Part shown: positions 1 through 64,000 of the stretch, in pieces
Layout: every line of letters begins with the position of its first letter
Numbering within the stretch: position 1 is the first letter of the stretch
Assembly (NCBI GenBank): GCA_017614155.1
Contig: JAGACK010000046.1
Span: 24,541-88,540, forward strand
Length of the DNA stretch: 64,000 nucleotides
Direction: 5' to 3'
Source of the DNA: Lachnospiraceae bacterium
Lineage (GTDB): Bacteria > Bacillota > Clostridia > Lachnospirales > Lachnospiraceae
Position numbers and translations under genes: made by a program
The notes under the pieces: model-generated
Databases searched by the model: none
What the model was told of the DNA's origin: nothing
Seen by the model: the letters and a program-made list of their open reading frames with translations, nothing else

Positions 1-1524
1 GGTGAAAGCCCGATAATGGCAAATGCCGTTGTCTCAAATGATTACAGACTCAATTTCAATGAAAACGGTGTCTGTAAGGTGACCCAGACTTCCGGACAGC
101 AGGGAGCAGGGAGTCTTTCTGCCGTAAATACCGGAAATCTCCTTGCCGAAAAGATCGCAACCGAATATGTTCCAAACGCTGTCAATCAGATCTTCGGGAA
201 ATTCGATTCGCTGAAAAAAGTGATCGATTCGGAATATACCGGAGCTGACGCAGACAAGCTCAAAATGGATCTGAAGATAACCTATATAGACGGCCCGAGC
301 GATACACTGGCCTTTGTTGAGGGATATTTTTATACCGGGAGTCAGAAGCTGGCCAGCCTTTCGATGAGTGTCGACAACATGGATTTTTCAGAAGAAGATG
401 TGAAAAATGACTCATCAAATCTCGGCAGGCTTGAATCGACCATAGGTCACGAGATGATGCATGCCGTCATGGATGCGGCCCTGCCGGAAAGGATGTACAG
501 ACAGGGCGGTGTCGAAGATTTTCCAAAGTGGTTCGTGGAAGGGACTGCGCAGCTTACCGGAGGCGGTTTTACCACCGGATGGAACGAATATCTGCAGGAT
601 GCAGTGAAAACCGGAAAGAGCGATGATCAAATCGCGCAGCTGATGAACAGTCATAAGGTGGAAGGGGATAATTACGGATACGGACACGGGTATCTGGTGG
701 CGGCATATCTTGGAAAGCTTGCTTCAGGTTCATCCGGGACTGATGCATCAGGCATCGCATCCGGGATAAACAAGATTTTTGAAAGACTGTTGGCACAGCC
801 GACAAGAAGCTTTGAGGATGTGGTAAACGATGTCCTGGCATCTGCCGGAGCAGGAAAGACTCTTCAGGCAGTGAAAAATGACATAGATAATGCAACTCAA
901 GACGGAGTTGATTTTGTAAAGGAACTGGTCGGAGCTGTAAACGGGGGCGCAGGATCCGTCATTGCCACGGGAGGTCTTTCTTCAACAGCGAAAAATGTGC
1001 TGGGGGATGCTCCGGGAACTGCAAAGATCTCTATCGACGATGTGTTCGTTCTTTCTTTGGGAGGCTTTGGTACCAGCATCCAGGCAGGAGCTGACAGTGA
1101 TTTCACGAACAAGATCCCTGTCAGACTTTTCCGCATGACCTCAGAGGATCTGGGTATTTCCTCTATTGGTTCCTCTGACGGGTCATCCGGGAGGGATGCC
1201 TCAAACGGCATAACTTCGCAGACAGAACGGAGTCTTACACAGGATGAGGCGACCAAAAGCATAGATCTTTTCAAGAAAGCGATTAACCTGGTCAGCGGTG
1301 TGAGAAGTTATTATGGCGCCGTGCAGAACAGGATGGAACATACTATAGCAAATCTTGAAAATGTCATTGAAAATACGACCGGAGCCGAATCCCGAATCCG
1401 TGATACGGATATGGCTTCCGAGATGGTAAAGACTTCCATCGGAAGCATTCTGCTTCAGGCAGGACAGGCCATGATGGCCCAGTCAAACCATGCCAATGAC
1501 TGGATACTCGGAATCATCCAGTGA
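1..1524 (+). CDS. Flagellinolysin: flagellin with inserted zinc metalloprotease (5' partial)
   Basis: The frame is open from the first base, so the N-terminal flagellin arm lies outside the window; 507 residues are visible. The C-terminal ~75 residues are a typical flagellin D1/D0 arm (AVQNRMEHTIANLENVIENT, RIRDTDMASEMVK, LLQAGQAMMAQSN). Before it, a gluzincin-like domain shows HEMMH (His codon at 448-450) and a downstream WFVEGTA (Glu codon at 538-540), fitting two His and one Glu zinc ligands. The segment QAGADSDFTNKI resembles HVGADADFENKI in the flagellins at 61.7 and 63.2 kb, so the protease replaces only part of the variable region. Known flagellinolysins assemble into the filament and make it proteolytic; that role is inferred here. 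A strong terminator follows the stop codon. Confidence 0.9.
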   Translation, partial: GESPIMANAVVSNDYRLNFNENGVCKVTQTSGQQGAGSLSAVNTGNLLAEKIATEYVPNAVNQIFGKFDSLKKVIDSEYTGADADKLKMDLKITYIDGPSDTLAFVEGYFYTGSQKLASLSMSVDNMDFSEEDVKNDSSNLGRLESTIGHEMMHAVMDAALPERMYRQGGVEDFPKWFVEGTAQLTGGGFTTGWNEYLQDAVKTGKSDDQIAQLMNSHKVEGDNYGYGHGYLVAAYLGKLASGSSGTDASGIASGINKIFERLLAQPTRSFEDVVNDVLASAGAGKTLQAVKNDIDNATQDGVDFVKELVGAVNGGAGSVIATGGLSSTAKNVLGDAPGTAKISIDDVFVLSLGGFGTSIQAGADSDFTNKIPVRLFRMTSEDLGISSIGSSDGSSGRDASNGITSQTERSLTQDEATKSIDLFKKAINLVSGVRSYYGAVQNRMEHTIANLENVIENTTGAESRIRDTDMASEMVKTSIGSILLQAGQAMMAQSNHANDWILGIIQ

Positions 1525-1534
1525 TAATGATTGC

Positions 1535-1582
1535 GGTTGACATAAAACTAAGTCAGAGATACGGTCTCTGACTTATTTTTTT
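1535..1582 (+). terminator. Intrinsic terminator after flagellinolysin
   Basis: A perfect 10-bp stem (1550-1559 with 1565-1574, loop TACGG) is followed by seven T. The 13 bases just upstream (GGTTGACATAAAA, 1535-1547) and the AGAGATACG core recur at 19926-19966, so this terminator belongs to a dispersed hairpin family. Confidence 0.88.
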
Positions 1583-1626
1583 GAGGCGCAGGCAGAAAAG
1601 GCACAGCTTCAGAAAGGCACCCAAAA

Positions 1627-1655
1627 TTGACCGTTTAATGCTATGATGCTATAAT
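1627..1655 (+). promoter_or_regulatory. Sigma-A promoter of glgCD
   Basis: TTGACC (1627-1632), a 17-base spacer and a perfect TATAAT (1650-1655). Transcription would start about 40 bases before the glgC start codon. Confidence 0.75.
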
Positions 1656-1701
1656 AAACGCGGAAATTTCTTTATAAAACAGCGGACCAGCAGGAGGGGG
1701 T

Positions 1702-2976
1702 ATGGTTAAAAAAGAAATGATCGCGATGCTGCTTGCCGGGGGGCAGGGCAGCAGACTCGGTGTGCTTACCACAAGGATGGCAAAGCCCGCCGTCCCTTTC
1801 GGAGGAAAATACAGGATCATAGATTTTCCTCTTTCTAATTGTATCAATTCGGGGATCGATACAGTCGGGGTTCTGACCCAGTATCAGCCGCTTCGGCTCA
1901 ACACTCACATTGGCATAGGCATACCGTGGGATCTTGACAGGAATATCGGAGGAGTGACAGTGCTGCCTCCTTTTGAGAGAAATATCAATACCGACTGGTA
2001 TACCGGGACAGCAAATGCCATTTATCAGAATATCGAGTATATGGAAAGCTATAATCCCGATTATGTCCTCATACTTTCCGGAGATCATATATACAAGATG
2101 GATTATGAGGTGATGCTTGATTATCACAAGGCAAATGACGCGGCAGTCACGATAGCCGCGATGCCGGTGCCTTTGGAAGAGGCAAAGCGCTTTGGCATAG
2201 TGATCACCGATGATGATAACAGGATAACCGAATTTGAGGAAAAGCCTGAGGAACCCCATGGCAATCTGGCATCCATGGGCATATATATCTTTAACTGGAA
2301 GGTCCTCAGGGAGGCGCTGATCGCAAATGCGGACCAGCCGAACCTGGATTTCGGAAAGCATGTGATCCCGTACTGTCATGAGAAAGACTTAAGGCTCTTT
2401 GCTTATGAGTACAACAGCTACTGGAAGGATGTCGGAACCCTTTCCTCCTACTGGGAGGCGAACATGGAGCTCATCGATATCATCCCGGAGTTCAATCTGT
2501 ATGAGGAATACTGGAAGATCTATACCAAGTGCGAGACTCTCCCGCCGCAGTTTTTAGGGGAAGGCTCTTTTGTGGAAGGAAGCATCATAGGCGAGGGATG
2601 CGAGATCTTCGGTCATGTGGAGCATTCGGTGATAGGCTGTGATGTCTATATCGGCCCGGGTACGATCGTGAAGGACTCGATTATAATGAATGCCTCGAGG
2701 ATAGGCCGCGACTGTGATATAACCAAGGCCATCATAGCGGAGAATGTTGTGGTGGGAGACGATGTAAAGATGGGCACAGGCGATGAGGTTCCCAATGAAA
2801 CCGAACCGTCGATATACACAAACGCTCTTGTGACGATCGCAGAGCATTCATCGATCCCTTCCGGTATTTCCATAGGAAAGAATACCGTGGTAAGCGGCAG
2901 TCTGAAAAAAGAAGATCTTGAGAACAGGATGCTCCCTTCGGGCAGGAGCTTCATAAAGGCAGGTGAGGTATCATGA
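1702..2976 (+). CDS. glgC: Glucose-1-phosphate adenylyltransferase
   Basis: Makes ADP-glucose from glucose 1-phosphate and ATP, the first committed step of bacterial glycogen synthesis. The 424-aa protein has the N-terminal nucleotidyltransferase signature [20 protein letters not shown], the catalytic-region motif [14 protein letters not shown] for sugar binding, and a C-terminal left-handed beta-helix with hexapeptide-like repeats ([20 protein letters not shown]). The length is normal for the family. The start ATG has AGGAGG at 1692-1697, rather close (4 bases); a second ATG at 1717 is possible. The stop overlaps the start of glgD by 4 bases (ATGA), so the two are translationally coupled. 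Confidence 0.95.
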
Positions 2977-4091
2977 GGGCGATAGGCATCATCCTTGCGG
3001 GCGGGAACAGTCACCGCATGAAGGAACTGACGAAAAAAAGAGCGGTCGCGGCGCTGCCGATAGCAGGAAGCTACAGGAGCATTGACTTTGCGCTTTCAAA
3101 TATGACCAATTCACATGTGCAGAAGGTGGCCGTGTTCACCCAGTACAATGCGGGGTCCTTAAATGAGCACTTAAGCTCCTCAAAATGGTGGGATTTCGGA
3201 AGAAAGCAGGGCGGCCTCTATGTTTTCACGCCGGCGGTCACGGCAGACAACCATTTCTGGTACAGGGGTACGGCAGATGCCATGTACCAGAACCTGTCAT
3301 TTCTGAAGAACAGCCACGAACCTTATGTGATCATAGCGTCCGGAGACTGTGTGTACAAGATGGATTTCGGTAAGCTTTTAGAGTATCACATCACGAAAAA
3401 AGCAGATATTACCGTTGTCGTAAAGGAACTGGCTGCGGGCGAGGAAGTTGAAAGATTCGGCATAGTCAGGATGAATGAGGATTCCCGTATAGAGGATTTT
3501 GAGGAGAAGCCCATCGTTGCCCGTTCAAATACGGTCTCCTGCGGTATTTATATCATCAGGCGCAGGCAGCTGATAGAACTGATAGAAAAGAGCGCAAAGG
3601 AAGACAGGCATGATTTTGTCAGGGACATACTCATCAGATACAAGTCCCTGAAGCGGATTTACGGATACAGGATGCAGGGATACTGGAGAAATGTGGCAAC
3701 AGTAGAGGACTATTTCAGGACCAACATGGATTTCCTGAAGAGCGAGGTGAGGGACTATTTCCTGCATAAATATCCTGATGTATATTCAAAGGTCGACGAC
3801 CTGCCTCCGGCAAAGTATAATAAAGGCTCACTGGTCGGGAACTCGCTTGTTTCAGCCGGCTGCATCATAAACGGGACCGTGAGGGATTCTGTCCTCTTCA
3901 AAAAGGTATTTGTCGGCAATAACTGTACGATCAAAAATTCGATCATACTGAACGATGTTTATATAGGGGATAATACACGCATAGAAAACTGCATAGTCGA
4001 AAGCCATGGCACAGTCAGGGCAAACTCCGAATATAACGGCGGAGCAGGCATTGAGATCGTGGTGGAATCAAACGAAAGGTATATTTTATAA
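2973..4091 (+). CDS. glgD: GlgD, regulatory subunit of ADP-glucose pyrophosphorylase
   Basis: A 372-aa paralogue of GlgC encoded directly after it with a 4-base overlap. It keeps the fold ([13 protein letters not shown] at the N-terminus, FEEKP, C-terminal beta-helix repeats), but the nucleotide-binding loop GGQGSRL of GlgC is GGNSHRM here and the GDH triad is GDC. In Firmicutes GlgD is known to be catalytically poor or inactive and to activate GlgC in a GlgCD heterotetramer; the altered residues fit that role. Confidence 0.93.
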
Positions 4092-4108
4092 ATTAAATAT
4101 AAATATTC

Positions 4109-4138
4109 TTGCAAAAAATGTTCAATATATGATATATT
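4109..4138 (+). promoter_or_regulatory. Probable promoter of spoVG
   Basis: TTGCAA (4109-4114), an 18-base spacer and TATATT (4133-4138) in an AT-rich stretch between glgD and spoVG. The leader would be about 100 bases. The match is moderate. Confidence 0.5.
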
Positions 4139-4241
4139 GTACTGACAGTTTCTATAATCAGCCGGACATGAAGATGAATCCAAAACCATAGTCTGGACGG
4201 GTATAGGAAGAACCTTTAGTTCAAAGAAAAGGAGAAAAACT

Positions 4242-4508
4242 ATGGAAATTACGGATGTCAGGATCAGAAAAGTTGACAAAGAAGGAAAGATGAAGGCCAT
4301 CGTATCGATCACTTTAGATGATGTGTTCGTGGTACACGATATCAAGGTTATCGAGGGAGAGAAGGGCCTTTTCATTGCAATGCCCAGCCGCAAGGGTGCG
4401 GACGGAGAATACAGGGATATAGCTCATCCCATCAATTCCGATATGAGGACAAAGATCCAGGATCTCATTCTTGAAACATACAACAAGGAGATCGCATCGG
4501 AGGCGTGA
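4242..4508 (+). CDS. spoVG: SpoVG, septation/regulatory nucleic-acid-binding protein
   Basis: An 88-aa protein matching SpoVG along its whole length: [11 protein letters not shown] at the start, [19 protein letters not shown], and [20 protein letters not shown] followed by a short C-terminal helix. SpoVG binds DNA and RNA and influences sporulation, septation, virulence and stress genes in Firmicutes; no sporulation gene neighbours it here. A ribosome binding site (AAGGAG) lies just before the ATG. The gene appears monocistronic, with a promoter at 4109 and a terminator at 4549. Confidence 0.95.
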
Positions 4509-4548
4509 CCTTTCAAGGTTGAAGGAAAAAGATATTGTTGTTACAATA

Positions 4549-4580
4549 GGAAGACCCGGAAGCGGAGTCTTCCTTTTTTT
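4549..4580 (+). terminator. Intrinsic terminator after spoVG
   Basis: Stem GGAAGAC (4549-4555) with GTCTTCC (4567-4573) and a run of seven T (4574-4580). It ends only 12 bases before pth. Confidence 0.85.
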
Positions 4581-4592
4581 GTGAGGTAAACT

Positions 4593-5156
4593 ATGATAAT
4601 AATAGCAGGATTGGGAAATCCTGACAGCGAATATGAAGGAACAAGGCATAATACAGGTTTTGAGGTGGTCGATGTCCTCGCCGGGATGCTGAAGATCAGG
4701 GTGAACAGGAAGAGATTCAAGGGCCTGTACGGCAAGGGAAAAGCCGGTTTGGAGGATGTGCTGCTCCTCAAGCCCCAGACATATATGAACCTGAGCGGAG
4801 AGAGCATAGCTGCGGCATGTTCTTATTATAAGGCAGATGTGAGCACGGATCTGATCGTGATATATGACGATGTGGATCTTGATCCCGGGAGGATCAGGAT
4901 CAGAAAGTCCGGCTCTGCCGGGGGACACAACGGAATGAAGAATATAATAGAGCATCTTCATACCCAGGATTTTGTCAGGGTCAGAGTCGGCGTCGGGGCG
5001 AAGCCTCAGGGGTATGACCTGATAAACTGGGTCCTGGGCCATTTCAAGGGGGATGATGTATCCCTGATGGAGGATGCCAGACAGAAAGCAGCCGATGCCG
5101 TTTTGTCGGTCATCGAAGATGGCGCGGATCGTGCCATGAACAGGTACAATTCATGA
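4593..5156 (+). CDS. pth: Peptidyl-tRNA hydrolase
   Basis: Cleaves the ester bond of peptidyl-tRNA released from stalled ribosomes and recycles the tRNA. The 187-aa length is typical. Diagnostic motifs: GLGNPDSEYEGTRHNTGF at the N-terminus with the catalytic His in TRHN, LLKPQTYMNLSG, and DDVDLDPGRIRIRKSGSAGGHNG. The stop overlaps the start of mfd by 4 bases. The pth-mfd pair is a common Firmicutes arrangement. Confidence 0.96.
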   Translation: MIIIAGLGNPDSEYEGTRHNTGFEVVDVLAGMLKIRVNRKRFKGLYGKGKAGLEDVLLLKPQTYMNLSGESIAAACSYYKADVSTDLIVIYDDVDLDPGRIRIRKSGSAGGHNGMKNIIEHLHTQDFVRVRVGVGAKPQGYDLINWVLGHFKGDDVSLMEDARQKAADAVLSVIEDGADRAMNRYNS

Positions 5157-8100
5157 AAGCCTTCACTGAACCCCTTAAAGATCTGGGTATCTTTGATGAA
5201 CTGCAAAGTGCCGTCAGATGCGCCGGTATCACCGATGTGGATGGCGTGGTTGACGGGGCAAAGACCTTTCTGGCCCATGCCCTGAAAAACAGCGGCATAA
5301 GTGTTTTTGTCACTTCCAATGATGCTGCGGCAAGGCAGATGGTGGAAGAAAACCTGCTTTTTACCAGGAATGTCTTTTATTATCCTGCAAAGGATATAAT
5401 CTTTTATCAGTCGGACTTAAGCGGAAATTTCCTGACAACACAGAGGATGTCTGCGATAAAGGCGCTGACGGAGTATTCCGGGGGTCAGAGCCTTGTGATA
5501 GTGACGACTTTTGATGCCCTCATGGAAAGGGTTCCGAACCTTTCGACTATTACCGATGCCGTGATCCGCATTAAAACAGGGGATGTCATCGATATTGCCG
5601 GACTGTCAAAAAAACTCGTGTCATGCGGATATGAAAAAAGCGTCGAGGCGCAGTCGCCCGGACAGTTTGCCGTCAGGGGCGGGATCATTGATGTTTTCGG
5701 ACTTACTGATGACAATCCTGTAAGGATCGAGCTTTGGGGCGATGAAGTTGACTCCATCAGGGGCTTTGACGCCATGAGCCAGAGATCGATAGAAAAGCTT
5801 GAAACGGTTACGGTGTATCCTGCTACAGATCTTGTGATCAGTGAGGATGCAGGAAGAGACGCGTCTTTTGTGATCAGAAAAGAAGCAGAGGAAAGAGAAG
5901 CTTATTTCAGGTCACGGATGAAGACCCAGGAGGCTCACCGGATAAAAACAAGCGTAAATGAATTTCTTGAACAGCTTGAGGAATGCGCATCTGCCGCAAA
6001 TGCCGCGGCCTTTATCCCTTATTATTTTGATGAACTGGTAACGCTTGCAGACCGTTTCCCGGAAGATACGGTGTTTTTTCTCGACGAGCCTTCAAGGCTT
6101 GAGGAAAAGGGAAAAAATACCGAAGCGGAGTTTTCGGAGAGCATGACGCACAGGCTTGAGGGGGGATATATCCTTGCCGGACAGACAGGGATCCTTGAAA
6201 GCACAGAGGCAGTGTTCGCAAAGCTTTCAAAAAGGAGCTGCATCTCTTTTTCCACGCTCAGGATGAAGCATGACAGTTACAGGGAAAGGGCAGCCCTGAG
6301 CCTGCTTTCAAGGCCTGTGGCGGCGTATAATAAAAGCTTTGAGATGCTTTCGTCAGATCTGAAGAAGAAGAAAAAAGACTCGTTTCGGACGATAATCCTT
6401 TCGCCTTCGCATACGAGGGCAAGGCATATAGCGGATGATCTGACTGAAAATGAGGTGACGGCGTTTTACAGTGAAGATCCCGAAAGGGTTCCTCAGAAGG
6501 GCGAGGTGATGACTGCCTACGGGAGCCTGGGCAAAGGTTTTGAAATGCCGGATATAGGATTTCTCGTCATCTCGGAAACTGATATTTTCGGAAGCGGGAA
6601 AAAGAAGAAAAAAAGGCATGTCAGGTACGAGGGAACAAAGATAGCAAGCTTCACCGACCTGGTCATAGGCGACTATGTGGTGCACGAGAACTTCGGCATA
6701 GGCATTTACCGCGGGATAGAGCATATCGAGATAGAGGGAGTGGTCAGGGATTATGTCAGGATCGAATATGCCGACAACAGTTTCGTAAATGTCATAGCCT
6801 CAAATCTGGAGTCGCTTCAGAAATATGCATCCTCCGATACGGATAAAAAAGTTAAGATTCACAGGATCGGTACCGGCGAGTGGAAAAAGACAAGGCAGAG
6901 AGTCAGGGGGGCAGTCCAGGGTGTCGCAAAAAAACTGGTCGAGCTCTATGCCGAAAGGATCCAGGAGAAGGGTTATGTCTTTTCGGAGGATACCCAGTGG
7001 CAGCGGGAATTTGAAGAGATGTTTCCCTTTGAAGAGACGGAGGATCAGCTCCGGGCCATAGAGGATGTAAAAAGGGATATGGAAAGCCGCAGGATCATGG
7101 ACCGTCTCATCTGCGGCGATGTCGGATTCGGAAAGACCGAGGTCGCGATCAGAGCTGCATTCAAGGCCGTGCAGGAAGGGAAGCAGGCAGCCTTTCTGGT
7201 GCCCACGACCATCCTTGCCGAGCAGCATTACAACACCTTCATCCAGAGGATGGCGCGGTATCCGGTAAGGACAGAGCTCCTTTGCAGGTTCAGGACGCCC
7301 TCGCAGCTTAAAAAGACCATACAGGGACTGAAGGACGGAACGGTCGACATAGTCATCGGGACGCACAGGCTTCTTTCAAAGGATGTTGCCTTCAAAGACC
7401 TGGGGCTTCTGGTCGTGGATGAAGAGCAGAGATTCGGCGTGACAGCAAAGGAAAAGATAAAGGAACTGAGGAAAAATGTGGATGTGCTGACGCTTACCGC
7501 AACGCCCATACCAAGAACTCTTCATATGTCCTTAGTCGGAATCAGGGACATGAGCCTGCTTGAGGAGGCGCCGGAGGACCGCCTGCCGATACAGACCTTT
7601 GTGATGGAATACAGCGACGAGACCGTGCGCGAGGCCATAAACCGCGAGCTTGGAAGAAACGGGCAGGTCTACTACGTCTATAACAGGATAAATGACATAG
7701 CCGACATCACTGCGAAAATCCGGACGCTTGTGCCGACGGCTGTGGTCGAATATGCCCACGGCAGGATGGAAGAAAGAAAGCTTGAAAACATCATGCTTGA
7801 TTTCATAAACGGGGATATAGATGTTCTGGTATCGACGACCATAATAGAAACGGGACTGGATATTCCCAATGTCAACACCATGATAATCCATGATTCCGAC
7901 AGGATGGGGCTTGCACAGCTGTATCAGCTGCGCGGCAGGGTCGGAAGGTCCAACAGGACAAGCTATGCTTTCCTGATGTACAAAAGAGACAAAATGCTGA
8001 GGGAAACGGCAGAAAAGAGACTTGCCGCGATCAGGGAATTCACGGATCTGGGGTCGGGCTTCCGCATTGCCATGAAGGACCTGGAGATCAGGGGGGCAGG

Positions 8101-8665
8101 CAATGTGCTGGGCGCCGAACAGTCGGGGCATATGGAGGAAGTGGGATATGACCTGTACTGCAGGATGCTCGACAGCGCGATAAAGCAGGAAAAGGGAGAA
8201 GACACCGTTCCGGAGTTTTCCACCTTCCTTGACATGGATGTGGATGCCTACATACCGAACACCTATGTGAGAAATGAGAATATCAAGCTTGATCTTTACA
8301 AGAGGATCGCATCCATCGAGACAGAGGAGGAAGCTTCGGATATGGCCGATGAACTTTCCGACAGATTCGGACAGATACCGAAAAGCGCTCAGAACCTCAT
8401 AAGGATCGCGCTGCTGAGGGCAAAGGCGCATATGATCTACATAGAAAAAATGGAGGTAAGAAAAGATCATATCAGGTTTGATATGTTCATGAACGCCCAG
8501 GTGGATCCGGCTGCCATCGCGCCGATGCTTGCAGGGTTTGAGGGCCGGATGTCTTTCAGGACAAAGGGAAAGCCCTGTTTTGTGTATGAGATAAAGGGTG
8601 AAAAAAAGGACCTCATCGATGTGGCTGACGAGGTCCTGGATAAGATGCAGGTGCTGGTGCAGTGA
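5153..8665 (+). CDS. mfd: Transcription-repair coupling factor Mfd
   Basis: A 1170-aa superfamily 2 translocase that pushes RNA polymerase off lesions and recruits UvrA. Order of domains: UvrB-like N-terminal module (about residues 1-350), the RNA-polymerase-interacting domain around residues 500-560 (GDYVVHENFGIGIYRG), a RecG-like motor with Walker A GDVGFGKT near residue 653 and DEEQRFGV near 755, the later motor motifs ATPIPRTLHM and QLRGRVGRS, and a C-terminal TRCF domain. The length matches the family. It overlaps pth by 4 bases and is probably cotranscribed with it. It ends 17 bases from the convergent pncB, with no clear terminator in between. Confidence 0.97.
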   Translation: MKAFTEPLKDLGIFDELQSAVRCAGITDVDGVVDGAKTFLAHALKNSGISVFVTSNDAAARQMVEENLLFTRNVFYYPAKDIIFYQSDLSGNFLTTQRMSAIKALTEYSGGQSLVIVTTFDALMERVPNLSTITDAVIRIKTGDVIDIAGLSKKLVSCGYEKSVEAQSPGQFAVRGGIIDVFGLTDDNPVRIELWGDEVDSIRGFDAMSQRSIEKLETVTVYPATDLVISEDAGRDASFVIRKEAEEREAYFRSRMKTQEAHRIKTSVNEFLEQLEECASAANAAAFIPYYFDELVTLADRFPEDTVFFLDEPSRLEEKGKNTEAEFSESMTHRLEGGYILAGQTGILESTEAVFAKLSKRSCISFSTLRMKHDSYRERAALSLLSRPVAAYNKSFEMLSSDLKKKKKDSFRTIILSPSHTRARHIADDLTENEVTAFYSEDPERVPQKGEVMTAYGSLGKGFEMPDIGFLVISETDIFGSGKKKKKRHVRYEGTKIASFTDLVIGDYVVHENFGIGIYRGIEHIEIEGVVRDYVRIEYADNSFVNVIASNLESLQKYASSDTDKKVKIHRIGTGEWKKTRQRVRGAVQGVAKKLVELYAERIQEKGYVFSEDTQWQREFEEMFPFEETEDQLRAIEDVKRDMESRRIMDRLICGDVGFGKTEVAIRAAFKAVQEGKQAAFLVPTTILAEQHYNTFIQRMARYPVRTELLCRFRTPSQLKKTIQGLKDGTVDIVIGTHRLLSKDVAFKDLGLLVVDEEQRFGVTAKEKIKELRKNVDVLTLTATPIPRTLHMSLVGIRDMSLLEEAPEDRLPIQTFVMEYSDETVREAINRELGRNGQVYYVYNRINDIADITAKIRTLVPTAVVEYAHGRMEERKLENIMLDFINGDIDVLVSTTIIETGLDIPNVNTMIIHDSDRMGLAQLYQLRGRVGRSNRTSYAFLMYKRDKMLRETAEKRLAAIREFTDLGSGFRIAMKDLEIRGAGNVLGAEQSGHMEEVGYDLYCRMLDSAIKQEKGEDTVPEFSTFLDMDVDAYIPNTYVRNENIKLDLYKRIASIETEEEASDMADELSDRFGQIPKSAQNLIRIALLRAKAHMIYIEKMEVRKDHIRFDMFMNAQVDPAAIAPMLAGFEGRMSFRTKGKPCFVYEIKGEKKDLIDVADEVLDKMQVLVQ

Positions 8666-8682
8666 TAGCTGTTTTGCCTGCG

Positions 8683-10149
8683 TCAGGAAAATGTTTTTCC
8701 TTCTACTGACATTTCGTTCAAAAGATTTATCTTCATGTCGTAGAGCTTTTTTGAAAGATCGACATGTACATTATGAGGGTTGACCAGACGCCTGGTCTCT
8801 TCCCACAGTGTATCAAGCTCCTTTTTGCAGAATTCCCTCATTTCCATAACGGTTGGTGATTCGTATACGCATTTTCCCTCGTCAAAGACTTTGATCATGA
8901 TCTCGCGCAGCGTGAATTCGCCGGGTTTCAGATATGTCTTTTTCCAGGGCTCTGAAGGGTCAAAGAGCAGAAGCTCTTCATCCTCTTTGAAGGTCTCTTC
9001 TTCAAGGCAGATCAGATCGGCTTTTACCTTGCCTTCCGCATCATATACCCTGTAGATCTTTTTGTTTCCGGGATTTGTGATCTTTTCGCTGTTTTCCGAA
9101 AGCTTGATCTTTGGAATGAAGGAACCGTCCTTTGATCGTATCGCTGCAAGCTTGTATACCCCGCCGAAAGCAGGCCAGTCCTTTGAGGTTATGAGATTTG
9201 TACCGACGCCCCAGCTGGTGATCTTTGCTCCCTGAGCCTTCAGTGAATCTATCAGGAATTCATCGAGATCGTTGCTGGCAGAGATGACAGCATCCGTAAA
9301 GCCCGCGTCATCGAGCATCTTTCTGGCCTTTTTTGACAGATAGGCAAGGTCTCCGGAATCAAAGCGGATACCGTACAGTTTCGGATGGATGCCCTTTTCC
9401 TTCAGTTCCTGAAATACCTTTATGGCATTCGGGACGCCGCTTTTTAAGGAATCGTAGGTGTCCGCGATAAGGAGGCACGCGTCGGGATAGATCTCGGCAT
9501 ATTTTCTGAAGGCTGTAAGCTCATCGGGAAAGCTCATTACCCAGGAGTGGGCATTCGTGCCCTTGACCGGAACATCAAAGAGCTGTCCGCAGAGCACGTT
9601 TGAAGTCCCGATACAGCCACCGATCATGGCCGCCCTTGCGCCGTATGTTCCCGCATCCGGACCCTGCGCACGCCGAAGCCCGAATTCCATCACGCCGTCG
9701 CCTCTTGCCGCAAAGCAGACCCTTGAGGTCTTGGTAGCGATCAGCGACTGGTGGTTTATGATGTTTAAGATCGCGGTCTCGATCAGCTGTGCCTGCATGA
9801 TCGGAGCGATGACCTTCACGATAGGCTCTCTCGGGAATATGACCTCGCCTTCCGGGATCGAGTATATGGTGCCCGTGAAACGGAAGGTTTTCAGATATTC
9901 GAGGAAGTCCTCCCTGAAGATTCTAAGTGAGCGCAGGTAATCTATATCTTCTTTTTCGAACCGGAGTTCTTTTATGTATTCTATCATCTGCTCGAGGCCG
10001 GCCATGACGGCATAGCCGCTCTCGAGAGGATTTGTGCGGTAGAACATGTCAAAGATAACGGTCTGGTTTGCGTTTTCGTTTTTGAAGTAGCCCTGCATCA
10101 TTGTCAGCTCGTACAGATCGGTCAAAAGAGTCAGGTTCTGTCTGTCCAT
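8683..10149 (-). CDS. pncB: Nicotinate phosphoribosyltransferase
   Basis: Converts nicotinate and PRPP to nicotinate mononucleotide in the Preiss-Handler NAD salvage pathway. The 488-aa protein carries LTDLYELTMMQGYF at the N-terminus, EFGLRRAQGPDAG for PRPP binding, GTNAHSWVM with the phosphorylatable His (about residue 201), and GIRFDSGDLAYLSKKAR. The length fits the long Gram-positive type. It is transcribed alone from the promoter at 10186-10214. Confidence 0.95.
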   Translation of the reverse strand: MDRQNLTLLTDLYELTMMQGYFKNENANQTVIFDMFYRTNPLESGYAVMAGLEQMIEYIKELRFEKEDIDYLRSLRIFREDFLEYLKTFRFTGTIYSIPEGEVIFPREPIVKVIAPIMQAQLIETAILNIINHQSLIATKTSRVCFAARGDGVMEFGLRRAQGPDAGTYGARAAMIGGCIGTSNVLCGQLFDVPVKGTNAHSWVMSFPDELTAFRKYAEIYPDACLLIADTYDSLKSGVPNAIKVFQELKEKGIHPKLYGIRFDSGDLAYLSKKARKMLDDAGFTDAVISASNDLDEFLIDSLKAQGAKITSWGVGTNLITSKDWPAFGGVYKLAAIRSKDGSFIPKIKLSENSEKITNPGNKKIYRVYDAEGKVKADLICLEEETFKEDEELLLFDPSEPWKKTYLKPGEFTLREIMIKVFDEGKCVYESPTVMEMREFCKKELDTLWEETRRLVNPHNVHVDLSKKLYDMKINLLNEMSVEGKTFS

Positions 10150-10185
10150 ATCATCCTCCGTTGGTGATGTACTGTGTTTCTATAA

Positions 10186-10214
10186 ATTATGCTTTTTTGG
10201 AGGGGTAAAGTCAA
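10186..10214 (-). promoter_or_regulatory. Sigma-A promoter of pncB
   Basis: Read on the minus strand: TTGACT (10214-10209), a 17-base spacer and CATAAT (10191-10186). It lies about 40 bases upstream of the pncB start codon. Confidence 0.72.
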
Positions 10215-10261
10215 TATGGGGAGGGGGCCGTACCTGCGACCCTGATTTTGTGTGTTTTACA

Positions 10262-10293
10262 GGTATCATAACGACTCGAAAAAGGGCGTCGCA
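10262..10293 (+). repeat. Left copy of a 32-bp inverted repeat bounding the RHS island
   Basis: These 32 bases, beginning GGTATCATAACG and ending GGGCGTCGCA, match the reverse complement of 19659-19690 at 31 of 32 positions. The two copies enclose the broken transposase and the RHS locus. The right flank (10299-10330) can fold into a GC-rich hairpin containing GCACC/GGTGC. Confidence 0.8.
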
Positions 10294-10413
10294 GCACAGA
10301 GCCTGCAGGCACCTTGGCGGGTGCGGCTCCTGTGTGTGGGGCACGGGAGAGAATGACAGTTCAATTGTTTTGGAATTGATTTTATTATACTATGAAAAAA
10401 AGAAGGAAAAGGG

Positions 10414-11086
10414 GGAAATGTAATACCAGATGCTTATAAGGAAGTTATATCTGACATGGAGGTAACTGAGGTCAGAAGAAAAGCCAGTGATGAGGGGGAT
10501 GAAGATGAAGAAAAAGCTTCCATATATGGTACACCTGAAGAGATGCAGGAAAGGGCAAAAGAAAGAAATTTTGTAAGAGACCCGGAACGAAATCTGGTCT
10601 ACTGTCCTAACGGAGAGATCCTCAGACAGAAATGCGTAAAGAAAAATGGGAATATAAGATATGCCAATAAAAATGCCTGCCGTCATTGTCCTAACAGGAA
10701 CAAGTGCTATAAAGGTAAGAACGAGTGGAAAGAGATAGACTTCACAAAAGATTGTTTGGAGAAGCCGTGTCGAGACTGGTTAAAAGCTGAAGGAAAAACG
10801 CTTGATAAAAATAAAGTGCCAAAGGGAAAATACCACTTTGAGATAAAGAAAGTTGTCAAGTTTTTCCTAAAGCCAAAACGGGAAAAAAACGGCTGAACGA
10901 ATGTGCCTGTCGGAGCATCCGTTTGGAACTATAAAAAGAGCTATGGGATTCACCTGCTTCCTGCTAAAAGGCATGAGGAAGGTGACGGGGGAGTTTGCGC
11001 TCATGTGCCTTGGGTACAATATAAAACGAGCTAAAAACTTGCTTGGATTTAATAAAATGATGGAATTGATGGTGGCAGGAGCCTGA
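10414..11086 (+). pseudogene. Degenerate IS1182-family transposase (C-terminal remnant, frameshifted)
   Basis: Frame 1 from about 10414 to 10896 encodes a Cys-rich segment (CPNGEILRQKC, CRHCPNRNKC) typical of IS1182-type DDE transposases. It stops at a TGA, but the next frame (10901-11086) continues with SEHPFGTIKRAMGFTCFLLKGMRKV and GEFALMCLGYNIKRAKNLLGF, the conserved family C-terminus. The run of seven A at 10883-10889 is the likely frameshift point. The N-terminal half, including most catalytic residues, is missing and no good start codon exists, so this is a dead fragment. Confidence 0.82.
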
Positions 11087-11288
11087 AAACCATCCGTATA
11101 TGCGCTTTATTCAGTTGTTAAGGTCAGATATTAATTTCTAACGAAATATAGCATATTTGATGCAAAAAACAGGCTACAGATCGCTGAAAATCAAGGTTTT
11201 CGGACGGTCTGAGGGGGGTAACGGCGGTCACACGATAATGTACTGTGGGCTATGTCAAAATATAAAGCAGTAACGGAAAAGTTCCTGC

Positions 11289-11317
11289 TTGACAACTGCA
11301 TTCAGATTTAGTAAAAA
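11289..11317 (+). promoter_or_regulatory. Promoter of the riboswitch-RHS transcript
   Basis: A perfect TTGACA (11289-11294), a 17-base spacer and TAAAAA (11312-11317; AAAAAT with an 18-base spacer is equally possible). Transcription would start near 11325, just ahead of the riboswitch aptamer. From 11087 to 11288 I see only remnants of the insertion element and no gene. Confidence 0.6.
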
Positions 11318-11339
11318 TAAAGACTGTTGAGGGGTTTTT

Positions 11340-11432
11340 GTTCATATATTTTCGGCAAACCTGAGGAAATTCAGGGACGCAAAGCCAGAGTCTAAGATAA
11401 TACAGGGGGTTATCGTATTATTATGATTGTTC
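11340..11432 (+). promoter_or_regulatory. c-di-GMP-I (GEMM-I) riboswitch aptamer
   Basis: The GEMM-I core is present: GGCAAACC (11354-11361), a hairpin CTGAG-GAAA-TTCAG with the expected GAAA tetraloop, then GGGACGCAAAGCC. A second arm follows: a perfect 7-bp stem (11397-11403 with 11415-11421) enclosing AGGGGGTTATC, close to the family consensus GCGGGGTTACC. CTAAG at 11392-11396 and TATGA near 11422 resemble the two sides of the 11-nt tetraloop receptor. The class binds cyclic di-GMP. It sits between the promoter and a strong terminator ahead of the RHS gene. Confidence 0.9.
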
Positions 11433-11468
11433 GGCTGCAGTGATGACACTGCAGCCAATTTTTGTTTT
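11433..11468 (+). terminator. Riboswitch expression platform terminator
   Basis: A perfect 10-bp GC-rich stem (11433-11442 with 11447-11456, loop ATGA) is followed by AATTTTTGTTTT. It begins directly after the aptamer and ends 28 bases before the RHS start codon, so c-di-GMP binding could switch between termination and readthrough. The direction of the switch cannot be read from the sequence alone. Confidence 0.88.
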
Positions 11469-11496
11469 AACAGATTTTGAGGGGAGAGATACACAT

Positions 11497-14400
11497 ATGT
11501 CCGCCAATAAAAAGCACTACAGAAACAAACTGATATTGATGCTTGCCTTTGTCCTGGCCTTCGAGCATCCTCTTGCTATTTTTGCGTCTGAAAATACAAC
11601 ACCTGAGGCAGTTTTGGATAATACGGTTTCTGAAGGAGAAATACCCGGGGATGGCATATCAGATGATAACCCGCCGGAGGAGGCAGTACCTGAGGATATG
11701 GTTTCAGAGGACACCATTCCGGAGGAGAGCACCTCAAAAAATTCCGTTCCACCTGATACGGTTTCAGGAAATGTAAGCAATAACAGCGCTTCTGACAATG
11801 ACATATCCGGCAATTCTGTGTCAAATAATTCTCTTTCTGAAGATGAGATTCCCGACGGCTATTATGCAGATGAGGGCTATGAGCATTATGAGATGTCCTC
11901 CGTCAGCCCGGATGATCTTTTGCATGAGCTTCCCCGGTACAGGTCGGAAAATGTCAAGGTGTATGAGCATCCCGACCACAGCGTGACGGCTTATTACTAC
12001 GCAGAGCCGGTCAATTATGAGCGCAGTGACGGAAGCTTTGCGACCATAGACAACAGACTTCATTTTTCGGAGGGCAGCAGTGAGAATAAGGTCTTTGCGG
12101 GATATACCAATACCTCTGCGCCCTTTCGCCTAAGGTTTGCCCAGGCGGCGGATGAGAGAAAGCTTTTTGATTTTTCGGATGATACCTTCGAGGTTTCTTT
12201 CATATATGTCCCATCTTCAAAAACTGTTTTTAATACAGACAATATATCTGTTTCGTCATCGGAGGCTGTTTCAGGTAATACTGTTTGGAAAACTCCGGCG
12301 GAGCTGATAGATACGGAGGCAAACGAAAAAAAACATTCGGATGAAGCTGTTATTACGGCAGCAGGCGGGGAGGATGATGCTCCCGCCTCAAATGATACAG
12401 ATACAGAAAACCCGCTTCCCGTTCTTCCCAATCCCCAGACAGTCCTCTATGAAAATATAGAAAACGGAGTCACCCTGAGATATCTCCCCATAAGCGACGG
12501 AGTAAAGGAAACCATAGTAGTAAGCCGCAATGACGCTCCGTCTGTTTATACCTTTGACCTGAATGTCAGGGGCTTAAAGGCTGTCATGGAAGAGGGAAAC
12601 ATCCTCCTTAACGATTCTGACGGTCAGACCCTGTATGAGATCCCGGCACCCGTGGTCACAGACGGGGCAGGAAACACAGACTGCGAAGCTTACTATGAGC
12701 TTGAGACCATAGAGGAGTCCGGGAAATACAGACTGAAGGTCTTTGTAGATGAGGAGTGGCTTGAGGATGAGGCGAGAGTATTTCCCGTCGAGATAGATCC
12801 CACCATGCGCAGGTTCAGGAAATATAAAGACTGGTCAGCCCTGGGGGATTTTGTCAGCGTGCGATCTGACGGAAAGACAAGTGAAAAAAGTCTTGTTACC
12901 GGAACAAAGAGCAAAAAGGTAAAGAAAAAGACAAAAAAGATAAAAAGCCGCATATACATGAGACCGACCCTGCCCGAGATACCAAAGGGAAGTGTCGTCA
13001 CAAAGGCAACGCTTACCGTTTCCGTCTCAAACCTAAGCGGAAGCGTCAAAAATTTCTATGCTGTCGCAGTTCCCGGCAAATGGAGCAGAAAGAGTATCAA
13101 ATGGGACAATCAGCCCTGTAATGATGCCGCATTAAAGAAGTGCCTAAAAAGGATCAGTGATTACGGTACTGACGGTGATTCTGTGAGCCTTGATATCACA
13201 AGGGATGTAAAAAACTGGACCTCAGGGAAGGTATCATACAACGGGCTTTGCTTTATCACGGCAAATGAAAACAAGAATGCCACCAAGGAAATAGAGCCTT
13301 TAAGAGACAGTAAAAAGCCCTTTCTTTCCGTCACCTACAGGGATTTTACGGGACTGGAGGATTACTGGAGCACCCATACCCAGGGAGCAGGCAGCGCAGG
13401 TACGGGAAGCATAAATGATTATACGGGTTCCCTGACCTTCGTCCATCAGGATGCAAAGAGCGCAGGTGAAAGGATGCCCTTATGTGTATCCCATGTCTTT
13501 AATGACACCTACGGAGATCGCCCAGGAGAGGAAAAGTGGGATGATACGGCAGGCACTGCCTACGGAGAGCATTTCAGGCTTTCGACGGATGTGAGGCTCC
13601 TCGTGCCTGTGGGAGAAACAGATATAAAAAAATATCCCTATGTCTATATAGATTCAGACGGCACAAAGCATTTCTTCAAAAAATCAAAGGTTACCTACTA
13701 CGTAAATGGCGCATCAAAAAACGCTGCGGAGGATAATAAGGAGCACCCGGCAGCAAAGGATGAGGACGGTCTGGGTCTTTTTGCAGTGCCCGTGACGAAC
13801 GCCGATCTGAAGGGAAAATATCCCTTAAAGATAGTCAATAAAAGCGGAAGCACCTCCATGTACTTTGATGCATCGGGTTATCTTGGCATGATAACCGACT
13901 CCAATCAGAGAGAGGACGGCAAAAACTCCCAGAAAAAGGATAGAAACGCCATAACCATAGAGCATTCATCGCAGGATCACGATGGCGAGGGTGATAAGAC
14001 AAGGCTTAGAGCGTTCCGTGACGAGATAGAGACCTACAAAGAGAAAACCTCCTCCGCCAATGATATCTATGATGCATGTGAAGACGGGATAGCAAGGCTT
14101 GAAGCCTTTGAGAACGAATGCCTTTATGTCTGTGTCAATTATCCTGCGGCGATCTGTGTACAAAATGCCAAAATCCATCTGCAGAACATTATAGACGGTG
14201 CAGCTAAGAGCAAAAGAAAGGAGCAGATAAATGCTGCGCTTGACGAGCTTGACAAGCTCCTGAAAAAAGACTTCAAGGCAGCAAAAGAAAAAACCGTTTC
14301 CGTAACCGATGCCGCAGGCATAAAAAGCAATCTTAACTACGATGCAAACGGGCGTCTCATATCCATGACCGATCCCTTCGAGCAGAACAGAGAGATAACC

Positions 14401-17400
14401 TACACCTATGATAAAAACTCATATCTGACAAAGATCACTCATCCAAACGGTGAAACGGCAGCCTTTACCTATGATGACAAGGGTCACCTGCTTTCGGCAA
14501 AGGATGAGACCGGAAAAAGGATAGTCTACAGATACGGGACAAAGAAAAAGCCTTCGGAAAAGGTCACTGCCATGCGTGAGTTTGTAAAAAAGGCAGGTGG
14601 TCAGACTGTCCTTATTAACTACGATGATTACAATAAGACCGCCTTTACCTATACGGGCTGCGATGAAAAGATAAATACAGATGATGATATCGAAAATGTC
14701 TGCTGCTTTGATGACAAGGGTCGTACCACAGGCTCCTATTTAAGGGTTAAGAAAACGAAAAAGATAATAGGAGCCGGCTCTTATGCCTACTCAGACGAGG
14801 GCTCTGCGGCAAACCACCTCAAGGAATCGTCCGCTGCGGGAGGCCCCGTCATAAATCTTTTGACGGACGGAAGCTTTGAAAAAAAGAAGACGAAGGCATG
14901 GGAGAGGGTTGATGAATGCAATAAGGGCGAGGATTGTCATATTATCGAGAAAACCGAAACAAAAAAATATATGGGTTCAAGGTCTGCTCATGTAAAGCTT
15001 ACCGGAAAGGCTGAGCATACAGGCAGGATCGGCTACAGGCAGACCGTGACTGCAAATGCCACGGGCTATTATACCGCCTCCGTTTATGTAAAAGCATGTA
15101 ATATCAAAAACGCAAAGGCTGTGCTTTCGGTAGAAGTAAATGACAAGGAAAAGGGCACAAAGGGAGATGAAGAGGAAAACGATGAGACCGATACGGATCC
15201 GCAGGATGAGGTTGATCCCGACGACCCTGACCTGTATGACCCGGGCGACGGTGAAAACTTTGATGAAGAGGATGACGATGAGGATACCCCGGGCTCACAG
15301 GAGGAGGGGACGGTTGATGAAAATACTCCCGCCGAGTTCACAAGCGGCTGGAAACGCATAGAGACAACCGTAAAGGTAAAAAAGGGACAAAGTATCACCG
15401 TCGGCCTATACGGAGAGGGAGAAAGGGCGGATATATATTTTGACTGCGTCCAGCTGGAAAAGGGAAGGGTTGCGGGACAGTACAACCTGCTGCCTAATTC
15501 AGGCTTCGAGATGGGCTCATATTCCAAAAAGAAGGGATCAAAGGTTATCCCTGCAGGCTGGGCATATACCGATGATTCCGGTGTGGTTGATGCAAGGCTT
15601 GTGACATCAAAGGAGCTGGGAGGCGGAAAGAACAGGGTGGCAGAGGGAAAATATGCCCTGTGCATTTCCGGAAATACCGGGAAAAAGAAGGTGCTTGTGG
15701 CAAATCCCAACTTCGGAAAGGGAAAGGTCTCCTACACCTTTTCCTGCTATGTCATGACCTCCTGTGCGCCGGTGCACGGCGACCGTAAATGCTGCATCTA
15801 TATAAAGGGTGACATGCCCGAATTCGATGAGAGCGACCCTATCCAAAAGCTCTTAAAGGATATGATAAAGGAGGAGGATATCGCTCCGGCGGCATACACC
15901 GAGATAAATACCGGTATAGAGGGCTGGCAGTATGTGACCATGCAGCTTCCTGTCAGGGACTGGAGCGGCAAGCGCATAGAGATACACTTTGACAAGGAAT
16001 GCGGAACCCTGTGCATAGACGGCTGTATGCTCACAAGGGATGAGGTGAAGGCAAAGACCTATACATCATCGGGAAAGCTTAAGACCTCAAAGGACGGTGA
16101 GAGGACCACCACCTATGCCACAAACAAGCGTGATCTTCAAAGCAAGGAGACCATGCCTGCGGGAGCCACAACCACCTACAAGTATAATAAGATCACAAAC
16201 GACCTGAACGAGGAGGCGCATACCTTTACCCAGTCAGGCAAGAAAAAGGTTGACCGGACCAGATACACCTATGACAGGTTCGGAAATCCCATCAAAACCT
16301 TAGAAACCGGACCCTCAAAGAGAAAGCTTGTGACAGAGAGCGTTTATTCGGGAGACGGGCGTTTTGAGATTTCTGACAATAACAGCAGGGGATATGTGAC
16401 GGCATATGAGTATGACACGGCAACGGGCATGGTAAAAAGCTCTACGGATCCTAAAGGGAAGCAGACCCTTTATGAATACAATGCCTTTCATGATCCCACG
16501 GCTGTAAAGTTTGAAGGCTCAGCGGTTTCCTTTAAGTACGAAAAGGATGATCACAGCAGACTGGAAACCATAACCGCCGGTACGGGTAAGGAAAGCATTA
16601 AATATAATTTCGACTATAACAGCTTCGGAAATGTTGCAAAGATCAAAAGATCAGGCTCTGATACCGATCTGATAGGGTACAGCTATGGCGCACGAAACGG
16701 AAAGCTTAAAAAGATAACCTACGGAAACGGCAGTACCGTATCCATGCGCTACAATACCCTCGAGCAGCTGACGAGAAAGCGCTACAGCGACGGAAATATC
16801 TACTATTACTACGATAACAAGGGCAGAACCGCCCGTATAAGCGACACAAAAAATAAGCTGGGCTACAGCTTTAACTATGACGAGACAGGAAGAGTCACGG
16901 ACTCGTCCGTCTACAGGACGAAGAAGGCAAAGGGTGAATCCTCAAACGAGATCATCCGCTTCGGAAGCCTCTATGACAAGGCCGGCAGACAGTCCGCCTT
17001 CACCTATCGTTATGACGGTAAGACCTATCGCTCTAAGTACGGCTATACCACTGATGACAAGCCCTCTGTAACGGCTCTTGCAAGCGGCGGCTGGTATAAG
17101 ACAGGATATGACAATCTGTCAAGGACTGCCTCTGAAACCTTCATATCCCAGAAAAACAAGGCGACAAATGAAAGCAAGGCAAGAAAGACCGGAGCGACCG
17201 TAAAGACGACCATCACCTATCTGGATACGGACAGGAAGGGTGATGAGGGTATCTCTACGGACAAAAAGAAGTATGAATTTACCACCGCCCTTCCCGGAGT
17301 GATAGAGGTAAAGGCCGGAAAGAAGAGCATCTTAAAGGAGAGTCTGTCCTATGATAAGACAGGCAGGATATCCGGCTGGAATGGTACAGGCTACAGCTAT

Positions 17401-18762
17401 GACGGTCTGGGGAGACTCGTATCCGCAAGGGACGGCGGTGGGAGAGAGTGGAGCTATGAGTACGATTCCGTAGGGAACATCACAAAGAGCTCATATTTTG
17501 ACGGAACAGACGTTACAGAGGATAAGTATGACTATAAAAACGGAAATCTCACAAAGTTCAACGGTAAGAGTATAGGCGGATACAAGGGAGGAAATCCCGG
17601 AACATATCTCGGGAAAAAGCTTACCTGGGAAAGAGGCAGGCTGCTGTCAAGGATAGGTGGGAATATATCATACACCTATGATCTTGACGGCATACGCCTT
17701 TCAAAAACTGTAGACAATAAAAAAACAGAGTATATCACAAACGGCAGCACCATCCTGGCGGAGAAGCGGGGAGGTGAGGTCTTAAACTATTATTATTCCG
17801 CTGACGGAAAGCTACTTGAGATCGGCTATTCAAAGAACGGAGCTTTAGAAAATCACTATACCATCCTCAGGAATGCCATGGGAGATGTGGCAGGACTCCT
17901 TGACCCCAAGGGAACCTTGGTGGGCACCTACGAATACGACCCCTACGGAAAGCTCATAAAGATCAATCACAACAGCGAATATACAGATACAGATGGAATA
18001 CTCGAGCGCAACCCCTTCCGCTACAGAGGCTACTACTACGATACCGAAACCGGCTGGTATTACCTGCAAAGCCGCTACTATGACCCTGCCGTAAAGCGTT
18101 TCATAAATGCAGATACAACGGATCTTCTGACTAATGACTGTGTGAATCTCATGCAGTACAATCTCTTCATGTACTGCAACGGTGATCCGGTGAATAATAC
18201 AGATTATAGCGGCAGGCTCACGGATGTTGAAAGATATTTTCTTATGGCTACTACATTAGCTGCGTTTGCAGCTGTTTTGGTCATAACAGGAGGTACCGGA
18301 GCCATAGCAATGGGAGCTGTAATCGGGGTGACCGGAGGTGCTGCGATAGGCTTTGGAGCAGCCGGAATAGCGAGTTTGCTTAATGGATCAGATGCAAATA
18401 CAGCAATCTCAAATGCAGCGGATGGGCTTGTCATTGGAAGTACTGTTGGCATGTTTGGTGGAGCTGCTGCCGGTGCATGTATTACCGCAACTACAATGAG
18501 TACAGAAACAGCTGCATGTTATGCAAATGCATCGGCTGGAGTGTCCAATGAAAAAGGCCAAATGTTAGATTATGACTTGCAATTTTTTGCCAAAAAAAGA
18601 GATATTCAACAAATAGAAAAAATCTCTAAAATTTTTAAGATAGATAGACGGGCTTATGGGGATTTTGTAGAGGATTTTAAGAAATGGGAGGGATTACCAA
18701 GTAATTATACTTTTTCATTTAATAGATTAAAAGAATTAGCTAGGATTTTTAAGAATCAGTAG
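11497..18762 (+). CDS. Secreted RHS/WapA-like polymorphic toxin
   Basis: A 2421-aa protein. The frame is open from an ATG at 11440, but that codon lies inside the terminator stem; ATG 11497, preceded by GAGGGGAGAG and followed by a signal peptide (KKHYRNKLILMLAFVLAFEH), is the real start. Order: signal peptide; acidic Ser/Asn-rich linker (about residues 35-120); a DNRLRE-like beta domain before GLEDYWSTHTQGAGSAGTG; two carbohydrate-binding-like modules (LLTDGSFE, LLPNSGFEMG) separated by an Asp/Glu-rich stretch; many YD repeats; the RHS core end (NPFRYRGYYYDTETGWYYLQSRYYDP); a Gly/Ala-rich hydrophobic stretch; and an unrelated AT-rich C-terminal tip (DLQFFAKKRDIQQIEKISK to the end). WapA-type proteins deliver such tips in contact-dependent inhibition. 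Toxin activity is inferred. Confidence 0.88.
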   Translation: MSANKKHYRNKLILMLAFVLAFEHPLAIFASENTTPEAVLDNTVSEGEIPGDGISDDNPPEEAVPEDMVSEDTIPEESTSKNSVPPDTVSGNVSNNSASDNDISGNSVSNNSLSEDEIPDGYYADEGYEHYEMSSVSPDDLLHELPRYRSENVKVYEHPDHSVTAYYYAEPVNYERSDGSFATIDNRLHFSEGSSENKVFAGYTNTSAPFRLRFAQAADERKLFDFSDDTFEVSFIYVPSSKTVFNTDNISVSSSEAVSGNTVWKTPAELIDTEANEKKHSDEAVITAAGGEDDAPASNDTDTENPLPVLPNPQTVLYENIENGVTLRYLPISDGVKETIVVSRNDAPSVYTFDLNVRGLKAVMEEGNILLNDSDGQTLYEIPAPVVTDGAGNTDCEAYYELETIEESGKYRLKVFVDEEWLEDEARVFPVEIDPTMRRFRKYKDWSALGDFVSVRSDGKTSEKSLVTGTKSKKVKKKTKKIKSRIYMRPTLPEIPKGSVVTKATLTVSVSNLSGSVKNFYAVAVPGKWSRKSIKWDNQPCNDAALKKCLKRISDYGTDGDSVSLDITRDVKNWTSGKVSYNGLCFITANENKNATKEIEPLRDSKKPFLSVTYRDFTGLEDYWSTHTQGAGSAGTGSINDYTGSLTFVHQDAKSAGERMPLCVSHVFNDTYGDRPGEEKWDDTAGTAYGEHFRLSTDVRLLVPVGETDIKKYPYVYIDSDGTKHFFKKSKVTYYVNGASKNAAEDNKEHPAAKDEDGLGLFAVPVTNADLKGKYPLKIVNKSGSTSMYFDASGYLGMITDSNQREDGKNSQKKDRNAITIEHSSQDHDGEGDKTRLRAFRDEIETYKEKTSSANDIYDACEDGIARLEAFENECLYVCVNYPAAICVQNAKIHLQNIIDGAAKSKRKEQINAALDELDKLLKKDFKAAKEKTVSVTDAAGIKSNLNYDANGRLISMTDPFEQNREITYTYDKNSYLTKITHPNGETAAFTYDDKGHLLSAKDETGKRIVYRYGTKKKPSEKVTAMREFVKKAGGQTVLINYDDYNKTAFTYTGCDEKINTDDDIENVCCFDDKGRTTGSYLRVKKTKKIIGAGSYAYSDEGSAANHLKESSAAGGPVINLLTDGSFEKKKTKAWERVDECNKGEDCHIIEKTETKKYMGSRSAHVKLTGKAEHTGRIGYRQTVTANATGYYTASVYVKACNIKNAKAVLSVEVNDKEKGTKGDEEENDETDTDPQDEVDPDDPDLYDPGDGENFDEEDDDEDTPGSQEEGTVDENTPAEFTSGWKRIETTVKVKKGQSITVGLYGEGERADIYFDCVQLEKGRVAGQYNLLPNSGFEMGSYSKKKGSKVIPAGWAYTDDSGVVDARLVTSKELGGGKNRVAEGKYALCISGNTGKKKVLVANPNFGKGKVSYTFSCYVMTSCAPVHGDRKCCIYIKGDMPEFDESDPIQKLLKDMIKEEDIAPAAYTEINTGIEGWQYVTMQLPVRDWSGKRIEIHFDKECGTLCIDGCMLTRDEVKAKTYTSSGKLKTSKDGERTTTYATNKRDLQSKETMPAGATTTYKYNKITNDLNEEAHTFTQSGKKKVDRTRYTYDRFGNPIKTLETGPSKRKLVTESVYSGDGRFEISDNNSRGYVTAYEYDTATGMVKSSTDPKGKQTLYEYNAFHDPTAVKFEGSAVSFKYEKDDHSRLETITAGTGKESIKYNFDYNSFGNVAKIKRSGSDTDLIGYSYGARNGKLKKITYGNGSTVSMRYNTLEQLTRKRYSDGNIYYYYDNKGRTARISDTKNKLGYSFNYDETGRVTDSSVYRTKKAKGESSNEIIRFGSLYDKAGRQSAFTYRYDGKTYRSKYGYTTDDKPSVTALASGGWYKTGYDNLSRTASETFISQKNKATNESKARKTGATVKTTITYLDTDRKGDEGISTDKKKYEFTTALPGVIEVKAGKKSILKESLSYDKTGRISGWNGTGYSYDGLGRLVSARDGGGREWSYEYDSVGNITKSSYFDGTDVTEDKYDYKNGNLTKFNGKSIGGYKGGNPGTYLGKKLTWERGRLLSRIGGNISYTYDLDGIRLSKTVDNKKTEYITNGSTILAEKRGGEVLNYYYSADGKLLEIGYSKNGALENHYTILRNAMGDVAGLLDPKGTLVGTYEYDPYGKLIKINHNSEYTDTDGILERNPFRYRGYYYDTETGWYYLQSRYYDPAVKRFINADTTDLLTNDCVNLMQYNLFMYCNGDPVNNTDYSGRLTDVERYFLMATTLAAFAAVLVITGGTGAIAMGAVIGVTGGAAIGFGAAGIASLLNGSDANTAISNAADGLVIGSTVGMFGGAAAGACITATTMSTETAACYANASAGVSNEKGQMLDYDLQFFAKKRDIQQIEKISKIFKIDRRAYGDFVEDFKKWEGLPSNYTFSFNRLKELARIFKNQ

Positions 18763-18795
18763 GTTGAAATTATTATTATTTTTGCGAGGGTAAAG

Positions 18796-19191
18796 ATGAA
18801 CTATAAATTTGTATTAAGAATAAGCGGGGAGGACATGGATTTTGATTACATTTGTAATAAGTTGGGGCCAGAGAATTGCGATAAAAAGAAAAAGGGTGAT
18901 AAATTTGCTGGTTTTATAAGTGTTCCACATGACACGGTTATATTTGAAAAAAATTATTCTGATTTTGAATACGGATCACAAGATTTCATTATGCACTTAT
19001 ATTATAAAAAAAACGTACTAAATAAAATAAAAAAAATGAATAGTATTAATTTATATCTATGTTGTTACATTTGCTCAGAGATGGGACAAATTGGTTTTTT
19101 TGTTTCAAGCACTATTATGAAATACTTATCAGAAATTGAACTTGATCTCAATTTTGATATTCTTTCCTTTGGGTTGGCGGAGGTAGATTAA
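18796..19191 (+). CDS. Candidate immunity protein for the RHS toxin tip
   Basis: A 131-aa protein of no family I recognise, 33 bases after the RHS gene, with GCGAGGG as ribosome binding site. It is very AT-rich and Lys/Asn/Tyr-rich (NYKFVLRISGEDMDFDYI, YYKKNVLNKIKKMN), unlike the GC-richer host genes but like the last 200 bases of the RHS gene. No signal peptide is visible, so it should be cytoplasmic. Position directly after a polymorphic toxin tip, small size and shared base composition are the classic pattern of an immunity gene. The function is inferred from context only. Confidence 0.6.
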   Translation: MNYKFVLRISGEDMDFDYICNKLGPENCDKKKKGDKFAGFISVPHDTVIFEKNYSDFEYGSQDFIMHLYYKKNVLNKIKKMNSINLYLCCYICSEMGQIGFFVSSTIMKYLSEIELDLNFDILSFGLAEVD

Positions 19192-19363
19192 GCTTAGGAC
19201 AGCTCAAAATAAAATTCAGAGTTTGTTAGAAAATGAAAAGATAAACGATATTCCGCAAAATCCTAATATAAAAAGTGGCAAATGCGGACACAACGGATCT
19301 TCTGACCAACGACTGCGTGAATCGATGCCACCGCATCGCCGCATTCAGACGCCTTGCAGATAA
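19192..19363 (+). pseudogene. Orphan rhs fragment left after tip exchange
   Basis: Bases 19281-19322 encode NADTTDLLTNDCVN, the same 14 residues as 18106-18147 inside the RHS core, with five substitutions, all synonymous. The flanks differ: before it is an AT-rich stretch that reads KLRTAQNKIQSLLENEKIND in another frame, possibly the tail of an older tip; after it the sequence diverges at once. It looks like a scar of an earlier rhs tip or a displaced cassette. Confidence 0.62.
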
Positions 19364-19658
19364 AAAATCATTCTGCGTAAAAAGTCCAGATATTTGAAAA
19401 CTGCTATACTAGGCTTCTGTAGATTTATTATGAGTTATCAAGCCCATCCATTACTATTACCGGCGGGCCGGATCCTCCAGGGAGTATACCTTGTTAAGGT
19501 ATGCCTTCTGGCACAGTGTAACAAAAATAATCATCTTGCATCTTTCCACCACCGCTTACTTCTTCAAGCTTTCGCATCATCATTTCAAGGATCAGATACC
19601 TATAATATTTCATGTAACGTTCATGTCAAAATCTATGTATGGGCCGCGGATGCTGTTT

Positions 19659-19690
19659 TGCGACGCCCTTTTTCGAGCCGTTATGATACC
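19659..19690 (-). repeat. Right copy of the 32-bp inverted repeat
   Basis: Reverse complement of 10262-10293 with one mismatch. It begins TGCGACGCCC and ends TTATGATACC. It marks the distal edge of the RHS island. Confidence 0.8.
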
Positions 19691-19925
19691 CGGAAAACGC
19701 AATTAAACAGGGATGCAGGTACATGGATGTACCTGCAAGGCCGCATGAACATGGATGTGAATTGCGGCCGACCCGTCACTCCGGCAGATTCCGGAGGCGT
19801 TTTCCCGATATCATAGGCGAGAAAAAACCGGCGAGCAAAACGGGATCTGCGGCCCAGACAAATCACCGCGGGAATTCAGATTTTGCACATTTCCGTGGGG
19901 TGAGACGGCAAAACCAAGGCAAAGT

Positions 19926-19986
19926 GGTTGACATAAAAATGGGACAGAGATACGTCCCCTGTCCCACTGACCCACCCCTGTCCCAC
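19926..19986. repeat. GGGACAG-family hairpin upstream of ileS
   Basis: GGTTGACATAAAA (19926-19938) is followed by an 8-bp stem TGGGACAG/CTGTCCCA (19940-19947 with 19959-19966) and a second CTGTCCCAC (19978-19986). It shares the 13-base lead-in and AGAGATACG loop region with the terminator at 1535-1582. The TTGACA here lacks a matching -10. Confidence 0.65.
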
Positions 19987-19992
19987 TTCGTC

Positions 19993-20021
19993 TTGTTTTT
20001 TTGGCGGCGAATTGGTATCAT
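19993..20021 (+). promoter_or_regulatory. Possible promoter of ileS
   Basis: TTGTTT (19993-19998), 17 bases, TATCAT (20016-20021), about 38 bases before the ileS start. The match is moderate. Confidence 0.45.
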
Positions 20022-20058
20022 ATTGAAGTGTGTGTAAAAAAGATATTTGGAGGCAGAA

Positions 20059-23000
20059 ATGTACGAGAAAGTCAATACCGACCTGAATTTCGTGGATCGG
20101 GAGAAAGAGATCGAGAAGTTCTGGAAGGACAATAAGATATTCGAAAAATCAATGGAAATACGCAAAGGGTGCGATACCTACACCTTTTATGACGGTCCGC
20201 CCACAGCAAACGGGAAACCGCATATAGGACATGTTCTGACCAGGGTCATAAAGGATATGATACCCAGATACCGCACGATGAAGGGATATTTTGTCCCGAG
20301 AAAAGCCGGATGGGATACACACGGACTGCCCGTTGAGCTTGAGGTTGAAAAGAAGCTCGGACTTGACGGAAAGGATCAGATAGAAAAATACGGACTGGAG
20401 CCCTTCATAAAGGAATGCAAGGAATCAGTCTGGAAATACAAGGGGATGTGGGAGGATTTTTCCTCAACTGTCGGCTTCTGGGCTGACATGGATGATCCCT
20501 ATGTGACATATGAGGATGACTACATAGAATCCGAATGGTGGGCCTTAAAGACGATCTGGGACAAGGGACTGCTCTATAAGGGCTTCAAGATCGTGCCTTA
20601 CTGCCCGCGCTGCGGAACACCTCTTTCATCACACGAGGTGGCCCAGGGCTACAAAAATGTAAAGGAAAGATCCGCTATAGCAAGGTTTAAGGTAAAGGGA
20701 GAGGATGCCTACATCCTGGCATGGACAACAACCCCCTGGACCCTTCCTTCCAATGTGGCGCTCTGCGTCAATCCGGATGTTGATTATATAAAGGTAAAGA
20801 CAAAGGACGGCTATACATATTATCTTGCACAGGCCCTGGCCGAAAAGGTGCTCGGAGGAGAAGAGACAGCTCCCTACGAAGTGCTTGAAAAGTACACAGG
20901 AAAGGATCTTTGCGGGAAAGAATACGAAGCCCTGTTTGAATGCTCTGCGATCGAAGCGGAAAAGCAGAAAAAGAAGGCTCACTTTGTGGTGGCGGATAAT
21001 TATGTCACGACAGAAGACGGTACCGGAGTTGTCCATATAGCTCCAGCATTCGGCGAGGATGACGCGAGGGTCGGAAGAGAGAACGATCTTCCGCTGGTAC
21101 AGTTTGTGGACGAGAGCGGAAACATGACAAAGGAAACACCCTTTGCCGGAAAATTCGTAAAGGATGCCGACAAGGATGTGCTCGTGGATCTTGAAAAGAG
21201 AGGACTTCTGTTTTCGGCTCCCAAGTTTGAACATGATTATCCTTTCTGCTGGAGATGCGACACACCTCTCATTTATTATGCAAGAGAGTCATGGTTCATA
21301 AAGATGACCGCTGTCCGGGACAATATGATCAAAAACAACGATCAGATAAACTGGATCCCTCCGACGATCGGCACGGGAAGGTTCGGAGAGTGGCTCAAGA
21401 ACCTCCAGGACTGGGCAGTATCAAGGAACCGTTACTGGGGAACCCCCTTGAATATCTGGGAGTGCCCTGACTGCAAAAAGAGGGTATCCATAGGATCTAG
21501 GGAGGAACTCTATAAGCTGTCCGGAAATGAAAAGGCAAAGACGGTTGAGCTTCACAGGCCTTTCATAGATGATATAACGATCAAGTGTGATGAGTGCGGC
21601 GGCACGATGAAGAGAGTGCCTGAGGTTATTGACTGCTGGTTCGATTCGGGAGCCATGCCTTTCGCGCAGCATCATTATCCTTTTGAAAATGAAGATCTTT
21701 TCAAGAGCCAGTATCCGGCATCATTCATAAGCGAGGCTGTGGATCAGACGAGAGGCTGGTTCTATTCGCTGCTTGCCGAAAGCACCCTGCTCTTTGACAG
21801 CCCCTGCTATGAAAATGTCATAGTCCTCGGACTGGTTCAGGATGCCGACGGACAGAAGATGAGCAAGTCAAAGGGAAATGCGGTTGATCCTTTTGACGCC
21901 CTGGAGAAATTCGGAGCGGATGCCATCAGATGGTATTTCTACATTAACTCGGCGCCCTGGCTTCCCAACCGTTTCCATGATGACGCGGTGACGGAGGGTC
22001 AGAGGAAGTTCATGGGAACTCTCTGGAACACTTATGCGTTCTTCGTGCTCTACGCGAACATCGACGGCTTTGATGCTTCAAAATACAGCCTTGAAAAGGA
22101 CAAGCTGCCCGTTATGGACAGGTGGATCCTTTCAAAGCTCAACGCCTGCATCAAAGAGACAGATAATGATCTTGATAACTACAGGATCACCGAGGCGGCA
22201 AAGTGCCTGCAGGAATTCGTGGATGACCTGAGCAACTGGTATGTCAGACGCTGCAGGGACAGGTTCTGGGCAAAGGGAATGGAGCAGGACAAGATAAATG
22301 CCTATATGACGCTTTACACCTGCCTCGTTGATATCTGCCGCGCGGCAGCTCCCATGGTACCTTTCATGACAGAGGAGATATACCAGAACCTGGTGCGCTC
22401 CGTCAATAAGGAAGCGCCGGAATCCATACATCTGACTGATTATCCCGTATGCGATGAGACGATGATAGATGAGACGCTCATGAGGGATATGGATGAGGTT
22501 CTCGACATAGTGGTTCTTTCAAGGGCTGCAAGGAATGCCTGCAATATCAAGAACCGCCAGCCTATAGCAAAGATGTATGTGAAGGCTGAAAATGAGCTTT
22601 CAAAATTCTATAAGGACATCATAGCCGACGAGCTCAATGTCAAGGAGGTGGAATTCTCCGATGATGTCAGGAACTTCACGACCTATACCTTTAAGCCGCA
22701 GCTGAAGACTGTAGGACCTAAATACGGAAAGGTCCTTGGAAAGATCAGGGAATATCTTTCATCCCTTGACGGAAATGCGGCAATGGATGAGCTTGAAGAA
22801 AAGGGCGAGCTTAAACTTGATGCCGACGGCACAGAGGTTGCACTTTCAAAGGATGATCTTCTTATCGAGATGACAAGCCGCGAAGGCTTTGTCGAGCAGT
22901 CGGATAATAAGATCACGGTGGTGCTTGACACGAACCTGACGGATGACCTGATCGAAGAGGGATTCGTGAGGGAGCTTATCTCAAAGATCCAGAACATGAG

Positions 23001-23208
23001 AAAAGAAGCGGGCTTTGAGGTGATGGACAAGATCACGGTCTATTCCGAAGGAAACGATACTCTTGCCGGATATCTTGAAAAGAATTCTGAATTCGTATTG
23101 AAAGAAGTAATGGCTGAAAAGATAGTTGCCGGAAGCACGGACGGATATACAAAACAGTGGGATATTAACGGACAGAAAGTAACACTCGGAGTAAAAAAGA
23201 ACTCGTAA
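20059..23208 (+). CDS. ileS: Isoleucyl-tRNA synthetase (long, IleS2-like)
   Basis: Charges tRNA-Ile. The frame opens at a TTG (20047), but ATG 20059 with GGAGG at 20049-20053 is the better start, giving 1049 aa. Class I signatures: HIGH at residues 55-58 (KPHIGHVLTR) and KMSKS at 600-604, with an editing domain between them (AWTTTPWTLPSN) and an anticodon-binding region at the C-terminus. The length is over 100 residues more than the ~930-aa IleS1 type, and the C-terminus lacks the IleS1 zinc-finger pattern. This fits the eukaryote-like IleS2 group, several members of which are naturally less sensitive to mupirocin; resistance itself is not shown. Confidence 0.96.
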   Translation: MYEKVNTDLNFVDREKEIEKFWKDNKIFEKSMEIRKGCDTYTFYDGPPTANGKPHIGHVLTRVIKDMIPRYRTMKGYFVPRKAGWDTHGLPVELEVEKKLGLDGKDQIEKYGLEPFIKECKESVWKYKGMWEDFSSTVGFWADMDDPYVTYEDDYIESEWWALKTIWDKGLLYKGFKIVPYCPRCGTPLSSHEVAQGYKNVKERSAIARFKVKGEDAYILAWTTTPWTLPSNVALCVNPDVDYIKVKTKDGYTYYLAQALAEKVLGGEETAPYEVLEKYTGKDLCGKEYEALFECSAIEAEKQKKKAHFVVADNYVTTEDGTGVVHIAPAFGEDDARVGRENDLPLVQFVDESGNMTKETPFAGKFVKDADKDVLVDLEKRGLLFSAPKFEHDYPFCWRCDTPLIYYARESWFIKMTAVRDNMIKNNDQINWIPPTIGTGRFGEWLKNLQDWAVSRNRYWGTPLNIWECPDCKKRVSIGSREELYKLSGNEKAKTVELHRPFIDDITIKCDECGGTMKRVPEVIDCWFDSGAMPFAQHHYPFENEDLFKSQYPASFISEAVDQTRGWFYSLLAESTLLFDSPCYENVIVLGLVQDADGQKMSKSKGNAVDPFDALEKFGADAIRWYFYINSAPWLPNRFHDDAVTEGQRKFMGTLWNTYAFFVLYANIDGFDASKYSLEKDKLPVMDRWILSKLNACIKETDNDLDNYRITEAAKCLQEFVDDLSNWYVRRCRDRFWAKGMEQDKINAYMTLYTCLVDICRAAAPMVPFMTEEIYQNLVRSVNKEAPESIHLTDYPVCDETMIDETLMRDMDEVLDIVVLSRAARNACNIKNRQPIAKMYVKAENELSKFYKDIIADELNVKEVEFSDDVRNFTTYTFKPQLKTVGPKYGKVLGKIREYLSSLDGNAAMDELEEKGELKLDADGTEVALSKDDLLIEMTSREGFVEQSDNKITVVLDTNLTDDLIEEGFVRELISKIQNMRKEAGFEVMDKITVYSEGNDTLAGYLEKNSEFVLKEVMAEKIVAGSTDGYTKQWDINGQKVTLGVKKNS

Positions 23209-23221
23209 GGGAGGAAGCAAA

Positions 23222-25687
23222 ATGTTGATCAACCAGACTTTTGACAAGGAAGCTTTCAAAAAAGCGGTCAAAGAGAATGTGAAGGTCCTCTACAGAAAGA
23301 ATCTGAATGAGGCGTCACCCCAGCAGGCTTACGAAGCGGTATGCTACACGGTGAAGGACACGATCATCGAAAAATGGATGCAGACGCAGAAGGCCTATGA
23401 GAAAGAAGATCCGAAGACGGTCTATTATCTTTCGATGGAATTCCTGATGGGAAGAGCGCTCGGGAACAACCTCATAAACCTGTGTGAGTACAAGGAAGTG
23501 AAAAAGGCTCTTCACGAGCTTGATCTCGACCTCAATATGATAGAAGATCAGGAACCGGATGCTGCGCTCGGAAACGGCGGTCTGGGAAGGCTTGCAGCCT
23601 GCTTCCTTGATTCACTGGCAACCCTGGGCTACAGTGCATACGGATGCGGCATCAGATACCGTTACGGTATGTTTAAGCAGAAGATCAGGGACGGATATCA
23701 GATGGAGATTCCCGATGACTGGCTAAGAGAGGGCAATCCTTTTGAGCTTCGGAGGAGAGAATATCAGAAAGAAGTCAAGTTTGGCGGCTATGTGAGAGTC
23801 GAGACCGGTGAGAACGGAAGGAATAAATTCATCCAGGAAGGCTGTCAGTCGGTCATGGCAGTACCCTATGACATGCCCATAGTAGGATACGGAAACGGCA
23901 TAGTGAACACCCTTCGTATCTGGGATGCCGAGCCGGTGGAATGCTTCCAGCTCGATTCCTTTGACAAGGGCGACTATCACAAGGCGGTTGAACAGGATAA
24001 CCTGGCACGGAATATCGTAGAGGTCCTCTATCCCAACGATAACCATTACGCAGGAAAAGAGCTCAGGCTCAAGCAGCAGTATTTCTTCATATCCGCATCC
24101 GTACAGGAAGCAGTCGCAAAATACATGCGCAAGCATGATGATGTGAAGAAATTCTATGAAAAGAATATATTCCAGCTCAATGACACGCATCCTACGGTCG
24201 CGGTCGCTGAGCTCATGAGGATACTCATGGATGACTACGGACTGACATGGGATGAAGCATGGTCTGTTACCACAAAGACCTGCGCTTACACAAACCATAC
24301 GATCATGTCCGAGGCTTTGGAAAAGTGGCCGATGGAGCTTTTCTCGAGGCTGCTTCCGAGGATCTATCAGATCGTGGAAGAGATAAACAGGAGATTCTGC
24401 CTCGAGATATCGGCAAAATATCCCGGGGATCAGGAGAAGATCCGCAAGATGGCCATCATCTACGACGGTCAGGTCAGGATGGCAAATCTGGCTATCTGTG
24501 CAGGCTTTTCGGTAAACGGCGTGGCAAGGCTTCATACCGAGATACTCAAGAAGCAGGAGCTGCGTGACTTCTATGAGATGATGCCCGAAAAATTCAATAA
24601 TAAGACAAACGGCATCACCCAGAGGCGTTTCCTTCTTCACGGAAATCCCCTGCTTGCCGACTGGGTCACAGATCACATAGGCAACGACTGGATCACGGAT
24701 CTGTCAAAGATCAAGGGACTGAAGGTCTATGCAGAGGACAGAAAAGCACAGAGCGAGTTCATGAACATCAAGTTCAAGAACAAGGAAAGGCTTGCGAAAT
24801 ATATACTGGATCACAACAAGGTCGCGGTAGATCCCAGATCCATATTCGATGTGCAGGTAAAGCGTCTGCATGAGTACAAGAGACAGCTTCTCAACATCCT
24901 GCATGTCATGTATCTGTATAATAAGATCAAGGCGAATCCCGAGATGGATTTCTATCCCAGGACCTTTATATTCGGAGCAAAGGCGGCAGCGGGCTACAGG
25001 AACGCAAAGCTTACGATCAAGCTCATAAACTCCGTTGCCGATGTTGTCAATAATGACGCTTCCATCGGAGGAAAGATAAAGGTTGTCTTCATCGAGGACT
25101 ACAGGGTATCAAACGCGGAGATGATCTTTGCGGCAGCCGATGTTTCCGAACAGATCTCAACGGCTTCAAAGGAGGCATCCGGAACCGGAAACATGAAGTT
25201 CAGGCTCAACGGCGCGCTGACCATAGGTACCATGGACGGTGCGAATGTCGAGATGGCAGAGGAAGTCGGGGCGGAGAATATGTTCATCTTCGGACTCTCC
25301 TCGGACGAGGTCATCAGCTTTGAGAATAACGGCGGATACAATCCCATGGATATCTTCAATAACGACCAGGATATCCGCGAAGTCCTGATGCAGCTCATCA
25401 ACGGAACCTATTCCAAAAACGATCCTGAGCTTTTCCGCGATCTGTACAATTCACTGCTCAATACGCAGGTGACAAGCCGTGCGGATACCTACTTTATCCT
25501 GAAGGATTTCAGGGCTTATGCCGAGGCACAGGAAGAAGTAGAAAAGGAATACAAGAAGACTCAGGAATGGGCAAGAAAGGCCATACTGAATGTTGCATCG
25601 AGCGGCAAGTTCTCATCCGACAGGACCATAAGGGAATATGTGGACGAGATTTGGCATCTTGACAGAGTTAAGCTCAGAAAGAAATAA
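23222..25687 (+). CDS. glgP: Glycogen/maltodextrin phosphorylase
   Basis: Releases glucose 1-phosphate from alpha-1,4-glucans. The 821-aa length is typical. Hallmarks: ALGNGGLGRLAACFLDS, NDTHPTVAVAELMR, and the pyridoxal phosphate site EASGTGNMKFRLNGA with the Schiff-base Lys at about residue 659, followed by DGANVEM. The gene follows ileS by 13 bases with a GGGAGG ribosome binding site and is probably read from the same transcript. It complements glgCD (1.7 kb) and glgX (45.6 kb). Confidence 0.96.
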   Translation: MLINQTFDKEAFKKAVKENVKVLYRKNLNEASPQQAYEAVCYTVKDTIIEKWMQTQKAYEKEDPKTVYYLSMEFLMGRALGNNLINLCEYKEVKKALHELDLDLNMIEDQEPDAALGNGGLGRLAACFLDSLATLGYSAYGCGIRYRYGMFKQKIRDGYQMEIPDDWLREGNPFELRRREYQKEVKFGGYVRVETGENGRNKFIQEGCQSVMAVPYDMPIVGYGNGIVNTLRIWDAEPVECFQLDSFDKGDYHKAVEQDNLARNIVEVLYPNDNHYAGKELRLKQQYFFISASVQEAVAKYMRKHDDVKKFYEKNIFQLNDTHPTVAVAELMRILMDDYGLTWDEAWSVTTKTCAYTNHTIMSEALEKWPMELFSRLLPRIYQIVEEINRRFCLEISAKYPGDQEKIRKMAIIYDGQVRMANLAICAGFSVNGVARLHTEILKKQELRDFYEMMPEKFNNKTNGITQRRFLLHGNPLLADWVTDHIGNDWITDLSKIKGLKVYAEDRKAQSEFMNIKFKNKERLAKYILDHNKVAVDPRSIFDVQVKRLHEYKRQLLNILHVMYLYNKIKANPEMDFYPRTFIFGAKAAAGYRNAKLTIKLINSVADVVNNDASIGGKIKVVFIEDYRVSNAEMIFAAADVSEQISTASKEASGTGNMKFRLNGALTIGTMDGANVEMAEEVGAENMFIFGLSSDEVISFENNGGYNPMDIFNNDQDIREVLMQLINGTYSKNDPELFRDLYNSLLNTQVTSRADTYFILKDFRAYAEAQEEVEKEYKKTQEWARKAILNVASSGKFSSDRTIREYVDEIWHLDRVKLRKK

Positions 25688-25720
25688 GGAAAGAGATAAT
25701 AAAACAGTAAAGGAAAAGAT

Positions 25721-28006
25721 ATGTCAGCAACCGTTGATAAATGTATAAAGGTAAAAGGCAGCGGAGCGTTCATAAAGGACGGAGTCATCATCGCTGATGA
25801 TGCAGGCTCCCTCGATAAGGCTGAGGCTGCAAAGGGAACGATAGCCTACAGTATATTGAAGGCTCACAATACCTCTTCCGACATGGAAGACCTGAAGATA
25901 AAGTTTGACTGCCTGACATCCCATGATATCACCTTCGTCGGCATAATACAGACAGCCAGAGCTTCGGGACTGAAAAGATTCCCTCTGCCCTATGTTCTCA
26001 CAAACTGCCACAATTCCCTCTGCGCAGTGGGTGGCACGATAAATGAGGACGATCATGTATTCGGACTGTCTGCCGCGAGAAAATACGGCGGAGTTTATGT
26101 TCCGCCTCACCAGGCTGTCATCCACCAGTATGCAAGGGAAATGCTTGCAGGCTGCGGAAAGATGATACTGGGTTCCGATTCACATACGCGCTATGGAGCA
26201 CTCGGGACCATGGCTGTGGGAGAAGGCGGCGGAGAACTCGTAAAGCAGCTTCTGTCCCAGACCTATGACATCAAAAGGCCCGATGTGGCAGCGATATACC
26301 TGACGGGAGAAGTGCCCTTCGGTGTCGGCCCCCAGGATGTTGCCGTAGCCCTTATAGGAAAGCTTTTTGAAAAGGGCATAGTCAAGAATAAAGTCATGGA
26401 ATTCATCGGACCCGGAGTAAAGAGCCTGTCCGCTGATTTCAGAATCGGCATAGATGTCATGACGACCGAGACTACCTGCCTGTCATCCATCTGGCAGACA
26501 GACGAGACCATACATGAATGGTATGAGATACACGGAAGGGAAGGAGAATACAAAGAGCTGAAGCCGTCGGCTGTCGCTTGTTATGATGAGCTTGTGACCG
26601 TTGATCTGTCGCAGATACGCCCGATGATAGCGATGCCCTTCCATCCCTCAAATGCTTATTCGATCGATGAAGTAAATGAAAACACGGAAGAGATACTGGC
26701 GCTTACCGAAGAAAGGGCAAAGACCTCTTTTGGCGATAAGGTACAGTTTGATCTTCATTCCAAATTAAAGGACGGAAAGCTTTTTACCGATCAGGGCATC
26801 ATAGCAGGCTGCGCGGGAGGAGGATTTGAAAACCTGTGCGCGGCAGCGGATATACTTGACGGAGCGGACATCGGAAACAGGGAATTTACCATGAGTGTTT
26901 ATCCTGCATCCATGCCGGTATATGCGGAGCTTGTAAAGAACGGCTCGATATCAAAGCTCATAGATGCGGGAGTGGTCATCAAGACCTGTTTTTGCGGTCC
27001 CTGCTTCGGAGCAGGAGACACGCCCGCAAACAACGCATTTTCAATCAGGCATTCCACGAGGAATTTCCCCAACAGGGAGGGATCGAAGGTCCAGAATGGG
27101 CAGGTCTCATCTGTGGCGCTGATGGATGCAAGATCGATAGCGGCAACAGCTGCGAACAAGGGCGTGCTTACAGGAGCAGACAGGCTTGATGTAAAGATCG
27201 GAAAATACAAATATCACTTTGACTCTGCGATCTACGACAGGAGGGTGTTTGACTCAAAGGGCAGCGCGGATGAAAACGAAGAACTGATCATGGGCCCGAA
27301 TATCAAGGACTGGCCCGCGATGCCGGCGCTGACGGACAATCTCCTGCTGAAGATCGTATCCGAGATCCACGATCCGGTGACAACGACGGATGAGCTCATA
27401 CCCTCGGGAGAGACTTCATCCTACCGTTCGAATCCTCTGGGGCTTGCAGAATTTGCGCTTTCCAGAAAGGATCCCGAATATGTAGGCAGGGCGAAGCATA
27501 TACATCAGTTTGAAAAGGCGAGGGAAGAATCCGAAGCGAAGGCAGAAGAACTCATAAACACAGAGAGCGATCTGAAGGAGGCGTGGGATACTGTCCGCAG
27601 TACTTATCCTGATGCCGGACTTTCAAATACAGGCATCGGTTCCGCGATATTTGCGGTCAAGCCGGGCGACGGGTCCGCCAGAGAGCAGGCGGCCTCTGTC
27701 CAGAAGGTCCTGGGAGGCTGGGCAAATGTGGCAAATGAATATGCCACGAAGCGTTACCGCAGCAACCTCATCAACTGGGGCATGCTTCCTTTCATCATAA
27801 AAGAAGGAGAACTCCCTTTTTCAAATCTGGATTATCTTTTCATACCGGGCATAAAAAAAGCGGTAAAAGAAAAGACGGATGAGATAAAGGCATACGCGGT
27901 AAAAGGCGGGGAGTTAAAGGAATTCATCCTCACTCTCGGAAGCCTTACCGACAAAGAAAGACAGATAATCATTGATGGCTGTCTCATCAATCATAACAGA
28001 TCATAG
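25721..28006 (+). CDS. Aconitase-family hydratase (YbhJ-like)
   Basis: A 761-aa member of the aconitase/isopropylmalate isomerase superfamily. Visible: [28 protein letters not shown] (active-site region), [13 protein letters not shown] in place of the usual first cluster-ligand loop, and [12 protein letters not shown], which supplies paired Cys for a [4Fe-4S] cluster. The C-terminal swivel domain is shorter and different from AcnA/AcnB ([11 protein letters not shown] is retained). It resembles the uncharacterised YbhJ group more than true aconitases, so the substrate is open; citrate cannot be assumed. It starts 33 bases after glgP. Confidence 0.8.
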
Positions 28007-28014
28007 GTTGACCA

Positions 28015-28042
28015 AAGCCGGTCCTCGCACAAGGGGGTCGGC
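28015..28042 (+). terminator. Weak hairpin between the hydratase and carA
   Basis: AAGCCG (from about 28015) can pair with CGGCTT (to about 28042), with CC/GG inside. The following T tract is poor (GTTGCAAGTTT), so it could be a weak terminator or an attenuator ahead of the car genes. Confidence 0.35.
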
Positions 28043-28080
28043 TTGTTGCAAGTTTAGAGATGCTTTTTCGGAGGTTGGAA

Positions 28081-29175
28081 ATGAAAGCATTTTTGATCCT
28101 TGAAGACAAAACTGTATTTACCGGAGTTTCGATCGGGGCCAGAAAAGAGACCATAAGCGAGATAGTATTCAACACATCGATGACAGGTTATCTTGAGATA
28201 CTCACTGACCCGTCCTATGCCGGACAGGCTGTGTGCATGACCTATCCGATGATAGGGAATTACGGTATCTGCTATGAGGACATGGAATCTTCGCGTCCCT
28301 GGGTCGACGGATATATCGTCAGGGAACTGTCCGAAAAAGACAGCAATTTCAGATCGGAAGGCACGATCAGTGATTTTCTGATCAAATACGACATACCCGG
28401 CATCGCGGGGATAGATACCAGGGCATTGACAAAGATACTCCGCGAAAAGGGCACGATGAACGGCATGATCACAACAGATGAAGACTATGTCATCGAAGAC
28501 ATCATCCCGAGGCTGAAGGCCTATACCACGGGTAAGGTTGTGGAAAAGGTCACCTGTATGGAAAAGAAGGGAATAGCCGGGAACGGTTACAGGATAGCCC
28601 TGCTTGATGTGGGAACGAAAAAGGATATTGCCCTGAACCTTGCAAGGAGAGGATGCGATGTGACGATCTATCCTGCCGGCACGAAGGCAGATGAGATCAT
28701 CGCGGACAATCCGGACGGCATCATGATTTCGAACGGTCCCGGAGATCCGAAGGAGTGTACGGATATAATAAAAGAGATAAGGAAACTCTACGAGACAGAC
28801 ATCCCCATATTTGCCATCTGCCTGGGACACCAGCTCATGGCGCTGGCAACCGGAGGCGACACCCACAGGATGAAATACGGCCACAGGGGAGCGAACCATC
28901 CCGTAAAGGACCTTGCGACAGGCCGGGTCTATATCACCTCGCAGAACCACGGTTATGTGGTTGATGAGACAAAGATACCGGAGAACATGGCAAAGCCGTC
29001 ATTTATTAATGTAAATGACGGGACAATAGAGGGTCTTGATTATCTGGATAAAAAGATATTCACAGTGCAGTTCCATCCGGAGGCATGTCCGGGACCCGTG
29101 GATACCGGATTCCTTTTTGACAGGTTCCTGAACATGATTAGCGGAAAGGAGAGTGATGGCCATGCCGAAAAATAA
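28081..29175 (+). CDS. carA: Carbamoyl-phosphate synthase, small (glutaminase) subunit
   Basis: Hydrolyses glutamine and channels ammonia to CarB for pyrimidine and arginine synthesis. The open frame reaches to 28060, but ATG 28081 (KAFLILEDKTVFTG) has GGAGG at 28070-28074, giving 364 aa. Domains: N-terminal CarA domain with FNTSMTGYLEILTDPSYAGQ, then a class I amidotransferase with the nucleophile in AICLGHQLMA (Cys about residue 247) and VQFHPEACPGP near the end. The 3' end overlaps the start of carB by some 14-20 bases. Confidence 0.96.
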   Translation: MKAFLILEDKTVFTGVSIGARKETISEIVFNTSMTGYLEILTDPSYAGQAVCMTYPMIGNYGICYEDMESSRPWVDGYIVRELSEKDSNFRSEGTISDFLIKYDIPGIAGIDTRALTKILREKGTMNGMITTDEDYVIEDIIPRLKAYTTGKVVEKVTCMEKKGIAGNGYRIALLDVGTKKDIALNLARRGCDVTIYPAGTKADEIIADNPDGIMISNGPGDPKECTDIIKEIRKLYETDIPIFAICLGHQLMALATGGDTHRMKYGHRGANHPVKDLATGRVYITSQNHGYVVDETKIPENMAKPSFINVNDGTIEGLDYLDKKIFTVQFHPEACPGPVDTGFLFDRFLNMISGKESDGHAEK

Positions 29176-32100
29176 AGATATCAAAAAGGTACTGGTGATC
29201 GGTTCCGGTCCGATAGTCATAGGACAGGCGGCAGAATTTGATTATGCGGGAACGCAGGGATGCCGCGCATTGAAGGAAGAAGGCGTCGAAGTCGTCCTCA
29301 TCAATTCCAATCCCGCGACGATCATGACTGACGGCGACATAGCGGACAAAGTATATATAGAGCCTCTGACGGTAAAGATCCTCGAGGAGCTGATAATAAA
29401 GGAAAAGCCTGACAGCATACTGCCGACTCTCGGAGGCCAGGCCGGACTGAACCTCGGAATGGAGCTTGAGGAATCGGGATTTTTAAAGGAACACAATGTA
29501 AGGCTGATAGGTACGACTTCGCAGACCATAAAAAAAGCAGAGGACAGGCTGGAATTCAAGAATACCATGGAAAAAGCCGGACAGCCTGTGGCACCTTCGC
29601 TTGTCGTTGAAAACATAGAAGACGGCGTGAAGTTCGCGCGCGAGATAGGATATCCCGTTGTGCTGCGTCCTGCCTATACCCTGGGAGGATCCGGCGGTGG
29701 CATAGCGCATAACGAGGAGGAAATAAGAGAGATCCTTTCAAACGGACTGCGTCTTTCGCGAGTAGGCCAGGTGCTGGTCGAAAGATCGATCGCAGGCTGG
29801 AAGGAGATCGAATATGAGGTGATGAGGGACAGCGCGGGAAATGTCATCACGGTTTGCAACATGGAAAACCTCGATCCGGTCGGAGTGCATACAGGTGATT
29901 CCATAGTGGTGGCTCCAAGCCAGACGCTCTCGGACAAGGAGTATCAGATGCTGCGTACCGCGGCGCTCAAGATCATAGATGAGCTGCAGATCACCGGCGG
30001 CTGCAATGTGCAGTTTGCTCTCCATCCGTCATCCTTTGAATACTGCGTGATCGAAGTAAATCCAAGGGTTTCCAGGTCATCGGCCCTGGCATCAAAGGCG
30101 ACCGGATATCCGATCGCAAAGGTGGCAGCAAAGATCGCCCTGGGTTATACGCTTGATGAGATAAAGAATGCCATAACGGGAAAAACCTATGCAAGCTTTG
30201 AGCCGGCGCTTGATTACTGCGTCGTAAAGATACCGAGACTTCCGTTTGATAAATTCATCACGGCAAAGAGGACTCTTTCCACCCAGATGAAGGCAACGGG
30301 CGAAGTCATGAGCATCTGCGATAACTTCGAGGGAGCTCTGATGAAAGCCATCAGATCGCTGGAGCAGAATGTCGACAGCCTCCTTTCCGTTGACTTTTCA
30401 AAGTATACAAGGGATGAGCTGCTTCGAAAGCTGGAAGTTGTTGATGACAGACGGATCTACTGCATAGCGGAGGCTGTCAGAAAGGGAATAGATTCCAGAA
30501 AGATAAATGAGATCACAAAGATCGACAGGTGGTTCATAGACAGGATCGCATCCCTTGTTGACACTGAGCACAGGCTGAAGAATGAAGAACTGACACCTGA
30601 GCTTTTAAGAAGGGCAAAAAAACAGGAGTTCCCGGATCATCTCATCGGAAAGCTCACGGGAAAAAGCAGGTTCAGGATAAAGGATCTGCGAAAGAAACAC
30701 GGCATTCTCCCTGCGTTCAAGATGGTAGATACCTGTGCCGCGGAATTTGAGGCAGAGACCCCCTACATGTACTCGGTATATGACGGAGAAGATGAAAGCA
30801 GCATGATCGTGCCTGACTGTGCAAAAGACGGAGGCAAAGACAGGACAAAGAAGGTCCTGGTGCTTGGCTCGGGTCCCATAAGGATCGGTCAGGGAATCGA
30901 GTTTGACTACTGCAGCGTGCATGCGACCTGGGCTTTCAAGAAGGCGGGATATGAGACCATAATCGTAAATAATAACCCAGAGACGGTATCCACCGATTTT
31001 GACATAGCCGACAGGCTGTATTTCGAGCCTCTGACGGATGAGGATGTGGAAAGCATCGTTGATGTGGAAAAGCCGGATGGAGCGGTGGTGCAGTTTGGCG
31101 GACAGACAGCGATCAAGCTGACCCAGGCGCTCATGGAGATGGGAGTTGAGATCTTTGGGACATCCGCGGAGAATGTCGACAAGGCGGAGGACAGGGAGCT
31201 CTTTGACGAGGTGCTCAATGAAACAGGCATCAGGCGTCCCGCAGGACATACGGTATTTACCGCAGCCGATGCAATAAAAGCCGCAAACGATCTTGGATAT
31301 CCCGTGCTCGTCAGACCTTCATATGTGCTGGGCGGACAGGGCATGAGGATAGCCTTTAACGATGATGAGATCAATGAATTCATAGGCATCATAAACAGGA
31401 TCGCCCAGGATCATCCCATACTGGTCGATAAATACATGATGGGCAAGGAGATCGAGGTTGACGCGGTATGTGACGGAAAGGATATCCTGATACCCGGGAT
31501 AATGGAGCATATCGAAAGGGCAGGCATCCATTCGGGAGACAGCATCTCCATCTACCCTGCTCCGACAATAAGCGAAAAGGCAAAGGAGACGATCGCTGAT
31601 TATACCGAAAGGCTCGCAAAGGCACTGGATGTCAGGGGGATGATAAACATACAGTTCATAGCCATGGGAGATGAGGTCTACTGTATAGAGGTAAACCCGA
31701 GATCGTCAAGGACGGTGCCTTATATCAGCAAGGTGACGGGAATACCGATAGTGGATCTGGCAGCGGGTGTCATAATGGGAAAGAGCATCAGGGAGCTGGG
31801 ATATGAGCCCGGGCTGCAGAAGGCGTCAGAATACTTTGCGATCAAGATGCCTGTATTCTCCTTCGAAAAGATACAGGATGCCGAGACAAGCCTGGGTCCC
31901 GAGATGAAATCAACAGGAGAGTGCCTCGGCATATCCAGGGATATGAACGAAGCTCTGTACAAGGCGTTCCTGGGAGCCGGCATAAGCCTGCCGAAGCACA
32001 GGCAGGTGATAATAACCGTAAAGGATGCCGACAAGCCTGAGATAGTGAACATAGGAAAACGCTTTGAGGCGCTCGGATACAAGATCTATGCCACAAGGAG

Positions 32101-32392
32101 CACGGCAAACTTCCTTGTGAACAACGGAGTGAACGCCCTGAAGGTAAACAATATACATCAGGAATCCCCGAACATCGAGGACCTGATCCTGGGACACAGG
32201 ATCGATCTTGTGGTCGATACACCGACACAGGGCTTTAATAAGAACAGGGACGGTTTTATTATACGAAGACTGTCAATAGAGACAGGCATAACCTGCCTGA
32301 CAGCGCTTGATACGGTAAATGCCCTGCTGACTGCGATGGAAACGGAAAATGCCGAAAGAGAGCTTGAACTGATAAACCTGGCTGAGCTATGA
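29162..32392 (+). CDS. carB: Carbamoyl-phosphate synthase, large subunit
   Basis: Synthesises carbamoyl phosphate from bicarbonate, ammonia and two ATP. About 1076 aa with two homologous ATP-grasp halves: KKVLVIGSGPIVIGQAAEFDY near the N-terminus and its repeat KVLVLGSGPIRIGQGIEFDY near residue 565, each followed by an ATP-grasp domain (ITGGCNVQFAL, VEVNPR/IEVNPRSSR). The last ~140 residues form the MGS-type allosteric domain. Starts are possible at GTG 29153, ATG 29156 and ATG 29162; I chose 29162 because MPKNKDIKKVLVIG matches the usual family start and AGGAG lies at 29147-29151. Confidence 0.96.
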   Translation: MPKNKDIKKVLVIGSGPIVIGQAAEFDYAGTQGCRALKEEGVEVVLINSNPATIMTDGDIADKVYIEPLTVKILEELIIKEKPDSILPTLGGQAGLNLGMELEESGFLKEHNVRLIGTTSQTIKKAEDRLEFKNTMEKAGQPVAPSLVVENIEDGVKFAREIGYPVVLRPAYTLGGSGGGIAHNEEEIREILSNGLRLSRVGQVLVERSIAGWKEIEYEVMRDSAGNVITVCNMENLDPVGVHTGDSIVVAPSQTLSDKEYQMLRTAALKIIDELQITGGCNVQFALHPSSFEYCVIEVNPRVSRSSALASKATGYPIAKVAAKIALGYTLDEIKNAITGKTYASFEPALDYCVVKIPRLPFDKFITAKRTLSTQMKATGEVMSICDNFEGALMKAIRSLEQNVDSLLSVDFSKYTRDELLRKLEVVDDRRIYCIAEAVRKGIDSRKINEITKIDRWFIDRIASLVDTEHRLKNEELTPELLRRAKKQEFPDHLIGKLTGKSRFRIKDLRKKHGILPAFKMVDTCAAEFEAETPYMYSVYDGEDESSMIVPDCAKDGGKDRTKKVLVLGSGPIRIGQGIEFDYCSVHATWAFKKAGYETIIVNNNPETVSTDFDIADRLYFEPLTDEDVESIVDVEKPDGAVVQFGGQTAIKLTQALMEMGVEIFGTSAENVDKAEDRELFDEVLNETGIRRPAGHTVFTAADAIKAANDLGYPVLVRPSYVLGGQGMRIAFNDDEINEFIGIINRIAQDHPILVDKYMMGKEIEVDAVCDGKDILIPGIMEHIERAGIHSGDSISIYPAPTISEKAKETIADYTERLAKALDVRGMINIQFIAMGDEVYCIEVNPRSSRTVPYISKVTGIPIVDLAAGVIMGKSIRELGYEPGLQKASEYFAIKMPVFSFEKIQDAETSLGPEMKSTGECLGISRDMNEALYKAFLGAGISLPKHRQVIITVKDADKPEIVNIGKRFEALGYKIYATRSTANFLVNNGVNALKVNNIHQESPNIEDLILGHRIDLVVDTPTQGFNKNRDGFIIRRLSIETGITCLTALDTVNALLTAMETENAERELELINLAEL

Positions 32393-33018
32393 ACAAAAGA
32401 GATTACCAGAAGGAGCTGGACGGGATAATAAAGGAAAACGGGATATCCGGGACGAGGCCTTCCCTGCTGCTGCATGTATGCTGCGCGCCATGCTCCTCCT
32501 ACTGCATGGAATACCTGACAGAGCATTTTGACATAACCCTGCTGTTTTATAATCCGAACATGGACAGCAGCGATGAATATGAAAAGCGAAAAGGGGAGCT
32601 TTTAAGGCTTGTAAAAGAAGCTTCGTTTCCGGTAAAGGTAAAAACTTTAAGCTTTGAGCCGGAGGAGTTTTTATGTGCGGTAAAGGGGCTTGAGGATGTG
32701 CCGGAAGGAGGAAGCAGATGCTTTGTCTGCTATGAGCTGAGACTCAGACGGACGGCGCAGCTTGCAGCCGAAAACGGTTTTGATTATTTCACGACGACTC
32801 TTTCAATCAGTCCTCTGAAAAATGCGGAAAAGATAAATGAGATCGGTGAAAGGCTCGGAAAAGAATACGGTGTAAAGCACCTTCCGTCGGATTTCAAAAA
32901 GAGAAACGGATACAAAAGATCCATAGAACTGTCAAGGGAATATGATCTTTACAGACAGGATTACTGCGGATGTGTTTATTCAAAAAAGGAAAGAGAAAAA
33001 AGGAGAACGGATAATTGA
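32389..33018 (+). CDS. queH: Epoxyqueuosine reductase QueH
   Basis: Non-orthologous replacement of QueG that reduces epoxyqueuosine to queuosine in the wobble position of certain tRNAs. The 209-aa protein (formerly DUF208) shows LHVCCAPCSSYC, CFVCYELRLRRTA and DYCGCVYSKKERE, the Cys-rich motifs that bind a [4Fe-4S] cluster and a second metal. It overlaps carB by 4 bases and argS by 4 bases, so carA-carB-queH-argS read as one operon of anabolic and translation genes. Confidence 0.93.
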   Translation: MNKRDYQKELDGIIKENGISGTRPSLLLHVCCAPCSSYCMEYLTEHFDITLLFYNPNMDSSDEYEKRKGELLRLVKEASFPVKVKTLSFEPEEFLCAVKGLEDVPEGGSRCFVCYELRLRRTAQLAAENGFDYFTTTLSISPLKNAEKINEIGERLGKEYGVKHLPSDFKKRNGYKRSIELSREYDLYRQDYCGCVYSKKEREKRRTDN

Positions 33019-34736
33019 AAAAACTGCTTGATATTCTGACAAATGAGATGGCACGTGCTTTTGAAAGCGCCGGTTATGATGAGAAATATGCAAAGGTCAC
33101 TGTATCAAACAGGCCGGATCTATGCCAGTTCCAGTGCAACGGCGCAATGGCGGCGGTAAAGGAATACAAAAAGGCTCCGCTGATGATCGCTCAGGATGTG
33201 GTGGAAAAGCTTTCCGGTTCTGCGTGCTTCAAAAAGGCAGAGGCCGTAAAACCCGGGTTCATCAACCTGGACCTTGACGATGCTGCTCTCAGGGATTATA
33301 TCGCAGAAATGTCAGAGTCCGAAAAGTTCGGTCTGGAAAAACCTGAAAAAAAGGAGACCATCATAGTTGATTACGGCGGACCAAATGTCGCAAAGCCGCT
33401 TCATATCGGACACTTAAGAGCCGCGATAATCGGGGAGAGTGTAAAGCGCATAGGTAAATATGCAGGACATGATGTGCAGGGTGATATACATCTGGGGGAC
33501 TGGGGACTGCAGATGGGACTGATCATTGCCTATATGAAGGAAAACGATATGGACATGCCTTCGCTTTCCGAACTTGAAAAGATCTATCCTGCGGCATCGG
33601 CAAAGTCTTCGGGGGATGAGGATTTCAAAAAGAAGGCCATGGATATCACCTATGAGCTGCAGCACGGCAATGAGGAATATACGAAGATCTGGCAGCATAT
33701 CATGAAGATATCGGTCGAGGACCTGAAAAAAAACTATGAGAAGCTGAATGTGTTTTTTGAGATATGGAAGGGCGAGTCGGATGCGCAGCCGTTCATCGAT
33801 CCCATGGTGGAAAAGATGAAAAAGGACGGATTTGCCCATGAGTCACAGGGGGCGCTGGTAGTCGATGTAGGAGAGGAAACGGATACAAAAGAGATACCTC
33901 CCTGCATGATACTGAAATCTGATAATGCTTCCCTTTACACGACCACGGATCTGGCTACCCTCGTTCAGAGAGTGAAGGACTATGATCCGGACAGGGTCAT
34001 CTATGTGGTGGACAAAAGACAGGACCTTCATTTCGTTCAGGTGTTCAGATGCGCAAAAAAGACCGGTATAGTAAAGGATGATACAAAACTCCTCTTCCTT
34101 GGGTTCGGAACGATGAACGGAGCAGACGGAAAACCTTTCAAGACAAGGGCCGGAGGAGTGATGAGGCTTGAGACCCTGCTTTCTGATGTCTATGAAAAGT
34201 GCTGCGAAAGGATGAAGGAAAATGGCGGGGAGATGTCTGAGGACGAAAGGAACGATACTGCACGGAAGATCGCGCTTGCTGCCATCAAGTACGGAGATCT
34301 TTCGAATCAGGCATCAAAGGATTATGTTTTTGATATAGACAAGTTCACATCCTTTGAGGGCAATACCGGACCTTATATCCTCTACACGATAGTCAGGATC
34401 AAATCGATCCTTCGAAAATACATGGAAGAGGGAGGAAGGACAGAAGGAGTGAATTTTACGGCGCCCGCATCTGATGCCGAGAGGCAGCTGCTGCTCCTCC
34501 TGACGGGATATAATGCCATGATGCAGGGAGCCTTTGAGGATACCGCGCCCCACAGGATCTGCGCGTATGTCTATGAGCTGGCAAATGCTTTCAATCATTT
34601 CTATCATGAGACAAAGATCCTTGCCGAAGAGAATACAGAGCAGAAGGAGAGCTATATCTCTCTGCTTCTGCTGACGAAGGGCATACTGGAGGACTGCATC
34701 GATGTTCTCGGATTTGAGGCGCCGGAAAAGATGTGA
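33015..34736 (+). CDS. argS: Arginyl-tRNA synthetase (TTG start)
   Basis: Charges tRNA-Arg. The 573-aa protein has the N-terminal Add1 domain, NVAKPLHIGHLRAAIIGES with the HIGH motif, GADGKPFKTRAGGVMRL in place of a canonical KMSKS (usual in ArgS), and a C-terminal DALR anticodon-binding domain. The start is TTG at 33015, overlapping the queH stop by 4 bases; AGGAG at 33001-33005 lies 9 bases upstream, and no in-frame ATG suits the N-terminus. Confidence 0.95.
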   Translation: MKKLLDILTNEMARAFESAGYDEKYAKVTVSNRPDLCQFQCNGAMAAVKEYKKAPLMIAQDVVEKLSGSACFKKAEAVKPGFINLDLDDAALRDYIAEMSESEKFGLEKPEKKETIIVDYGGPNVAKPLHIGHLRAAIIGESVKRIGKYAGHDVQGDIHLGDWGLQMGLIIAYMKENDMDMPSLSELEKIYPAASAKSSGDEDFKKKAMDITYELQHGNEEYTKIWQHIMKISVEDLKKNYEKLNVFFEIWKGESDAQPFIDPMVEKMKKDGFAHESQGALVVDVGEETDTKEIPPCMILKSDNASLYTTTDLATLVQRVKDYDPDRVIYVVDKRQDLHFVQVFRCAKKTGIVKDDTKLLFLGFGTMNGADGKPFKTRAGGVMRLETLLSDVYEKCCERMKENGGEMSEDERNDTARKIALAAIKYGDLSNQASKDYVFDIDKFTSFEGNTGPYILYTIVRIKSILRKYMEEGGRTEGVNFTAPASDAERQLLLLLTGYNAMMQGAFEDTAPHRICAYVYELANAFNHFYHETKILAEENTEQKESYISLLLLTKGILEDCIDVLGFEAPEKM

Positions 34737-34819
34737 TCTGTGAGAACACACATTGTTCATATTTTTTGTGTATAGTTACCTGGTTTGATAGTCGCTTTTA
34801 TTATACGGAGGAGAAAACC

Positions 34820-36634
34820 TTGTTTTTCAAAAAGCATAAGAAACTGATTATTTTTCTGGTAATACTGGCAGTGCTCCTGGCAGTATTCTTTATCTTTGTA
34901 TTTCCGAAGATCCTTGAACTGAAAAATGCCGGGAATGTGGTGGAACAGAATTTTGAGGAGATCGAACGGCAGGATATCAGCAATACAGTTGCCGTGACAG
35001 GGACCGTGGAGGCAAAGGAGAGCAGGACACTTTCAACTCTTGTTGCAAATACGAAGGTCACATCGGTCAATGTAAAGGTTGGAGACAGGGTCAGCGCAGG
35101 ACAGCAGATCTGTGTATTTGATTCCTCCAGCATAGAGGCAAAGATGACGAATCTGGAAAAACAGATGGACATCGCCTCGACAAAGTCGAATGAATCCGTT
35201 ACGAACGCCCAGGTGAATGTGAACAAGGCAAATACCACCATGGCAAACGATTATGTGGACAATACAACGAACCAGGCAAGACTGAAACAGACCTATGATG
35301 ATGCCATGAAGGATTATTACAATGCCTGCGACGGATATTCCGACTCAAAGACTGCAAGGGACAGCGCAAAGTCGGATTATGAAGACAAAAAGAGCTCCTA
35401 TGAAAAGGCAAAATCAAACTATGATGACATACCTGATTCCTACAAGGCAGGGACGGTGAGCGGTGACGATATAGACGAGGAAAAAAGAGAGAAATGGAAC
35501 AACTGGATAAAGGAGTACAATTACTGGTCGCAGCTCTATCAGAGCGCCAAGAGCACCTATGAAGCGGCTCAGAGCAAAGTAGAATCATATGAGAAGAATA
35601 TTGAGAGTGCGGAAAAGGCTGTCAGGACAGCAAAGCAGAATCTCGATGATGCAGGCATCAAGACGGACAGGACGCTGATCTCTGATTATACGAATCTTGC
35701 CACTTCCCAGCTTTCGCAGACAACAGCAAATGTCGAGGCAAGGGCGACAAATGATCAGAACAGGGAGCAGATGAACGATTATCAGACCCAGCTTGATAAC
35801 ACCGTGATCACATCCCCTATCGACGGTATCATAACTTCGCTTTCCGTCAAAGAAGGAGATGAATTTGCATCACAGTCAAAGAGTGAGGTCTGTGTGGTGC
35901 AGGATGATTCTGTCTGGATAATAAAAGGAAATGTTGACCAGTATGATATCAGCAATGTCAAAGAAGGCATGAAGGCGAAAGTAAAGACCGATGCGACAGG
36001 AGATGATGAGATGGAGGGAACAGTGACCTTTGTATCGCCTGTACCCGGCACATCGACGAGTTCGACAGGAACGACAGGATCACAGGCGGGCGGATCTTCG
36101 TCATCATCTTCTGCTACATATCCTGTCGAGATAACCCTTAAAGAAAGGGATGACAGGATAAGGATAGGCATGACGGCAGAGATCTCGGTAGTGCTTGAAC
36201 AGGTGGAAAATGTCCTGGCCGTGCCCTATGACAGCATAATGGAAAGGCCGGACGGAACCTTCTATATCACAGTGGCAGATGATGATGGTGCATTTCCCGC
36301 GTCCGGGGCGGACAAGGATATAAAGCCCTCTTCAAACGGAACCTTTGGAAAACCTGTAAAAGACGGGGAGGGAGAGATGCCGCCCATGCCTGAGGGATTT
36401 CCGGAGGACGCAAAGAAAGAAATAAAGAAAAAGAAGAAAGAGGAAAAGACAGAGGTAAAAACAAGGGATATAACAGTGAAGAAGGGCCTTGAGACTGATT
36501 ACTATACGGAGGTGATCTCAGCTGAGCTGAAGGAAGGGATGAGGGTCCTTATTCCCGAATCAAATGACGACGATATGTTCCCGGACGGCGGACCTATGAT
36601 GCTGGACGGTCCCGGTCCGGGAGGAGGATTCTGA
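34820..36634 (+). CDS. MacA-like membrane fusion protein (HlyD family), TTG start
   Basis: Periplasmic-adaptor-type subunit of an ABC exporter, here in a Gram-positive. The open frame begins at 34733, but the signal-anchor KKHKKLIIFLVILAVLLAVFFIF and GGAGGAG (34807-34813) point to TTG 34820, giving 604 aa. Order: membrane anchor (residues 8-28), beta-barrel/lipoyl half (VAVTGTVEAKESRTLS), a long coiled coil (about 110-320, Lys/Asp/Ser-rich), second lipoyl half (TVITSPIDGIITSLSVKEGDEF), Ser/Gly/Thr linker, and a Lys-rich then Gly/Pro-rich tail ending DGPGPGGGF. The next gene follows 4 bases later; the three genes form an exporter operon. Confidence 0.88.
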   Translation: MFFKKHKKLIIFLVILAVLLAVFFIFVFPKILELKNAGNVVEQNFEEIERQDISNTVAVTGTVEAKESRTLSTLVANTKVTSVNVKVGDRVSAGQQICVFDSSSIEAKMTNLEKQMDIASTKSNESVTNAQVNVNKANTTMANDYVDNTTNQARLKQTYDDAMKDYYNACDGYSDSKTARDSAKSDYEDKKSSYEKAKSNYDDIPDSYKAGTVSGDDIDEEKREKWNNWIKEYNYWSQLYQSAKSTYEAAQSKVESYEKNIESAEKAVRTAKQNLDDAGIKTDRTLISDYTNLATSQLSQTTANVEARATNDQNREQMNDYQTQLDNTVITSPIDGIITSLSVKEGDEFASQSKSEVCVVQDDSVWIIKGNVDQYDISNVKEGMKAKVKTDATGDDEMEGTVTFVSPVPGTSTSSTGTTGSQAGGSSSSSSATYPVEITLKERDDRIRIGMTAEISVVLEQVENVLAVPYDSIMERPDGTFYITVADDDGAFPASGADKDIKPSSNGTFGKPVKDGEGEMPPMPEGFPEDAKKEIKKKKKEEKTEVKTRDITVKKGLETDYYTEVISAELKEGMRVLIPESNDDDMFPDGGPMMLDGPGPGGGF

Positions 36635-36638
36635 TCTG

Positions 36639-37361
36639 ATGGAAGAGCAGGCAGGAAAAGTCATCATAGATGCAAAGGGTATAATAAAGAGATTTTACAT
36701 CGGACAGCCCAACGAGCTTGAGATCCTTCACGGCATAGATATCACCGTACGGGAAGGAGAATTCGTTGCAGTCGTCGGAGCATCCGGCTCCGGCAAATCA
36801 ACCCTTATGAATATAATAGGAGCGCTCGACAAGCCTACGGAGGGAACATATTCGCTCGACGGAGTGGATGTCATGAGCGCAAAAGACAAAGAGCTTTCGG
36901 GTATCAGGAACAAAAAGATAGGGTTTGTCTTTCAGACCTATAATCTGATATCCAGGACAAACGCGCTCAAAAATGTCGAGCTCCCCATGCTGTATGCAGG
37001 GGTTCCGAGAAATGCCCGGATAAGCAGGGCAAAGGAACTTCTTGATATGGTGGGGATGGGCGACCGTATGATGCACAGATCCGATGAACTGTCCGGAGGT
37101 CAGAAACAGCGTGTGGCCATAGCCAGGGCAATGGCAAACGATCCGGCTATAATACTTGCTGATGAGCCTACGGGAGCTCTTGATTCAAAGACAGGAAGGC
37201 TCATCATGGATATCTTTCATGACCTAAACAAAAAACAGGGAAAGACCATCGTACTTATCACACACTCACCTGAGCTTGCCGAGGAAACTGGTAGGATCCT
37301 GACCATAAGCGACGGACTGATCACGGGGGAAAGGAGGGGCAAAACCGATGCTGATAGGTGA
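36639..37361 (+). CDS. MacB-type ABC transporter ATPase
   Basis: A 240-aa ATPase of the LolD/MacB class. It has Walker A GASGSGKST, Q-loop VFQTYNLI, signature LSGGQKQRVAIARAMANDP, Walker B IILADEPTGALDS and the switch His in LITHSPE. It energises the permease encoded next, whose start lies 14 bases inside its 3' end. The substrate is not evident; the class exports peptides, antibiotics, siderophores or lipoproteins. Confidence 0.93.
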   Translation: MEEQAGKVIIDAKGIIKRFYIGQPNELEILHGIDITVREGEFVAVVGASGSGKSTLMNIIGALDKPTEGTYSLDGVDVMSAKDKELSGIRNKKIGFVFQTYNLISRTNALKNVELPMLYAGVPRNARISRAKELLDMVGMGDRMMHRSDELSGGQKQRVAIARAMANDPAIILADEPTGALDSKTGRLIMDIFHDLNKKQGKTIVLITHSPELAEETGRILTISDGLITGERRGKTDADR

Positions 37362-38646
37362 AAACATACTCCTTGCCCTCAGCGCGCTCCGGGCAAACAG
37401 GACAAGAGCATTTCTGACGATGCTGGGCATCATCATAGGCATAGCTTCCGTCATAACTATCATGACCATAGGCCAGGCCATGACAAATTCCCTAAATGAT
37501 GAGATGTCGGGACTCGGGGCAAATAATATCACTGTCAATGTTTCCCAGAAAAGATCAAAGACGGAAATGTCCGATACTGGGTTCATGTTCAGGATGGGTC
37601 CCAGAAGAAACAATATGAAGAATGAGGACAAGTTAAGCCTTGAGATGATAGAGGACATGAAAACGGAGTTTTCCGACAGGATATCCGGAGTGATCCTCAA
37701 AGAGTCTGTCGGCACAGGGACTGTAAAGCATCTCAAAGATTATGCCAATGTGGATATCACGGGTCTGAATGCAGTCGGAATGGAAAAAGAGGACCTGGAA
37801 ATGGTATGCGGCAGGCAGTTTACATCGGTCGACCAGAAGGAGGCAAGGAAGGTCTGTGTGGTATCCAATTATATGGTGGGAAATATGTTTGACGAGGACA
37901 ATGAAGGCGCCCTCGGAAAGCAGATAACCGTTGTGGTAAACGACAGGTTCTATCACTATACCATAGTGGGAGTGTATTCATATAAGGAATACGCCGATCC
38001 GGAGCCGTATAATAAAAGCGAGCATTATGACACTCAGACCACGCTGTATCTTCCGCTTGAGACTGCGGTCAGACAGAACCATTCAAAGAACAGGTTCACC
38101 GAATTCACAGTCATCGGAAACACCGGTGAAAATGTTGAGGATCTGATGAAGGATATCAAAGTCTTTTTCAATGATAAGTATTACAGAAAAAATGAAAACT
38201 ATGAGGTCACAAGCTCATCGATGGCCTCGATGGTCAAAAGCCTGACGGAGATGATGGGCACGGTGTCTCTTGCCATATCCTTGATCGCGGGCATTTCGCT
38301 TTTGGTCGGGGGCATAGGCGTTATGAACATTATGCTGGTCTCGGTCACGGAAAGAACAAAGGAGATAGGGACCAGAAAAGCACTCGGTGCCACGAACTCC
38401 TCCATCAGGCTGCAGTTTATAGTCGAATCCATAACGCTCTGCGTCGCAGGAGGATTCATAGGAGTGGTTCTCGGTATCGTTATAGGAAATATCATTTCAA
38501 AGGTCATGAAGTATTCGGCTGCGGCCCCGATTTCGGGTATAATAATTTCAGTGCTGTTTTCGATGGCCATCGGCGTATTCTTCGGTTATTATCCGGCAAA
38601 CAAGGCGGCCAAGATGAACCCTATCGATGCCCTCAGGTATGAGTGA
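37348..38646 (+). CDS. MacB-like ABC transporter permease (FtsX domain)
   Basis: A 432-aa permease with one membrane helix near the N-terminus (FLTMLGIIIGIASVITIMTIG), a large extracytoplasmic MacB-PCD domain (about residues 45-280), then three helices in the FtsX domain (SLAISLIAGISLLVGGIGVMNIMLVSV and two more). The motif SVTERTKEIGTRKALGA is diagnostic. AGGAGG lies 9 bases before the ATG. Together with the two preceding genes it makes a complete MacA-MacB-like exporter without an outer membrane partner, as expected in Firmicutes. Confidence 0.92.
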   Translation: MLIGENILLALSALRANRTRAFLTMLGIIIGIASVITIMTIGQAMTNSLNDEMSGLGANNITVNVSQKRSKTEMSDTGFMFRMGPRRNNMKNEDKLSLEMIEDMKTEFSDRISGVILKESVGTGTVKHLKDYANVDITGLNAVGMEKEDLEMVCGRQFTSVDQKEARKVCVVSNYMVGNMFDEDNEGALGKQITVVVNDRFYHYTIVGVYSYKEYADPEPYNKSEHYDTQTTLYLPLETAVRQNHSKNRFTEFTVIGNTGENVEDLMKDIKVFFNDKYYRKNENYEVTSSSMASMVKSLTEMMGTVSLAISLIAGISLLVGGIGVMNIMLVSVTERTKEIGTRKALGATNSSIRLQFIVESITLCVAGGFIGVVLGIVIGNIISKVMKYSAAAPISGIIISVLFSMAIGVFFGYYPANKAAKMNPIDALRYE

Positions 38647-38726
38647 TCTTGTCTTTGGCCCTTTCTTCGGCAGATTCGTATATATTTCTGTAAACAGTTA
38701 CGGAAAGTTTTTTTGGAGGAAGGAAA

Positions 38727-39008
38727 ATGAAGGAATTATCAGAAAGGATAGATATGTTAAATGACGATATGCTTGAAAATGTCTCCGGCGGTACCGAAAG
38801 ACCGAATTATTCCAATGCCGAACTGACTAAAGCAGGTGTAATGGTAAAGAATATAGATGGGAAGAAGGTATATCAGACCATGCTCAGCACAGGGAAGACC
38901 TTAAATCTGACACAGGGAGAGGCGTTATCAATGGTGGACTGCTACAATATCTCAGGAGGTGTCAAGCTTAACGACCAGCAGATCAAGGATCTGATCAGCC
39001 AGAGCTGA
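38727..39008 (+). CDS. Small double-glycine leader peptide (candidate exported peptide)
   Basis: A 93-aa protein, 80 bases downstream of the MacB-like permease, with GGAGG ahead of its ATG. Residues 1-22 (KELSERIDMLNDDMLENVSGG) resemble double-glycine leaders: charged helix, LxxxxLxxVSGG pattern and cleavage after GG. The remaining ~71 residues (TERPNYSNAEL to the end) are hydrophilic, have a single Cys and a second internal SGG. The exporter upstream has no C39 peptidase domain, so processing would need another enzyme. No known bacteriocin family is recognised; the leader reading is an inference. Confidence 0.6.
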   Translation: MKELSERIDMLNDDMLENVSGGTERPNYSNAELTKAGVMVKNIDGKKVYQTMLSTGKTLNLTQGEALSMVDCYNISGGVKLNDQQIKDLISQS

Positions 39009-39143
39009 TAAACAGGAAAATAAGGTGTCCCGGATACATGAGTACATGTGATATTCTTTCTTCCGGCGGCAAAGATCCCAACCAGTCGAAATAGCTCTTT
39101 TTTGAGAAAATAACCAAGGACAGTGAATCAGAAGGGAGAAATA

Positions 39144-40496
39144 ATGAAAAAACAGCTCGTTGTTTTGCTTGCGGCTGCAGTGACTTTATCAGCTACAGCC
39201 TGTGGGAATGTTAATGTAAGTGTTTCTAAACCCGTAGATGACGGGCTTTATGCCACAACACATGAAGAAACCGATTCTCCGGACTGGGTGAAGGAACTTC
39301 CTTCTGCACAGGATGAAAAAGTGGCACAGCTCTTCATTGTTGCGGGACTTGGTATGGACAAGACGACTGCCACTGTGTCGATGCATGAGAGAGATAAGGA
39401 CGGCAACTGGAAAGAGATAATGTCCACACCGGGATATGTTGGTAAAAACGGCCTGTGCATGGATGAGGATCATGCCGAAGGGTGTGGACAGACACCTATA
39501 GGAATTTATAAGTTCAATAAGGCATTCGGTATTGCAGATGATCCCGGATGTGCGATCCCATATGTTAAGGTTGATGATGATACGTACTGGTCGGGTGATG
39601 CGAGAGAAGGGATGCGTTACAACGAGATGGTAGATATCAAGGATTATCCTGAGCTGCAGCTGGATGACAGCGAACATATAGTAGATTACGACTATCAGTA
39701 CCAGTATTGCATGAATATAAGCTTCAATGAGGAAGGAACACCCGGAAGGGGATCTGCGATCTTCCTGCACTGTCTTGGCCCGTTGAAACCTTATACCGGC
39801 GGATGTGTTGCGATCCCTGAAAACCAGATGAAAAAGGTTATGCAGAATGTTAAAGAGGACTGTGTAGTTATTATAGATACTCTTGAAAACATCTCTCCGG
39901 AGTATTGGGATGAATGGGGATTGGCATCAGCAACGGAATCCGGCTCTGCATATGATCCGGCTGATTTTAGAATTTCGGATGTATATGTGGCACCCGAGCA
40001 GAAGTCCATGGATATTTCGGGATGTGATACATTCACACAGATCGTTGACAGGCTTGATAAAGGAATGGGCTATGCCAATACCAGGATCGGGGATACGGAT
40101 GTTCTCCTGATCTCCGAGGGTACATATGAGTGGGATAATGAAGTTGATGCCGCTATAGATGCACAGCTGTTTATATATGGAGAAGACGGTATCCTTTATC
40201 TTGGAACGGTTGAGGCCGGAGGAACGGCATATCCTCTGGCGGTAAAGGACGGATATCTTTATGTCGGCGGGAATCATTTTATGACAAAGTATCTCGTTGA
40301 TGAGGGCTCCCTTATCAAAGCTGAAGAAGGATATGTGACATATGACAAGGATGGAAATGACACATATTATTACGAAACCTGCAATGCAGTATTCGAGAAA
40401 TACGATGAGGCAACGTCAAAGAGCAACTACGAGGGACTCTTTGAAGAACAGGCTGACGCGGAAGTGATCAGTTTTCAGCCTGCAGGAGGACGGTAA
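39144..40496 (+). CDS. L,D-transpeptidase-like (YkuD) lipoprotein
   Basis: The frame is open from a GTG at 39123, but ATG 39144 with AGGGAG upstream starts a lipoprotein signal (KKQLVVLLAAAVTLSATAC, lipid-anchored Cys20), giving 450 aa. A YkuD-type catalytic region follows: AIFLHCLGPLKPYTGGCVAIPEN with His209 and nucleophile Cys221. Family motif is HxnSxGC; here Ser/Thr-Gly-Gly-Cys replaces SHGC. The fold likely covers residues 50-240 (TPIGIYKFNKAFG is the usual strand). The C-terminal ~190 residues (from about 255) are repeats of unknown function. It probably acts on peptidoglycan at the outer face of the membrane. Confidence 0.82.
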   Translation: MKKQLVVLLAAAVTLSATACGNVNVSVSKPVDDGLYATTHEETDSPDWVKELPSAQDEKVAQLFIVAGLGMDKTTATVSMHERDKDGNWKEIMSTPGYVGKNGLCMDEDHAEGCGQTPIGIYKFNKAFGIADDPGCAIPYVKVDDDTYWSGDAREGMRYNEMVDIKDYPELQLDDSEHIVDYDYQYQYCMNISFNEEGTPGRGSAIFLHCLGPLKPYTGGCVAIPENQMKKVMQNVKEDCVVIIDTLENISPEYWDEWGLASATESGSAYDPADFRISDVYVAPEQKSMDISGCDTFTQIVDRLDKGMGYANTRIGDTDVLLISEGTYEWDNEVDAAIDAQLFIYGEDGILYLGTVEAGGTAYPLAVKDGYLYVGGNHFMTKYLVDEGSLIKAEEGYVTYDKDGNDTYYYETCNAVFEKYDEATSKSNYEGLFEEQADAEVISFQPAGGR

Positions 40497-40614
40497 CATC
40501 CCGTTTGCACATATGATGATGTTTGCAGCATATGGGGTAAAAACAGCTTTGAAGCAAAGTACGCAAAGAAGAAACTCCACATGAAATAGTCGAAGTAGAC
40601 AGTACATAGAAACA

Positions 40615-40654
40615 GAGAAAAAAACGACAAGGCGTCTGCCAAACCGGCGGGCGC
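40615..40654 (-). terminator. Terminator of the GNAT gene
   Basis: On the minus strand a 9-bp stem (40654-40646 with 40640-40632, loop GGTTT) is followed within six bases by a run of seven T. It lies about 85 bases beyond the acetyltransferase stop codon. From 40497 to 40738 no gene is seen. Confidence 0.55.
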
Positions 40655-40738
40655 TCTGGGTAGGAATCCCTGCATCGCTTGAGACACTGCTAACTACAGC
40701 AGCCTATATTGTGAACAATAATTTGCACCTGTTGAGAA

Positions 40739-41239
40739 TTATTTTGCTATTCGCATAAAAATGTGTTCTTCATCTTCACCGGCTTTATATGCACCATTAT
40801 TTAACATAACCTTTTGAGAAGCGATATTGTCCTTGTTTACACGCAGATATATCTCTTCTTCAGGTACTATTTCCCTTGCTATTTGTATTGTGAGTTCCAA
40901 TCCGATTGTTCCGTACCCCTTTCCGCGATGTTTCTTTGCTATACTATATCCGATATGTCCTGCTCCATTTCTAAGGGCATCGGTCAAATGGTGTCGGATT
41001 CTGAATTCTCCCACAAGGCAATTGCCATCCCACAGATAATAGTATGTTTCGGGCACAAACCAGTCAGGCATGTTCACCGGGTGTTCATATGATATCAGGA
41101 TTGGGAGGACCTTTTCTTTATATTCGTCATAGGAAACGCCATTATAAGGATTGGTCAAACCATTTTCATTTGTCGGTAATTCTTTTGTATACGCCCATTG
41201 GGCTTCTATATCGGTTATGTTTATTTTTCGAAGTTCCAT
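40739..41239 (-). CDS. GNAT family N-acetyltransferase
   Basis: A 166-aa GCN5-related acetyltransferase. It shows the strand-4/motif A region VGEFRIRHHLTD followed by GHIGYSIAKKHRGKGYGTIGLEL, where RGKGYG binds the acetyl-CoA pyrophosphate, and the C-terminal NIASQKVMLNNGAYKAG. It most resembles the group that acetylates the N-terminus of proteins or small amines (RimJ-like); the substrate is unknown. A small membrane protein gene lies 37 bases upstream on the same strand. Confidence 0.88.
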   Translation of the reverse strand: MELRKINITDIEAQWAYTKELPTNENGLTNPYNGVSYDEYKEKVLPILISYEHPVNMPDWFVPETYYYLWDGNCLVGEFRIRHHLTDALRNGAGHIGYSIAKKHRGKGYGTIGLELTIQIAREIVPEEEIYLRVNKDNIASQKVMLNNGAYKAGEDEEHIFMRIAK

Positions 41240-41276
41240 ATCTGTATTCCTTATCTCGTTCTGTTTAATCTGTGCA

Positions 41277-41456
41277 TTAGCATATGACCGTGACTGCCAT
41301 GGTGGAACAACCGTTTAAGATGGCTTCTGACTTGTCTTTGCCTGCAACGAACAGATCAAAGCCACCTAAGAACATAACAGTGGAAAAACCGCTACATAAC
41401 ATCAGGCCGATCATCAGGAGCAGGTGGACTATTCTCAATGGACTAATCTTTTTCAT
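41277..41456 (-). CDS. Small hypothetical membrane protein
   Basis: The start ATG at 41456 is preceded on the minus strand by AAGAGGT at a suitable distance; the protein has 59 residues. It begins KKISPLRIVHLLLMIGLMLCSGF, one hydrophobic helix that could be a signal peptide or a membrane anchor. No family is recognised. It may be cotranscribed with the GNAT gene. The frame could extend upstream to 41528, but no ribosome binding site supports that. Confidence 0.4.
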   Translation of the reverse strand: MKKISPLRIVHLLLMIGLMLCSGFSTVMFLGGFDLFVAGKDKSEAILNGCSTMAVTVIC

Positions 41457-41670
41457 AGACGCATACCTCTTCGTATTATGTGTATTGCTATCCTGCACCG
41501 TGTGGGAACTGATTATATTATACAACAAAAAACAGTTGCCATATAGTGTTTCATGGATTGCTGCATCTTTAGTGGTATAATATGTAAGGATCCGTAGAAA
41601 GGTTGGGAAGAATCTTGGGAGATCTTCAAAGAATAGTCATTATAGAAGCCACATGACTACAAAATAGCAG

Positions 41671-41710
41671 TTGAAAAATAGCTAAAATTATATATAATAT
41701 AATTAGCTAA
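41671..41710 (+). promoter_or_regulatory. Promoter and operator of the toxin-antitoxin operon
   Basis: TTGAAA (41671-41676), 16 bases, perfect TATAAT (41693-41698). The -10 box is flanked by TAGCTA (41679-41684) and the palindrome TTAGCTAA (41703-41710), centred 25 bases apart. This is a likely site of autorepression by the antitoxin, as in other Phd/YefM operons. Confidence 0.7.
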
Positions 41711-41730
41711 TACAGAGGAGGTGCATAAAA

Positions 41731-41979
41731 ATGATTGGGAAAACAGCAACAGCTACTGCAACGGAGATGCAGAACAACTTTGGCAGGTACCTCGCCCTTG
41801 TTCAGGGTGGAAGCGAAGTAATTGTTACAAGGAACGGTAAGGAGGTGGGACGTTTTATACCTCGCTCGGCTGCTGTATCTTATCTGACGGATTCGCTTAC
41901 GGGAATTCTAAAGGGTAATACAGATGTGGATTCTGAAAAAGAAGAAAGGTTGAGGGAAAAGTATGAGGTTACTGATTGA
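41731..41979 (+). CDS. Phd/YefM-like antitoxin
   Basis: An 82-aa protein with the Phd/YefM N-terminal fold (TATEMQNNFGRYLALVQGGSEVIVTRNGKEVGRFIP) that dimerises and binds operator DNA. The acidic, unstructured C-terminus (TDVDSEKEERLREKYEVTD) should wrap around the toxin. AGGAGG sits 9 bases before the ATG. It overlaps the toxin gene by 17 bases. Confidence 0.9.
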   Translation: MIGKTATATATEMQNNFGRYLALVQGGSEVIVTRNGKEVGRFIPRSAAVSYLTDSLTGILKGNTDVDSEKEERLREKYEVTD

Positions 41980-42370
41980 TGGTAACATCCTTCTTGACGT
42001 TTTGCAAAAAAGAGAACCCCATTATGTAGACTCTGCTAATGTGTGGAAAATGTGTGAGACGGATATTGCGGAAGGATGCGTTTCTGCATTGACATTTGCT
42101 AATCTGGTTTATGTCATGCGAAAGGAACTTGATGCAGAAAAGATCAGCGAGGTTCATAAGAAGCTGTCGTTAATCTTTAATTTTGTTGATATGAATGCAT
42201 CAGACATTAGTATAGCTGTAGACATGAAATGGGATGATTTTGAGGATGCCGTGCAAGCGGTAACAGCAAAGAGAATTCATGCTGATTTCATTATTACAAG
42301 AAATGTGAGGGATTATAACAAGAGTGAGGTGGTGGCATTTACACCCACTGAGTTTTTAGCCAGGCAATAG
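41963..42370 (+). CDS. vapC: VapC-like PIN-domain toxin
   Basis: A 135-aa PIN-domain RNase. It begins RLLIDGNILLDVLQKREPH with the first acidic metal ligand (D6), has the central acidic residues in AVDMKWDDFEDAVQ, and ends with ADFIITRNVRDY, the family's C-terminal Asp/Thr-Arg-Asn strand. VapC toxins cleave tRNA or rRNA when the antitoxin is degraded. The pairing of a Phd-type antitoxin with a PIN toxin is common in Firmicutes. Confidence 0.9.
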   Translation: MRLLIDGNILLDVLQKREPHYVDSANVWKMCETDIAEGCVSALTFANLVYVMRKELDAEKISEVHKKLSLIFNFVDMNASDISIAVDMKWDDFEDAVQAVTAKRIHADFIITRNVRDYNKSEVVAFTPTEFLARQ

Positions 42371-42448
42371 ATGCCCCATACTCCAGTAGATTTGCATCAA
42401 GTATCATTTGGCATCTATAACAGAAATCCGGATGTATTGGGTGAGTGA

Positions 42449-42672
42449 GAGAAACTAATCATAATTGAACACGCAAGGAAACAGAAAGGTTTCAATACGC
42501 ACCTTCAGCTACTCAGGGCTTTGCTTGATGAGACATTTGAATCAGAGTATACAAATTTGGGAAAACGACCGGCGGATTTGGCAGATGTACTTACAGACAT
42601 TTCTGCATCTGCAATAGCGTTTTACTTCTTATTAAAATTTAAGCTCAACGCTTCAATGCTATTAAGATAGTC
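42449..42672 (+). pseudogene. Fragment of an unidentified gene
   Basis: After an in-frame stop at 42446 the frame stays open for about 73 codons (KLIIIEHARKQKGFNTHLQLL, then LLDETFESEYTNLGKRPADLADVLTDIS) without any ATG, GTG or TTG near a ribosome binding site. It overlaps the 3' end of the RhuM gene. The composition looks protein-like, so it may be a decayed gene of the toxin-antitoxin neighbourhood; no family is recognised. Confidence 0.3.
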
Positions 42673-43602
42673 TTGCTCCACATCGCTGAGAGTTCTTTCT
42701 TTGTACTTTTTGTATTCGCATTCAGCTTTTTTCATTGCTTGTGAATGTGATACGCTTCCATTGCCAATTAGTAGTTGCTCTCCGGTCGATGTAAGTATTC
42801 CATCTAAATGTTTGGCCCAGTCTGACATGGTCATGGGGATTTCTCTTTCAGCCTGACGCTCTGCAAAATCCAAGTATCCGGAGACAATCTGTCCCATTGC
42901 TTTTAGCTCTTTTTCAGACAGATAATTCTTGGCTATCTTTGCTTCGTTAAGGGTGGGCTGATTACCCATAAAGGTAGTTAATCCCATAAACTCCTTTTCG
43001 GCATCTGCTCTATTGTATATCACTTCTGCAACAGTTTCGCCAGAAACTGCATAATGAATCTTATTTTGTACCTTTTTGAAAAAGAGAATGGATTCTTCAA
43101 CCTTAGGGTCATAATCTATACTTGTCGCATATATCTCAAGTATCTGCCGATAGAATACTTTTTCGGAAGCGCGGATGTCACGAATTCTTTCAAGAAGCTC
43201 CTTAAAATATCCACCTCCGCCCAGATTTTTTAGACGTTCATCGTCCATAACAAAACCCTTTTTTAAGTATTCTTTAAGGATAGTACTAGCCCATATTCTA
43301 AATTGGATGCCTCTTTGAGATTTAACTCTATAGCCTACCGAAATAATCATGTCAAGGTTATAAAAATTTGTAGGCTTTGTAGAAAATTCGGATTTTCCGA
43401 ATTTTCTCATAGTAGTGTCAATAAGTAATTCTCCTTCAGAATAAATGTTATTAACATGTTCGTTGATGGTAGATTTTGCCTTTTGAAACAGCTCAGCCAT
43501 CTGTTCTTGAGTTAGCCATACGTTGTCATCTTCTAGTCTGACATCTATTTTGCATTTTCCATCTTCAGTATTATAAATGATTATTTCTGATCTGTTATCC
43601 AT
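42622..43602 (-). CDS. RhuM-family protein
   Basis: A 326-aa member of the RhuM family, named after a gene on a Salmonella pathogenicity island and common in genomic islands and phage regions. Visible: IYNTEDGKCKIDVRLEDDNVWLTQEQMAELFQKAKSTINEH, a HTH-like N-terminal part, then YNLDMIISVGYRVKSQRGIQFRIWASTILKEYLKKGF, the family core. The C-terminal half is helical. The biochemical function of the family is unknown; a DNA-linked role is suspected. It lies between the toxin-antitoxin pair and tRNA-Gly. Confidence 0.87.
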   Translation of the reverse strand: MDNRSEIIIYNTEDGKCKIDVRLEDDNVWLTQEQMAELFQKAKSTINEHVNNIYSEGELLIDTTMRKFGKSEFSTKPTNFYNLDMIISVGYRVKSQRGIQFRIWASTILKEYLKKGFVMDDERLKNLGGGGYFKELLERIRDIRASEKVFYRQILEIYATSIDYDPKVEESILFFKKVQNKIHYAVSGETVAEVIYNRADAEKEFMGLTTFMGNQPTLNEAKIAKNYLSEKELKAMGQIVSGYLDFAERQAEREIPMTMSDWAKHLDGILTSTGEQLLIGNGSVSHSQAMKKAECEYKKYKERTLSDVEQDYLNSIEALSLNFNKK

Positions 43603-43626
43603 CGTAAGGTATCCTTATATAAAATG

Positions 43627-43666
43627 ACCCGACGTGGTCCGCATCATATTGAGAGGCGTGTCGGGT
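43627..43666 (-). promoter_or_regulatory. Leader hairpin upstream of the RhuM gene
   Basis: ACCCGAC and GTCGGGT (43627-43633 with 43660-43666) form a 7-bp inverted repeat; on the minus strand it ends 24 bases before the start codon and is followed by a T-rich stretch (CATTTTATAT). It could be a weak attenuator or operator. Confidence 0.35.
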
Positions 43667-43680
43667 TCTGTTAGAAATAT

Positions 43681-43782
43681 TATATATCAAGAACAAGTGT
43701 TCGTCAACTGGCATTAATTGCAAAAATGAATAATTATACAAAGGCGGATGAGGAGCAGGCGCTCAGGGCACTTGAATCGTAA
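43681..43782 (+). pseudogene. Possible 3' remnant of a mobile-element recombinase gene
   Basis: The frame reads SVRQLALIAKMNNYTKADEEQALRALES and stops at 43780-43782. Such a tail resembles the C-termini of tyrosine integrases, and it lies next to a tRNA gene, a usual integration site. Only about 30 codons remain, so the assignment is tentative. Confidence 0.3.
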
Positions 43783-43788
43783 AAGAAC

Positions 43789-43828
43789 GGTAACCAGAAT
43801 GGTAACCATTTGGTAACCAAGGGTAACC
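43789..43828. repeat. Four GGTAACC palindromes in close phase
   Basis: GGTAACC begins at 43789, 43801, 43812 and 43822, so the spacings are 12, 11 and 10 bases. Each unit is a self-complementary 7-mer. The array lies between the recombinase-like remnant and the tRNA-Gly terminator. Confidence 0.75.
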
Positions 43829-43854
43829 AAAAAAAGACGAATTTTTACCAAATG

Positions 43855-43893
43855 AAAAAACCCGCAAACCCCGATGAAATCTGGTGTTTACGG
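43855..43893 (-). terminator. Terminator of tRNA-Gly
   Basis: On the minus strand an 8-bp stem (43893-43886 with 43869-43862) is followed at once by six T. It begins 14 bases after the tRNA. Confidence 0.82.
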
Positions 43894-43906
43894 ATCCTCA
43901 ACCACA

Positions 43907-43979
43907 AGCGACAGACGGGATTCGAACCCGCGGTCTCCACCTTGGCAAGGTGGCGCTTTACCAGCTAAGCTACTATCGC
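43907..43979 (-). tRNA. tRNA-Gly (anticodon GCC)
   Basis: A full cloverleaf on the minus strand: acceptor stem GCGATAG/CTGTCGC with one G-T pair, D-arm with GCTGGTAAAGC, anticodon arm CCACC-TTGCCAA-GGTGG giving anticodon GCC, and T-arm GCGGG-TTCGAAT-CCCGT. The discriminator base is T and no CCA is encoded. It has its own promoter and terminator. Confidence 0.97.
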
Positions 43980-44010
43980 GTTTGCGCGAGTTTTTACACG
44001 CGCAAGTGTT

Positions 44011-44039
44011 ATATTACAACAGACTTATTTATTTGTCAA
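44011..44039 (-). promoter_or_regulatory. Promoter of tRNA-Gly
   Basis: On the minus strand: TTGACA (44039-44034), 17 bases, TAATAT (44016-44011). The -35 box overlaps the stop codon of metY (44038-44036). The start point would lie about 25 bases before the mature tRNA. Confidence 0.82.
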
Positions 44040-45313
44040 GCAAGCGCCTGGGCAAGGTCTGCGATGAGATCTTCCTTGTCCTCAAGGCCGCAGGACATGC
44101 GGACGAGGCCGGCGGGGATGCCGGCAGCGGCAAGCTGCTCGTCAGTCATCTGACGGTGCGTAGAGGTCGCGGGATTGAGACAGCAGGTTCTCGCATCAGC
44201 CACATGGGTCTCGATGGCAGCAAGCTTTAACTTCTTCATAAAGCCTTCAGCGGCTTTTCTGCCGCCTTTAAGTTCAAAGGAAACAACACCGCATCCGCCG
44301 TTTGGCAGATACTTCTTTGCAATCTCATAATACCTGTCTCCCTTTAATCCCGGATAGCTGACGGAGACAACTTCATCTCTTCCTGAAAGGAATTCGGCAA
44401 CAGCCAGACCGTTTTCTACATGCCTTGGCATCCTGACATGAAGGGATTCCAATCCCAGATTCAGTATGAACGCGCTCTGCGGAGACTGTACACATCCGAA
44501 ATCCCTCATGAGCTGTGAAGTGGCTTTGGTTATAAAAGCACCTTCTTTTCCGAATTTTTCAGCATAGATGATCCCGTGGTAGGAGTCATCCGGAGTCGTC
44601 AGCCCCGGATATTTTTCCGCATGCGCCATCCAGTCAAAATGCCCCGAATCAACGATCGCTCCGCCGACACAGGCTCCGTGTCCGTCCATATATTTTGTCG
44701 TGGAATGCGTGACTATATCGGCGCCCCATTCTATCGGCCTGCAGTTTACGGGAGTCGGGAAGGTATTGTCAACGATGAGGGGCACACCATGATCGTGCGC
44801 GGCTTTCGCGAACTTTTCTATATCAAGGACTGTGAGGGCAGGATTTGCGATGGTCTCGCCAAAGACCGCTCTTGTATTATCCCTGAAAGCAGCATTCAGC
44901 TCTTCAGCGGTGCAGTCAGGCGATACAAAGGTAACATCTATCCCCATCTTTGCCATGGTCACTGATATCAGGTTAAAGGTCCCTCCATAGATTGAAGAAG
45001 ATGACACGATATGACTTCCGTTTTCACAGATATTGAAGAGTGCGAAAAAGTTTGCAGCCTGTCCCGATGAAGTGAGCATCCCCGCACATCCGCCTTCCAG
45101 GGCAGCTATCTTTGCGGCCACCATATCACAGGTGGGATTCTGCAGCCTTGAATAGAAATAACCGCTTGCCTCCAGATCAAAGAGCTTTCCCATGTCCTCG
45201 CTCGTGTCATACTTGAAAGTTGTTGACTGAATGACCGGGATCTGCCGGGGTTCGCCGTTTTTTGGCGTGTATCCTGCCTGTACGCATTTTGTGTTGATCT
45301 TCTGTTCGCTCAT
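44036..45313 (-). CDS. metY: O-acetylhomoserine sulfhydrylase (MetY-like)
   Basis: A 425-aa pyridoxal-phosphate enzyme of the Cys/Met metabolism family that makes homocysteine from O-acetylhomoserine and sulfide. Motifs: TKCVQAGYTPKNGEPRQIPVIQSTTFKYD at the N-terminus, SGYFYSRLQNPT, LIVDNTFPTPV with the ring-binding Asp, THSTTKYMDGHGACVGG with the Schiff-base Lys (about 207), and ATSTHRQMTDEQLAAAGI near the end. The length and the insert around YPGLTTPDDSYHG fit MetY rather than MetB. GGAGG lies 5 bases before the ATG. The ~70-base leader is too short for a SAM riboswitch. Confidence 0.92.
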   Translation of the reverse strand: MSEQKINTKCVQAGYTPKNGEPRQIPVIQSTTFKYDTSEDMGKLFDLEASGYFYSRLQNPTCDMVAAKIAALEGGCAGMLTSSGQAANFFALFNICENGSHIVSSSSIYGGTFNLISVTMAKMGIDVTFVSPDCTAEELNAAFRDNTRAVFGETIANPALTVLDIEKFAKAAHDHGVPLIVDNTFPTPVNCRPIEWGADIVTHSTTKYMDGHGACVGGAIVDSGHFDWMAHAEKYPGLTTPDDSYHGIIYAEKFGKEGAFITKATSQLMRDFGCVQSPQSAFILNLGLESLHVRMPRHVENGLAVAEFLSGRDEVVSVSYPGLKGDRYYEIAKKYLPNGGCGVVSFELKGGRKAAEGFMKKLKLAAIETHVADARTCCLNPATSTHRQMTDEQLAAAGIPAGLVRMSCGLEDKEDLIADLAQALA

Positions 45314-45390
45314 TTTTACCTCCGTCCTGTATTATCAATCCAAAAACCGGATCGTTATCTTTTTGCGGTAATTGATGTTTTCATTGCTCC

Positions 45391-45419
45391 ATAATAACAT
45401 CGTGAACGGTTTCTTTCAA
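45391..45419 (-). promoter_or_regulatory. Sigma-A promoter of metY
   Basis: On the minus strand: TTGAAA (45419-45414), 17 bases, TATTAT (45396-45391), giving a leader of about 70 bases. Confidence 0.75.
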
Positions 45420-45497
45420 TCATCCGTGTTTTCAGACGGCAGGAAGATGGGCGGGAACAGACCGTCCGGGAAGATGGACGGGAGGCGTCCTGTCCGG

Positions 45498-45525
45498 TTG
45501 ACATCCGTTTGGAACAGAATATAAT
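45498..45525 (+). promoter_or_regulatory. Sigma-A promoter of glgX
   Basis: Perfect TTGACA (45498-45503) and perfect TATAAT (45520-45525) with a 16-base spacer, about 35 bases before the glgX start codon. Confidence 0.85.
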
Positions 45526-45559
45526 TGGAATCGGTTTTCAAAGAAGAGGAGGAAAAGAC

Positions 45560-47647
45560 ATGATCCTTGTTGATACATTCCCGACTGACAGGATTGGAGA
45601 GCTGGAATACCGTGTGGGCAGGGTGTTTCCTTTTGGGGCGACCGTGATCGACGGCGGTGTGAATTTCAGTATATTTTCAAAGGAGGCAAAAAGCTGCACC
45701 CTCCTTCTTTTTCATCATGGCGACAGAAAGCCTTTTGTGAAGATACCGTTTCCCGAGGAATTTCGTATCGGGAATGTCTATACCATGATGGTCTTTGGCA
45801 TAAATATCGAAACGACAGAATACGGATATTCCTTTGACGGAGAATACGATCCGCAGAAGGGCTTGCTCTATGACAAGTCAAAGATTCTGCTGGACCCGTA
45901 CGCAAAATCCGTATCCGGGTGTTCCGTCTGGGGAAAAGAGCCTGACTACTCTGATCCGTTCAGGCACAGGGGACAGTTTGTCCTGCAGGATTTTGACTGG
46001 GAGGGCGACAAGCCTTTGGAATATCCCCAGAAGGATCTTATTATATATGAGATGCATGTGCGTTCCTTTACAAAGCATCCTTCAAGCAAAGTCAAATACA
46101 AAGGGACATTTTCGGGCCTGCTCGAAAAGGCCGGATATCTGAAGGAACTCGGAGTGAACTGCATAGAGCTCATGCCGGTATTTGAGTTTGACGAATTCGA
46201 GAATTCCAGGGAAGTAAACGGACAAAGGCTCCTCAACTACTGGGGTTATTCGACAGTCTGCTTCTTTGCGCCAAAGGCAGGATATGCCGCATCTGCGCCC
46301 TTTGGCATGGAAGTCGATGAGTTCAAGACCCTCATAAAGCATCTTCACAGGATGGGTATCGAGGTCATACTGGATGTCGTGTTCAATCACACTGCGGAGG
46401 GAAACGAGAACGGGCCGTATATTTCCTACAGGGGCATAGACAACAGGAACTATTACCTGCTGACTCCCGACGGGATGTATTATAATTTCAGCGGCTGCGG
46501 CAATACGCTGAACTGCAACAATGTCGTGGTCCGCAACATGATCCTGGACTGTCTCAGATACTGGATCTCGGCATATCACATAGACGGCTTCAGATTCGAT
46601 CTTGCATCGATTCTGACAAGGGATGAATCCGGAGCTCCGATGATGTCGCCTCCTCTCATAGAGACTCTGGCGCAGGATCCGGTGCTCGGCCGGGCAACGC
46701 TGATAGCAGAAGCCTGGGATGCGGGCGGACTGTATCAGGTGGGAAGCTTTCCTGCATGGAACAGGTGGGCTGAATGGAACGGCAGATACCGCGACTGCGT
46801 AAGGAGGTTCATAAAGGGAGGAGCGGAGCACGCGCCCGAGATTTACAGAAGGATCAGGGGATCCGATGATATGTACGGATCAAGGGGACCCGAAGCATCG
46901 ATAAATTTCATCACCTGCCATGACGGTTTCACGCTCTTTGATCTGGTGTCCTATAACGAAAAGCACAATGAGGCAAACGGAGAGGACAACAGGGATGGCT
47001 GCAATGATAATGACAGCTGGAACTGCGGCACAGAGGGCGAAACGGACGATCGGGAGATAAATGAGCTGAGGTTCCGCCAGATGAAGAACATGATGACGAT
47101 CCTGCTTACAAGCCGCGGCGTTCCGATGCTGCTTTCGGGAGATGAGTTCGCGAATACCCAGTGGGGCAACAATAACGCCTATTGTCAGGATAACGAGATA
47201 TCCTGGCTTGACTGGGATCTATTAAGGAAGAACAAGGATCTCTTTGATTATGTAAAAATGCTTGTTGCCTTCAGGAATGCTCATCCGGTACTCAGGGCCG
47301 GAGATTATGATCTCGGAAACAACGGCACGGGCTATCCTGAGCTGTCATTTCACTCGACCGAGCCATGGAATCTTGATGAGAATGCGGCGTCGCTGGCTTT
47401 TGCCTACATGTATGCCGAGGATCATAATAAATACAAAACGAAAAAGGACTGCTTCATATATGTGGCCGTAAATGCACACTGGGAGGATCACAGGTTTAGT
47501 CTTCCGGTGATATCTGAAAACATGAAATGGAGTATTGTCTTTGCATCTGCTGCAGCCCTGAAGATTACGCCCGGAAAAGAGAAAGCGTGCAGGGAATCGT
47601 CTGTGGATATCCCTGCACGCTCAACAGCTGTAATTATAGCAAAGTAG
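45560..47647 (+). CDS. glgX: Glycogen debranching enzyme (GlgX/isoamylase type)
   Basis: Hydrolyses alpha-1,6 branch points of glycogen or limit dextrins. The frame reaches 45509, but that would overlap the promoter; ATG 45560 with AGGAGG at 45547-45552 gives 695 aa. Order: CBM48 (VFPFGATVIDGGVNFSIFSKEAKSCTLLLF), then the GH13 barrel with ELMPVFEFDE, DVVFNHTAEG, IDGFRFDLAS (nucleophile Asp about 347), LIAEAWDAGG (acid/base Glu about 384) and FITCHDGFTLFDLV, and a C-terminal beta domain. It should work with GlgP in glycogen breakdown. Confidence 0.94.
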   Translation: MILVDTFPTDRIGELEYRVGRVFPFGATVIDGGVNFSIFSKEAKSCTLLLFHHGDRKPFVKIPFPEEFRIGNVYTMMVFGINIETTEYGYSFDGEYDPQKGLLYDKSKILLDPYAKSVSGCSVWGKEPDYSDPFRHRGQFVLQDFDWEGDKPLEYPQKDLIIYEMHVRSFTKHPSSKVKYKGTFSGLLEKAGYLKELGVNCIELMPVFEFDEFENSREVNGQRLLNYWGYSTVCFFAPKAGYAASAPFGMEVDEFKTLIKHLHRMGIEVILDVVFNHTAEGNENGPYISYRGIDNRNYYLLTPDGMYYNFSGCGNTLNCNNVVVRNMILDCLRYWISAYHIDGFRFDLASILTRDESGAPMMSPPLIETLAQDPVLGRATLIAEAWDAGGLYQVGSFPAWNRWAEWNGRYRDCVRRFIKGGAEHAPEIYRRIRGSDDMYGSRGPEASINFITCHDGFTLFDLVSYNEKHNEANGEDNRDGCNDNDSWNCGTEGETDDREINELRFRQMKNMMTILLTSRGVPMLLSGDEFANTQWGNNNAYCQDNEISWLDWDLLRKNKDLFDYVKMLVAFRNAHPVLRAGDYDLGNNGTGYPELSFHSTEPWNLDENAASLAFAYMYAEDHNKYKTKKDCFIYVAVNAHWEDHRFSLPVISENMKWSIVFASAAALKITPGKEKACRESSVDIPARSTAVIIAK

Positions 47648-47649
47648 GG

Positions 47650-47680
47650 GGTGGGACACAGATATGTCCACTGTCCCGCC
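47650..47680. terminator. Bidirectional GGGACA hairpin between convergent genes
   Basis: GGTGGGACA (47650-47658) pairs with TGTCCCGCC (47672-47680) over 9 bp. It fills exactly the gap between glgX and the convergent M13 peptidase. There is no long T tract. It belongs to the GGGACAG repeat family seen at 19.9, 58.7 and 60.0 kb. Confidence 0.55.
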
Positions 47681-49744
47681 TTACCAGACTGTTATCCTGT
47701 CTTCAGGCGCCAGATACATTCCGTCGCCCTCTTTTATGTCATAGGTCTCCAGGAATTCATCAAACTGCTGTACAGTAACATTTCCGCGAAGATAGGCAAA
47801 AGGATGGACATCCTCATAGGCTCTTCTTTCAGCATCTTCCTGCGTATGTATCCTTGCCCACAGTTTTTCGAATGCTTTGAAGAACTTATCATAATCAAAA
47901 TCGTCTTCCTTTTCGGCCATCTTGAGGATGCACTTGAATCCAGCCAAATCAGCTATCGCTTCAGTCTGTACAAAGCTTCCGTGATACTCAGGTCCGTCAT
48001 CGAAAGGCACGACATTGTCATAATAATCAATGAGCTTCTGCGCGCGCTCCGAAAAAGCATCCTTATCTTCCTCTGTCCACCAGTCTTTTATGTTTCCGTC
48101 CTCGTCATACTGTGCTCCTCTCGTATCAAAGGCATGGCTTATCTCGTGGCCGATAACCGTTCCGATGCCGGCATATTTTTCCTCGGTAGTCATATCTTCG
48201 GAATATGTCACATCAGAGAAAAATCCGGGGATGATGTTGATGGAATTGTCAGCCGGCATATAGTAAGCATTGGTCATAAGAATGTCTTCTACCCAGATAT
48301 CAGGATCTTTTTCGGTGTTTATTTTTTGGATGTTCTTTTTCCGTAAAGCTTTGTTATAATCTATCTTGGCCTCAAAATATGTGCCGCCGTCTTCCTTTGA
48401 CTTTACATCATATACTGAATAATCTTCCCATTTATCCGGGTAAACGGCATTAATCCTGATCTTTGAAAGTTTTTTCCTGGCTGCGGCAATGGTCTCTTCT
48501 GACAGCCAAGTGTTCTCACTGAGCATCTCATCATATGTATCGATGCAGTCCTGACAGATCTTTGTGATATCGTTTCGTATATCCTCGTTGAGATATCTGT
48601 CTATGTAAATACGGGCAAAGCTGTCAGGAAAGAAGGCTCTGGTCTCAAGGTAGCTCTCCTCTTCATCAGTAGCGCTCTCGCTTATGCCGTTCTTCTCGTT
48701 TGAAAGTTCCTGGTATTTGCGGTAAGCTTCTTCATCCAAGCTGTCTATATACGTGTTCGCAAATCCTACCAGGATCCTTGCCTTTATCTCATCCAGGTTA
48801 TTTTCAACATAAAGACTGCTGAATTTTTTCAGATTGTCAGGCTGCTGGGCATTTATGAGCTCGGATTCGGCCCATCCGTATTTTTCAAGATACTCGGGGA
48901 GAGGAAACTCCGGAGACAGTTTTTTGATATCGCTAATTGTTACCGGATTAATGGATTCTGTGACAAATGAAGGATCCTCCTTATCCAGCGCGGATTTAAT
49001 AAACTTCGCTGTCTTTTTATCAAATTCATAGGCCAGATCAAGCTGTTCTTCAGCCTCTTTTTTTGTCATGCCGAGACGCTGCAGCATGTAAAGGGCTACT
49101 TCGTCAGTATATTTCTTTATTCTTTCTCCGTTTGGGGTTAGCTCGCTGTACTCGGCTGAGTCTCCCAAAAGAAGTCTCGGATCATAGATCTCTACATCAT
49201 AAAGAGAGGAATTCTCTGAATCATATCCCAGTCCGACAGGTATGATCATATAACCGAATAAACTATAATCCTCAGACAGGAGGACTTTGGTCAGCTCATC
49301 AATGCTGTCGGCATTTTTTATGCTGTCAAACAAAGGACGGATAGGTTCCACGCCTTCTTCATTTCTGCCATCCCAGTCAAGGCGGAGCTCATAGTAATTC
49401 TGGATCAGCTCAGCATCGTGCCCACTGAGGTTTTTGTCTTTGAGCATATCCATGCAGCGTTCCTTGACGATCTCTTCTCCCTGCGCGATACTTGCATAGT
49501 TCGACTTTCCGGGAGGAAGCTCGGCGTCCCTCAGCCAGTCATGATTGATCGCATAATAAAAATCATCTTTGTAGTTTTCGGTAACATCGAGTCCTACGGC
49601 ACCGGCTATGCTGCTGTTGATCCATGGCTTCATTTTGGAGGATTTTGATCCTTCCCCTTTGGGCGCAGCAAATGCGATCACATTGCCAATACCGGAAAAA
49701 ACAAGAATGGATACCATCAGTACAGATAACAGTCTTTTTTTCAT
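47681..49744 (-). CDS. M13 family (neprilysin-like) metalloendopeptidase, secreted
   Basis: The frame extends to 49867, but ATG 49744 with GGGGA eight bases upstream begins a signal peptide (KKRLLSVLMVSILVFSGIGNVIAFA), giving 687 aa. The M13 fold is clear: DDFYYAINHDWL near the N-terminus, NAYYMPADNSINIIPGFF, the zinc motif VIGHEISHAFDTRGAQYDEDGN (His533, Glu534, His537), EAIADLAGFK with the third ligand Glu595, and HPFAYLRGNV near the end. Such enzymes cut short peptides outside the cell. The C-terminal Trp of the usual CxxW ending is present as VW. Confidence 0.93.
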   Translation of the reverse strand: MKKRLLSVLMVSILVFSGIGNVIAFAAPKGEGSKSSKMKPWINSSIAGAVGLDVTENYKDDFYYAINHDWLRDAELPPGKSNYASIAQGEEIVKERCMDMLKDKNLSGHDAELIQNYYELRLDWDGRNEEGVEPIRPLFDSIKNADSIDELTKVLLSEDYSLFGYMIIPVGLGYDSENSSLYDVEIYDPRLLLGDSAEYSELTPNGERIKKYTDEVALYMLQRLGMTKKEAEEQLDLAYEFDKKTAKFIKSALDKEDPSFVTESINPVTISDIKKLSPEFPLPEYLEKYGWAESELINAQQPDNLKKFSSLYVENNLDEIKARILVGFANTYIDSLDEEAYRKYQELSNEKNGISESATDEEESYLETRAFFPDSFARIYIDRYLNEDIRNDITKICQDCIDTYDEMLSENTWLSEETIAAARKKLSKIRINAVYPDKWEDYSVYDVKSKEDGGTYFEAKIDYNKALRKKNIQKINTEKDPDIWVEDILMTNAYYMPADNSINIIPGFFSDVTYSEDMTTEEKYAGIGTVIGHEISHAFDTRGAQYDEDGNIKDWWTEEDKDAFSERAQKLIDYYDNVVPFDDGPEYHGSFVQTEAIADLAGFKCILKMAEKEDDFDYDKFFKAFEKLWARIHTQEDAERRAYEDVHPFAYLRGNVTVQQFDEFLETYDIKEGDGMYLAPEDRITVW

Positions 49745-49923
49745 ACACATTTCCCCTTTCAGAAAAAATATACCTTCAAATAACAGGATTACATACTTGT
49801 GACAGGCAGTCAATAGCCATATGATTCTATTTTTTTGACCTCCGCATGGTTTTTTTGATACACTCAATAAGGTAACTGTGTTGTATCATATGATGCAGCA
49901 AAAAACGATAGGAGATCTCATAT

Positions 49924-50853
49924 ATGGGTAAAAATGAACCGGAACAGACGATCGAAGGCAGAAAAGTGACGGAAACTCTGGCGCAGACATATAAACAGCT
50001 GTATATCGCGCCGGGCGATGATATGCTGGAAAAATATAACGATATCGTACTGAAGGGCAAGGAGCCGGAAAAAAGAGATCTGTCACATTTTGTCACATCC
50101 GACAGAGACAGGCTTGAATATGTCGGAACGCCTGCGGGAGATGTACTGTGTGTGACGCTGTTTGAGAGAAGGGATTTTGAAACCTTCCTGCGCATTATGG
50201 CAAACCGCTGCTCGATGGCTGACATACCTGATACCCAGGGCGCTTCCATCCTCGACGGAGTGATCAACTGGAAAAAGATAAACGATCATAAAGAGGAGTT
50301 TTTCAGAGAGGCGGAAAAAAACGGTATATTAGTTCCCGACTGGCAGACAGAGTTTCAGAACTTTACCTCCGACAGGAACAATTTCAAGGATGTGCTGATT
50401 ATTCTCTCAGTGGGCCCGTACAGCAACACACCGGCAAAGGATGTCGGCATCCCTGATGACGAATGGATCAGTCTTTCACATACGATCAGAAAATATCATG
50501 AGAGTACGCATTTCATCTGCCGGAGGAAATTCCGCGAAAAGATTAATGCCGTATGGGACGAGCTTGTCGCGGATGCTGTCGGGATTTATGCGGCCTTCGG
50601 AAAACCTGATACGGAAATGGAAAAGAGATTTCTCGGGATAGAAGGAGAGGTCTATACCGGTGGAAGGCTTGAAAACTATGTCGAGGCTGACGATCCCGGA
50701 GAAAAGAAGGAACAGTTAAACATACTGTCTTCGAAGATAGCGGGAGTGCTCGAAAGATTTGAAAAGATCATGACTGATAATAAAGACGCAGAGCCCTTTG
50801 ACATGACGATCATCCTTGAAGGATACATGGAAGAGCTCTGGACGGATAAATGA
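49924..50853 (+). CDS. Uncharacterised protein with HExxH zincin-like motif
   Basis: A 309-aa protein of no family I recognise, without signal peptide or membrane helix. Its central part reads SLSHTIRKYHESTHFICRRKFREKINAVWDELVADAVGIYAA: HESTH (residues 192-196) followed 17 residues later by ELVAD (Glu213, Asp217). This spacing resembles metallopeptidases with an HExxH helix and a downstream Glu or Asp ligand. The N-terminal half (TSDRDRLEYVGTPAGDVLCVTLFERRDFETFLRIM) has no motif I can name. AGGAG lies 9 bases before the ATG. It is transcribed divergently from the M13 peptidase and convergently with deoC. Confidence 0.72.
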   Translation: MGKNEPEQTIEGRKVTETLAQTYKQLYIAPGDDMLEKYNDIVLKGKEPEKRDLSHFVTSDRDRLEYVGTPAGDVLCVTLFERRDFETFLRIMANRCSMADIPDTQGASILDGVINWKKINDHKEEFFREAEKNGILVPDWQTEFQNFTSDRNNFKDVLIILSVGPYSNTPAKDVGIPDDEWISLSHTIRKYHESTHFICRRKFREKINAVWDELVADAVGIYAAFGKPDTEMEKRFLGIEGEVYTGGRLENYVEADDPGEKKEQLNILSSKIAGVLERFEKIMTDNKDAEPFDMTIILEGYMEELWTDK

Positions 50854-50864
50854 CGGAACAATGT

Positions 50865-50895
50865 GAGGGGCCTATTGCCGGCCCTTCACAATTTT
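50865..50895 (+). terminator. Terminator after the HESTH gene
   Basis: GAGGGGCC (50865-50872) pairs with GGCCCTTC (50880-50887), then ACAATTTT. The stem reaches into the end of the convergent deoC, so it may serve both genes. Confidence 0.6.
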
Positions 50896-51525
50896 AACGA
50901 TCCTGCTTGTGCCAAGGCGTGATGCTCCAAGCTCCATGAACTTTTCGGCATCTTCAAGAGAGGATATACCCCCTGCCGCCTTTATCTTAACATTTTTTCC
51001 TACATGCTCCGCAAAAAGCTTCACATCATCAAAGGTTGCGCCCGCAGTTGAAAAACCGGTGGAGGTCTTGATGAAATCCGCGCCTGACTGTGTCACGATC
51101 TCACACATCTTTATCTTTTCTTCATCCGTCAGAAGGCAGGTTTCTATTATGACCTTTAGTATATGGGATCCGCAGGCCTTTTTTATCTCCTTTATCTCGT
51201 TTAGCACATAATCATACTCACCGGCTTTGAGCATGCCGATATTGATGACCATGTCTATCTCATCCGCGCCGTTTTCAAGGGCGTCTTTTGTTTCAAAGAC
51301 TTTTGATGCCGTAGTCATATTTCCGTTCGGGAATCCGATCACCGTGCATATGGGAACCGAACCTGCAAGATATTCCGAGGCGCTTTTTACATAGCAGGGC
51401 GGAATGCAGATAGATGCTGTCTTGTATTTCTTTGCATCGTCGCAGATCGTTTTTATCTCGTCCCGGGATGCATCCTGCAATAGCAGGGTATGGTCGCAGG
51501 CGGCGAGGATCTTTTCAATATCCAT
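50872..51525 (-). CDS. deoC: Deoxyribose-phosphate aldolase
   Basis: Class I aldolase splitting 2-deoxyribose 5-phosphate into glyceraldehyde 3-phosphate and acetaldehyde, for use of DNA-derived sugar. The 217-aa length is typical. Motifs: [14 protein letters not shown] at the N-terminus, [39 protein letters not shown] with the Schiff-base Lys, and [20 protein letters not shown] lies 8 bases before the ATG. No other deo gene is adjacent. Confidence 0.95.
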
Positions 51526-51575
51526 TTTGTGATCTCCTTTGAATAATCAAGATAGAATTATTATAGCATATACTG

Positions 51576-51604
51576 TTGAGAATAATCATAAATACATGTA
51601 TAAT
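51576..51604 (+). promoter_or_regulatory. Sigma-A promoter of the TIM-barrel pair
   Basis: TTGAGA (51576-51581), 17 bases, perfect TATAAT (51599-51604), 36 bases before the start codon. A minus-strand TATAAT at 51564-51559 could serve deoC. Confidence 0.75.
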
Positions 51605-51639
51605 CTCACAGGAACTGAAAAGAATTCAGTGAGAGAAAA

Positions 51640-52431
51640 ATGAGAACCGGATTACAGTACAATATCCATGTCACAAAAAATGAAATAAGAAATGCAGGGA
51701 TCGATATCCTCGGAGCGGAATATGAGGAGTATCCTTTTGCGGGGAGCGCAGCTGTCGTAAGGATCAGCCATTCAAGGCTGGAACAGGCAGTTCTTGACGG
51801 AGCGCTTGATGATCTGTCGCTTTGCGGAGCGGAAGTGCTTGTGATAGAGACCATCGGATTGAAAGATGCGCGCGAAGCGGAGGACCTCTTAAAACTTCTG
51901 ATCAGATGCGCACCCGGCTTCAAAGACCGCGGCCTGGCAGTATGCATAGAAAACGGATATGCCGAAGAAGCCGGAAAGATATACAGGGGAGCGCTCGGAG
52001 ACGGAACGGCTCTGGCAGCATTTTTGGGATCCCTGAATGAAAAAGCAGGGGAGGAGATGTTTGGCGCCGCGTTCAATGTCGGCTGTGCCAGATTGCTTCG
52101 GCTACAGATCACAGAGCATATGAAGGCCCTTGGAAAAAAGATACGGGTGCTTTACTTAAGCGATAACGACGGAAGATACGACCTGAGACAGATGCCTTAT
52201 ACATTTACAACCGTGCACAGCACTAACTGCGCGCAGTGGGAGGAGATCCTCGAATATGTTTCGTCTCTTCCCGAAGAGATTTTTGTCATCGGGGATATCA
52301 GAGGAACCTTTGCCTCATCTCCGGCTGAACTTAAAGGGTCCTTTCTGGATCTTTTTGCGGCAGTGCTTGAGGAATGGAACAGCAGTACAAAGGACCGGCA
52401 GATCACATTGCCGATCGAAGATGTGAAATGA
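51640..52431 (+). CDS. Xylose-isomerase-like TIM-barrel protein (degenerate paralogue)
   Basis: A 263-aa protein that looks like a weak relative of the sugar-phosphate isomerase/epimerase encoded next. Shared features: an N-terminal barrel strand followed by IDILGAEYEEYPFAG, GLAVCIENGYAEEAG around the usual metal-ligand Glu, GAAFNVGCARLLRLQITEHMKALGKKIRVLYLSDNDG (compare FCLDSGHLNL and VLHIHDNDG in the neighbour). Here the HIHDND motif is YLSDND and DSGH is NVGC, so metal ligands seem lost. It may be inactive or have changed function. The next gene starts 16 bases later. Confidence 0.55.
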   Translation: MRTGLQYNIHVTKNEIRNAGIDILGAEYEEYPFAGSAAVVRISHSRLEQAVLDGALDDLSLCGAEVLVIETIGLKDAREAEDLLKLLIRCAPGFKDRGLAVCIENGYAEEAGKIYRGALGDGTALAAFLGSLNEKAGEEMFGAAFNVGCARLLRLQITEHMKALGKKIRVLYLSDNDGRYDLRQMPYTFTTVHSTNCAQWEEILEYVSSLPEEIFVIGDIRGTFASSPAELKGSFLDLFAAVLEEWNSSTKDRQITLPIEDVK

Positions 52432-52447
52432 AAGCGGGGAAGTTTTC

Positions 52448-53416
52448 TTGGGTGAAGATATAAAGATCGGAGTCCAGACCAAGGGACTCATAGAAAAAAG
52501 AGAAGATATTGCGGGTGTTTTCCGCATGATAAGGGACGCCGGATTCGGTTTCGTGGACTTCAGCCTGGATTCTTATTATACAAACCCTGCGGTCTCACCG
52601 AAGGGCTCGGGTGAATTCTTCATGCAGGACACGCAGGAACTTCTGGATTATTTTGAAGAACACAGGACAGCCCTGAAGGAAGCGGGGCTTTTGTGTTCAC
52701 AGGTCCATGCGCCATATCCTGTATATGTTGAAAGACGGAAGAAACAGAACGACTTCATGGAAAATGAAGTGATACCGAAATGCTTTGCCATAGCAGAAAG
52801 CCTGGGCGCGCCTTATATGGTGATCCATCCTTCAAAAGTTAGGTATAATAAAAACGGGAGCATTGAAAAGGAAAAGGAACTCAACCTGAAATACTTTGAG
52901 ACACTGATCCCCATAATAAAGGAAACCGGCGTGAAGGTCTGTTTTGAAAACCTCTATGAGACGGGCGAGGAAGGGATAATAGAGGGACCCTGCGCAGATC
53001 CGCGGGAGGCTTTGTATTATATTGAAACTTTGAATGAAAGGGCGGGAGAAGAGTGCTTTGGCTTCTGTCTTGATTCCGGGCACCTGAACCTGATAAAGAG
53101 AGGGTTTGCGGATTTTGCCAGTATTCTCGGCGAACACATAAAGGTACTGCATATACATGACAATGACGGTGTGGCAGACAACCATCAGATACCCTTCACC
53201 TTCAGGGGCATAGGACAGACAGGAAACGGCGTGGACTGGGACAATTATCTGCAGTCGCTTCATGCTGTATCATTTGACGGCGTCTACAGTTTTGAGACGT
53301 TCACTGTCCTGGGAGGATTTCCGGGAAGCCTTCGTCCAGCGGCCCTTAAATGTATTTATGAGGTCGGAAGGTATTTTGCTTCGTATACTTCCATGGGTAC
53401 AGGCTTGCTGAAATAA
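52448..53416 (+). CDS. Sugar phosphate isomerase/epimerase (AP-endonuclease-2-like TIM barrel), TTG start
   Basis: A 322-aa barrel of the xylose isomerase-like family. Metal-ligand motifs are intact: SQVHAPYPVY, YMVIHPSKV, VCFENLYETG, FCLDSGHLNLIKRG and VLHIHDNDGVADNHQIPFTFRGIG, the last typical of the sugar isomerase/epimerase group. The start is TTG 52448 with GCGGGGA upstream; no ATG suits. The real substrate is unknown. The last 61 bases overlap the 3' end of the convergent EAL gene, encoding EVGRYFASYTSMGTGLLK. Confidence 0.85.
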   Translation: MGEDIKIGVQTKGLIEKREDIAGVFRMIRDAGFGFVDFSLDSYYTNPAVSPKGSGEFFMQDTQELLDYFEEHRTALKEAGLLCSQVHAPYPVYVERRKKQNDFMENEVIPKCFAIAESLGAPYMVIHPSKVRYNKNGSIEKEKELNLKYFETLIPIIKETGVKVCFENLYETGEEGIIEGPCADPREALYYIETLNERAGEECFGFCLDSGHLNLIKRGFADFASILGEHIKVLHIHDNDGVADNHQIPFTFRGIGQTGNGVDWDNYLQSLHAVSFDGVYSFETFTVLGGFPGSLRPAALKCIYEVGRYFASYTSMGTGLLK

Positions 53417-55164
53417 TAGCCCTGTATCAGTTCACAGCCCAGTTCCTTCAGTCTTTTGATCTGGCATCTTTCCTCGGCGCCTTCTGCCAGACAGACAAAG
53501 CCGAGTTCCTTTGCCAGAGTGATGATATGGGTTATGACGATGATATCCTGTTTTTTCTCATCGCATGTTCCTATCTTGTCGACAAAGCTTTTGTCAATCT
53601 TCAGCGTATCAAGCGGCATTTCCGTGAGCAGTGAAAATGATGAATAGCCTGTGCCGAAATCGTCCATCGAGATCAGGAATCCCTTTTTCTGCAGCTCGTC
53701 AAGGACATTGAGCATCCTGTTTTTATTATCATAGGTCGCGCTTTCGGTCAGCTCGAAATCTATGAGGGAGTGATCCACTCCGTAGGAATCCACGATCCCT
53801 GTCAGATGGGCTACTATGTCGTTGTCATAGAGCTGGTTCCTCGAAAGGTTCACGGAGATCGGATAGAGGGGACGGCCTTCCTGCTTCCAGCGCTGCAGAG
53901 CCTTACAGACCTTGTTCAGGACTATGTCATCAACCTTTGCGATCGAACCGTCGGTCTCGAAGAATGGAATGAACCTGTAGGGAGCAAGCATCTCCTTCTT
54001 TTTGTAATTCCACCTGATAAGGGCCTCGGCTCCGTGGATCTTTTCCGTGAAGATATCAAACTTGGGCTGCAGGTAGACGACGAACTCGTCATTTTCTATG
54101 GCCGTGTCAAGATAGGCCTTGATATAATTGCTCCACATCACATCGTCATGGATCTTGTCCGTGTAAAAAACGATATCGGTCTGGTTGTGATTGGTGCCCA
54201 TGGCCTGAGCCATCTTGCCGGCATCGGCGACCCTGTTTCCCGAAAGCATTGCACGCTTCATGGGAACGACGCCGCATCTGTAATATATGGTATAGTTTGG
54301 ATCTTCATCAAGATGCGAAAGCTCTTCAAATAATAAGGACAGCTTTTCTCTAGTCTCTTCCTCCGGCATGTCCCTTAGCATCATCGCAAAATTGTCGTTG
54401 TGGCAGCGGGCACTGGCATAGATGAAATCTGCCTTTTTCATCGCATCCACAATGTTTTTCAGTACCCTGTTTGCGGCGATGTGGCCGTAAACTTCATTGA
54501 TGACCTTGAAAGCCTTGACATCAAAGTGCGCAAAGCTGTAGTCGTTTATGCCTTTGTCACGCGGCATCTCAAGGAAGGGCACGAGATGACTCCAGTTGTA
54601 GTGTCCGGTTATGGGATCAAAATATGCCGATCTGAAAAGGTAATCCTTGGAAAATTTCTCCGCATCTTCATCCAGGAGATCCTTTGCCCTGTCGTTTACA
54701 ATGCTGCATTCGTACAGGATGCGGATCTTTTTGCCGCCCTCGCTTGAAAAGATGCCGACGACATCGGGCTCTGCCATGATCGACAGATCGCTGAACTGCC
54801 TGTGAGCATCATTATCGTTTGCGATCTTTTCAATGAGTTCCCTGATATATGAAAGCGTGGTCCTGCCTTCGTTTTCAATCTCAACCGTATAGAAGTATCC
54901 CTCGGGAAGCATGACCGAGCGGAGATCCTCGGGATAGCCGACCCTCCTGTCATCGGGTCTGAATTCTATACCTGCTACGGGCGTGTCAAGTGAACTGATG
55001 AAAAACAGACCGGGATAATCGTAGGTACCGAAGGAGTCGGCGTATTTTTCCACACTGCTTTCTGCCTCCCTGTTGCAGAAAGAGCAGATGTCGCCTTCTT
55101 TTATCTCTTCGTAGAAGAGGATGCGGCGGGGTTTGTAGACCTGGTTGAGTTTGTTTACGAACAT
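53356..55164 (-). CDS. c-di-GMP phosphodiesterase (EAL) with degenerate GGDEF domain
   Basis: A 602-aa protein. Residues 1-175 are an unassigned sensory-like region with a CxxC (SFCNRE nearby). A GGDEF domain follows (about 180-340), but the signature is RCHNDNF (253-259) instead of RxGGDEF, so cyclase activity is unlikely. The EAL domain (about 345-600) is complete: GAEALIRW (EAL at 380-382), NLSRNQL, FELTESATYD, SMDDFGTGYSSFSLL with the conserved DDFGTGYSS, KIDKSFV and EGAE near the end. It should cleave cyclic di-GMP. No membrane helix is seen. It is the last gene of a minus-strand cluster, 92 bases after the glycosyltransferase. Confidence 0.93.
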   Translation of the reverse strand: MFVNKLNQVYKPRRILFYEEIKEGDICSFCNREAESSVEKYADSFGTYDYPGLFFISSLDTPVAGIEFRPDDRRVGYPEDLRSVMLPEGYFYTVEIENEGRTTLSYIRELIEKIANDNDAHRQFSDLSIMAEPDVVGIFSSEGGKKIRILYECSIVNDRAKDLLDEDAEKFSKDYLFRSAYFDPITGHYNWSHLVPFLEMPRDKGINDYSFAHFDVKAFKVINEVYGHIAANRVLKNIVDAMKKADFIYASARCHNDNFAMMLRDMPEEETREKLSLLFEELSHLDEDPNYTIYYRCGVVPMKRAMLSGNRVADAGKMAQAMGTNHNQTDIVFYTDKIHDDVMWSNYIKAYLDTAIENDEFVVYLQPKFDIFTEKIHGAEALIRWNYKKKEMLAPYRFIPFFETDGSIAKVDDIVLNKVCKALQRWKQEGRPLYPISVNLSRNQLYDNDIVAHLTGIVDSYGVDHSLIDFELTESATYDNKNRMLNVLDELQKKGFLISMDDFGTGYSSFSLLTEMPLDTLKIDKSFVDKIGTCDEKKQDIIVITHIITLAKELGFVCLAEGAEERCQIKRLKELGCELIQGYYFSKPVPMEVYEAKYLPTS

Positions 55165-55256
55165 AATAAAATCTCCTGTTTTTGGTACGATACACAGAGT
55201 CGTATGAGCGTCAGAAATATTCCCGGCTGATCACTTTCTGCCGCAGGCAAAGAGTG

Positions 55257-56288
55257 TCAGGTTTTATTATTGATCTCTTTCCAGCGGCTGCAGTATTCGT
55301 CAAGATTATCGCTTGTCAGCTCTGTAAACAGCATGTCCAGGTTGTCGCGCATCACGGGATAGGTGTTCAGGTACGGATTGTGCCTGATGTCCGGGAAATA
55401 AGTGCGCATCGTTTCTGCCATGCTGTTCAGAACATCCATGTCGATGGGACGGTCTATGGCAAAGAGGTTTGAAACAGACTGATAATAATAACAGTCTGCG
55501 ATCCGCGCCTCGATCTCGTCGTGATATTTTTCAAGCAGACCCCTCTTTTCAAGATCGAGCAGAAGCTCATACTGTACCTTCACATTGTCATACATGTGCG
55601 TTTCGTCGAAGAAGAGGTTCCTGCAGGTGCCCTTCGGGTTCTGGTAGTAATTATACAGATATTCGTTCAGCATCGAAAACTTCTTTATATAGAAATAAAG
55701 CGGAAGGGTAAGCAGCGGTTCCTCGAGGAGCACTCCCTCTGCAAAGCGCAGGCTGTTATCGGTAAGGATGCTTCTTTTGTAGAGTTTGTTCCAGCAGCCG
55801 TAGACAACCGCATCGCTCATGACGAACATCCTTCGTGTCTCGTCGTTTTTTATGATCACGCAAATATCTCTTTTGCCGCTTTTTGTCTCAGGATTGATCT
55901 GACCGATTTCATGGGTATCGGTACTTAAAAACTGCACCACATCGGCGTCATCCTCACGCGCTTTTCTGAGGAGCTTTTCGACGGCCTTCGGATGAAGTGT
56001 ATCGTCTGCATCGAGGTAGAGCACATAGTCTGCTGTTGCATACTGCAGCGCGATATTTCTGGCGGCTCCCTGCCTGACATTTTTTTCAAGCGGGATGAGC
56101 ATGACTGACTCGGGATACATTGCTTCTATCTTTTTTAGCTTGTCGAGTGTATCGTCTTTTGAGCAGTCATCTACCATGATGATCTCGAGCGCATCCATTC
56201 CCACGGACTGGAGAGCAAGCTTTTCTATATAGATATCAAGACAGTTTGCTGCATTGTAGCAGGGGGTGATGACAGAGACTTTCTTCAT
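55257..56288 (-). CDS. Family 2 glycosyltransferase
   Basis: A 343-aa GT-A glycosyltransferase. Motifs: SVITPCYNAANCLDIYIEKL, IIMVDDCSKDDTLDKL for nucleotide binding, VRQGAARNIALQYATADYVLYLDADD with the metal-binding DAD. The C-terminal ~130 residues are helical. AAGGTGAT precedes the ATG. It follows the epimerase by 12 bases, which points to surface polysaccharide or protein glycosylation (for example of flagellin); donor and acceptor are unknown. Confidence 0.9.
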   Translation of the reverse strand: MKKVSVITPCYNAANCLDIYIEKLALQSVGMDALEIIMVDDCSKDDTLDKLKKIEAMYPESVMLIPLEKNVRQGAARNIALQYATADYVLYLDADDTLHPKAVEKLLRKAREDDADVVQFLSTDTHEIGQINPETKSGKRDICVIIKNDETRRMFVMSDAVVYGCWNKLYKRSILTDNSLRFAEGVLLEEPLLTLPLYFYIKKFSMLNEYLYNYYQNPKGTCRNLFFDETHMYDNVKVQYELLLDLEKRGLLEKYHDEIEARIADCYYYQSVSNLFAIDRPIDMDVLNSMAETMRTYFPDIRHNPYLNTYPVMRDNLDMLFTELTSDNLDEYCSRWKEINNKT

Positions 56289-56300
56289 TTATTATCACCT

Positions 56301-57197
56301 TCAGTAGATCAGTTTATAGATATCGATGTCGGCCTTGTTTTTATTATACCATTCGTAGAGCTCCCGTACAGCATCCTCCTGAGGTGTGTAGGCAAAGTCT
56401 TCGCCGATCTCGGAAAGGAGACGCTCGTTGCTGGCGGTGTATTCCTTTGCCAGGCCTTCCCTGCACACAAAAAGTCCGGTGTCCTTTCCGGAAACCTTTC
56501 TGACGATCTCGCAGAGTGAGATGAGATCTATGGGCTTCCCGTTTGCCATGTTGTAGGAGTGGTATCTGAGTTCTTTATGCATGAGAATGTCGAGGATGCG
56601 AAGGAAGTCTTCTATATATAAGTATTCGAAATAAACATTCTGCCTGATCGAAAGCGGCAGGCCCATGATCGTCTTGCAGCAGATGTTCGAGATGAACTTC
56701 GTGGGATAATACTCATATTTACCGTAGAGTCCCCATACGCGAAGGTTGTATATATTATCAGACTTCTCGATGATCTCGTTTATCGTATATTTCATGAGTC
56801 CGTAGGGGGAGACGGGGATCGATTCGTGTACATCCTCCTCGCGCGCCAGATGTATGTCACGCCGTTTGTCATATTCGGCGCCGGATCCCGTGAAAAACAT
56901 CCTTCCATAATAAGAACTGTTTTTTGCAAAGTTGTGGAAGATGCGCAGATTGTATTCAAGCTCCTTTGACTCATCCCTGTCGTTGTCGGGGGCCTTTGCG
57001 TAAACGGCAAAATTGAGCACCAGATCGAAGCGGTGTTCCTTCAGATAATCAGTGACTGCCTGCTCTTCGATACAGTCAAGCTCCTTGCTGGTCGGAGCGT
57101 ATATCTCGTATTCCTGCTTTTCCCTGTTGCGCGCTTCAAGGTATTCCTTTACATTCCTTCCTATGAAACCGCGTCCGCCGATGATAAGTACCTTCAT
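56301..57197 (-). CDS. NAD-dependent epimerase/dehydratase
   Basis: A 298-aa short-chain sugar-nucleotide enzyme. The Rossmann motif KVLIIGGRGFIGRNVKEYL is at the start; the catalytic YxxxK is SPYGLMKYTINEI; FTGSGAEYD contains the Ser/Thr of the active site. The open frame starts at a TTG (57203), but ATG 57197 has AGAGG at good distance. It begins two bases after the stop of the ATPase gene, so the genes are cotranscribed. The substrate is likely a nucleotide sugar such as GDP-fucose or dTDP-sugar intermediates; not determined. Confidence 0.88.
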   Translation of the reverse strand: MKVLIIGGRGFIGRNVKEYLEARNREKQEYEIYAPTSKELDCIEEQAVTDYLKEHRFDLVLNFAVYAKAPDNDRDESKELEYNLRIFHNFAKNSSYYGRMFFTGSGAEYDKRRDIHLAREEDVHESIPVSPYGLMKYTINEIIEKSDNIYNLRVWGLYGKYEYYPTKFISNICCKTIMGLPLSIRQNVYFEYLYIEDFLRILDILMHKELRYHSYNMANGKPIDLISLCEIVRKVSGKDTGLFVCREGLAKEYTASNERLLSEIGEDFAYTPQEDAVRELYEWYNKNKADIDIYKLIY

Positions 57198-57199
57198 GA

Positions 57200-58258
57200 T
57201 CAAACCTCTTCCTTTATCTGTATTTCTACAAATTCCCTGAAACGTGGCAGTCTCAACGATATCATTCCCCGAACGGAAGTATCAATGATCCCCTTGTTTT
57301 TCAGACCCTGCCGGGGTTTTGAAAACTGATTCTTTTTCTGGCCTGTAAGTTCCAAAAGCTCATTTACAGGCATTGTATCCTTTTTTACGATATAGCGCAG
57401 AAACCATCTTTCTTTTTTGGTCAATTCACTCCAGATCTTTCTATATACCTTTTCAGACAGCGCCTCATCGAGCTTGGCAAGTACATCCTCGGTCACTTCC
57501 TTTGATCCGGCCTCCCACATGTATCTGCCCAAAGCCTGATAGGCAAAAGCATAACCCTTGGTGATCAAAGCCATAGTTTCAGCAACATCCTGATCCAGAT
57601 CCAGGGTTTTTTGATAATCCAGCCGGATGATCGTGTAATTCAGGGGGGTCATCTCATATTTTTCTGCCCGCAGGAAGAATGTGAGCTGATCTTCATTTTC
57701 AAGGTCATCTATATCATTATACAACCCTGCTACAACCAGGAAAATAGGAAGATCCTGCCGGATAAGAAGCTGGAACTCCTGAACGAACCTTCGCATGGGA
57801 ACTGTATTTTTTACTTCATCAATAGTCACGAGAAGTCGTTTGCCTTTTTTCTTTAATTCTGTAAGGATTTTTTTTAATGCCGCATCCGGGCTGCTGACTG
57901 GATTGACATTTTTTATATTGACACCTATTCCGAATTTGCTCAGATTCAGTTCTTTTGAAAAAAAGGATGACAACAGGGGAACTTCATTATAGATGGTCCC
58001 GATAAGATCTTCGGTGATATCACCATCCGGTCTCACTCCTGCAACGATCCAGGTATCATATTCATTTATCTTTTTTTCCAATGCAGACAGCGTCACGGTC
58101 TTGCCTGTTCCACGGACGCCTGTGATCTTGTATGCCTGACCCTGAACAGTATCGCTGTTCAGATTCTCGACTATATCGTCTATTATGAGATCACGACTGA
58201 TATAATGAGAAGGGATCCTTCCGAATCCTACGGAGTATGGATTGCTTGTTTTCGTCAT
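57200..58258 (-). CDS. AAA+ ATPase with C-terminal winged helix
   Basis: A 352-aa P-loop ATPase of the kind often labelled ATP-binding protein or archaeal-type ATPase. Walker A is GVRGTGKT (residues 47-54), Walker B is RLLVTIDEVKN. The C-terminus (ELTKKERWFLRYIVKKDTMPVNELLELTGQKKNQFSKPRQGLKNKGIID) looks like a winged helix. GGGAGG lies 5 bases before the ATG. Its promoter region carries a phased GATATACTT array. An Orc/Cdc6-like ATPase with a winged helix could bind these repeats itself; that is an inference. It heads the cluster with the epimerase and glycosyltransferase. Confidence 0.8.
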   Translation of the reverse strand: MTKTSNPYSVGFGRIPSHYISRDLIIDDIVENLNSDTVQGQAYKITGVRGTGKTVTLSALEKKINEYDTWIVAGVRPDGDITEDLIGTIYNEVPLLSSFFSKELNLSKFGIGVNIKNVNPVSSPDAALKKILTELKKKGKRLLVTIDEVKNTVPMRRFVQEFQLLIRQDLPIFLVVAGLYNDIDDLENEDQLTFFLRAEKYEMTPLNYTIIRLDYQKTLDLDQDVAETMALITKGYAFAYQALGRYMWEAGSKEVTEDVLAKLDEALSEKVYRKIWSELTKKERWFLRYIVKKDTMPVNELLELTGQKKNQFSKPRQGLKNKGIIDTSVRGMISLRLPRFREFVEIQIKEEV

Positions 58259-58273
58259 GCTGCCTCCCTGTTT

Positions 58274-58370
58274 CGGTATACTGATAATATCCTGATATAC
58301 TTTTGATACTTCGATATACTTCGATATACTTTTGGAATTGCGATATACTCGGATATACTTTGATATACTT
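58274..58370. repeat. Phased GATATACTT repeat array (iteron-like)
   Basis: GATATACTT occurs at 58294, 58313, 58323, 58352 and 58362, with variants GATACTT at 58305, GATATACTC at 58342 and GGTATACT at 58274. Neighbouring copies are 10 bases apart, about one helical turn. The array ends about 15-35 bases upstream of the ATPase start codon, where operator sites would be expected. Confidence 0.88.
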
Positions 58371-58474
58371 TAATCTACCATAAACAGCGGAGAACGGCAA
58401 GTGGATTTGGGACAGGGTGTGACGGTTATGTGACTTTTGAGATGGTATAACATGATCAGAAAAACAAAACAGCA

Positions 58475-58488
58475 CCGCAGGTAAGCGG
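58475..58488 (+). promoter_or_regulatory. Leader hairpin CCGC-AGGTAA-GCGG before the GG-leader peptide
   Basis: A 4-bp GC stem with a 6-base loop, 24 bases before the start codon. It resembles the hairpins CCGC-AAGGAA-GCGG and CCGC-AAGGAT-GCGG in the two flagellin leaders, although the loop here has AGGTAA. Confidence 0.45.
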
Positions 58489-58512
58489 AAAAAAGAAAGA
58501 AGGCGGATCATT

Positions 58513-58725
58513 ATGAAGAAAACATTAACAAATGAGGAAATGGAACTGGTAACAGGCGGAGAGATCTCAGCGTGGAGAAAGTTTGAACTTGAGGATTCAG
58601 TGTTTATAGCAATCTGTACTCCCGGAATGACATTGGAAGATGAGATCAGGGCACATGCAAGAAATAAGGAAGAAAAACAGTTTATCATAGAAGTCTGGAA
58701 CAAGATCACACATCCGTTTTCATAA
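58513..58725 (+). CDS. Second small double-glycine leader peptide
   Basis: A 70-aa peptide beginning KKTLTNEEMELVTGG: a short acidic leader of the LTxEExExVTGG type ending in GG at residues 15-16, as in Nif11-like and bacteriocin precursors. The mature part would have 54 residues (EISAWRKFELEDSVFIAI to the end), with one Cys. GGCGG precedes the ATG. No transporter or modification enzyme is adjacent. Compare the 93-aa peptide at 38.7 kb. The reading as an exported or modified peptide is an inference. Confidence 0.6.
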   Translation: MKKTLTNEEMELVTGGEISAWRKFELEDSVFIAICTPGMTLEDEIRAHARNKEEKQFIIEVWNKITHPFS

Positions 58726-58734
58726 GGAAATAAA

Positions 58735-58787
58735 GGGAGACAGGGGGACGGTCCTTTGGAGACAGGGGGACGGTCCTTTTGGCTCCC
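58735..58787. repeat. Two perfect tandem 22-bp copies, GGGACAG family
   Basis: The unit GGAGACAGGGGGACGGTCC plus TTT occurs at 58736-58757 and again, unchanged, at 58758-58779. GGGAG (58735-58739) can pair with CTCCC (58783-58787). It lies between the convergent GG-peptide and Rpn genes and may act as a two-way terminator. Confidence 0.8.
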
Positions 58788-58793
58788 TTACAT

Positions 58794-59675
58794 CTAAATC
58801 ACATCGCCATATTTTTCAATATACTTAGCTAATTTGGCTTCTGCAGTGTCCGCTCTTGCCTCTGCATTATCTGCCCTTTGCTCTGCCGCAACAACTTTTT
58901 CACGTTCTTCTCTGCGTACTTCTTCTATCAGTTCCCGTTCGCGCTCCCAGCTCTTCATATATTTTACCCCGATTGCTTTCTTTTTCTTTGTGCTTTTTAC
59001 TATTTCGTCAAGCCTTTTTGTCGTATCGTCAGTTATGTTTTCTGCCGTGCTTTTTGCTATATACTTCAGGAGTTTTTGAAGATCTATGTCATACTTGTCT
59101 GCATTTTTTGGTAAATCGCCTCCTGTATACAGATATATCCTTCTGATGCCATCATCATATGGAACAACAGGATGCGTTTTCAGCACTGTTCCTGCCTCAT
59201 AGTACATGGCATTTTGTCCGAAAGGGTCATACGACAGGATAAATACCATCACCAGTTTCGGTAACTGATCATAATCGGTGCCAGTACTGAGAAGCTGGAC
59301 ATCGATCAGATCACCGTAGTATCTTACCCTCTTTGGAAGAAATCTTTTTTGGGACTCGTTTTTGTCAGGTTCGATATCATATACATCTGCATCCGTCATC
59401 CCGGTCCCGTCATCATCTTCCATAATAAAAGCGTCCATCCGGATCCCGTGTCCGGTTTCGGATACCCCCGGAACTACCTTCTGGGCGGTAAAATGGATTT
59501 TTCCTACCTTACGTTTCAGCACCGGCTCCAGGATCATACGGCAGACTTCACCGCCTGTCTCCTCATCATAAGCCATTGCTGTAAACAGAAAGTTGTCAAT
59601 GACATCCATTTCCTCAAGAGGTTTCATCTGCAATGAATCATTCTTCTGCCCATAATTCAGTTTTTCTTCGCTCAT
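58794..59675 (-). CDS. Rpn/PD-(D/E)XK nuclease family transposase-like protein
   Basis: A 293-aa protein of the family annotated as PD-(D/E)XK nuclease family transposase (Rpn, recombination-promoting nuclease). The N-terminal region reads PLEEMDVIDNFLFTAMAYDEETGGEVCRMILEPVL, then GIRMDAFIMEDD and DVYDIEPDKN, which give the acidic residues of the nuclease core, and PKRVRYYGDLIDVQLLSTGTDYDQLP. The usual ExK position is D-x-E here. The C-terminus is a coiled coil with the repeat RADNAEARADTAEAKLAKY. Rpn proteins nick DNA and stimulate RecA-independent recombination. Its ribosome binding site is inside a hairpin. Confidence 0.85.
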   Translation of the reverse strand: MSEEKLNYGQKNDSLQMKPLEEMDVIDNFLFTAMAYDEETGGEVCRMILEPVLKRKVGKIHFTAQKVVPGVSETGHGIRMDAFIMEDDDGTGMTDADVYDIEPDKNESQKRFLPKRVRYYGDLIDVQLLSTGTDYDQLPKLVMVFILSYDPFGQNAMYYEAGTVLKTHPVVPYDDGIRRIYLYTGGDLPKNADKYDIDLQKLLKYIAKSTAENITDDTTKRLDEIVKSTKKKKAIGVKYMKSWERERELIEEVRREEREKVVAAEQRADNAEARADTAEAKLAKYIEKYGDVI

Positions 59676-59680
59676 TTTTC

Positions 59681-59711
59681 GTCTCCTTTCGCGAATGATT
59701 TCGCAGGAGAC
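59681..59711 (-). promoter_or_regulatory. Hairpin masking the ribosome binding site of the Rpn gene
   Basis: On the minus strand GTCTCCT (59711-59705) pairs perfectly with AGGAGAC (59687-59681), with an inner GCGAA/TTCGC stem. AGGAGAC contains the Shine-Dalgarno sequence, eight bases before the start codon, so translation should be damped unless the hairpin opens. Confidence 0.65.
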
Positions 59712-59982
59712 GAATGTTCTTCACATCCCTCGTCCTGCTCTTTTTAAATGTGTTGGATTCAAAGCAGGAAATTTCAGAATGTAAGAACTACATAATAAAA
59801 GATGCATCCTTCAATAAGAAGGCGCAGTAGAAATAACTGCTTTGAAAAATATAATAACATTTTCTGACGATTGTATCAACAGCAAAAAGCAGTCTTGTGT
59901 TGTTTGGCGGTTTAGTGATATTTATGATGAGACAACATAATCGAAAAAACTCAAAGACTTTGAAAAAATTTCGAGTAAACAT

Positions 59983-60030
59983 GAGACAGGGGGGAGACAG
60001 CGGACCCGTCCCCCTGTCCCCCTCGTCTCC
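59983..60030. repeat. GGGACAG-family hairpin
   Basis: GAGAC (59983-59987) pairs with GTCTC (60025-60029), enclosing AGGGGGGAGACAG and CTGTCCCCCT, which pair in turn. It lies between repeat copies 1 and 2 of the DUF4143 promoter region. From 59676 to 60148 no gene is seen. Confidence 0.6.
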
Positions 60031-60076
60031 CATAACCGAAAATTATGACAGACTGTGAAAAATTTCGATTATAAAG

Positions 60077-60105
60077 TTGTGCTGATGCGAAGATCATGAT
60101 AAAAT
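60077..60105 (+). promoter_or_regulatory. Promoter of the DUF4143 ATPase gene
   Basis: TTGTGC (60077-60082), 17 bases, TAAAAT (60100-60105), 43 bases before the start codon and flanked by the repeats described above. Confidence 0.6.
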
Positions 60106-60148
60106 GTAATCGAAAATTCTCACAGACTTTTAGAATTATGGAGTGATT

Positions 60149-61483
60149 ATGGAATATAACAGAACAAAATACATCGAACGATTAGTTGAAAGAAGGCAGA
60201 ACGGACTGATCAAAGTGATAACAGGTGCAAGAAGATCAGGAAAGTCATATCTTATGAATGAGCTGTTTTACAGATATCTTTTGACAATTGGTGTGCCAAG
60301 TACTAATGTCATCCGGTTTGCTTTTGATATGGACGAGGACATAGATTTGCTGGAATCATATCTTCCGGATGAAGAGACAAAGCTCAAACAGAAAAATGGA
60401 GTTTATTATATAAATGCAAAAAAATTCAGAGCTTATATTAAGGACAGGACCAATGAAAAGGAAATCTTCTATCTGTTGCTTGATGAAGTACAGCTTTTAG
60501 ACAATTTTATCGGTACATTAAATGGGTTTTTGCGACATAGTAATCTGGATGTATATGTTACGGGATCTAATTCAAGATTTTTATCATCCGATATAGCGAC
60601 CGAATTTAAGGGTAGAGGTACAATTGTTCATGTTTTGCCGCTTTCTTTTTCTGAATATATGCAGGGACAGGACATAAGCCCTCAGGAAGCATGGAAGGAA
60701 TATATCAGTACCGGCGGGATTCCTCTTGTTGCTCAGATGAATGGAAAAGATGAAAAGATATCCTACCTGCAGTCTTTATGTGAGGAAACTTATCTTAAAG
60801 ATATTATCGCGCATAATAAAATAAAAAAGAAAAATGAACTGGCTGATACATTTAATATCATTGCTTCGATGATCGGATCACCTGTAAACATAAGCAAGCT
60901 TACAAACACTTTTAAAAGTGTGATGGGTAAAGATATCACTGATGATACGATCGGAAATTTCATCGGATATTTTGAGGATGCATTCGTTATTTCCAGGGCT
61001 TGTAAATATAATATAAAAGGCAGAAAATATATCGCTTCTCCGTTCAAGCTGTATTTTGAAGATATCGGTGTAAGGAATGCCATATTAAATTTCAGACAGA
61101 TCGAAGAAACTCATATCATGGAAAACATTATTTATAATGAACTTAGATACAGAGGATATATAGTTGATATCGGAGAAGTGAACGTCAGTGAGAGGACAGA
61201 CAGGATAGATGCTAACGGAAAGGCCATATATGCTAAGAAAGCATTGGAAGTAGATTTCATAGCATCCAAAGGGAATGAAAAATACTATATCCAGTCAGCA
61301 CTTTCAATGGATGATGCTGATAAACAGCTGAGGGAAAAGAAGAGTCTTTATTATATAGATGATTCTTTCAGAAAGGTTATTGTAGCAAAAACAGGATTAA
61401 CGCCGTCCTATGATGAAAAAGGCATTATGGTCATGGATTTGTTTGATTTCCTTATGGGTGATACCCCCCTGACTTACTTTTGA
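60149..61483 (+). CDS. ATP-binding protein, AAA_14/DUF4143 family
   Basis: A 444-aa protein; ATG 60149 with GGAG five bases upstream is preferred over GTG 60143. The AAA domain has Walker A GARRSGKS (residues 26-33), Walker B FYLLLDEVQLLDNF, and VTGSNSRFLSSDIATEFKGRG. The second half is DUF4143 (LPLSFSEYMQ, STGGIPLVAQ, FKLYFEDIGVRNAILN, EVDFIASKGNEKYYIQ), a nuclease-like fold of the Holliday-junction/PD-(D/E)XK type with D-F-x-A. The family is abundant in anaerobes and has no settled role; defence or stress functions are suspected. Confidence 0.9.
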   Translation: MEYNRTKYIERLVERRQNGLIKVITGARRSGKSYLMNELFYRYLLTIGVPSTNVIRFAFDMDEDIDLLESYLPDEETKLKQKNGVYYINAKKFRAYIKDRTNEKEIFYLLLDEVQLLDNFIGTLNGFLRHSNLDVYVTGSNSRFLSSDIATEFKGRGTIVHVLPLSFSEYMQGQDISPQEAWKEYISTGGIPLVAQMNGKDEKISYLQSLCEETYLKDIIAHNKIKKKNELADTFNIIASMIGSPVNISKLTNTFKSVMGKDITDDTIGNFIGYFEDAFVISRACKYNIKGRKYIASPFKLYFEDIGVRNAILNFRQIEETHIMENIIYNELRYRGYIVDIGEVNVSERTDRIDANGKAIYAKKALEVDFIASKGNEKYYIQSALSMDDADKQLREKKSLYYIDDSFRKVIVAKTGLTPSYDEKGIMVMDLFDFLMGDTPLTYF

Positions 61484-61513
61484 AGAAAAAATGAGTTTTT
61501 TTGAAAAAGGGGT

Positions 61514-61539
61514 TAAGTTTTCCGGAAACTGTCCGATAT
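61514..61539 (+). promoter_or_regulatory. Sigma-28 (SigD) promoter of flagellin 1
   Basis: TAAG (61514-61517), 14 bases, TCCGATAT (61532-61539), close to the SigD pattern TAAA-N15-GCCGATAT. The same arrangement stands before flagellin 2, and GGGGTTAAGTTTT is shared by both. Confidence 0.82.
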
Positions 61540-61619
61540 AGAGAACATAAGCGAGGTAACAAGTCCTGAAGCAGCGTACGGCAGATGGACCGGAAACAAT
61601 CGCAAACATCATATTAACA

Positions 61620-61633
61620 CCGCAAGGAAGCGG
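61620..61633 (+). promoter_or_regulatory. Leader hairpin of flagellin 1, possible CsrA site
   Basis: CCGC-AAGGAA-GCGG puts a GGA in a six-base loop, 28 bases before the start codon; a second GGA lies in the Shine-Dalgarno sequence AAGGAGGA. Two such GGA sites are the known layout of CsrA repression of flagellin mRNA in Bacillus. No csrA gene is in the window. Confidence 0.5.
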
Positions 61634-61661
61634 ACATTTCATTTTCAAGGAGGAAAAAGAT

Positions 61662-62831
61662 ATGGTAGTACAGCACAATTTAACAGCAATGAATTCCAAC
61701 AGGATGTTGGGAGTAACAACGGGAGCACAGGCAAAATCAAGCGAGAAGCTTTCATCCGGTTACAAGATCAACCGTGCAGCAGATGATGCAGCAGGCCTTT
61801 CGATAAGCGAGAAGATGAGAAGGCAGATGAGGGGTCTTACCCAGGCATCGGCCAACGCAGAAGACGGTATATCAGCAGTTCAGACAGCAGAAGGTGCACT
61901 CAACGAAGTACACGACATGCTGCAGAGAATGAACGAACTGGCAACCAAGGCTGCAAACGGAACGATGAGCTCATCTGACAGGCAGGACGTTCAGAACGAG
62001 ATCAAGCAGCTCACGACTGAGATCGACAGAGTAGCAGAGACCACAAAGTTCAACGAGACTTATCTGCTGAAGGGTGATCCGAAGGCTGAAGCCAAGACAG
62101 AATATCTGACATTCAAGGATGCAGGTTTTGGCAAGTATGTGAAGGCTGAAGATCTTGACAAGTCAAATGCGGACTATGGAAAGAAAGTAACTCTTTCCTG
62201 GACAGAGCCTCAGATTGACGATGAGATCGATATCGACGGGACTCACTATACCGTAACTTCTACAACAGATCTTGAGAACAACAAGATAGATGTGGATAAG
62301 GCTAAGGAATTGATCTACAAAGAGATCAACAAGGCCAACGAAATCGGTGCTACCGGCGGTGCAGGAGCTCTTGGAAATTGGGGAGAAACTTCATTTGAAC
62401 TTTCTAAGGTCGATACAGTTAAGGATCTTTCCCTTTCACTCCATGTAGGAGCTGACGCAGATTTCGAGAACAAGATAAGCTTCAACATTGAGAAGATGGA
62501 CTCCAACGGACTTGGCATCAAGGGCATCTCCGTTACCGGAAATACTCCCGCAGCTGCAACCTACGCTATCGACAGCATTGAAGCAGCGATCAAGAGCGTA
62601 TCACAGCAGAGGTCAGGACTTGGAGCAATCCAGAACAGACTTGAGCACACCATCAAGAACCTCGACAATGTAGTTGAGAACACAACTGCAGCAGAAAGCC
62701 AGATCCGTGATACAGATATGGCCAGAGAGATGGTGAAGTACTCCAACAACAACATCCTGATGCAGGCAGGACAGTCAATGCTGGCACAGGCAAATCAGAC
62801 AAACCAGGGTGTTCTTTCACTCCTCGGCTAA
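61662..62831 (+). CDS. fliC: Flagellin 1
   Basis: A 389-aa filament subunit. The N-terminal D0/D1 arm (VVQHNLTAMNSNRMLG, KSSEKLSSGYKINRAADDAAGLSISEKMR) and the C-terminal arm (QRSGLGAIQNRLEHTIKNLDN, QIRDTDMAREMVKYSNNNILMQAGQSMLAQANQ) are canonical. The middle ~170 residues are a variable domain (TEYLTFKDAGFGKYVKAEDLDKS, LHVGADADFENKISFN). Exported by the flagellar type III system. AAGGAGG lies 7-8 bases before the ATG. The next flagellin is about 85% alike over its N-terminal half at DNA level by eye. Confidence 0.97.
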   Translation: MVVQHNLTAMNSNRMLGVTTGAQAKSSEKLSSGYKINRAADDAAGLSISEKMRRQMRGLTQASANAEDGISAVQTAEGALNEVHDMLQRMNELATKAANGTMSSSDRQDVQNEIKQLTTEIDRVAETTKFNETYLLKGDPKAEAKTEYLTFKDAGFGKYVKAEDLDKSNADYGKKVTLSWTEPQIDDEIDIDGTHYTVTSTTDLENNKIDVDKAKELIYKEINKANEIGATGGAGALGNWGETSFELSKVDTVKDLSLSLHVGADADFENKISFNIEKMDSNGLGIKGISVTGNTPAAATYAIDSIEAAIKSVSQQRSGLGAIQNRLEHTIKNLDNVVENTTAAESQIRDTDMAREMVKYSNNNILMQAGQSMLAQANQTNQGVLSLLG

Positions 62832-62867
62832 GTCGATCAGCACAAAGCTATCTGGTACGTACGTACA

Positions 62868-62900
62868 GGGGGTCGGTTCTAAGCCGGCCCCTTGATCTTC
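62868..62900 (+). terminator. Terminator after flagellin 1
   Basis: GGGGTCGG (62869-62876) pairs with CCGGCCCC (62884-62891) over 8 bp with one T-G pair, followed by TTGATCTT. The T tract is interrupted, so some readthrough is possible. Confidence 0.65.
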
Positions 62901-63010
62901 AAGGTACTATTCCAGAAAGAATTCACAGAAGGGTAAATACTCAGAAACGTGCGGGATCCGGAGGTTTTGCAGCTCGTAGAAAAAAATTGAAAAAATTTCA
63001 ATCAAGGGGT

Positions 63011-63036
63011 TAAGTTTTTTCAGAACCATCCGATAT
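63011..63036 (+). promoter_or_regulatory. Sigma-28 (SigD) promoter of flagellin 2
   Basis: TAAG (63011-63014), 14 bases, TCCGATAT (63029-63036), the same spacing and boxes as for flagellin 1. Just upstream lies a palindrome TTGAAA-AAA-TTTCAA-like sequence near 62987-63001. Confidence 0.82.
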
Positions 63037-63119
63037 AATAGATGTAAGTATCATAGTCTCTATGTAACGTACGGCAGAGAGACTTTGAGAATATAAAATT
63101 TCATAAGTATCTAAAACTG

Positions 63120-63133
63120 CCGCAAGGATGCGG
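63120..63133 (+). promoter_or_regulatory. Leader hairpin of flagellin 2, possible CsrA site
   Basis: CCGC-AAGGAT-GCGG, with GGA in the loop, 29 bases before the start codon and followed by AAGGAGGA. It matches the flagellin 1 leader although the sequence between promoter and hairpin has mostly diverged; GTACGGCAGA (63069-63078 and 61576-61585) is the other conserved patch. Confidence 0.5.
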
Positions 63134-63162
63134 TACAAATCAAATTCAAGGAGGAAAAGAAT

Positions 63163-64000
63163 ATGGTAGTACAGCACAATCTTACCGCAATGAATTCCAA
63201 CAGAATGTTGGGCATCACTTCAGGAACTCAGGCAAAGTCAAGTGAAAAGCTCTCTTCCGGCTACAAGATCAACCGTGCAGCAGATGATGCAGCAGGCCTT
63301 TCGATCAGCGAGAAGATGAGAAGGCAGATGAGGGGTCTTACCCAGGCATCATCCAACGCAGAGGACGGCATCAGCGCAGTTCAGACAGCAGAAGGTGCAC
63401 TCAACGAAGTACACGATATGCTGCAGAGAATGAACGAACTGGCAACCAAGGCTGCAAACGGCACCATGAGCGAATCCGACAGGCAGGATGTCCAGAACGA
63501 GGTAAAGCAGCTCACGACCGAGATCGACCGTGTAGCAGAGACCACAAAGTTCAACGAGACCTATCTCCTTAAGGGCGATTCGAATGGCGGATCCAAGACA
63601 GAGTATCTCACATTCAAGGATGCAGGTTTTGGCAAGTATGTAAGTGCTACACCTGTTGCTGATGATGACACCAAGGTAACTCTTTCATGGACTGATCCTG
63701 TAGAAGGCGAGGAAATCGATATTGATGGAAGTCACTATACGATCATAGCTGATTCCGGCACATCAGAAAATGAAAAACTTACGATATCTGATGCAAAGGA
63801 TAAGATCTACAAAGAGATCAACAAGGCTAATGAAATCGGAGCGACTGGCTCAAAGGGAACTCTTGGAGCTTTTGGAGATGCGGAGTTTACTCTTTCTACA
63901 GTAACAACAACTAAGGATCTTTCCCTTTCACTCCATGTAGGAGCAGATGCAGACTTCGAGAACAAGATCAGCTTCAACATCGAGAAGATGGATTCCAACG
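63163..64000 (+). CDS. fliC: Flagellin 2 (3' partial)
   Basis: About 279 residues are visible before the window ends. The N-terminal 150 residues are almost the same as flagellin 1 (GITSGTQAKSSEKLSSG against GVTTGAQAKSSEKLSSG). The variable domain shares the framework TEYLTFKDAGFGKYV and LSLHVGADADFENKISFNIEKMDSN, but differs in between (VSATPVADDDTKVTLSWTD). AGGAGG lies 7-8 bases before the ATG. It has its own sigma-28 promoter, so both flagellins can be expressed independently. Confidence 0.96.
   Translation, partial: MVVQHNLTAMNSNRMLGITSGTQAKSSEKLSSGYKINRAADDAAGLSISEKMRRQMRGLTQASSNAEDGISAVQTAEGALNEVHDMLQRMNELATKAANGTMSESDRQDVQNEVKQLTTEIDRVAETTKFNETYLLKGDSNGGSKTEYLTFKDAGFGKYVSATPVADDDTKVTLSWTDPVEGEEIDIDGSHYTIIADSGTSENEKLTISDAKDKIYKEINKANEIGATGSKGTLGAFGDAEFTLSTVTTTKDLSLSLHVGADADFENKISFNIEKMDSN

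Follow-up and report, generated by a model that had tools for sequence, protein, structure and literature searches.

A c-di-GMP-I riboswitch predicted to act as an ON-type attenuator ahead of an island-borne RHS toxin-type gene in a Lachnospiraceae bacterium

Introduction

Riboswitches that sense c-di-GMP are known upstream of motility, adhesion and pilus genes, and in V. cholerae a class I switch lies upstream of the gene for TfoY. In B. thuringiensis, the class I switch Bc2 precedes cap, which encodes a collagen adhesin, and is described as an ON switch with c-di-GMP promoting read-through (PMC4933901). C. difficile 630 carries 12 class I switches, of which seven are reported to be functional and all of those to be OFF (PMC6366702). 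The functional ones precede flagellar, protease, adhesion and small-protein genes. In two cases a class I switch stands before the antitoxin RNA of a prophage-borne type I toxin-antitoxin pair (PMC6366702, PMC11477304), and the pilin operon has a class II switch (PMC11477304). The review of these systems warns that the direction of a switch is not transferable between species (PMC6366702). TfoY of Vibrio is described as acting in type VI secretion at low c-di-GMP (PMC6618264).

Here we describe a class I switch ahead of an RHS polymorphic-toxin-type gene in a stretch of 64,000 nucleotides of a Lachnospiraceae genome, referred to below as the window. As in Bc2, a class I aptamer is followed by an intrinsic terminator directly upstream of a surface-protein gene, but where Bc2 has a collagen adhesin as its target, the gene here is of the RHS toxin type, island-borne and accompanied by a DUF4279 gene (PMC4933901). 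With the C. difficile switches the locus shares its aptamer class, a clostridial host and terminator control (PMC6366702, PMC11477304); those class I switches that function there are reported as OFF (PMC6366702), whereas ON is predicted here. The Vibrio TfoY system likewise ties c-di-GMP to an antibacterial weapon, but does so indirectly via a regulator protein and in the opposite direction, at low c-di-GMP (PMC6618264). The WapA/Rhs toxins of Gram-positive bacteria, as described in S. suis (PMC12704120), are exported RHS-repeat proteins with an exchangeable C-terminal toxin, the form predicted for the protein here. In the literature, mostly screened below full text, no control of WapA/Rhs toxins by a c-di-GMP riboswitch was found, nor any report that connects the two. 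The riboswitch is of known class, fold and mode; its RHS target is unreported as far as our searches show.

Our main reading, to which we assign a probability of roughly 0.7, is that an ON-type c-di-GMP-I riboswitch controls, by attenuation, an island-borne RHS toxin-immunity module.

Results

Layout of the leader

The original prediction placed a promoter, a GEMM-I aptamer with a GAAA tetraloop and tetraloop-receptor-like elements, and a perfect 10-bp terminator before the RHS gene, and these parts were all found in that order (Table 1). The proposed comparison with the Rfam c-di-GMP-I model bore out the aptamer, with a significant match that lies well above the gathering score of 35 (E computed for the whole window), spans the full model from 1 to 87 and makes RF01051 the top-scoring model of its clan at this place. 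GGCAAACC, the GAAA tetraloop capping P2, GGGACGCAAAGCC and the receptor-like UCUAAG/UAUGA in P3 all align to the model; GGGGGUUAUC falls within the apical part of an extended P3 helix that has an AU-rich 7-bp stem. The conserved contact-equivalent positions G11354, C11380, A11381 and C11438 are all present. We take G11354, C11380, A11381, A11383, U11436 and C11438 to correspond to G20, C46, A47, A49, the U partner of A49, and C92 of Vc2, so that the Vc2 counterparts of U11436 and C11438 presumably pair with A49 and with a ligand guanine, respectively. The ligand contacts described for Bc2 are A11, C37, A38 and C89; aptamer positions 11, 37 and 38 here coincide with the first three, with a G at position 11 where Bc2 has an A (PMC4933901).

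Table 1. Features of the switch, the RHS module and the surrounding island, in window positions
Feature	Position	Strand	Basis
Island, 9.6 kb (edges approximate): transposase fragment, riboswitch, RHS, DUF4279	10160-19808	+	Comparison with G321
Transposase fragment, DDE_Tnp_1_6-like, left side of island	10456-10896	+	E 0.00037, 21.2 bits, below Pfam cut-off of 25.1
Candidate sigma-70-type promoter, TTGACA-N18-AAAAAT	11289-11318	+	10/12 consensus positions
Predicted alternative ligand-free helix (11333-11343/11375-11386), hiding aptamer core GGACGCAAAGCC	11333-11386	+	Minimum-energy fold of terminated leader
c-di-GMP-I (GEMM-I) riboswitch aptamer	11344-11442	+	RF01051, 60.2 bits, E 2.8e-9
Intrinsic terminator, 10-bp stem, ATGA loop	11433-11456	+	Sequence, fold, shuffle comparison
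Shine-Dalgarno-like AGGGGAGA	11480-11487	+	Sequence reading; 9 nt upstream of ATG
RHS polymorphic-toxin-type surface gene, 2421 aa	11497-18762	+	Open frame from ATG; domain profiles
Putative immunity gene, DUF4279, 131 aa	18796-19191	+	PF14106, E 2.7e-7, 31.3 bits (cut-off 25); position behind RHS tip
44-bp duplicate of RHS core end (18105-18148), 89% identical	19280-19323	+	blastn, E 2.3e-8

The terminator reads GGCTGCAGTG-ATGA-CACTGCAGCC followed by AATTTTTGTTTT, with all 10 pairs formed as claimed and a U tract at 11459-11463; one terminator was found in the region against a shuffle mean of 0.2. Its 5' arm (11433-11442) includes the 3' strand of aptamer P3, so that aptamer and terminator share 11433-11438. 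The arm GGCTGCAGTG opens with the GGCT that closes the base of P3 by pairing with AGCC at 11383-11386, and also contains U11436 and C11438. The promoter fared less well: the site with 10 of 12 consensus positions is plausible, but the number of such sites in the region (two against a shuffle mean of 1.0) is near chance.

In the assembly of this genome, which has 59 contigs and is 94.7% complete, the switch is the single c-di-GMP-I match found, and the genome's one RHS core lies adjacent to it. A c-di-GMP-II search of the genome gave no match, as did its controls, and no relatives of the leader were found in plasmids or phages.

The RHS gene, its tip and its neighbour

An RHS core followed by a variable tip and a small gene is a toxin-immunity layout. 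The predicted polymorphic-toxin type was confirmed at the level of architecture: the protein has RHS repeats (PF05593, E 1.3e-30) and a Rhs_assc_core at residues 2147-2239 (TIGR03696, 63 bits, cut-off 32.5), and the small DUF4279 gene stands in the immunity position. The signal peptide that had also been claimed is a likeness by eye, with an N-terminus that is lysine-rich and then hydrophobic. The C-terminal tip of 66 aa matched no Pfam or NCBIfam toxin family, and PDB searches with the tip and with the putative immunity protein returned matches at chance level only. Because the tip matches no family, the reading of the protein as toxic rests on its architecture. The duplicate of the core end downstream of the DUF4279 gene is probably the scar of an older C-terminal tip that was displaced by the present tip and immunity gene, which points to tip exchange.

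The DNRLRE/CBM96 module at residues 472-613 and the absence of a match between the tip and known toxins would also suit a working switch whose RHS protein is an adhesin or wall protein, not an antibacterial toxin. The toxin-immunity layout of Rhs_assc_core, variable tip and small downstream gene argues against this, and so does the tip exchange suggested by the probable scar. With c-di-GMP switches described ahead of adherence genes (PMC6366702) counted in its favour, we regard the adhesin reading as unlikely.

Genomic island and distribution of the pairing

The island sits between a nicotinate phosphoribosyltransferase gene and ileS. G321, the closest relative compared, lacks 10160-19808 of the window and matches on both sides of it, in the same order and on the same strand, at 8000-10159 (83%), 19809-19854 (89%) and 19992-20997 (86%), with 370 bp separating the first two matching segments in G321. 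Its ileS fragment has 97% protein identity, and its phosphoribosyltransferase gene and ileS lie about 0.5 kb apart with order and strands as in the window. The leader, RHS gene and DUF4279 gene are therefore a unit that was either gained here or lost in relatives. In G324 and G329 (L168, L169) the phosphoribosyltransferase gene is next to ileS but inverted relative to 8694-10151 of the window and to G321; no such gene was found next to ileS in G313 or G318.

We also noticed a TwoAYGGAY RNA (RF01731, 19667-19828, + strand, 65.6 bits against a cut-off of 43) where the island ends on the right, some 220 nt upstream of ileS. TwoAYGGAY is a candidate structured RNA, and it gave no match at the gathering threshold in the stretches scanned from five relatives.

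Of 48 genus genomes, 3 hold relatives of the RHS N-terminal region, as do 33 of the 299 family genomes (the window's own included in both counts) and 43 contigs of the GTDB collection. Together, 31 loci from the genus and family genomes and the 43 GTDB contigs make 74 RHS-relative loci, in which at least four contigs are apparently duplicated, judging by their length; for 67 a simple ORF script gave a closed ORF start preceded by 300 nt or more. No switch was found at any of the 74, 67 of them with a readable upstream region: cmscan at the gathering threshold returned no Rfam match for 31 RHS-relative loci, and a model of our own (R1), run over the 74 loci and the window's, returned the window's switch and a single other match, at chance level and within an RHS gene (L097, E 5). 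As a control, it found the switch in all 80 family loci outside the model, these having been pre-selected as RF01051 matches.

RHS cores were also sought in 80 of the 109 other switch-bearing family genomes (29 left out) and in 69 class genomes. Among the matches listed, no RHS core lies within 20 kb downstream of a switch (119 switch places, 142 RHS rows); nor does one among all 103 listed RHS rows on the 17 contigs where a switch is listed too, which give 93 same-strand pairs with 35 switch places. In G326 a switch and an RHS relative both occur, though not on the same contig. Since no other RHS relative was found with a switch, the evidence for the pairing comes from a single locus of a single genome.

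This distribution, with no switch at any of the 67 RHS relatives with a readable upstream region, and the adjoining transposase fragment are what would be seen if aptamer and RHS gene had become neighbours by accident of island assembly, with a switch that is left over from another gene, or locked, and hardly affects RHS. In C. difficile 630, too, only seven of the 12 class I switches are reported as functional (PMC6366702). However, the core of the aptamer and its contact positions are present, as are the terminator, the ribosome site and the ATG, all correctly spaced, and the terminator arm matches the aptamer 3' end in each of its 10 pairs, a complementarity that would be lost by decay. We consider a relic quite improbable.

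Folding and direction of control

Assuming a transcript start near 11325, the predicted free fold of 11325-11470 consists of the terminator state and the alternative helix, at -40.4 kcal/mol, and the same leader with the aptamer enforced is predicted at -34.0 kcal/mol, a gap that ligand binding could pay for. When the leader is folded step by step, pairing of the P3 base appears at 11438 and persists until the terminator is complete at 11458. Some points weigh against an ON switch. Already at 11442, ahead of the complete terminator, the aptamer is the less stable choice, its enforced fold (-23.7 kcal/mol) lying 3.4 kcal/mol above the best free fold (-27.1 kcal/mol). This and the other intermediate free folds conceal part of the aptamer by pairing 11325-11333 with 11349-11357, and the aptamer-enforced fold still draws a 6-bp remnant of the terminator hairpin that uses C11438. 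None of the folds made of the leader contains an anti-terminator competing with the aptamer. Because the 5' arm of the terminator contains the 3' strand of the aptamer, including U11436 and C11438, the two folds are mutually exclusive, and an ON switch is therefore predicted. According to these models, the leader would be an ON-type attenuator that raises the expression of the RHS and DUF4279 genes at high c-di-GMP.

In the proposed mechanism, at low c-di-GMP the nascent leader would fold into the terminator, assisted by the alternative helix and its masking of the aptamer core, so that the polymerase would stop ahead of the RHS gene. With c-di-GMP bound, GGCUGC (11433-11438) would be held in the P3 base and the ligand pocket, the full terminator stem could not form, and the polymerase would read into the RHS and DUF4279 genes. 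The RHS protein would then be exported via its signal-peptide-like N-terminus and may act as a WapA-like contact toxin in the sessile, high-c-di-GMP state, with the DUF4279 protein as its putative immunity partner. The original prediction named no direction of control; the one predicted here fits the coupling to sessile life that had been proposed, a coupling that we infer.

We compared this arrangement with 111 c-di-GMP-I loci of the family, among the matches listed: the window's, 30 others and 80 more, the 80 drawn largely from the upper end of the list, where tandem copies were counted as one and several short-contig places were passed over. The first arm of the best terminator overlaps the aptamer end in 24 of the 111, that is, at the window's locus and 23 others; it lies downstream in 50, and no terminator was found in 37. 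The aptamer end TTCGGYYGCA occurs in 19/24 overlap-type loci, 0/50 with a separate downstream terminator and 1/37 without a terminator found, hence in 1 of the 87 outside the overlap type. This association is partly built in because the overlapping arm must match the aptamer end; the TTC of the motif lies mostly outside the arm. The four aptamers nearest to the window's among 132 compared are all overlap-type, and the fifth and sixth are not.

A separate downstream terminator, as in those 50 loci, is a layout that could allow OFF control, and all seven functional class I switches of C. difficile are reported as OFF (PMC6366702). If the same held here, c-di-GMP would favour the terminator and RHS would be expressed in the motile state. 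At this locus, however, the terminator uses the very nucleotides of the ligand-bound aptamer (11433-11438) and the folds lack an anti-terminator competing with the aptamer, both of which make an OFF switch very improbable.

The genome contains 30 GGDEF matches, a potential supply of c-di-GMP. GEMM-I variants with other ligands are known, but a G at the G20-equivalent position is the standard c-di-GMP form, and this G (11354), the rank of RF01051 within its clan and the GGDEF matches together make another cyclic dinucleotide such as cGAMP a highly unlikely candidate for the ligand.

Related switches in the genus and family

A c-di-GMP-I switch is present in 22 of the 48 genus genomes, the window's included. 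A gene for a CAP-domain secreted protein lies downstream of 25 of the 28 other genus switches (L032-L057), a count that includes four second copies of tandems; for the remaining three no CAP gene was found within the sequence stretch examined. The CAP-domain protein is small and secreted, and some of its switches stand in tandem. We considered whether the window's switch is the genus's usual CAP-gene switch and rejected this, given its different P3 and different 3' end. The overlapping terminator also speaks against a CAP-type identity, as one was found in none of the 28 (14 with no terminator found, 7 weak, 7 downstream).

Several kinds of genes stand behind the overlap-type switches of the family. 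L007 precedes a PilB-type ATPase gene (PF00437) and L224 a PilB-type gene recognised by eye; PilB-type genes at both places are those of type IV pili. Behind L234 stands a row of FHA, MinD-like and PP2C genes, which we take to resemble a Tad pilus operon, L018 and L198 precede secreted or surface proteins, and several others precede genes without a family match. Pilus and surface-protein genes behind such switches are what would be expected if these are ON at high c-di-GMP.

At three further places, where co-transcription is assumed, the genes are of other kinds. In G082 (L233/L251; L251:362-4975, + strand) an overlap-type switch is followed by a YwqH-like gene (23.9 bits, below the cut-off of 33.7), a DUF5344-like gene (18.5 bits, below the cut-off of 27), a gene for a 539-aa protein without family match and a DUF4176 gene (108.9 bits, above cut-off), together with three genes of 216-217 aa that are 76-87% identical to each other. 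The row has the look of a type VII toxin operon whose three related genes may be an immunity array, and presumably resembles ywqHIJK of B. subtilis. Behind the overlap-type L201 switch, a 152-aa gene of no clear family is followed, at L201:1813-2221 (- strand), by two double-glycine-leader peptides and, by eye, an ABC ATPase; the one peptide scanned scored 20.5 bits for Bacteriocin_IIc, below the cut-off of 27.1. In G131, the overlap-type switches L017, L184 and L193 precede small, partly repeated genes without a known family. In L252 (G131:C29:1-12500) at least three c-di-GMP-I switches lie within 7 kb, and L017 and L193, at least, precede arrays of small related genes without a known family.

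The link of these sister switches to antibacterial genes other than RHS is less certain, a lead and not a result. It is possible, though we would put it forward only tentatively, that the family holds a distinct ON-type c-di-GMP-I subfamily, whose 3' end TTCGGYYGCA also serves as the first arm of the terminator, and that this subfamily lets one signal govern both weapons (RHS here, the YwqH/DUF5344/DUF4176 type VII-like operon of L251, the bacteriocin-like peptides of L201) and pili or surface proteins, settling and fighting being turned on jointly.

Discussion

If the main reading of an ON-type attenuator ahead of an RHS toxin-immunity module is true, a single RNA links c-di-GMP directly to a contact-toxin gene with no regulator protein in between. 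The bacterium would then arm itself on becoming sessile, settling and fighting being wired together, and the control element could travel with the weapon on an island. The leader is also a short RNA with which one can ask when Gram-positive RHS toxins are made. For the family as a whole, the association of TTCGGYYGCA with an overlapping terminator, if borne out, would make the direction of its c-di-GMP-I switches readable from sequence.
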